Below are positions 1-64,000 of a DNA stretch of 64,000 nucleotides, piece by piece; position 1 is the stretch's first letter; each line of letters starts with the position of its first letter. Source of the stretch: Diphasiastrum complanatum (Eukaryota; Streptophyta; Lycopodiopsida; Lycopodiales; Lycopodiaceae); contig CM055100.1 of the NCBI GenBank assembly GCA_029204225.1, positions 63,433,141 through 63,497,140 on the forward strand, in the 5' to 3' direction. The notes beneath the pieces are model-generated. The model had not been told where the DNA came from. It searched no databases and worked only from the letters and a program-made list of their open reading frames with translations. The position numbers were made by a program, and so were the translations under genes.

Positions 1-254
1 ATTTTGTATGGGTGGTAAGGGTTGATGACAAGAAGGTTAAAATGAAAGTGCATCTTAGGTGGCATTGAAAAGTGCTCATTCTAACAAACTTGTCCATTTT
101 AGCTTGAGTCATCATAAATGTAGATATTTTAGGCAATACTACAAAAATATCCATCTAAAATTGAAATATGTGACAATATGCCTGTACCTTAAAGAGAAGT
201 CCAAACTCAATAACCGACAACTTACCTATTAGAGCCAAAATCAAAATCCATTGT
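1..254. other. Intergenic sequence, nothing recognised
   Basis: AT-rich sequence with no convincing coding frame, splice pattern or repeat. It may belong to the left flank of the inverted-repeat element that follows. Confidence 0.4.
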
Positions 255-610
255 TTTGGTGTGTTGGAACCTAAGAACTAATATGCAAAGGTTCCATGGG
301 GGAAAACCCATGAAACTTGTATGGAACCTTTTTATTTTTTATTTTTTATTTTTATTGTCTATATACTTAAAAGCAAATTTTTTTTTAGAAAAATGGCCCG
401 CCTCTAAAAAATGTGTATGGCCCCCCTCTATACATATGTGTGTATGGCTTCCCTCTAAAAAAATTTGCAAGAAAGATGGTTAAAAAAATCCAATTGTGAA
501 CGAAAAAAAAAAGTTTTTATGGTATGGAACGGTTTCGTACCATGAAATCTCACGAAAATGGTTGTGTGGGAACACTAATTGGAACACTAGTTGGAACTTT
601 TGAAATTGCT
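255..610. repeat. Possible inverted-repeat island with GGAACC motif
   Basis: Two clusters rich in GGAAC/GTTCC and CCATG/CATGG words (about 262-335 and 515-600) face each other around a core of T-runs, A-runs and repeated TGTATGG stretches. The left cluster begins near GTGTTGGAACC and the right ends with repeated GGAACACTA words, so the two ends are roughly inverted. The layout matches the motif islands at 32.4, 46-47.5 and 60.8 kb, but no clean terminal repeat or target duplication can be shown here. Confidence 0.35.
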
Positions 611-1259
611 AATTATTGTTGTTTCATTGATTATAACTTTACACTAGCTAAATGTTGTTCACAGAAAGTTCGAGGTGTACATCTGCAAGAAGACCAAGCC
701 AAGTTTTAAGCACAATGCACAATGATATTCGTGTTCCACAACAAGCAGGATTCGACCCCACGTCAAGCAAGACACATTAAGAAACCAACTTCTTGGGAGG
801 AGGAGATGAGAATATTCACTCATTGGGAACGATGTTAAAGTTTAACATGCATGTGACGGTCCTTATGGACAAGACACTCCACAGTTGTGGGTTCACAATA
901 GATCCATTGATCAAGGTCAAAGCATATGATTGACAAGTCAATCAACATTTCAAAAACCAAAAATTATCAAAAGCTAGATGTATTTGTATTGAATTCATAT
1001 ACCTATGCAAATAAAACACTAATTATGGACATAAAAAAAAAGACATTCCAATATGCTTTTCCATTAAACAAAAATGAGTGATATAAAGGTGCTATTCAGG
1101 GAATCCCAGAAATATGGGCCAATCAGGGAGAGGTATGACCTTTGACCACTTTTAGTATGTTTTCAATTTTCTTAAAAATATATTTAAATGTATTATTTGT
1201 GTCAGTTAATTCAATTTATTGTGTCTCCTTTCCTTTTTTCTTTTCTTTTTTTCTCTCCC
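611..1259. other. Intergenic sequence upstream of the GSK3 promoter
   Basis: No coding signal or known repeat is visible. The stretch is AT-rich, with a T-rich tract at about 1210-1260 just before the promoter-like block. Confidence 0.4.
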
Positions 1260-1760
1260 CTTGGCCCTAGTATCTTAATGGCAGAATATGCTTTAGATCC
1301 AATGACCGTTGGATGATGTACTAAGCGTTCAGATTCTGCCACGTGTCTAAAATGGCCGTTGGAATGCCTCCAAGTGGCAAAGCACCACGTGGCAACATCG
1401 AAGTGGTCGGGCTGAGAATAGATCGTGCCATTAATTTGCAGTGTTTTTGTGCTGGCTTTCTTGGAGGCACGGAGTCGGTTTACGCTCCGCACCTTTGGAT
1501 TTGGACACGAGTTTTCGATCAGCCAATGAGAGCAGTGCGAGTGGCAGCAATCCAAGTGGCTGGAAGTAATACACCACAACGTGCCACGCTCTCCTCGTTG
1601 TGTCTGGGGCCCTGTTTTCCCTCGTATCTTAAAGACACGGAGTGATTGAAGCTCTCTACCGTTGGATTAACAAAGTTGAGGGTCCAAGTGCTACGTGGCG
1701 AGAATCCAAGTGGTTGGGCTTGAAGTACGTAGTGCGATTAAGCAACCTCCTTTGCTGTTC
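1260..1760 (+). promoter_or_regulatory. Candidate GSK3 promoter with repeated ACGT-core modules
   Basis: This block is richer in GC than its surroundings and carries a CACGTG at 1340-1345, a CACGTGGC at 1386-1393 and a TACGTGGC at 1692-1699. The sequence around the last two is similar: an ACGTGGC, then AAGTGG(T)-GGGCT, then GTGC-ATTAA. A weaker third version lacking ACGT lies near 1540-1570. CCGTTGGAT occurs at both ends of the block. ACGT-core elements bind plant bZIP and bHLH factors (known for the motif). That they control the kinase gene downstream is inferred from position only. No clear TATA box was found. Confidence 0.45.
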
Positions 1761-3135
1761 GTTCTTTCTCTCCAGCCAGCGAGGGAGGAAAAGGAGAGCA
1801 GCGATGCAGACAAGTGTTAATGCGAGATAGCATTGAGCAGTAAAAGGTGTAGGATCGGAGTGAGATCCAGAGGTAAAGAAGGCAGCAGCAGATGATCTGC
1901 CAAAATCGCCTTCATTCCCTGTTGTTTTTCATGGAGAATAGGCTGCCCTTGAAGCTGTAGGTGCAGGATTTTGCAGCTACAACAGTATCACACCATTTCC
2001 CAAGAGACCCAGTACCCCGATCGCGGCTTCCTCTCAAGGCGGATCCAAGGGGGGCGGATTTTCGTGTTCTTGTTTCGGCTGCAGATTGATTGCGCGGGTG
2101 GGTGTGTGAGATCAGCTAGCTGCCTTGTGCTTCAAATGACCCTGAGATTTTTTGAGTGTGGAAGAAAGGCTGGATCTGGAAGTCAAACAGATGGGCTGAT
2201 GGACACACACCCTTTCCATGCGTGGTTTGAAGAGTTTGGCATCAAGCCGTACATCCGCCTCTGATACTGTGGGTCATTTGTGATTTGCATTTTTGCATCT
2301 TCGGGTTTTTCAGGGTATGCTGCACATCTTGTTGACGGGATTGTGAAAGCCATCTGTCTGTTCAGCAAATGTAAGGGTTTTCTTCTTGGTTTGGTCTTAA
2401 TCCGGCTGGTTTTATAAGAAGCCAGCATCTAAGTGGTCAATGCAACAAATGTATTCACCTTTGTGAATACTTTTGTAAGCTCTTTGAGCCAGGGGAATAT
2501 AAGATAACTCAGAGAGCCTAATGTATGAATGGACAACTTAAAGACCTCATATCAGTTTCATAAACCTGGGTGCTTCTCTTCTAGTTTGCAAAACAAATGA
2601 TTCACCTGATTATGGGGAAAATGATCTATTTTGCCAGACCTGCTGTTTTATCTAGATTCTTAACGGCTAATTTAGCATAGCTTAATGCTTTCCAAGGACT
2701 GTACGTTTTGGATCTCTACAGGTTTGAAATGGTCTCTACAGGCAGGCATTTTAGTTTGCATTTGATCTCTTTACATGCCATAGTTTCTTTTCGTATCACA
2801 TTGTGATGACTATACTTCAATTAGAGTTGTCAAGCACATTTTGCTTCAGAGAGTTGATAGAAAATCAGTATTTCTTCTGCATACAAAATATACTGTGGAC
2901 GTATGTTATGCACGTGACCTTCGCCTGCTCTTGCGTACTGATGAAATGAGTAGGGATGTAACATTTGCTCCACACTATGCATGATGAAGTTGACGGTGTG
3001 AGATGACGTGGGTGGACTCCATATGGTTGAAGATTGCACATCTGTTTGGGGTACTAGCATAACATCGATATACGAGTTCTCCTTGCTGTCGGTAAAACTG
3101 TATATGCAAAGCGTTATCAACGTATTTTTGTGCAG
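1761..3135 (+). other. Probable GSK3 5' leader and leader intron
   Basis: The GC-richer part up to roughly 2430 looks like a transcribed leader, and the AT-rich stretch from there to the CAG at 3133-3135 looks like an intron. I cannot fix the leader donor site. The open frames here (for example 1971-2264) resemble nothing and lack the expected kinase N-terminus. A short segment at about 2935-3065 recurs at 31,785-31,915. Confidence 0.35.
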
Positions 3136-3148
3136 TTGACAGGCACTT

Positions 3149-8346
<5,198 letters not shown>

Positions 8347-9110
8347 GTCCTATGTTCAATGGGTAAATGCGTTATCAGCACAAACATGCAAGGTATCATT
8401 GTTTTAGCAGTTGGGTACAGCCTTCACGGGTCGTGCTGGCTGCATTGCTCTTTCTGGAAAAATCTGGCCAGGAAAGGTTGTGCAGTTCAGAGATTGCAGT
8501 TGCTAGAAGGATTTTCCCCTGTTCGGCATTTGGGTTGCTCTCTGAGCCCAGTTCTGTCAATTTATGCTTTAGTAGATGGGAGCATTTTACCATCATATAA
8601 GAACAGTAGACTTTTTCATTCTCTGCTCAGCGGGAGTAACATCTGTAAGTACCTTTTCTTTCTTTAGGCATTTGTACTCTTTGCTAAAGCATTTGGCATG
8701 TTCTTAGATTTCTGAACTTGGTCCTTTCAAGCTGAAAAAATCATGGCAAGGAACCAAGTGATAAGTTATGTTGTGCCAGGTTGTGGATTGCAAATGCATC
8801 ATACATTGTTCACTACAAATGAATCAACCATGGCAATATTGCATACCGAGCACTGTAGGTTATGTATTCTTGCTTTGTAACTTTACTTGAGGGCCATCTT
8901 TTGGAGCTTTTTACTATACTTAAAATTTCTCTACTTCTCTATGGAAATTATTTGAGACGATATGTTATGAAAGTCTGGTAGTTTCTCGAATGCTGTAGGG
9001 TGCTTGTATTGCTATTGCATATGTATATAGTGCTTGTGCTCCTCTCTTGCCTCCAAAGAATGTACAAAGGTGACCGGTGTTAGAATAAATGTAAAAAGTT
9101 GAAATTCTAC
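8347..9110 (+). other. Probable GSK3 3' UTR
   Basis: Sequence after the TAG stop at 8344-8346. An AATAAA at 9084-9089 is a possible poly(A) signal, which would give a 3' UTR of about 750 bases. Earlier, weaker signals are possible. The open frames at 8359-8667 do not look like real coding sequence. Confidence 0.35.
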
Positions 9111-10069
9111 AGGTGGTGAGTTTTTTATCTAGTAGTGTGATAATCTGGCATCAACTCCTCACTATGCATGCGTCATTTTTTACTTTGTGGGTGGGCTCCA
9201 TGATATAGTCACCATTGAGGGCACTTGAAAAAGCCAATCAGGAAATCTAGTGCCCCTGAAAAATGCCATGCTTACATTATAAAAAATAGCTTTAAAGTGA
9301 TTATAATGCCTCATCAGACCTGTAATTGTGTTCTGCTTGAACTTAGTAAGTTTCTTCCCATCACTTCACTTGTACTTGTGCTCCTCTAGAAACATATTGG
9401 ACAACTGATGTTCTTATCATGGAAGTCTCCCTTTTAAAAATGATGAGAAGGTCCTGGCATGTCCTGACATATAGTCACTTCTATATGTCAGATTTGAGGT
9501 CGGTTTCCGCTGTGCACATGTACACCCCATACTAGCATTTGAATGCATTTGAAAATGTCTAAATCTCCAAACTTTTTTTGGGGGTCAGAGGCTCCCCATG
9601 GACTATTGGAGAGAAGTTAAGAAAAGCTGCAACTTGATAACTTTTCAACTTCATTCATGCTCAATCTTAGTTTTGATGTTTGATCTGTATAGGTATCATC
9701 AAATATATCTGCAGTCTCAAAAGCGAATGTCTAATATCACATTGTTCATGATGGATTCTAAACAGCTGAATTAAACCAAGATTGCACGAACTTTTGTTAG
9801 TCACAGGAGATTGAGCCATTTCGTGCGGCTCATTCAATCACTTCTACAATATTTTTTTTCAAATGCCTTTCGGAAAGCTATGTCCTCTAGGGGCCTTAGA
9901 AGTTGATTTATTGGCAAAGGCAGATTGCATTCATACCAAACTTAAATTAATGTCCTTAATTTAAGGATTTTGTTAAATTATGCTCAAACATATTTCTTTT
10001 ATGGTAATTATATAATGTGAAGGCAAACATAATGTATTCATACCATTTTTTATTTCCTTGTTAAAAATC
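9111..10069. other. Intergenic sequence, nothing recognised
   Basis: AT-rich, without coding frames, splice patterns or identifiable repeats. Confidence 0.4.
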
Positions 10070-10152
10070 AATTTAAATGTTAAATTCAACCTTAGATTCA
10101 CATTGGCATCCTAATTTAAATGTTAAATTCAACCTTTAGATTTACATTGGCA

Positions 10153-10209
<57 letters not shown>
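10070..10209. repeat. 43-bp tandem duplication followed by (GA)n
   Basis: A 43-bp unit beginning AATTTAAATGTTAAATTC at 10070 is repeated directly from 10113 with a few differences. The second copy runs straight into a (GA)27 tract at 10156-10209. Confidence 0.85.
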
Positions 10210-10211
<2 letters not shown>

Positions 10212-12028
10212 TGCCTTGAAGGAAACTATACAACTATTATTATAAACTTTTCAAATTCATTACCATTCTAATCTTATGACACAATCTATTGGAAATCAAA
10301 CTGGAAATCAAACGTGTACATTAAAAACGTTACCATAACAAAAAAATTGGCTAACTTATGAGGAATGTGTTTGAATTGGTTCGAAGATGAGAAAATGTAT
10401 GACTTGCCTTTATGATGATTATTAAGGGACTTTTTCTTGGCCACCTTCAAATCCTATTTTCAAGCAAATGCAAAGCAAATAAGAGACTAAGAATATTCTT
10501 CTTCCATGTCACGCGATTCAAATCTAACAAATAGCAAATCCAATTAATAAGAATATAGCAAAAAACATGAGATAGATGGAGGCAGAGAAGCAGGGACATT
10601 CAATTGTCAAAATGGTAAAGGTTTCACCTTTTTTTAATTGAACATGAAAGATGAAGTACATATGGTTCCACTATTTATAGTGGAGAATGGGCACTCGGCC
10701 TCAATGGTTTTTGGCCAATTTTCACCTTCCTTAGTATTTGAGTTTGAAAAATAGTGGGAAATACCAATCTTATTCAATAACTTGACTTTTGGGCCTCTAC
10801 ACCATTTAATTTTTGCAATGGCCTAAAAGTCACTTTTATTGTTATTTATAAATGAAATAACAATTTGATCACTGGGTTTGACATACACACATAGGGTGCA
10901 GATTCCTTCGCACAATTCTTTTTCTCACAGGTACATAAGAGCCATACTGATCTTGTGGTCATCCATAGAATCATCCATGGATAAATGTGCACTCCATCGA
11001 TCTAACCACGTAATCACAATGTCGGGGGACCTGTCTTTCTTATCACCAGTAAAATGGTCAAGTGTGAAGAGAGAATGGTGCAAAGTCACTCATTACACTA
11101 GATGAATCATATTTGTACATGGTATGATGTCCCGCCAAGCCCCAACATATTATTAAAGGTGAAAAGTTGGAAAAGCTTAGAAGTGATTGGATAAAGGACA
11201 TGGAAGATTTTTCACCTTTTGTTACAACACAAGTACATTACGACCTCATTATGTACGCTTGGAACTGAAAGATGTGCTATTCAAAAACATGTTTGAAAGA
11301 CAATTGTTGAGTTCTATGATGTTCCAATGTTCATCTATATGATATCATTTTTTATATTTGGCTCAAAGTTTCTCACATTTGTTTGATCACAATTTTGAAT
11401 GATCAAGCTCATTTTGTAATATGCACAAGAAAGTGAAATCATGGCTTGATATTCCAACCAACTACATCACCTAGGCCTGGGTTGGTTACACAACTGTATG
11501 CTTTGTATTAAAATGTATGATGACATGGATGATATGGAAAAAAAAGATGGTCGTGTCTTGATTAGTGCTTTGTTAAAAATGGAGAATGAGGAAGAATAAG
11601 CTTTGAAAGATAGTGGCTTAGTGTTCACTAGTATGATATGTTGCATGAACATGTATTAATGAGATCTATGGAAATCAACATTTTTTATTTTCTAGGCTAT
11701 TGCAAAATCAATGTCATAATCTACATGGGAAACCAATTGTTAATCTATTTAATGAGTTAAGGAATTCTCCTTGTGAGTTTCTTCCTCATGATTTAATTTG
11801 AATCAATCTAGCAATTTTAAGGGCTTCATCAATAGCATGTCTAAACTATTTATGAAGCACATCAATAACAAAATCTTAACTTTAAAATCCTGATGATATG
11901 CCTTATCACATTGGGTGTTGTCTACTGGACTTTTAAAATCTTGTATGCCAAGCATGTGCATATGTTCCCAAAGACGAGTTGCCAACACAAGACCTTGATA
12001 TTAGGCAAACTTCAAAAGCAAGCTTTTA
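10210..12028. other. Intergenic sequence, nothing recognised
   Basis: AT-rich sequence. Open frames such as 10878-11105 and 11803-11988 show no recognisable motif. It may contain very old repeat fragments that I cannot identify. Confidence 0.35.
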
Positions 12029-12098
12029 CAAAATGGATACAATTCTAACAAACTCCACCTTGCACAAAATGGATACAATTCTAACAAACTCCACCTTG
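12029..12098. repeat. Two tandem copies of a 34-bp unit
   Basis: The unit ACAAAATGGATACAATTCTA and the 14 bases that follow occur back to back, with copy starts about 34 bp apart and essentially identical, so the duplication is recent. Confidence 0.85.
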
Positions 12099-12692
12099 CT
12101 ATCTGTAACTTTGATCTATGAATGTAGCTCACATTGACTATTCATCATGAACTATAGATGAAACACACATTGTGCTCTATTGTAGTAACATAAGCATGGA
12201 CCACTAGTTTTTACCAAAAAACTAACAATTAAGGTATATGGTTGAGTTGCGGGCCGAATCCCAAAATCTTTTTTAAAGTTTAAGACCATTGCAAGAGATA
12301 GACGATATTTCTTAAAGCAAATATCTAAGATAAGGATATGAGAAGGCACATAAGCACAACCATTTGCAAAAAACTCTAGACTCGATAAGAAAAATCAGTA
12401 ATATGCGAGATTTGGTTTGATGTTCATGCTTAGGCCACATAAATGAACTAGAATTGGATCATTTTAAAACCATGAGGCATCAAAACGTAATTCTGACGCA
12501 ACATAGGCATACAGTTTACTCACACCTAATGTGCTCAAGAATGTTGGTTGCAATATATTCCTTTGGATGAGCTTTAGTTGTCTTATAGCTTCATGTGAAT
12601 TTTTTGAAAACGAAGTGTGGTTTATATTGTTCTCAATATATTCTGATTGATATTTATGTTAATATTCTAGTATGTTGTCTGCGTTTGGTGCT
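12099..12692. other. Intergenic sequence, nothing recognised
   Basis: No coding or repeat signal that I can support. Confidence 0.35.
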
Positions 12693-12822
12693 AAGACTCG
12701 TGTAAGCTAAGATCTATCTAGGTACATGAGATCTGCATAAAGTGAGTGTTAAAGTCAAAGACTCGTGTAAGCTAAGATCTATCTAGGTACATGAGATCTA
12801 CATAAAGTGAGTGTTAAAGTCA
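12693..12822. repeat. Two tandem copies of a 65-bp unit
   Basis: The unit starting AAGACTCGTGTAAGCTAAG at 12693 repeats at 12758 with one visible substitution (CTGCAT versus CTACAT). A recent local duplication in intergenic sequence. Confidence 0.92.
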
Positions 12823-14113
12823 GTATGAAATACATTTTTGCTTTCTCTTTTGAAGAACCTAATTTCTTCTTTTGTGAAAAACAAATATTTTCATGATTTT
12901 TTGAAGGGATTTGTGTATGTTATGTTCATGTATACACCTTATGACTCATTGTATCGTGCGACAAATCATACAAAAGTGCAAAGTTAAATAACTTATTCCT
13001 ATCTCGCAAAGCGACTCATTGCTATTTCATAGAATGCTATACTAAATCACAACCTCCAATGACTCATTAAAAACATGAGATTGCCTACACGAACAACTTC
13101 TTACCATAGCATATCTGTCACACTTTCCTGGAAGGATTGTGCCTTTGTTAGTTCTCCCTCAAAGAAACTCATATCTCTATCAGTAAAAGCTACCCATCAA
13201 TGGTATTCACAGCTTCCATTAAAAGTTTCCAGCCGCCCATCCCACGACTTAGGTCTCCTTTGTAGAAATGGCTGTGTCATGCAACCACACGATGCATCAC
13301 ATATTTTTGAGGTTCCAAATGCAGCTAAATAAGGCCCTAACTGCCAAAACAACTACAAAAGCCAGTAAACCCTTACTAGACATCCTAACATCAATGTTGT
13401 CAACATTTGATTGAGTCACGACAGCTTGTGATTTAATCCAATGAGCTAAATTTTGAACTTGATGTCAAGGTTAGTTGTGTTGTAGTTGAACCTGAGAATG
13501 GTAACTAGTAGGAATGAGAGCACTCTTGGAAGTTTAAGCCAATTGGCATCATAATCCCCATATTGCCAACAACAAAAAGGAAAAAAAAAAGACGTTTCTG
13601 AAAAACGCTCCCCCATTTCAGAAACGCGTTACCTTACAAGCATAATATGCACTTTCAAAACATCCATGAGCTTTCAGGGCATGTTTCAATAGTTCTAGTT
13701 ATAAATTTCAAATCACAGTTTTATTCATTGAAGTTTCATGCTTTTGATAATGCTACTATGCTGAGGGATCCCCAGGTTTGCTTGGATTCCTAGGAAGAAT
13801 GGGCTCAACCCAACCGGGTTCCACATTTTGAGTCGAGTCTACAGACCATAGTCAAGTCTGGATTAATTAAGGAGCGCAAAAGCAAATTGGAATAAGAATT
13901 TTTTCAGATAGGCTATAATTTACAAATGGGTAATTAATAGCTACCAAGTATCTAAGCTAAGCTCGTTAGCCTCTTGAGTAAATCATATACTCGGATCCTA
14001 ACCTATATCTAAAACCTGGCTTCATCAAGCAAAAAATTCAATCAGCATCTAGAACACAGAATTTTTCTGCACAATGTGATGACATTACCAGCCACAACAT
14101 TTCAAGTTGTTGA
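12823..14113. other. Intergenic sequence and probable CCoAOMT 3' flank
   Basis: No other gene is visible. On the minus strand an AATAAA (plus-strand 13720-13725) could be the poly(A) signal of the methyltransferase, giving a 3' UTR of about 390 bases. A small GTTTC/GAAAC island with an A-run lies at 13577-13632. Confidence 0.35.
13577..13632. repeat. Short GTTTC/GAAACGC inverted-motif island
   Basis: An A-run of about 10 bases is followed by GACGTTTCTGAAAAACGC and TTTCAGAAACGCG, that is, two facing copies of the same word. It resembles the islands at 32.4 and 33.0 kb but is short and has no clear termini. Confidence 0.4.
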
Positions 14114-15657
<1,544 letters not shown>

Positions 15658-16579
15658 GATGCTATCTGCAGCAGGTAACGGTGGTGCACAGAAAAGTTAT
15701 GGCTACAGAGAAATTGCAAAGTCAAACGCTGACTAAGGCAACATAGCAGAAGATCATCATAGCAAAGAGGAATGATATATGCTTCAACATGACTCGGGAA
15801 AAATTGCAGATCAGCTAAAGAAAATGTCTAAAGAAATGTGGATACGTCAGCGCTGATAATGATTTTATTGTTGGCATTAAGGGCCACAAAGCAAGCTCAC
15901 TGAACATGAAACGCTTCAAGAGCTGGGAAACCTTCTGGGAGTGCAAAACAACACAGCGAAGAAACCACGTTTGCTACCTCAAATTACAAGCTTGCAGAAA
16001 GTGCAGCAGCAAATGGCGCGTAACTGGCTGTTTGATGCAGTATATTTCAAAACGACCTTTGTATCTGTGAGCCACTATTTCCTCAAAAGCACAGAAACAA
16101 AACACACAACGTAGTTAGGCCAAAACAAACAAACACCCACAACCAAACAATGAGATCTAAAAAACACAAAAAAGAAAATGCCCACAAACAATGGACATGG
16201 AGCCTCAAAAAGAAGCAATTACGCAGCTTACATGTGGTAGAACAATTGATTGCACATACATGAAACCTGTCAACCACTTCAATTATATATATACAATAAA
16301 TGAGGGGCAGAAGAAAGTGCACCTTGACTACGTACACCTAACACACACCGAAGAATGGGAGAATGGGCTACTACTTGCTCAGCTGAATTGAAGCTTCACC
16401 ACTACCAAACGCACACCAACACCACACTTCTCTTTCTTCATCTGTCTGATTCTGCTTCTCAGCTTCCTTCCAACTTCCCTCACTGCACCGCTCACCTATC
16501 CTTCTTCATTCTTCCTCTGCTGGCCCTGCCTCGACTGACACATTCTCTCCCTCTCGTACTATGATAGCGTATTCAAGTC

Positions 16580-16619
<40 letters not shown>

Positions 16620-16620
16620 C
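15658..16620 (-). promoter_or_regulatory. CCoAOMT upstream region with TATA-like and CT/GA tract
   Basis: Upstream sequence of the methyltransferase. A TATATATA stretch lies near 16285-16295, which could be a TATA box for a leader of up to about 600 bases. A (CT)n tract at 16583-16615 (GA on the coding strand) lies further upstream. No MYB/AC element could be assigned with confidence. Confidence 0.3.
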
Positions 16621-17503
16621 AGAGCAAGTCTTAAGAAATTAGAATTGTCCTCTCGTACTCAAGAAAAAACCAAAATCGTTTAACGAGGTACATGACATAT
16701 GCAAGGGACCCACACCTTTTCATATGGGTTGCCCTCTCTATGAGATTCCATCAAAAAGGGTTTATTTTATTGCTCACCCAGCTTTGTGAGTCTTTAATAT
16801 TTATCTCTGACACAACTGGGAAGAAATAAGGTTGATTTCAAAACAACCATGAATCAGTGGTGCCTCTCAATCAAAATGTTTGTGTTGAATTGGCAAAGTG
16901 ATATTTCATTGCTCACCTTCCGATGCTACCCCTGTATTGAGAATCTCATTTGAATCTTCAAATTCAGTCCAATATAAGGATTTACGTTGGGGATTGATTT
17001 TGTCTTGGACAAGCGATCTAATAATACTCCCTTCACATGAGGCCCCAACCACATAAATTTTCCAATGTGATATCCATCTTGCTTGAAAGGATATTTACTA
17101 TGAGTATTGTTTGTGTTGGACCCTTTCCGTGTCTCCCTAATCGGATGGATCTAGAGGGCAAGGATGAGATTTTATGGATCTATTCCAAGTAAGTAGTCGT
17201 GTGTAGTATCGAGTTTCGATTCAATGTGGGAGGGGTAAATGAAGAGATAGGAGTGGGAATCTAGGCTTGCAAAGGTTGTCAATCTTAGCTTAGGGTATAA
17301 TCGTGGAATAGCCTAGATTTGTGCGTTGTTCATCTTTGATGATTCTTCTCTTTTTGGTCTTTTTCTTGGTTTGGTCTGTTTGTGCTTATCTAGGCATCCT
17401 TGGCTCTAGATCTTTTCCTCAAGAGGTTGATCTTTTCAAGGGAGGTGAACAATGAAAGAAAGCCTACCTATGGATCTTAATGATCACTCCACGATGTTGT
17501 CAA

Positions 17504-17506
<3 letters not shown>
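16621..17506. other. Intergenic sequence, nothing recognised
   Basis: No coding frame or repeat family recognised. Confidence 0.4.

Positions 17507-17559
<53 letters not shown>
17507..17559. repeat. (GA)n microsatellite
   Basis: A 53-bp GA tract. It is followed at about 17570-17770 by several GC-richer ACGTGGC/GCCACGT and TTGCCAC words in both orientations, which I cannot assign. Confidence 0.95.
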
Positions 17560-17561
<2 letters not shown>

Positions 17562-17964
17562 CAGACCTATGTGGCCTGCTTGGCTTGCCATGTGGCAGAT
17601 TTTGAGCCCCACCTCTTTCTCTCTCTAGGTCCACTTAGGCCTACGTGGCAAAGCCTAGTTGGCTTGCCACAAAAGCCTATGTTAGACCTACGTGGTTTGC
17701 CACGTGCCAAACCGTAAGCTTGCAGGACTTGCCACATGGTAGACTTACGTGGCAGCCTACGACAAGAATGGCAGAATGACCAACAAGTTATCTCATGGTC
17801 GCGATTAGTGCACTTTTCAACATAATTGCAACTTGGATTAGCATTTTTCAAGAGGAGTTCTTCAACGCATCTTTAGTAGATGTTTCAATATCCCAATCGT
17901 TGATTTTTCAGTATTCCATTTTTTAATTTTCAATGCCCAAATCAGCTCCCCAAGATGAGTTGCA

Positions 17965-19301
17965 CTACCATAATAGGTGGGTAACTACATATAGGTAACT
18001 CCGGTATAAATATGCCTTAAGGCCTGCCCCATCCATGAGGAGCGGAGACAGAATACCAAGAGCTCTAGAAAGAAATTTGGCCACCTTTGAAAAGTAGCAA
18101 TCATGTGCATTTGTAATCCATCTGAAGGCATTTTTATGTGATTTAAAAGTGCAAAGTAGAAAAGGTAATTCTTCTTTCCCTAGAAGGTAATCCGGCAATA
18201 TATTAGAAAATGTATGCTTAGTAATTGTCAAAGCATTATCAATGCTATTATTATCAACGTCTGGAAAAGGGGCAAAATCTGGATTAGATAATCTTTGCAA
18301 TGCCAAGTTTCTAACGAAGTAGATGCACATGAAACAAGGATTATGCTAGGCCTTATCTACACCATTCACATACAGGAAGGTAGTAATCCAGTCACGTTCA
18401 TCAATAACATTCTTTAAAAAAAAAATTGTGGTGTTTTTACCATAAAGCCATCTAGTCTTCTTTAAAAAGTTTGTAACAACAAGCTTGCAAATTAGGACGT
18501 GTTCCACAATATTATCATGATCCATATTCCGTTAACTGGGTGGAAAAGTAGCAAATTTAAACCATCTGTGGTTAAGAATCAACCTCATTAATATTAGATT
18601 GGCTTAAAGGAATATTATAAAGCCCTTTGTTCATGTTGTTCCTTAAAAGTTTACTCTCAATAATTCTAGTATTCATAGAAATAACCTGCCCAAAATTTTC
18701 ATCAATAAACTCTTTAAAACGTTTAGAATCTGAGCACGTACAAGGTGGAATATTATCAATATTGAACTCACAAAAGACTTGAAAGGGTTTATACCATTCA
18801 CGTTTCAAATGCGGAAAAAAAACCAAACACAATTTGCTCAAAGATGTCATCACTGTAAACAAAAATATGAAGTAAAGTCTCTAAATTAAGTTGTTTAACG
18901 TTTATAATCTCAAAGCATCTATTTGTTGCAATATAAATGCAAAAACATCTTCCCTTTATCTCTTCTAACCGTAAGTCGTCACCTACCAACTACACTGACC
19001 TCCAATACTTTAAGATGTTCAATTTCCTCCTACATATGGAGGAACAATCATGGTAAAAATTCAGTATTCTCATAGGAAGATCCTCTTTGCCACCACTGTT
19101 TTGCCCCTCATTGCTTTCACTTGGAAAGTATTTATTTTTCTTGTTGCCGCTGCCTGATATGACTCCTGATATGACTGAACTTGAATTATTCAAATTGAAG
19201 GACCCTATTTTTTTGCTTGTATTCTGGAAGTAAGGTAGAGAAGCTAGGCTTTTTCAGAAGGCGTTCAATTTCTCGTATATTTTTGGCATCACCAAGGTGT
19301 G
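17965..19301 (-). pseudogene. Penelope-like reverse transcriptase relic, C-terminal side part
   Basis: Broken frames on the minus strand (19193-18990, 18989-18798, 18862-18572, 18330-17965) follow one another as one decayed protein. The last contains LPFLLCTFKSHKNAFRWITN, fitting the P-x-K-x-HK-x-R-x-I block at the start of Penelope-type reverse transcriptases, followed by KFLSRALGILSPLL. No YADD box or GIY-YIG domain remains; the frame ends at 17965. The same protein continues upstream beyond the copia insertion (22045-22642). Frameshifts, one near an A-run at about 19210, show that it is dead. The family assignment rests on one motif block. Confidence 0.5.
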
Positions 19302-19306
19302 CAAGA

Positions 19307-19933
19307 TGTTGGAATTCGATGCTCAGCCTCAAATCTATTCAATAATGAGCATCTTGAAAAACCAGAAACAGAAGGCTCGAATTTCTAAACAGAGGATCGA
19401 AAAATTCAAGATCAAATTTTTGTAGAATTCTTCGATATTGGATCGACTCAAAAAATTCTATATTTTTTGAGTCAGTGTATATTTTTTAGTCATTATTTTT
19501 CGAGTCATTGTACATTTTTGGATACTTGTAAATTTCGATACTACCGACTCAACAACTTCATGTTGATAGTCCGCCCACTTTGTATATGCATTAACTGTAA
19601 TGAGGCGGTTGTAATAAATGCAACAAAAGGTAGTTGTAGATATTTTGTAGGATATCAATCCTAGAATTTTCATCAGAAATTTTTTTCTGATTATTCGAGT
19701 TTCTGTCACCAGCATTATCACGCTCAACAACTATAAGCTGAAGTTATCACTTCAAGCATTGTACTCACTGTTTGATATTAATCAGAGTGCAAATTATCAG
19801 TCTCACTACTGTATTGTTCTTTATGCATTTGTCTAAATCACTCAATTTGAACAATCTGTTGCTAACTGTGGTGTTTCCGATCCTACACCAAACACGCTCA
19901 TCAGCTTTCGCACATTCCCACTGATTTCCAACA
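19307..19933 (+). repeat. 5' LTR of the copia element
   Basis: 627 bp, TG...CA ended. It is directly followed by the PBS at 19934-19945, complementary to the initiator methionine tRNA 3' end as usual in copia elements. Confidence 0.93.
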
Positions 19934-20076
19934 TGGTATCAGAGCGAGCTGTTTAGTAATCTGTATTTCTAATGTGGATTATCAAGTCTTTTCTTTATCA
20001 AGACATCGTTCTAGCAAGCGCATAGCCAACAGTATTCTGAAATTGTTGTTTCTATCGCCGATCTCACTCAACCAGA

Positions 20077-21157
20077 ATGGATTCGTCTTCTATCAGCCCA
20101 GTCATCAAACATGCTTTGATCCAACTATTACTTTCCTTTGTAGCCGCAGCAGATCTCGAAGTCCATCAAATGGATGTCCAGGCTGCTTTTCTCAACGGGA
20201 CCATTGAAGAGAAATTTTTTATGTCACAGCCAGAAGGATACGAGCTGAGAGGTAAGCAACACCTTGTGTGCAAAATTCACAAGGCACTTTATGGGCTGAA
20301 ACAGTCACCAAGGGTCTGGTTCCAAAAAATCAATGTATTTCTCATTGAGAATGGCTTCATTCCAAACTCAGCAGATCGAATGTCTACTTCAAGTCTTTAT
20401 CGAATTTCTTCATCATCATCACTCTCTATGTAGATGATATACTATTATTTAGTAATAATCTGAATCTGATGAAGGTAAGAAAATGCATGCTAGCCAAGGA
20501 GTACAAAATGACTGATATGGGTCCAGCCCACTATTGTTTCAGAATCAAAATTTTTTGAATTCGATCCAGCAGACTGATTTTCATCAGCCAACAGAGATAT
20601 CTCACAAATGTGCTAGAAAAATATGGAATAGCCAATTATAAACCGAGTCTCTTTCCACTCAACCCTGGACTGAAGCTGTCAAAGGAACAATATCCTCAAA
20701 CTAGGGTAGAAAAGGAGGAGATGAAGTAATATCAATTTCACTCCATCATCGGCTCGCTAATGCATGCAATGATCTGCACTCAACCCGACTTTGCATACTC
20801 GATCAGTTCACTCAGCCAATTCCTATTGAAACCAAGCCTCACCCATTGGTAAGCACTCACAAAGGTCACGAAGTACGTCCAAACAACCAAGAATCTTAGC
20901 ATCTGTTATAGAGGCAACCAACCTACCAACATACTTGAAGGATACACATATGCAGATTGGGCAGAGGATATCGATACCAGAAGATCGACTTCTGGATTAT
21001 ATTTTTATACAATCAAGACCCAATTTCTTGGAACAACCAAAAACAGACCTCAGTAGCATTGTCATCAATAACTGAATCAGAATACATTGCTGCCACGAAT
21101 GCTACCAAGGAGGCAATTTGGCTGAGGCACCTGCCAGTAGAAATCAACCTTGCATAG
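20077..21157 (+). pseudogene. Copia reverse transcriptase and RNase H relic
   Basis: The frame at 20077-20433 gives VAAADLEVHQMDVQAAFLNG and KALYGLKQSPRVWF, the copia reverse transcriptase palm. A one-base shift near 20370 carries the reading into LYVDDI at about 20425-20445. RNase H follows near 21030-21140 (ISWNNQKQTSVALSSITESE). Stop codons between them show that it is inactive. The usual upstream gag, protease and integrase are absent: the palm begins only about 140 bp after the PBS. Confidence 0.9.
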
Positions 21158-21426
21158 TCACATCCAACGACCATCTTTTGTGACAATCAAAGCATTATAG
21201 CTCTCTCTCTCAATCCAATTTCACTCATGAAGCACGCATATCAAAATTAGATATCACTATTTGAGAGAGAAAGTGCAAAGCAAGGAGGTGTCTTTAGTCT
21301 ATTGCAGGACATAATCAATGGCAGTAGATTACTTCACAAAGGCTATGTCAAAAGAGCACCATCTTAGATTCAACGACATGTTGAATCTGAAAATCAAAAG
21401 TTTTCAGGATCCACATTAAGGGGGAG

Positions 21427-22044
21427 TGTTGGAATTCGATGCTCAGCCTCAAATCTATTCAATAATGAGCATCCTGAAAAACTAGAAACAGAAGGCTCGA
21501 ATTTATAAACAGAGGATCAAAAAATTCAAGATAGAACTTTTCTAGAATTCTTTGATACCAGATCAACTCGAAAAATTCTATATTTTTTGAGTCAGTGTAT
21601 AATTTTGAATCATTATATTTTGAGTCATTGTACATTTTTCGATACTTGTAAATTTTGATATTGCCGACCCAACGACTTCGCGTTGATAGTCTGCCTACTT
21701 TGCACATGCATTAACTGTAATGAGGTGGTTGTAATAAATGCAATAAAAGGTAGTTGTAGATATTTTGTAGAATATCAATCCTAGAATTTTCATCAGAAAA
21801 ATTCTTTTGATTATTTGAGTTTTTGTAACCGCGCTTAACGACTATAAGCCGAAGTTATCACTTCAAGCATTGTACTCACTGTTTGATATTAATCAGAGTG
21901 CAAATTCTCAGTCTCACTATTGTATCGTTCTTTATGCATTTGTTTGAATGATTCAATTTGAACGTTCTGTTGCTAACTGCGGCATTTTCGATCCTACACC
22001 AAGCTCGCTCATCAGCTTTCGCACATTTCCACTGATTTTCGACA
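21427..22044 (+). repeat. 3' LTR of the copia element
   Basis: 618 bp and collinear with the 5' LTR, with scattered substitutions and small gaps. The purine tract lies at about 21413-21426. Confidence 0.93.
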
Positions 22045-22651
22045 CAAGAAGCTTAACAGTAGGGTTAATGGAAAGTTCAATGGCGGCTTCAATCATATGT
22101 TTTCTGATGTACATAAAGGCAAGATGGGCTTTAACAACATCTTTAGCAAGCTTATGAAGCCAAAGAAATAAGGCATTATGTTGGTTATGTAAAGATGCAC
22201 CAGGGAAGAGCTTTGCAAGGTTGTTCATCATATACCAAATAGCGTGATTAAACCAAATGATAGAAGAACTGTTTTTACATTTGTCGCCACATCTGTATTT
22301 AAAGAAGAGTCTTTTCCAGTTCCAAATTGTAGCTTGATGCAGGCTCATATAGAAGCCAGTCGCAAAATGGCCTCTGGTCCTAGCCCAGGTTTGCTCAAAA
22401 GGACATCTTGTAGGTTCAAATATGCTCATCTCAATGACAATATCAAAGGCAATAGGTGTATCAAAAGAGAAATTTTTATGCAAGGAGGCAAGCTTGCGAG
22501 CTTGAACTTCTGCTTCAGTAAGATGGGTAAGCGCGCTCCAAAGTTCAATAGTAATGGGTGCCAAAAAATTCACAGAAGGAAGGCTCCAAAGCTTGTAGGC
22601 AGATTTGGCAGATTTAAACTCAATAGTACGATTAGGTACCAATGGTACTTG
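22045..22651 (-). pseudogene. Penelope-like relic, N-terminal side part, cut by the copia insertion
   Basis: A minus-strand frame runs unbroken from about 22642 to 22045 and would continue in the same frame at 19301 if the copia element and one target copy were removed. It shows no domain that I recognise. Its only link to reverse transcriptase is collinearity with the 18.0-18.3 kb segment, so the element type is inferred. Confidence 0.5.
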
Positions 22652-22711
22652 GCAACTTTTGGATTGGCAGAATTCAAAGGCACGAGGGCTTTATTGATTA
22701 ATCATCTATAA

Positions 22712-24822
22712 TTGGATCCTATGCACATATTCAACAATGTCGGTGAATCACTATGGAACCACATCATTGGCATAAAAGACAACTCAATAGCTCGTAAAGA
22801 TCTACAAGTGGCTGATGTGAAAAGACCCTATTGGATTCAGTACACTGAAGGTGGAGATGAGATTCTACATAGCGCGCCATAGATTCTTACAAAAGAGCAA
22901 CTCTCGCATATTAAACATGTCATAAAACAAAATGAGAACTCCAACGGACTATGCACATTCTTTATGCAAATCATTTACCAAAGATGGTAAATTAAGCGGA
23001 TTGAAATCGCACGATTGGCATAAGATGTTACAATTCATACTTCCACTTTCTATTCGAGGTTGTTTCAACGATGACGTATGAAATACGCTTTACAATTTAT
23101 CATCGATGATTAGGTTTGTATATCCTTTTAAACACTTGTATAGATACGTGCTATTTCAATATTTTTATGTGCTAAACAACCTAGTGTTATATCAATCTTG
23201 CAAGTGGATTTCCTCAAAAGAAATAAAAAATAATGAATTGGATTCCATGAAAATCCAAATGATCGAAATGGTATATTTGCTGGAAAGAGATTTTCCAACT
23301 TCTTTTTTGGATATACAAGTTCATCTTCTAGTGCATTTGGTCGAAGAAGTATCAATTGCAGGACCTGTGCACACAAGATGGATGTTCTACCTTGAGCATT
23401 TTATGAAAGTGCTCTGTGAGACAAAAGGCAAGGCCAGAAGGTAGCATTGCAGAAGGTTGGCTTGTACAAGAATCTTTGTTTATATTACCGAAATAATCTC
23501 ACAATTGCATTCTGCAAGTCCATAAATGTGGTGTGAAGAAGAAGATGAACGTGTTAAGGGTGAAGTACCACAAGGAAATGGTGTGAAAAAGAGACTTTCA
23601 TCTCAATTAAAAGAAAAAATTGACACGTTTATACTATATAATTGTGGACATATGAAAAAGTGGACTTCAAAGTACGAAGAAGCCAAAAAGGAACATAACA
23701 TCGAAATGAAGAAGACATACCAATCAAAGAATAAGGAGAGTGTTGAAGAATGATGAACCTTTGGAGCCTATACCTTCAAAATGCACTCGTGAATGAGTTC
23801 TTGATATGATGCTAAAAGCATCAGAAAACAGAAAAGAAGTGACCAAAATAGAATGAGAATTTGTTTGTGGATGTGCATGGAAGGTTAGTGTAGTATTGGC
23901 TTTGTGAAGTTTGTTTTTGTTTTACTCAATATATAAAATGGTACTTTAATTTACACAAATTTGTTTTTTTTTTTTTTTTTGTGTTTTAGTATAAATCATA
24001 CACTGCCATGTGGGCATATGGACATCATTATCGTGTTTAGAGAGTTGACAACAAGCGACGTACATATGATTGTGGTATATTGGCCAACTTTCAACAAGAG
24101 AGTCGTTCTAGTGCGAGGGACGTGAATGTCATTTCAGACGACCTAGACTATGTCGGCATATTGCAACATATTTATGAAGTCGATTATGAGACTAACAGCA
24201 AATACTTTATTTTTGACGTAAAATGGTTTAAGTCATCTATCGTGGAAGCAACGCCAAGATTAGAAATGGTAACTCAAAGTTTTTTCAAATCGTCTCAACA
24301 AAATGTATATCGATGGACTCTCATGACACTTTAGTATTGCCATGACTCTTAATGTCTTATTTAATTATCGATCTTATAAGACTAATTTAATTTTTTAATT
24401 TTTTGGCAAATTATATTTTATCCAGATCGAATAGACCAAGATGGTGGTATGTGATCCAACTTAATGCAAGAAAACGACATGTGTTTGAAGGACAAGATAT
24501 TGTTACATTGGATACACACGACGAACCATCACCCAATTTTGAGGTTTTGGAAGAACCCGAACCACTCATCCAAGCTTCAAATGATATGGAAATGATGGGA
24601 GAAGAAAATACAATTACAAATGATGAGATTCCTACGATCATACAAAGCCAAATTGAGGGTTTGAGGCCCCCACGTTTGGATGAGATAGAACTAGAAAAAG
24701 AGGAGGTTGAATATGAGGGTAGCTCACATTCTCAAAGAGACACGATTGGAAATCTACGATTATACTTAGACCTAGATTCAGATGAGTGTCAAAACTTGTG
24801 TGATGACGAGAATGATCTATAA
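22712..24822 (+). pseudogene. CACTA (En/Spm) TNP2-type transposase relic
   Basis: Read across stops on the plus strand: DPMHIFNNVGESLWNHIIG (22715 on), then LSGLKSHDWHKMLQFILPL with IRG (about 22990-23065), both typical of TNP2 transposases. Next is the DUF4218 region (LLVHLVEEVSIAGPVHTRWM, about 23310-23385) and a DUF4216 region (YVGILQHIYEVDY...VKWFKSS, about 24150-24240; RPRWWYVIQL, about 24430). The order matches intact CACTA transposases, with the N-terminal part missing. Several stops and an apparent intron-like T-run region at 23880-24000. No CACTA termini were found. Confidence 0.85.
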
Positions 24823-25540
24823 TTATTAATACTTAAAACTCACTTGCATTCATTTTTTATTTTTGTATTCATTGCAATACTTTAATGTATACTTTTATAG
24901 TTAGAGTTGAATGTGAAAAGTATAAAACCCAAACCTTGCGGTTATGTCCTATTTCAGAATGTCACTTCATATTCCCTCCCTGCGGCTTGTAGGTTTTTCC
25001 ATTACAGGAAAGATTAGAACCTCGTCTTTAACGGGAGAAAAGTAAGGGCTACACACCTTCCTAAGATTGGGAATTTTAATTACCTACATTTGACTCTTTC
25101 ATATTAACTAATTTATAGTGTATGTGATTAAAAATAAATAATAAAAATACGACATTGCTACGAACAAAATGAAAGTGATGAATTACATTTGACTTTTTTA
25201 CTATGTTAGGTAACATATACAAATAATTAAAAAATTGAAATAACACAAACTCACCGGTAAGCTCGAAGCTTAAGTGGAGCTTGTTCGCTCTTTCAACGCT
25301 CTCTTTCATTTTCTTTGAATATCTTTGTCACATACACAAACAATTCAAAAATAACACTCTATTTCACATTTGAACCATTATTGCAAGCAATATGTTTTGT
25401 GCTTGTGAATACATTATATAAAGTATAAAGAATTTAGGGTTGATAGATTCAAGGCATAATATGCCATAACACACACATGCCAAAACACAAAAGTCTTTCT
25501 TTTTCTCTCTCTCTCTCTAATAATTTCTATTGGATTATAC

Positions 25541-25610
<70 letters not shown>

Positions 25611-26250
25611 TTCTAACAATAATGTAACTATTTGCTTTACACTATCTACTTTACACTTTCATTTACTTTACACTTTTCCTTCATTTACTTTACAATGTAC
25701 ACTTTCCCCTCCTCACTTTTTAATATGCCTCCTCACTTTCTTTCACAAAAACAAATAAAACAAACTTTATCTCTAAAAAAACAAAAACAAAACACAAAAC
25801 AACTACCTCCAAAATCTCCAAGCACCAAAAGCTCCAAAAGCTTCAAAAGCATCAAAAGCTCAAAAAGCATCAAAATCTCCAAGTTCCAAATGCACCAAAC
25901 GCATTAAAATGCGCCACCAAATGCTCCAAACATGCGAGAAAGAGTGAGAAAAGAATTTGTGGATCGCGCGAAAATCCGAAATTCACACAGCCGTCGGATT
26001 TCGACGTTCCAAAACACGTTCGGAGCAGGTCTAATCAATCCAAGTTTTCAGACTTGGATCAATGATGTGAACGTCAGAAAATTGGTTGTTGCCACAATTT
26101 CCCAATCACCAGACACCCAATTTGGGAATTTTTACTTGGACGTCGAAATTTGACGCGTCGAAATGCGACATATTATAAAATTTCCAGAAATCCGTCAGAC
26201 ATGCACGTCAGAATCCACGCGATATGTAATTATGTGAGAACCCTCAATAT
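24823..26250. repeat. CT microsatellites and degenerate short tandem repeats
   Basis: (CT)n tracts lie at 25505-25518 and 25545-25607. From about 25805 to 25930 a word of 10-12 bases such as CTCCAAAAG / CATCAAAAG repeats about ten times. At 25965-26220 many GACG/CGTC words occur in both orientations. This could be the subterminal repeat region of the CACTA relic upstream, but no element end is visible. Confidence 0.6.
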
Positions 26251-28980
26251 TTATTTACAACGTGTGCTGGACATGTACTGTAAATGGCCAACATACTTAA
26301 TATTTGATTTCTTGCCTGTTGTAGAAACGAAGCATTTACTTATAGATAATGAGAACTAGTCTATTATATGTGAAAAATACATCAAAACATGATATCTTCA
26401 AGTATGGGTGTACAATAAAATAAGTACTATGACAATCTTATCGATGTTTAATTTTCAAAACTTTATATTACCATAACAACATGTATTTCCAAAGAGTTTG
26501 CCATTGGAGTATAGATGGATAAAAATAGTTTTCACTATTCAAACGTGTTTATGCCAAGTGCTATATGTAATTGTCTAAATATGTTGGAGTAATTTGAATG
26601 TTTAAGTATAGCTACAACACTTGCGTGGTAATCTAGGATTCCATGATCTTTGAGGGCCATGTTTCACAAACCTAAGTTCAGTGAGGGATACAAGACTTCT
26701 TGCTAGGCAAAAGTCTCTTTCATTACACAAAGCAAAGACAATGGGCTTGTAGTCTTTGAACTGGGCATATCCTAGGTTCAATGCTATCAAAAATTGCTTA
26801 TACATACAAATAGCTTCTAAATGCTTATCATGGCACCTACATAGATGTAAATGTTAAAATTTTTGTTTTCTCACAAAAAGAGCTTGTTTAACATGCCGTG
26901 AGGTTTAATAGAGCATTGAATCACAATGGCATGCATAACTGTCATTCTTTTGTTTTTAACTTTATGAATTTGTCCATGACCAAGTGGAATTGAATCTCTC
27001 ACCTCAAGTTGATGAAATAACACTTAACCAATGTGCCACATCAAAACATAAAAATTGAATGACATGCCAAGACACAAGTTATCAAAAGCTTTGCAAAATT
27101 TCCCCACCAATAGTTGAGTTGGATGAGTGTTACTTGTGGCAATGGAGACTTGGCCTCAAATTTAGGTCTGGCACGTGGACATCTAGGAACCCACTTATAA
27201 TTGGCCTATAATGTGGACATATAGTGCCAATATTGTACATAATGTTGCTAGTGCAAACTGGTACTATTGAATTTTTTCCCGTTGCAAAAAGTGGTAAAGA
27301 CATGTACTCTTTGTCTCTTTCGCTTTATTCATCAAACTCCATTTGATTTTTCTTTGTGTTGTAGCCAATGTTGGTGGGCAATATGCACGTGCACGACCAA
27401 TATTAATAAATAGCATATTGGGTATGAAGGAACCGATTTGATTGGTACCAGTCCTTGTGACTAGGGCCATTAGTTGATCTAGGTTAATATTGGCTTTGCT
27501 GATGCTTGGGTTAACTCCCATGGCAATACTTGGACTAGGGTGAAATAAGAGGCTGTTGCATGGTATCAACCATATGCATGCTTGAGGCGACAGTTACGAC
27601 AAAGGTCTATTGTTATTGTTGAAGATTTTGTATGGTTCACCTGAAATGGAGAGGATATTTGCAACACATAGCTTTGTTGCTATAGTGATATGCTATTGTG
27701 TAAGTTGATGACTTTGCTACATTAGTTTGAGCCCAAAAATCTATTTTTTTTGGGATTGTTTAGAACTGCACTTAATTTGTTTGCTTTGTTTTTTTTTTTT
27801 TTTTTTCATTTTCCAATGGTTCTAATGCTTCTTGAGTTATGATTGTACATGTGTATCGCACATGTGTATGGCAAAATTTTCATGATCTTCCAATCACCTT
27901 GTTTTGATATATTTCTATGCATAAATAAAAGTATTGTGAACACACAATCTTCTAGGTGCCCCAAACTTGTTCCCATTATTTGTGGAATATACAGAATGGG
28001 ATTACAATTATTCATATTTTGATTGATGAACGACTTGCATCACCCTTGCAATGCTAGTTTGGTAGATAATATACACTTTAAACATTATGTTTGTATTGAT
28101 GCCCAGTGGTCATTAAATATTAAATAATATTATGTACTATAAAACCGGTGGTTTGGAGAAATAGGGAATCTTCCAATACAAGGCCGACTCAAATTGGAGA
28201 TGATACCCTACCAACATTGGTTGTAACCACAACATAATTGTACTAGCATTGATTTTAACAAATATACACTATTAATTAGGCCAAGCCTAAATATGGAACC
28301 TCAGACTCCAAGATGTCATCGATGCAACAAGCAATGTTTGATATGCCCCTACATTTACTAGAGTAACACTTACCCACCTTGAAGTGCTGGTCTTGACATC
28401 TCTCTTCTATTTTCATAGTGCCAAGCACTCGTATTTTGGAGCCACCTTCAAAAACAAAATTTACATGTGCTTCTCAAGTTTTTTAAGCTTACAACAAAAC
28501 TTTGAGGTGGACAACCAGTGTGAGATCGACAACTAAGCCTGAAACTTTTTGGCACAATGTTCACGTGACGCCCAATGACTGCATTGTATGCTTTATGTGA
28601 CACCTAGTCATAAGCTATCCACATGAATATGTTGCAATTATTCTAAAATCTTCTATAACAAAATTAACTCCAAAAAAAAAAACCTTGCATGGTATAACTT
28701 AGGGGAAGTTTCCTTCCCCTAGACTTTCCTTCGTGATGTTGGGGTGGCAGACTTGGGGAGTTGCTTGTGCTATGCGGCGACTGTTCACATGAATATGATG
28801 CCCATTTTCAACTACAAAGGATTCGCTAGGAAAAACACTTGGCATTACGTAAGGAAAGACTTGTTCCCCTTGTACTCACACGAATTTACTAACTTCCAAA
28901 AGGAAAAGTAATTGAACCGAAAAACATACTCTAAGTAGGGGAGGGCTTGTTCTAGGCAAAGTCCTTAGTGGAAAACTCTT
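26251..28980. other. Unassigned sequence
   Basis: AT-rich, with T-runs (for example 27781-27805) and no convincing coding frame. The short open frames at 26602-26805 and 27264-27569 resemble nothing that I know. Confidence 0.35.
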
Positions 28981-28989
28981 CGGGCATAA

Positions 28990-29640
28990 GAGTAATAATA
29001 ATATCCCTACTTTTATTAAAAAATGATGGGAAACCCATGATCATACAAGAAGATTAAAGTATTTTAAATAATACCGTAGAACGGCAAAAATGAATTAAGC
29101 TACCCCATAGCTAAGTAAAAATTTAAAATAGAGAGCTAATTACTCAAAGTCAACTGCCTGATGTAAATCACTAACTAAAATAGATCCAATAATAGGTAAT
29201 GCAGGAAGCTTTGAAGCAGCCGCTCCTGCAAACTGAGCCCATCAAAGAATTGAAAGCGCCTGTGAACGTTGTAATGCAATAGAAATACACTAACGGTAGA
29301 AAGAAACAATGACGGATGGTAAGATAATGCTTTGTCCTTGGCGTTTCAACATAAGCTCCACACATAAAGATAAAAAATTATCAAATTTCTTGTGAAGACA
29401 ACCATATGTTTTCAAGGCAAAGGGGATGAAGTGCACGATCATTATAATCTCGCTCTTTTTTTTGAGCTGCGTGAGATGCAGCAGCACCTTGAGTGGTGGA
29501 AGAACGACGAAGGAGGTCCTAATGAGAGGGATCAGCAATGACAACATCTCCTAGAATATGAATTCCATCATGCGAGAGAACAAGGTCAAGTTGTCGTCGA
29601 AAAGATTGCAAAGAAGGCCTAGTAAAATGTGTGTTATAGC
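28990..29640 (-). pseudogene. 3' fragment of a non-LTR retroelement
   Basis: Minus-strand reading from about 29630 gives TRPSLQSFRRQLDLVLSHDG, then LGDVVIADPSH, GAAASHAAQKKERDY and FIPFALKTYGCLHKKFDNFL across one stop and one frameshift. This matches my recollection of the C-terminal part of retroelement proteins common in seed-free plants; I cannot name the clade. Downstream, the minus strand has a short hairpin (ATGGG/CCCAT, 29026-29038) followed closely by TTAATAAAAG and an ATT-rich tail, like the LINE 3' ends elsewhere in the window. It is 5'-truncated. Confidence 0.5.
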
Positions 29641-32373
29641 TATGATAGCTCTGCGGGCATAATAGCCCCTCCAAAAAGAAGAAATTAAATAACTAACCAA
29701 TATCAACAACACAAACACGAGGTTAACTAAACAAACAGACTAACTCTAGTTAGATCAGGGCCACTGCCACTTTCTTCTATCCTCTATCATCCATAATCGT
29801 CGTCGTTTTCGTCTTTTTTGCTCTCTCCTCTCGTCTCCCGGCTCGTCCCCTCCCTCCATTTCTGTTGCACTCGTGCGCGATCCTCACCCTGCCTGCCTGT
29901 CTTTCATCGTTGATTTCCGCTTCCGCTGCCCACTTTTTCTGCGTTTTATGCCAAGCCAGTCAGTGCTGCAGCTTCTCAATGGTTGCTGCTTCAATTAGGT
30001 CTGTGGCGGACCTGTGCAATCAATGCAAGCGCGGGTGAGGCGGTGCCTGTTCTGAGTTTGATCATTTGTGAGGTCGAAGACTGGTAATAGATAGATGATA
30101 AGACCGTATTTGCAAGGTAGAAGTAAGCAGCAACTCGGGGTTTATTGGAGCCAAGGTATTTTGTGATCGTGTTGCGGCCAAACAGTCTTGAATGAGCCAT
30201 TTCTCATGGTGCAGCAGCATGCAGCTGCGTGAGCTGCGGAAATTATTGAGGTACCCGAGAGCGTGAACCTGCGGCCTCAATTTTCTTGTTAGAATCTTTT
30301 GGCAGGACTAGCAAGTTGGAAACCTAGGGTTGATTTTTGCAGCTGGCTGAAGATAACGCCGACTGGCTGATTAACCTTTTGAAAAACCTTTGAATTTGTC
30401 ATTTTTTGACCTATATCTCCATTCAGCTGTTGCGGGAACGGCTGGACGTTCAAGGGATCATACATGTTTGCCATGAGTGGCTGCTCAAATACGACAGATT
30501 ACAATTGTTTGCAGGTCATCCTTTCTACTTTCAACAATCAAAACTGATGAGTCGTATGTTATTAATTTATTGCCGCAATGGCTTGTATTCCTTCTCGGTC
30601 TGTTGCAACAAATTGTTCTCCTTTGAATGGGCTTTCTGGCGCTATTTAGAGTAGAATGGAGTATCTTGTTAGCTCATAGCTATAAATGACTTCATCCCCT
30701 AATGTTTGGGCTGTGAGACAAGTGGATAGCAAGCAAGCAATGTCCCTTTGTGATCTAATTGTGTTCGGCAATTTCTTAAAGTTGCATCCTATTCCGCATC
30801 TATTTTCATCGTTCATTTCCGAGTATGACTTTAAACCTTGGTTGGAAAGAAATTATTATCTTAATGGTTATATTTGAATCAATTCGATCTCCAATCTTAT
30901 GTTCTAGCTTGAAGTGAGTGGAACTTAAGCTATAGAAATGTTTATCTAATAGTTTGAGAAGGCATCTAGACCTCGCCATGCCTATCATCCTAAACTAATG
31001 ACTAACAAATGCTAGCTTGTCTCCAAAGTGCAAATAGAAGTCTTGATTGGTTGCTAGGTGTAACCGATCCTTGGTGGACCATAAATTAATGGTGAAACTG
31101 CAGAAATGGTATGCATAATTTTCAATGCATTCTCCACAGTGTGTTGCAAGTAGTGATGAGAATTGTTCTTGGCTTGGATATGAAAATTTATCGAACTCAA
31201 AAGCTTTTGAAATAAAGACGTTGGTTCCATAGACCAAGTGAAACACCAAAATTTCAAGCACAAAAAAAGAGTATCAATTTCGTATATGCATTTAGAGGCT
31301 TTCAAGGTTGTCATCTTTCTCACATCCCCACACACTAGCCACACCACACAATCAATTAACCCATATTGACATGAAGACACTTGACTTTCTAACTTAGATT
31401 ATGAAGTAAAAAAACTTTCTATGAAATTGAAGGGTTGAACATTGCACATTTCCTTTGCTAGCTCAGATATAATTCTAGACATAAGATTTGTAGATTTTTT
31501 TTTGTATTGACGAACATGCAGTTTTGATCCGAGACCTTTGTCCAAGTTATGGCCAACTGTTTTGCTTGTGCTCATTATTTACATGTAAAGTGGTGCATTT
31601 TGCTCACTAGCTATGTTATTGAGTTAAGTTTTGAGCAGGCTAAAGTGATGAATTGTAATTTTGTAAGTTTTCTCTTGAGGAAAAGGGATTTCATTTAATA
31701 GGCTTTGCTCTTAAGTGTTATCCTTCATCACAACCTAGTCAGCCTTCACCTTTGGAGAAGGAATAAACTTTCTCATGGGCGCTGACGAAGTGAGTACGGA
31801 CGCCATAAGACTTGGTCCATGCTTTGCATGATGAAGTTGATGGTCTAAGACTTTATGGTTGGACTTCATAGGCTAAAAGATTGCACATCTTCTTTGTTAT
31901 GTTGAGTATTATCCTAGATGTAACATGCAATATCTATCAAATTAAAGGCTCAAGCATATGAAAGTATTAGGCAAGTTCAAGAGGCAATTACACAATGTTC
32001 ACGAGAATAATTCCTTTGCTTGAGGTTAGGTTTATAGCAAGCAAAAGATAACCATGTCTTATGTTGTTATCGATGAGTCTTGACATAAGTTTGCTACATA
32101 TGAATATGGAGTTCGGAGCAATCCAAGACCACATCTTTTAACATTCTTTTATCATTATACAATGTTGTTTGATAAAGAATAGCTTCCATTTTCAAGGATA
32201 CATTATCGAATCAGTCATGCAAGATATTCAACCTTGTATTGTGCAATTTGTGGTCTAGTAAGATTTACAGTATTGAACCAGGAAAAAATCGGCAAATCGG
32301 TTTTTGGTTTTTTTTTTTTCAAGGGGATTTTATTTGTAGCCTTATGTTATGTGCTTTTCTACTGTTTAGATCA
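29641..32373. other. Unassigned sequence; CT/GC-rich leader-like block at 29.78-30.06 kb
   Basis: Most is featureless. The block 29780-30060 differs from its surroundings: pyrimidine-rich, then GC-rich, with an ATG at 29979 opening 18 codons up to a possible donor GG|GTGAGG. It could be the first exon or leader of a plus-strand gene, conceivably PP4R3, or a dead promoter. Its phase does not fit the PP4R3 coding exon at 44392. A dispersed repeat copy lies at 31785-31915. Confidence 0.3.
31785..31915. repeat. Dispersed repeat shared with 2935-3065
   Basis: The two places share GCATGATGAAGTTGA, a TGGACT-CATA word and AAGATTGCACATCT at similar spacings. One copy is in the GSK3 leader intron, the other in unassigned sequence. 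No coding content or termini visible. Confidence 0.7.
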
Positions 32374-33049
32374 CAATGTCAATCAGTATTTCCTCAAAAC
32401 GTGTTTCGAACGCTGAAACACGTTCGAAATGGGACGTACGAAACGACCCCGTCTCGAAACGCCGTTTCTGTGTTCGAAACGATTGGAAAAAAAAACAATT
32501 TTTTTTTTTCTGAAACTGTGCCATAAGCTTTGTAGTATGTATTGGGAATGGGCATGAACAGATTCTCACAACCTAATAACCTATCCATGATAATATCAAT
32601 AATTGACTGAGGAAAGTGAACATAGTCACCATACACAGCTTCTCCTCTTGAAATTGCATTCTAATTTCTCTAGAGCATTCTCATGAAATTGGATGTATCT
32701 ACTTGTTGCTAGACTGTCTATAAGCTTTGTAGTATGTACTGGCAATGGGCATGAACAGATTCTTGCAACCTAACAACCTATCCATGACAGTATCAATAAT
32801 TGATTGAGAAAAGTGACCATAGTCACCATACACAGCTTCTCCTCTTGAAATTGCATTCTCTAGAGCATTCTCATGAAATTGGATGTATCTACTTGTTACT
32901 AGACTGACATCTGTAAACCCCAAAAACCCTCAAAAACACATTTTCAAAAAGAAAAAACCTATTTTTTTTTCCCCTTTCGAACCTGAACTAGATGTTTCAA
33001 ACGCGTTTCAAATGCGTTTCGACGTACAAAACGCGCCCATGAAACATTG
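32374..33049. mobile_element. Inverted-repeat element carrying a duplicated coding-like segment
   Basis: The outer ends read CAATGTCAATCAG and (reverse) CAATGTTTCATGG. Each arm next has clustered GTTTC/GAAAC words (left about 32398-32490, right about 32985-33045), then A/T homopolymers. Between the arms lies a duplicated segment with a coding-like frame on the minus strand. The plan is that of a non-autonomous DNA element that captured foreign sequence. No clean target duplication was found (TTAGATCA versus ATGTAGAT), so the exact ends are uncertain. Confidence 0.45.
32523..32905 (-). repeat. Tandem duplication of about 190 bp with exon-like coding content
   Basis: The units start near 32523 and 32713. 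The higher-coordinate copy reads on the minus strand SRYIQFHENALENAISRGE and on through RLLGCKNLFMPI without a stop, just after an acceptor-like GGTTTACAG. The other copy has a small insertion and a shifted frame. I do not recognise the protein. It looks like a host exon with part of its intron, captured and then duplicated. Confidence 0.65.
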
Positions 33050-34240
33050 ATGTAGATTATAATTAATCAATGATCAAGAACTCCCGACACCTATTGTACA
33101 TAACTCCCAAGTCCCACCTATTGTCATGATTCATGCTGCATTGTACATCGATGGTCAAGATTCAAGGGTCATGTAACGTCCCTCGACATTGTCTCGACTC
33201 TCTTGTCTAATGCTGATTATTGATAAGTAATGATCAATCCGAAATCTTAATAGTGCTCTAGATTCTAATTCATGTTTCATTCATAAATCTTATTCTAGTT
33301 CAAAATGTATGTTTTTATGCTTGGTTAGAGTTTTCTTTTGAAGTTTGTGAAGCTCGAGTGGCACACTTAATTTAGGGAGAAAGCAGTCCCGTTTCAAAAT
33401 GTTTTGAATAGGTTTTTTTTTGTTTTCGTTTAAAAAAAAAATCCAATTTTTCTATGGCGCTATACAATCTACATTGTAACCTCTCCCTTAATGGCTATTT
33501 AGTTTTTAGTGACACTTGACAGACCTTTTAAAACTTCTCAGAATTTTTTTACATAATGCTTTTGTGAAGATATTTGCAACTTCATTGTTGGTGTCACAAT
33601 TCCGTAGCTTGATGTAGTCGTACTAAACCGAAATTCCTAGCTCAAACACGGAAAATTTTGAAATTGATTTTCTTTTGTGTCACTATAGTCATGTAATAAA
33701 TCATGTCATTGTCATTTGTTCACACCCTAAACCTTAGGTTATTGCAATGTCTTGTAACTAATAACTATGATTTATTGTATGTTGTGAATGTAGTCAGCCT
33801 ACTACTGTGTTGTCAAGTTCCAACAGTGGTAATGGTAGTGAAAGTTGGACTTACGTGTTCGGCTTTTATGCAATTTTGACTCCTAAACAGAGATATTGTT
33901 ATAAAATCTCATCCTTAGTCAAGGTGAGACAAGACCCTCACAAGCATCTCCATCACTGCCTCAGTCATCATCGAATCCCTTCTATTACATAGATTCAAAA
34001 GGAAAAATTATAATAGATCAGGGGGGGAGTTGTTATTGATAGATTGCATCATTTATGAAATCATTATTTTGGAGATAGAATGTGTACACAATGGGCTGAA
34101 GAATTTGCTGATCTAAAATTGCGGATTGTTAATACCCTTCATGAGTATTTTCACAAGAAATGGAATTTGACACAAAATAAATAAATAAACACGAGGTTGT
34201 GGATAAGACATCATTGAGATTCAATGCAATGATGTTAAAT
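33050..34240. other. Unassigned sequence
   Basis: No gene recognised. A further GTTTC-rich patch with T- and A-runs at about 33385-33465 may be a single arm of another motif island. Confidence 0.35.
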
Positions 34241-34275
34241 AGAAGAAAGAAAGAAAGAAAGAAAGCTTTATTAAT

Positions 34276-34304
34276 GTCTTTTCCATGCCAAAGGCATATA
34301 AGAC
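34276..34304 (-). other. LINE 3'-terminal hairpin
   Basis: Coding-strand reading: GTCTT, AT, ATGCC, TTT loop, GGCAT, GGAA, AAGAC, then ATTAATAAAG. Outer stem GTCTT/AAGAC and inner stem ATGCC/GGCAT are perfectly complementary. The same plan occurs at 43050-43079 and 58421-58450. Confidence 0.8.
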
Positions 34305-34434
34305 TAATGAAGTACATGTCAAGTATGTGGTAACCATGGGAGCGTATAAAAACGTCTCCAAAACTGCAAAAAGAAAAAACATCTAGTACAAATTAAGACA
34401 GATAGTCCTATGTATCCATGTCAAGCTATAAGGA

Positions 34435-37400
34435 CTATGCTGAAATTGCTAGTGCTGTGCTGGTGCTGTAGAAAGATGTAATGCGAGCCGCAACACTAGA
34501 AGGCACTGGAGCCTGATGGCGTCGTCTATGAGTATGAGCACGGGCATGTGTAGTAGTACGTCTCTGTGTGGAATCTTTGGTGATCCTGGTGATAACGCGA
34601 TGGTGGGACGTACATTGTCTTTGATCTCTGTGGGCATGTAGGCGGCTATCATCCTCATTGTCGTCATAATCCTCATCCTCATGCACTAAATCATATGATC
34701 TCTGCCTAGTGAAGAAGGAAGTAATCAATGGCTGTGAGGTAAAATGTGAGGTAAAATGCTGGGATGTCCCGGATAGATCTCTCCGTAATATGAACATCTG
34801 GCGTACCATTAGAGCGACACATCGTGGGTCCTCATGGGCTATGAGAGAGCGTAGAGTGGTAGGTATGTCTCAGAATAAGCAATGATATCGCCCTTTGATC
34901 TCATAGTATACAGGGCATCTAAAGATAAAATGCTCCTCAGACTCCACCTCACCTAAAGAGCATACCGGGCAAATCCGCTCCTTTCTAGGAATACCATAAA
35001 ATCTCCCAGTCTCAATAGCTAGCTGATGAGACGACACCCTGAGCTGTCCCAAAGTGAATCTGAGGCAATGTGATAGACCCGAGCCCAAGTAGCATGGCAT
35101 GACCGGGGTTCCTGATGCATCCAGCTCCAAAAAGTGAGTCCGGTAGAAAGCTGGCTTAACCCCTAATTGGTTATGCCGAGTCCGCTCTAGATATGCGTGA
35201 TAGAGGAATCGTCTGATATACTCATGGGTGCCCGAGAGAAGTGCTGTGATGGAGATACCAAATGACTCTAGTAAGAGGTGCGATGCCTGAGAGAACCATG
35301 ATAATCTGTAGCCCTGACCATGAAGACTCTGTGGGGAGGACAACGCAATCTGTATGTATCGTCTGTCTATATCTGGTAATGCCTGGACCCTCTGTATGGA
35401 GGTAATGAGCTGAAGAGCTGCCTGGATCTGTATAGGTGGAACCGCAAACTCGGCCAGGAGAATCTCATGTGGTACAGAAGGCTTCGCTCGGATCAGCCGA
35501 GCTAGCATGGTGGTCTGTAATCGTGAAAGACTAGCCCAGTGTACCTATACACCATGCCTCTGCCGCATAAAGAGCCGTCGGGGTAACAATGGTATCAAAG
35601 AGCCGACACTTGCTTCGAGCATCATGAATGGACTTCCGGAAACAAAATCTCTCTAGCTGAACAAGGGAGGCATGTCCCTTACCCAATCGGGTGGTGGCGG
35701 CCTGTCTCATGCTAAAAGTAGGACCCGAGAAAAGGATCCCCAAGTATGTGTATGAAGCGACCACCTCTAGAACCTGCCCATCAAGAGTAAGCTCCTGTCG
35801 CTGCATGAATGCTCGAGAAGCGTTGAAGACCATGACCTTGGTCTTCCCAATGTTCACCCCTAGGCCCCATCTGGTGCAGAATTCCTGTAGGCAATCTAAC
35901 TGTCGCTGTAGACCCTCTCTGGTAGGTGAGACCAGTACCACATCATCGGCATAAAGGAGGATAGCAATCAAGATGTCCCCAATCCTGCAACCAGCGCCAC
36001 TGCACGTGTAATGACTCTCTCCAACTCATCAATATACAAGCCAAAGAGGACTGGTGAGAGGGAGCAACCTTGTTTTACCCCAATAGTGCTCCAAATGTGA
36101 TCGGAATAGCCACTGCTATGCCGGAAACATCCCAGGACACGCTCATAAAGTGCCATCACAGCAAGAATGATGTCGGTGGAGAAGCCGAGGTCTCGGAGTC
36201 TCTGGATGAGTAGCGAGCGAGGAACAGAATCAAAGGCTTTCGTGAAGTCCACAAAACAGCAGTAAACCCTCTCTCTCCTATGCTTAGCCTCCTCAATCAA
36301 GGTCCGTAGTGTGAAGATGTGATATGTGGTAGAGTGATGGGCTCGAAAACCCGCCTGACCCATAGCATGTAGTCTCCTAGTCTCTGCCTCTGAGCTCACA
36401 ACAGACTGAAGTATAGTATCATATAGCTTTGCCAGGACATGTCCAATCATGATGGTGCAGTAGTTACTCGGAATCATGGGGTCACCATTCTTATGGATGG
36501 GGTGGATAATGTTAGTGCACCAGGACGATGGGAAACAACAACGGAGTTAAGAAGGGTAGCTGTGGTGGGAGCGAGTAGGTCAGAGGCATGAGAAAGGAGT
36601 TCAGACTCAAGATCTTCAATATCTCTGGCCTTGTGGGACTTCATTTTCTTAATGGCTGCAAGTACCATGTCAGATGTAAAGAAAGAGAACTCAGATGGTC
36701 GCGGGGATATAGAGATAGGTGGGTCGGTAGGGATAGTATACAAGCTAGTAGCATAAGCAGTCCAAATGCGGAGGTCCTCCAAGAGAGGTGGCGGAGAGCG
36801 CGGAATGAACTCACGCCAAAAAGCGCCCGAGGAGGAACTGAAAAGAAGGTCAATAAGACGTTTCCCTTTAGAATCATCATAGGAACGCTTCTTACGGCGG
36901 AGAACACGATGATAGGAGCATTGGGAAGATCGAAGTAGATGTGGGGCATGGGTATGTGAGTAGGTTACTGACTGATGAAGAGAATGGCACTCGGTATCGT
37001 ACCATGGGGGGTGCAGTGGTCGGGGTGTGCGTCGAGTCTTTTTGGGATGGGGTTTTGTGGGGAAGGTTAGTGATGCAGCTGAGTGGAGTGAGGTGGTGAG
37101 AAAGGTGGCCTGGATGTCGACTAGACTGTCATGAGGAAAGGAGTGCAAAAGTGAAGCCAGGTACTGCTGGTATAGTGGCATGTAAGTGGGATCAAATGTG
37201 TACTTGGGTGCTCGGGTAAGCATGGGTAATGAAGATGGAGGAGTAGGTCGAAGGTGGCCAATATCGAAGGAGAGAAATGAGTGATCAGAAAGGGTGGTGG
37301 GGGAAATGTGGAAGTCAGAGACTATGGGTATAAAGGATGGTGACCCCATGCGATAGTCAACGACACTATGTCCTCCACTGTGAGGGTGACATGTATAACT

Positions 37401-38111
37401 GTCTGAATGTGGCCAGCAGGGTAAGCCATTATAAATGGCTAGCTCATGTGCCTCTCCAAATTGCAATAAGTACTCACCATATGGAGTAGTAGGTCCCGAA
37501 CTATCTGCGGAAGTCCTGGTAACTCCAACCATATCACTGTCAAGGGCACGAACACGCAGCTGATCCGTGGTGTCGAAGAACTCCATCTGTCTCGATGATG
37601 TCCGGACATTAAAATCCCCTGTGAGGAGAATATGCCCACGCTCTGAGAATCTGATAATATCTAGTGAGAGATCCTGATATGGAGATCCAATACCCTCAGC
37701 AAAAGATGAAGACTCTGGTGGAAAGTAACATGCTGCAATAAAAACATCTCTATCCAAACCGATATCATGACCCACGATGCGAGTCCAAATATAGCGAGCC
37801 TGCTCGTCATGTCCGACGAAGTCCATACTCGAGTGAAGAGACTCTCTGTACAAGCAGGCTACCCCACCTGAACCTCGACCACTGGCAGACCTAGTTTCTC
37901 GTCGGAATACTGAGTCCCATCTATATCCAAGAAAACAAGGAAGTCCTCGCTCCGGGCTCTCATGTGTCTCCATGAAGAATAATATATCTCTGCTTGTAAT
38001 AAAATCAACAAGGTCTCCGGTAGAAGAAGAGGAATGTATGCCCGCACAGTTCCACACTCCAATCCGAAGGTGGTGTGGATGGGGCCCCAAGGTGCTCCCA
38101 ACCCCGGGCAC
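34435..38111 (-). pseudogene. LINE ORF2: endonuclease, reverse transcriptase, CCHC knuckle
   Basis: The endonuclease (38090 to about 37230) shows WNCAG, METHE, TGDFN, VDYRMGSP and LSDHSF, so the apurinic-endonuclease catalytic set is present. The reverse transcriptase follows with [36 protein letters not shown] and LYADDVVLV. The C-terminal knuckle is ICPVCSL...EEHFIFRC. Frameshifts near 36530, 36000 and 35545 and a TGA in place of an arginine codon near 34878 break it. The last open segment (34809-34435) is an acidic then Arg/His-rich tail. The protein would nick the target and copy the element RNA into the gap. Confidence 0.92.
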
Positions 38112-38120
38112 CCCAAATCC

Positions 38121-39541
38121 TTAACTATGGGAACCATCACGAGCGCTATCCAAACGGCGCACCCGTCCATCTCTGTATATAATACGTATGCCTGACTCCC
38201 TAGCCTTCTGAAAGGCCTTACGCCTCTCCTCTACCTGGATATAGGTGAGATCATCATCCATGTATATAGTGGTACCCCGTAGTTTGGCTCTACATCGTAA
38301 GGCCTCTCTACGGCTGGCTAGGGATGTGAAGCGGATGATCAATGTAGCTGCATCTCTGGTGGTCCTCCAGGCGGTGTCTAACCCATCTGTCCCATGTCCA
38401 AGGGTGGTCTCGAAAAATCTCGTAGCTTCGGCCATGGCATCCTACGTATCTGGTATCCCGCGAACTCTGATATTATGAGCTTTTTGTTTCCGTGACCGTT
38501 CTTCCGAGATGGTGGCTGAGATGACTGAAGAAATGGTAGCACTAGGCTTGGTGCCCTTCTTCAATACTGCTGCCCATGAAAGGGTTTCTTCTTTGTGCTG
38601 TTCAATCTTATTTTCGAGCTCCCGTATCATGGTGGTAGTAGATTTTGAGGCAGCAACCTGTTTAGTACTAATCACTTGTTCCAATGTGGCAACTTTGGAC
38701 TCCAACACGTTCTTTTCTTTGAGCAGAGAGACCAAAATACCCTTTAGCTATGAGAGCTCTTTTTTCAGAAGCTGGAAATCGGCTTTCAGTTGGTCGACTT
38801 CCCATGAGGAGAAAAGCTCGGTGGACTTTGAGGGAGTGTATGGGATCGGAGGAGCTATAGCTGGTTGGGAGATGGGAATAGGAAGGAGGCCGTTAGGAAT
38901 TGCTTGATCGATCGGATTTGAATTCAACAAAAGGGAGGCCTTGGAGGTAGCATCGAGGGGGTGGGATGAGGCAGTAGCTGAGATGGCAGCTGAGGTGGCA
39001 TCAACATCATAAGCAGCTGATGTGCCAGCAGCATCAGAGGCAGCTGCGGTGGCAACAACTAAAATGGCAGCATCTGAGGTGGTTTCTGTGGTAGCAGTAG
39101 CGAGGGGGGGCAGGTTAGCAGCATCAGCAGCTGAGCAAGTAGCTGAGGTAGCGCTAGCAAGGGGAGGGGGTAGGTCAACACTCTCAGCAAGGGCTGAGGA
39201 AGCAATATCCACGAGGGCACCAACGAAGGGGGGGGGGGGGGTACATCAGTAAGAGCAGCGAGGGGGTGGGCAGTAGCGAGGAGGTCAGCATCGGGGGGAG
39301 GTGGAGAGCCAGCAACAATGGAGGGGAGTGAGGTGTCAGCGAGGGGGGGTGAGGAGACAGTGAGAGGGGGTGAGATGGCAGGGGAGGGACGAGGGGGAGT
39401 GGGTGTTTTTTTCCGAGGAGGCATGAAGGCAGTAGTGGAGCAATGGCAGTAGGGCAGTAGGGCGATGGCGGTAGGGTGATGGCCAGCAGGGTAAGCATGA
39501 GAGAGAGAGGGAGGCGATGGAGACAAAGGTCCAAACCTCAT
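38121..39541 (-). pseudogene. LINE ORF1: Pro/Ala-rich leader, coiled coil, RNA-binding-like domain
   Basis: Successive minus-strand frames: a Pro/Ser-rich start (39541-39059), an Ala/Thr-rich segment (39212-38748), a heptad-like helix LLKEKNVLESKVATLEQVIS (38735 on), and a domain reading NIRVRGIPDT, then FTSLASRREALRCRAKLRG and DDLTYIQVEERRKAF (38470-38160). That order resembles L1 ORF1p: coiled coil, RRM-like, C-terminal domain. Two in-frame stops break it. ORF1p coats the element RNA in a particle. The long G-runs on the plus strand at 39227-39241 lie in the Pro-rich part. Confidence 0.75.
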
Positions 39542-39590
39542 TGGTGTTTGAAACTCGATTGGAATAAAGTGAAAGTTGAGAAAACAATCA

Positions 39591-41085
39591 CCAGAAATAA
39601 AAAGTCAAAAAATATTATCGTAGCTAGGATGCAAGGAATGGGCAATTCTTAAATGGGATGGAGTGGAAGGAGAGGCTTGCAAGCAAGCATAGTAATTCAG
39701 TCTACACTCTAATATCTTGTCTTTTAAATATTGATAAATCATTTAGGTTTTTGTTTTTTTAACATGACATTATTAAACCCTAAATCACATGTGATAGATG
39801 GCAGGACTATGGACAGCTCCCCACTAAAAGCACAACTTTGCATATGGAGAGTCATAATGCATTAGTGGGTAAGTTGACTAGTGAAGGTTACCCTCCATAA
39901 GTGAGTTATTTTGCAATATATAGGCATATCTTATGTGTATTTTATTTTAGCCCTAAATCCTAATTCTTGTTTTGTTTCTTTGTGTTCATGCAAAGTGGAT
40001 GTCGAGGATTAGATTTAGGCTAGCATTAGATTGGATATACCATATGTAATTATATTAGATTACAGAGACTACAACAGCAATACTTTTGTAATTCAAAAGA
40101 AAATTCTTGTTTTTTTCTTTGTGAAATGCATTTTGTAATATTGAATTATGACATGTAATATGTGTAATGTGGTTTTGATATTTGACATATATGAATAATG
40201 TTCATTGATTAACGTAGAATATCTGTCGAAGTTTGCATGGCTATCACAGGCGCCTCATTATTTGCACTCTTCATGGTTGTCTACGTACCTACCCAAATAT
40301 TCTACTAAGTTAAATTAATGTTTTCACTTCTAAGCAACTGTCTGAATCTCGATAGTTTAATTCGATCCTTATAGTTTTTCATTATTTTTCTTTTGATTGG
40401 GGAGACAAGTTTGGGCTCACTTCTGCTACCCTATGGAATTATGTCACACCTCCCAACATGAAAAACTTGAAATAACCCTTAAGTCTTTTATGTCATACTC
40501 AGAGGTCTTAAGGTGCAAGGTACATTTGATTCTTGCAAGATATGCAAGAAATGCTGCAAGTGGCCAAAGAAAGCATTAAAATCACTCAAGATAGTGCTTA
40601 GCTTTATGCTAACTACGGTCGTTTACCTTAAGAATTTGAGGTCAGAACCTAGGTGTATCTTTAAACCTCTAAAGATTCTAAGGTCGTTTGAATTGAGAAA
40701 TGTTATGAGTTAGTTATCTCCTTGATGTAGCGATCTTTTCAAGGTTGTCAAGAAAATCACTATATTATTTAGCGATTAGATTTGATAGTTGGAGTTGGGA
40801 TTTGTTATGTATTCCATGTAAGTCATTTAAAAGAGTGACTTAGTAGAAAAAAATAACCTTATTTCTGAAGGTAAATTAGTTGAGTTGGAAGACTTGACCA
40901 CCTTTGTACCACTGGTGCTAGAAAAGATTGTGAATGTTTGGTGACACTACTCAAGACACCGAATGGTCTTTCAATTTTTGATTCATTGGAAAGGAAAATC
41001 AAATGATGAGGATAGTTGGTAGAGGGAAGACTGCTTACTACTGAACTTTCCTAATTTGCTCCCTTTAGGAGAGGGCTCTTAACAC
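39591..41085. other. Unassigned sequence
   Basis: AT-rich, with no coding frame or repeat family recognised. It includes whatever target sequence flanks the LINE 5' end. Confidence 0.35.
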
Positions 41086-41241
41086 GAGTCATCACAAAAT
41101 GTGCACAAAAGTGTGCATTTCAAGCACTTATTAAAAATCATCTCTCATTAACTATGATGTGATAGAGTCATCACAAAATGCGCACGAAAGTGTGCATTTC
41201 AAGCACTTATTCAAAAAATCATCTCTCATTAACTATGATGA
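41086..41241. repeat. Two tandem copies of a unit of about 79 bp
   Basis: The unit begins GAGTCATCACAAAATG at 41086 and again at 41165, with a few substitutions and small gaps. Each copy contains GCAC-AAAAGTGTGC, a short inverted repeat that recurs at 42085-42110 beside a run of GCAC repeats. Confidence 0.9.
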
Positions 41242-41426
41242 ATCGCATCAAATTCTTTCACATGTGTGTTCTTCATATATACATTTACCAATTAAAAAAT
41301 TTGAGACCTTCATTTTGAGCAACTTATATGTAAGATATGATGTGTCAAACATGTGGGTGTATTGATGAAACTTCAAGATTCTCATATATGGGACTACATT
41401 ATTGTATTTTGCATTCAATTTTTTTG

Positions 41427-41938
41427 TGTGTCTCTTAAAAATCTTATATGATTATAGAAACATGCCTATAAAAAAAAATTTGAATTTTGAGGTTTATAGA
41501 GATAGATACGTGCATCCAAAGTTATCCATTTAAAGTGTTGATAAAAATCACCAAAACTGGAAGTATCATATTTGATTGTATGACACCATGATTTAAACAA
41601 TATCTTTTTGGGTTGTCTACTTTAAAAAGTATTATATCTCCATAGAAACATCTCTCTCAATTTTTTTTCAATTTGGAGTTACATAGAGATAGATATTGTG
41701 CATCTAAAGTTACCCATGCCAAGTGCTGAAAAGTGTTGAAAATTATTGAAAGGTGCTAAAAAGTTGCAACTCTTTTGGAGGTGCTTTTTACAACCCTTTC
41801 TCTGGCTATCTACTTTAAAAAATCCTATATGACCATAGAAATACGTCTATAAAAAAAATTAAATCTGGAGTCCTATAGAGATATACATGTGCACCTAAAG
41901 GTACCCATGTGAAGTGCTGAAAATTGAAGTTTTTTGGG
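41427..41938. repeat. Three diverged tandem units of about 190 bp, satellite-like
   Basis: Units at about 41427-41613, 41614-41806 and 41807-41938 share the order CTACTTTAAAAA, TATATG-CCATAGAAA, a run of A or T, TATAGAGATAGATA, GTGCATCTAAAGTTACCCAT and AAGTGCTGAAAA. The last unit is incomplete. No coding potential; this could be an old satellite trace. Confidence 0.75.
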
Positions 41939-42589
41939 GTAAATTGCCATCAATTGTGAGAAAACAAATTTAAGTCTTTTAATAACACAAGGAAGAGTCA
42001 AGTTTAGTTCCACATACAATGAAAGATTGAAATTTTAATCATTTGATGACATGCTATGTCTCGTCAAGTGACCAAGGGTTTTATGCGCACGCGCACGCGC
42101 ACAAAAGTGTGCTAGTGTTAAAGGGGGAGAGAATGTTACATACCCATAAGGGCATGCAACAATTTACTTGAGGTGATGATCTTATTATGTGGGACAAGAT
42201 GTTGGTCTGAGGCTATAGGTCATTTGGGTGCCACATGCCAATGTTCTAGTGGCACAAGGTAAGTCAAAGATATTGACTTGCGATAGTACACGCAATCCAT
42301 GCGTGTCACTGGTTATGACATGACCATGTTTCCAAAGCTAACCCAACCTGTACTATGTATATAGAGGTGGATCTCCATGAGTTGGATATTCATTCTCACG
42401 TAGAATATGAAGAGCTCTCCCACATGGTTAGGCCAAGATGTTACCTTGCCTCAAGATGTAGGTATGTGAAGGACAATGCCAAGGTGTGATAGTATGTGGG
42501 ATGTCATAGCTTGGTGGAGGCCTAGGTGTGTTTGATAGTTGTCTATAGCTCTAGTGCATAGGAAATGGGAGGGGGGGGGGGAGGGGAGA
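41939..42589. other. Unassigned sequence
   Basis: Contains alternating GCAC repeats at about 42085-42105 and a G-run at 42570-42582 that abuts the LINE fragment. No gene recognised. Confidence 0.35.
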
Positions 42590-43105
42590 TGATAGTATCT
42601 CTATGGATAGGTGGTTTCAGAGCATCATCACCCAATTATGTCCTTACGTTGGTTGGCTTCGACGATGGGGGTTCATAACACCTCATCCCGCGGGAGATCA
42701 CGGATGGATGATGATAGTGGCGACGACAGTGACTCTCTATTACATCGAGACCAGAGACGAGGCACTACTCATGTTGCCCGTAGAGCCACTATTCAAAGAC
42801 GACCTTCTTGTCGACGTCAACATCATCTATTGAGAGCACCTCCAGGCGTTATACCCATCACATCTTTCTTCCACAGCAGCGATACTTGATGGCACATGGT
42901 TATACCATTATCTTATTGACAATATTAGACCTTTGCTTTTTAGACCTACTTCATGTTCGTAGTATAGTATATTGGCATTTCATTTCATCTATGTTATGGA
43001 GACGTTTCACACGGTCCTAATGTACCACACACTTGACATTTACTTTTTCGTCTTATATGCCTATTGGCATGGAAAAGACATTAATAAAATCTTTCTTTCT
43101 ACTTC
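42590..43105 (+). mobile_element. 5'-truncated LINE 3' end
   Basis: The frame at 42611-42889 (MDDDSGDDSDSLLHRDQRRG and on to PITSFFHSSDT) matches the acidic then Arg-rich tail of ORF2 in the 34-39 kb LINE. The 3' UTR follows, with the terminal hairpin at 43050-43079, ATTAATAAAATC and a (TTTC)n tail ending near 43100. Only about 0.5 kb of the element is present. Confidence 0.85.
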
Positions 43106-44391
43106 GAGATACCCTTACTCAAGAGGCTGCAAGGACTACCCCTCCAACAACTATTATTTCTAGTGTTTCTATCACTCCTATATTCACTCCTCATCTCATC
43201 CCTTCTTTCAGACCCACGGCTCCATATTTCAGTTTCTCTTTGCGACTCCCTGGCAGCATGGTCTTTCTTACCAGGCCACTCCGGCCCCCCACACCTCCCA
43301 AAACTTATTTGATTCTCTCCATTTTTCCATTCTTAATGCTTGTCCCCTTGGTACTCCCCCCGCTTCTCCTCGACCAACTGTTCACATCCTGCCATATGAC
43401 ATAGATGTGGAGAAGCATATAGTTAAGGATGATCGTGGTGCTTGCATCATCACTCACGGGAGGCAACTCATGTATGTGGTATTTTTAAGAAACATATTTA
43501 AGAATTGTCGCAAACAATATGAATCTAACACAAAATATACCATTGAACAATTGCACACAGACTTTTTAGTCCCCCCTCCCATTTACAATTAAGTTCCAAG
43601 TGGATGTTGTGCCACATGGAAGCAATTGTGAGACATCACAAATCAGAGATCTGAGATACGATGAGAGTTGAAAGAGCCAAGAAGTCTTGCATACACATAT
43701 AAGATTGGAAGTTTGCTAAGGAGTTATGAGAGAACCCATAAGTAACAACAAGATGCTGCTTAGAGCACGACTTGCGGCCTTCTCATATGGGAAACATTGG
43801 TGGGGGGCATTTCCATGTCTATTTTGTAAGTCGTCTACTTATAAGCTGAATTTGATTTTAATTGCATTCAATTGTTGGTTTTGTATTTTTACATTTATTC
43901 AAGGAATTGGCGGTAAGATGGTCTCCCACCAAGAACAAATATGAGTGTGTGTATCGAAACAATATGCAATCAACCAGCCTTGCCTTATGCTTGTTGTTTG
44001 AGCCATCCACATTGAACTTTGTTCTATGGATCTGCCAATGGGTTTCTTACCCTTGGGCAGTTTGATTAACTCCCTTGCCTTGTTCTTTAATTATGGAGCT
44101 GTGGCTTGTCCCAGATGTTAGTATTATTGAATTAATCATGATGAAAGGTCTCAATGTTTTTTCCAAAACTTCTGTAATTCAGGGAACTGAGACAGTCAAA
44201 TGATCTTAAAAAGACTAAGATTATAATATTGTTTTTGCCATATATGTCCACTTATCACTTCTCATTTCCTACATCTTAGACGCAATTTCTGATCGAAAAC
44301 TGTTTTGTAAAGATCAATTTGTCTGCTGCTGAAACTATCTTGAAAGATAAAATTTTGTCTTCTACTTATCGAATGTTGATTGTTTTTTCAG
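43106..44391. other. Unassigned sequence upstream of the first PP4R3 coding exon
   Basis: Two plus-strand frames, 43033-43404 (Pro/Thr-rich) and 43407-43592 (HIVKDDRGACIITHGRQL), read like remnants of a retroelement protein, but I cannot identify them. The rest is presumably leader intron of the phosphatase subunit gene, since a splice acceptor lies at 44389-44391. Confidence 0.35.
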
Positions 44392-44435
44392 TTCTGTATG
44401 TGAACAAGTGGGGGAATTTGATGGTTTATGCACTT

Positions 44436-59788
<15,353 letters not shown>

Positions 59789-60807
59789 GTATGTGTTGCA
59801 TCCTTTAAGATTTCCTGGAATATGTATACACAATTGATGGAGTGACAATAAGCTAAAGCCATATGATACATTATGTGTATGTCAATGTTCTTGCACATGA
59901 CTCTGAAAATAGTTGACTAGTCCATTTCAGCAAGTAGTTTGGGCTTCAGTATTATTTTCATGCATGTGTTATTGTACAGTGAAATTTAGGCAAAACTCTT
60001 GTGTCTTGGATATCTTGATAAGTTACAGTGTGTGCGTATTGCACAGTTTCTATCAGCCGCAAGAGTTGTACAAGGTTGGCTGCAGATTGAGTCTTGTTGT
60101 TGGCAAGATGCATTAACATCTTTGGGCCTACTTAGTTGATCTGGCTGCAAAAAATTGTTTCATGTACAAGAATTTGAAATTTTATGTAGAAATCTGGAAT
60201 TAACTTCCCGTTTTATTTTTGTATAGTTAGCCAGCACCTAAATTGCCATCAATGTGTTTCTAATACTTCCTCCTCTCTAAGACAGTTATGTGTTTCTGGT
60301 TTGATTTAACTGCTGGTTACTTAGTTTGGCATTGATATTTACTAAATTCACTTTAATGCTTTACGTGATTAACTTTTCTGCTTTAGACCAACTTGCCTCT
60401 TAGGCAGCAAAGTTTTTAGAAACTGATCTGTAGCAATGCTATATCCTCACTATCAAAGAATTGTACAGCTGCAGTGACACAATAATAGATTAAATCAATA
60501 AATCTTTAATCAATACAAGACTGTAAGGTTTTGAATATAAAATTATACCACTTGAAAGATGGAGTGAAAGCTAGAGTTTTGCAGGCTCTCATGGAATTAG
60601 GTACATAATCCAAGCCCGAACAAGAGTAAACTGGAGAGAGTATTTAAAATTCGGAGATAACTGTTCACGGAGATCAATATAGTCTATGGGACCCAATAAC
60701 TTAAACATTATCAATGTCGTATAAGATCCAATAACAAAAACAGATAACCCTGTTTTAAGATCAACTTCAACTAATCAGAAGAGTCGAAAAGATTTGTGCA
60801 TCTAGTG
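59789..60807. other. PP4R3 intron 6, left part
   Basis: AT-rich, no recognised repeat. The next expected PP4R3 exon (continuation of the SMK-1 domain) was looked for from 59,789 to 64,000 and not found. Confidence 0.5.
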
Positions 60808-60960
60808 CATAGTTGCACTGGTGATTCGCGAATTGCGAATTGAATTGCGATTTGCGAATTGTGAATTGCGAATTGCTGGCCCAAGAAACCAGCAATTCGT
60901 GGGTTTTCCAGCAAAACGTTTTCTTATTTTATTTTATTTCAAAAATACGTGCAATACGGT
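60808..60960. repeat. Motif island beginning CATAGTTGCA (GCGAATT words)
   Basis: It starts CATAGTTGCAC (60808), the reverse complement of the terminus of the 46.2 and 46.7 kb islands, followed by at least four copies of GCGAATT plus variants (GCGATTTGCGAATTGTGAATT), and then a T-rich tract. The matching CTATG end was not found with confidence. Confidence 0.55.
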
Positions 60961-62217
60961 ATCAGTAGAAAGAGAAAAAAGACGAATATAATTCCAGTAG
61001 TTTCGGGTTTAGGGCTTGGGGCAATTAGGGTTTAGGATTTAGGGTCAAATTCCTAGCAGTTGGGAAGTCCAATTCATTTTTTTGGCAAAAAATATATGCA
61101 ATATGGGTATCAGTAGAAAGAGGAAAAAAGAGGATTACGATTCCAGTAGTTTCAGGTCCAATTCCAGGCAGTTAGGTGAGATGCCATTTACACAAAATAG
61201 GGGGCATTTTTTTTACTGCCAAACTTATGACCCAATTGGGATCAACATTCTATACACTTGATGGAAACTCCAATTTATTTTGTACAAAGCCTATGATCTT
61301 TTATGTGCATGTTTGGAGAAGAAAGAGGTCCTTTTCAGGGAAGGAGGGTGTGTTCTGGTGGAGCTCATCGTGCCCGACTTTCTGAAACTTTATAGACAAA
61401 TTGTCATTTTTTCAAGAAAACTTAAGTGAAATTGGATTTTCATAACAACAACATCCTCATCAAGAACACCATTTAGAAGCAATGCACCTTCATTCACCTA
61501 CAACTTGATTCGACTAGCTGATCTCACTCACCCTTTACTAATTTACTTAGCTCCTTGTACGCCTTTTTTTTGGTTCCCTTTTTCGCTAGCTGAAAACTCT
61601 GAAACTCTCTCAACCATTCAAGAAAACGAAGCATTTGCAAACACAACACATGTAAGTAAGCACTTAAGCGACCTTCTTAGTTTCCATCGTCACCTTGCCC
61701 ACTTCTCTGTGTGGTGTGTTGTTAGGCATTGTGTTTGAAAACCCTAAACTGGAGAGCTGTGCTGTGGTCTCTGCTCCTCGTGATCTCTGACACCACACAC
61801 ATAAGTGGACAAGGTGAAGATGGATGGGTAAGAAGGTAGTTGAAGTGCTTACTTACAAGTGTTGCCATCTTAGTTTGATTGAAAGGTCGAGAGAGTTATG
61901 ATGGATCACCGACAAATGTCGGTTCACCATCACTCATTATCGTGCATCCATACTTGCCACAAAACATCCGTCAATGGTCAGCCATATGCAAAACCAACGA
62001 TACTTGCAAAATGAAGCTTTTGCAAAAAGTTTAAGGACGTAGGATTCTTACCTCTGCCTCGCCGTGTGAATAGAACTCAACTTCTGGGTGATGGTCTCTT
62101 CTTCCTGATGGGGAAGGCTCCTGCGCAATGCCTCTCTACTGGGAGGTCTCAATGTAGAGTGACCCATTCCAGGTTCTTTTAGAAGACATAGCCAATTTCT
62201 CTCTACAGGGGTATATC
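60961..62217. other. PP4R3 intron 6, unassigned part
   Basis: Contains a weak local duplication: TATCAGTAGAAAGAG(A/G)AAAAAG with ATTCCAGTAGTTTC occurs near 60960-61010 and again near 61105-61155. No coding sequence recognised. Confidence 0.4.
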
Positions 62218-64000
62218 CTTTGAGTAGGGGATTTTAATGCTCACACGTCCACCAGGCAGTCTGAGTTTAATGCTGATGAGGATCACTTTCAGCTTTATCC
62301 CTTGGATATAGGACTATGCAGGTCTTTTCAGGATGTTGAGACACCAGTTACTTTCTTTGGCGAGCAGCTACTCAAGTTGATTGAGGCACATTCTTTGGCC
62401 ATCTTGAATGGTCTTTCGCAGTGGCCATCCTCTTCCTGCTTTACATGCCACCCACATGGTGGTGGCCACAGTGCGGTTGACTACTTTATTAGATCACCAG
62501 CCTTGATTGCCCACATATCGGACTTTAATATTCTTCCACCTACTTTATCAGATCATTCCATGCCGTTTCTTTGCATTGGGCATGTCACCCCTCCGCCAGT
62601 TATTTTTCGCGTCCGCGTACTACTCGATCCCGCATTTTGTTTTCGACTCATGGTATTCCTGCTTACACTTCATCTCGGTTCCTTTCACAGTCTTTACTTG
62701 ATGTTGCTTCTTCATCGTATCCCATAAAGCTTTCTTCATCGCATAGGCGAGTGCATAATAAGTGGTATAATATGGAGTGTTATCTTATGCATAAGCAAAT
62801 GGTGCATGCCATCACTAGCTCAAACAGAAAAAAAGTATCGCACACTTGTGAGAAAAAAGAAGAAGTCATACTTGCAAAAAAATATGAAAAGTTGATAAAC
62901 GCTCTTCTATCACCATCTTCATCATTTTTTTGGAAGATCTTCTCCAAGAAGCCTTTCACAACTGCTCCTATTGCTATCGAGTCCTGGGTGGAGTATGCTA
63001 CATGTCTCTACACTGTTGATGCCTCCCCTATCACTCTCTTACCTAGACCTAATGATTTCACACTATTTTACCCTTCTTTGATCGAAGATGCTATTAGACG
63101 AGGCCAAAGTCACAAAGCTGAAGATATTGACTCACTTAGTGCTGATTTTTTTAAACATGTGGCTCATATTGTTTCCCCATACATCTCTCATGTCTTCAAT
63201 TAGTCTGTCATGTTTGGTTTCCCTACTGCATGGTGCACTAACTTGTTACATCCAATACTTAAAGCTGGTGATCCAATGAATGTGGAAAATTGCCGCACCA
63301 TTATGATTAGTCACAGAAGCTTTTTGGCTCGGTCCTGCAGTCTATTGTTAGCCCAAAGGTGGAAGTGGATGGACTACATCCTCTTGCACAGGCTGGTTTT
63401 AGTACGGAGTATTCTACCACGGACCAAACATTTATCTTGAGATGTATCATTGAAGCGGCTAAACATAGGAAGCAGCATGTGTATTGTTGTCTTGTGGATT
63501 TCCGCAAGGCTTTTGACTCTGTACCTAGACATCATATGCTTCAGCACTTGGTCTCGCTTGGTTTCTCATAGGAGGTTATTGCTTGTATTACCACATTATA
63601 TAAGAGGGTTCAGGCTAGACTTAGAGATGGGACAAGATGGTCACCTTCGATTCACAGTACAATTGGTGTGAAGCAAGGTTGCCCCCAATCTCCTACTCTT
63701 TTTGCTCTCTACTTTGATGATCTTGCGGATTATCAAGGAAGAGGGTGGTGATGGCTGTCCTCTTTCATATACTTTTTTACCTATTCTCTTACATGCTGAT
63801 GATATTGTCCTACTATGTACTTCAGCCCAGGGGCTTCAGAGACACATTGAAGTCTTACATGGTTTTTGCCAGAAATAGGGTTTGATGGTAAATATTTCTA
63901 AGACTAAGGTCATGGTGCTCAACACCAATAGGCAGGATATGTGGGATGGTATTTTTTATTATGATGGGCAACAGTTGGAGATAATTGCCTCTTATACCTA
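62218..64000 (+). mobile_element. LINE copy running off the window: endonuclease and reverse transcriptase
   Basis: Plus strand, same family as the 34-39 kb LINE but well diverged: VGDFNAHTSTRQ (62226 on), LAILNGLSQWPSSSCFTCHP and LSDHSMPF of the endonuclease; linker frame 62571-63203; reverse transcriptase FPTAWCTNLLHPILKAGDP, QAGFSTEYSTTDQTFILRCI, CLVDFRKAFDSVPRHHM, IGVKQGC near 63665 and LHADDIVLLCTS near 63790. Several stops and frameshifts. The N-terminal half of the endonuclease is absent or unrecognisable. Confidence 0.88.

Follow-up and report, generated by a model that had tools for sequence, protein, structure and literature searches.

The islands of repeated short words in the 64 000-nucleotide stretch of Diphasiastrum complanatum DNA analysed here (the window) are probably short non-autonomous hAT-like DNA transposons, the words being putative transposase-binding sites. 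Two of these islands, A and B, lie in an intron of a gene resembling PP4 regulatory subunit 3 (PP4R3-like) and have outer flanks that look like one target duplication split by an inversion of about 0.5 kb.

Setting and features

An O-methyltransferase exon (Methyltransf_3 match) was located at 14.1–14.4 kb and a PP4R3-like gene on the + strand, starting at ~44.4 kb. The exons of the latter were delimited by eye; the peptide obtained by joining them matches two structures of PP4R3 (best E 2e-25). With one exon ending at 45858 and the next starting near 47012, islands A, B and E fall inside one intron, and element C is placed just past the second of these exons. An element whose inverted-repeat arms measure 43 and 26 nt (45352–45690) adjoins a 36-bp tandem array (45218–45352). 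Remnants of a LINE (35.5–38.1 kb), of a Gypsy-type element (48.3–50.4 kb) and of Copia-type elements (56.0–57.2 and 20.0–20.4 kb) were present, as was a fragment at 23082–23444 (23.1 kb) of DUF4218, which we take to be a domain associated with CACTA elements. Searches of the window for tRNAs and against Rfam (gathering threshold) gave no matches, and no hAT transposase was matched in the 47 scanned of its 291 ORFs of at least 60 aa. The features are collected in Table 1.

Table 1. Islands, elements and their flanks, numbered from the first letter of the window.
Feature	Start	End	Strand	Description
Island K (0.3 kb)	255	600		GGAAC words; low CpG; doubtful member
Island I (13.6 kb)	13559	13645		Edge CATATTGCC as in B; A-run; AAACG words
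Island F (32.4 kb)	32390	32520		GAAACG/AAACG words; A and T runs
Island G (33.0 kb)	32965	33060		AAACGC words
Island J (33.4 kb)	33385	33460		Two reverse AAACG words; A/T runs; density not above shuffles
Island A (46.1 kb)	46087	46189		A/T runs followed by AATCG-type words; TGCAACTATG at the right end; left limit uncertain
A outer flank	46190	46197	+	ATTTGAAC; proposed target duplication, copy 1
Intron stretch, proposed inverted	46198	46594	-	397 bp; proposed from the inverted flanks and the model in PMC8225341
Element B (46.6 kb)	46595	46715		121 bp; CATATTGCC at the left edge, then an A-run and AATCG/GATTC words; TGCAACTATG at the right end
B outer flank	46716	46723	+	GTTCAAAT (ATTTGAAC reverse-complemented); second copy of the proposed target duplication
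Island E (46.75 kb)	46730	46985		GGACGC words, forward and inverted; long runs of A and of T
C left flank	47273	47280		AGCGTGCA
Element C (47.3 kb)	47281	47558		278 bp; ends CATAGAATCAA and TTCTATG; AACCGT x14, spread over both arms; central A/T and C/G runs
C right flank	47559	47566		AGCATGCA
Island H (59.2 kb)	59200	59310		Repeats of TTCAAA/GATTCAAAA; commonest word runs one way only; membership doubtful
Island D (60.8 kb)	60808	60945		Left end CATAGTTGCA; GCGAATT in 7-bp steps; right end not settled, possibly GTGCAATACG near 60950

Word content of the islands

Each of the 11 islands was tested against 1000 dinucleotide-preserving shuffles of itself, with a threshold of 0.05/11. Tests were made per island because a fixed-window k-mer scan and a repetitiveness profile also flag tandem repeats and many ordinary places; the limits were drawn by eye around islands already chosen, so that the p-values are flattered. 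For a sum-of-pairs 6-mer score, 0 of 1000 shuffles were as high for C, E, D, G, A and H, and p was 0.002 for K, 0.003 for I, 0.013 for B, 0.04 for F and 0.43 for J. The first-pass annotation had described at least eight islands, and possibly three more, each dense in a word of its own. Eight passed the corrected test (those at 47.3, 46.75, 60.8, 33.0, 46.1, 59.2, 0.3 and 13.6 kb); it was failed by the islands at 46.6 and 32.4 kb, where the signal was weaker, and by that at 33.4 kb, where word density did not exceed that of the shuffles. Taken alone, the commonest word was significant (p 0.001 or less) in C, E, D and G only and nominally so in H (p 0.011) and K (p 0.012); in A, B, F, I and J it was not significant (p 0.29 to 0.73).

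The top word has 14 copies in C (AACCGT, eight forward and six reverse), ten in E (GCGTCC/GGACGC), seven in D (GAATTG/CAATTC) and four in G. Words both forward and inverted, as had been reported, are seen in islands such as C but not for the top word at 59.2 kb (H), where the four copies of TTCAAA all run one way. The words had also been said to differ between islands, and they are nearly exclusive to their own, except that four islands share AAACG and two share AATCG. Counted forward+reverse over the 11 islands, AACCG occurs 8+6 times in C, 1+0 in B and 0+1 in K; GGACG 7+4 in E and 1+0 in F; AATCG 1+3 in A, 2+2 in B, 0+2 in H, 0+1 in F and 0+1 in D; and AAACG 4+1 in F, 2+2 in G, 2+1 in I, 0+2 in J, 1+1 in D and 1+0 in B. 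Four of the five copies of GCGAATT in the whole window lie in D.

Further islands were noticed at 1250–1610 and 17550–17960, with GTGGCA in both orientations (five and six copies, p 0.003 each); the GTGGC counts there are 4+2 and 4+3, respectively. GTGGC is the word of Hermes/hobo.

The ratio of observed to expected CpG is 1.2–2.5 in ten of the 11 islands and 0.54 in K, compared with 0.50 for the window. CpG decay, which had been named as a possible artefactual origin, is therefore an unlikely cause and does not fit. The A/T homopolymers described beside the islands were confirmed: 13 of the 37 A/T runs of at least eight bases in the window fall in nine islands making up 2.1% of it (mean for random placement 0.78; 0 of 5000 placements as high), the limits used taking in the runs beside the islands. 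Two further patterns were set aside. The A/T-rich core AAAATC(C)AATT, with four of its seven copies in islands, was picked after looking and is a hint only; a 10.5-bp spacing of the words in C gave p 0.04 over periods 6–16, came from one chosen island and was not relied on.

Palindromes and folding

Eight of the 72 perfect palindromes of at least 10 bp in the window (pure A/T excluded) lie inside islands. When ten pieces, drawn from the eight islands A, B, C, D, E, F, G and I, were folded as single-stranded DNA, all were more stable than their shuffles (z −2.8 to −11.9; 0 to 2 of 200 shuffles as stable), in agreement with the palindrome-forming motif proposed earlier. The right arm of C (z −11.9) forms a long stem of nested word copies, and the two arms of C align with each other beyond shuffles. 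The arms of E were rejected as an aligned pair, their alignment covering the T-run only. F aligned with the reverse complement of G beyond shuffles, mostly across A/T runs; the two are perhaps the left and right arms of one element. A 197-bp tandem duplication (two copies, 32515–32906) is sited between them.

Ends and flanking duplications

The CATAG/CTATG ends, three of them alike, were found as described: CATAGTTGCA has three exact copies in the window (46180–46189, −; 46706–46715, −; 60808–60817, +), each at an island edge, where 0.25 (Markov-2) or 0.4 (Markov-1) would be expected. A, B and D have one such end each, and CATAGAA is present at both ends of C.

Element C is the only pair of CATAG and CTATG, 60–1200 bp apart, with 8-base flanks agreeing at seven or more positions. 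The 8-bp duplication attributed to it is present, but AGCGTGCA and AGCATGCA agree at seven of eight positions, with one mismatch, rather than at all eight. A blind scan of the window for inverted ends with 8-bp duplications returned 15 cases, compared with 7, 11, 9 and 12 in four simulations; since the pattern is nearly as frequent in the simulations, it is weak evidence alone. What gives that of C its value is that it coincides with the borders of the densest island.

Ordinary duplications were also sought at the probable borders of E, F with G, F, G, I, D, H, J and K, as well as for A alone, B alone and A-left with B, and none of the candidates was convincing. Ends and a duplication were looked for in E, and a partner end with a matching flank for D; none was found. 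To the right of D there is a diverged duplication (60928–61030 and 61073–61177), both copies of which contain GCAATA(C/T)GG, resembling the reverse complement of the CATATTGC edge. Island J continues into CTATG (33452–33456) after AAAAAATCCAATTTTT; no partner end for this CTATG was found. AAAATCCAATT also occurs in island K at 485.

Nature of the islands

Ends starting with CA and 8-bp duplications are listed as marks of hAT elements in the table of PMC4423477. In the window, the duplication matches at only seven of eight positions at C and is exact but inverted at A/B. The hAT-like group suggested in the first-pass annotation gains support from element C, the exact inverted flanks of A/B and the CA ends; the islands may or may not all belong to one group. 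We infer transposase binding, hAT membership and the membership of the islands in which no ends were recognised. In the arrangement proposed, CA-starting ends (CATAG...) would adjoin a cluster of forward and inverted copies of a single word, in most cases one with a CpG, at which a transposase made elsewhere may gather. The word may differ between element types because each would follow the DNA-binding finger of its own transposase, and different words would thus imply different transposase partners.

That the motif diverges between copies, as first suggested, and that each family has a motif of its own are readings that stand equally. The question of word drift rests on three ends, those of A, B and D, which are the same (CATAGTTGCA) and accompany different words (GAATCG in A and B, GCGAATT in D). 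It is conceivable, if rather unlikely, that hairpin-guided template switching homogenizes the word more quickly inside an element than among elements. A single version would then be copied across both arms, copies with the same ends would drift to new words, and the transposase fingers would follow the drifting words.

Membership of another superfamily with repeated binding words near its ends (CACTA, Mutator-like or foldback) is an unlikely explanation of the islands, to which the CACTA-type remnant (DUF4218) at 23.1 kb lends some colour. Against it, the ends of C, A, B and D read CATAG and not the CACT(A/G) of CACTA elements, and the flank repeats are of 8 bp rather than the 3 bp of CACTA or 9 bp (PMC4423477). 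Growth of non-transposon sequence by hairpin-guided template switching or slippage, quite improbable as the origin of the islands, would account for the long near-perfect stems (C right arm, z −11.9) and for the 7-bp tandem steps in D but leaves the shared ends at separate places, the flank repeats and the high CpG unexplained.

The A/B pair

The 8-mers outside the ends of A and B, ATTTGAAC (46190) and GTTCAAAT (46716), are exact reverse complements of each other, a feature absent from the first-pass annotation; no other exact copy of the 8-mer occurs between 44.5 and 48.5 kb. Both ends point right. When all non-simple 5-mers were used as mock ends, 14 of 360 368 same-type pairs within 3 kb, A/B included, had inverted flanks of this kind (~3.9e-5 per same-type pair).

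In reversed-ends transposition, as set out in PMC8225341, two neighbouring elements contribute one end each, the two facing one another, and these attack a site close by; the DNA between one element and that site is inverted, a transposon lies at each breakpoint and an 8-bp duplication is found at both junctions. Inverted matching 8-bp duplications at two same-pointing ends (ATTTGAAC/GTTCAAAT) are what A and B display. We give this route about an even chance of having produced the pair: two facing ends would have transposed, and ~0.4 kb of intron (397 bp) would have flipped together with B. The inner edge of B, CATATTGCC, resembles CATAGTTGC and is probably its second end. In the window CCCATATTGCC occurs only at B and island I, with an A-run adjoining in both (expectation 0.04, noticed after looking), which favours a true second end and with it the reversed-ends route. 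Against this route, a second end of A was looked for and none was recognized, and A and B taken singly show no ordinary duplication.

A less probable, though still plausible, history is that A and B are halves of one insertion with the duplication ATTTGAAC that was later inverted without transposase, one breakpoint lying inside the element and the other in its flank. An inversion of this type would yield the identical order and orientation; A and B together (103 + 121 bp) are near C (278 bp) in size, and AATCG words and A/T runs are common to both. It does not account for the recurrence at I of the inner edge of B (CCCATATTGCC), as if this were a true end and not a breakpoint. That the flanks match by chance between remnants of unrelated insertions is very unlikely: the match was found after looking, among 1011 CATAG end pairs of all types, but a rate of ~3.9e-5 per same-type pair gives ~0.02 even with half of the 1011 pairs eligible, and A and B are the only closely spaced CATAGTTGCA ends. 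What likelihood remains goes to other rearrangements.

Comparison with known elements

For Ac, Herves, Tag1 and Tol2, binding of the transposase to short words clustered close to the ends has been documented (PMC3260210 and PMC3143072). The Ac transposase word is AAACGG, bound cooperatively (PMC3260210), the Tag1 words are AAACCC and TGACCC, and that of Herves is CGATTCAT (PMC3143072); TGAATT lies between the ends at the Kat1 site and a role is suggested for it (PMC4763223). The island words are like hAT words in length, in clustering beside the ends and in occurring in both orientations, and most contain CpG, as does the Ac word.

The islands resemble Ac/Ds elements of the Ds1 class (PMC3260210) in being short and gene-less, in a word repeated near the ends (the hexamer AAACGG in Ac/Ds) and, putatively, in short inverted ends and 8-bp duplications. 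They differ in their ends (CATAG against 11 bp in Ac) and words (AACCG, AATCG, AAACG, GCGAATT and GGACG), which are denser and form nested hairpins. Herves of Anopheles, also a hAT element, carries repeated CGATTCAT at both ends as its transposase site; six letters, CGATTC/GAATCG, are common to this site and the word of islands A and B, although that may be chance, and Herves is, unlike the islands, an animal element with only a few copies per end (PMC3143072). Galileo of Drosophila has foldback-like ends with several transposase-binding sites and generates inversions but belongs to the P superfamily, with a THAP finger and far longer ends (PMC3688188). The plant hATpin elements, whose likeness is judged by title, are MITE-like hAT elements with highly stable secondary structures in diverse plants.

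The A/B pair is like the products of alternative (reversed-ends) transposition of Ac/fAc in that both breakpoints of the inversion carry a transposon and the 8-bp duplications at the two junctions match. The Ac/fAc events (PMC8225341) were induced and tracked in maize stocks and gave inversions of ~81 kb, whereas A/B is a sequence trace of ~0.5 kb with no progenitor.

A search for CATAGTT or CATAG ends in the literature on terminal inverted repeats, with repeat libraries and most subscription papers outside its coverage, gave no relevant match among the papers listed. Plant segments ending in CATAGTT...AACTATG with iterated words are common. Already described are hAT families with their own subterminal words, short gene-less hAT elements and, going by the title of the hATpin report, hairpin-forming hAT MITEs of plants; the inversion signature at A/B is the notable addition to these features.

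Significance

If the genome bears it out, related elements that share one build but differ in their binding words would reveal how a transposase and its sites evolve jointly. Should homogenization of the word within elements prove true, it would be a case of concerted evolution acting on the recognition code of the transposon itself and offer a route by which new transposon families begin. If A and B arose by reversed-ends transposition, they would be a natural trace of a process described in maize Ac/Ds stocks, and the signature of that process, inverted 8-bp flanks at two ends that point the same way, is searchable in any plant genome.
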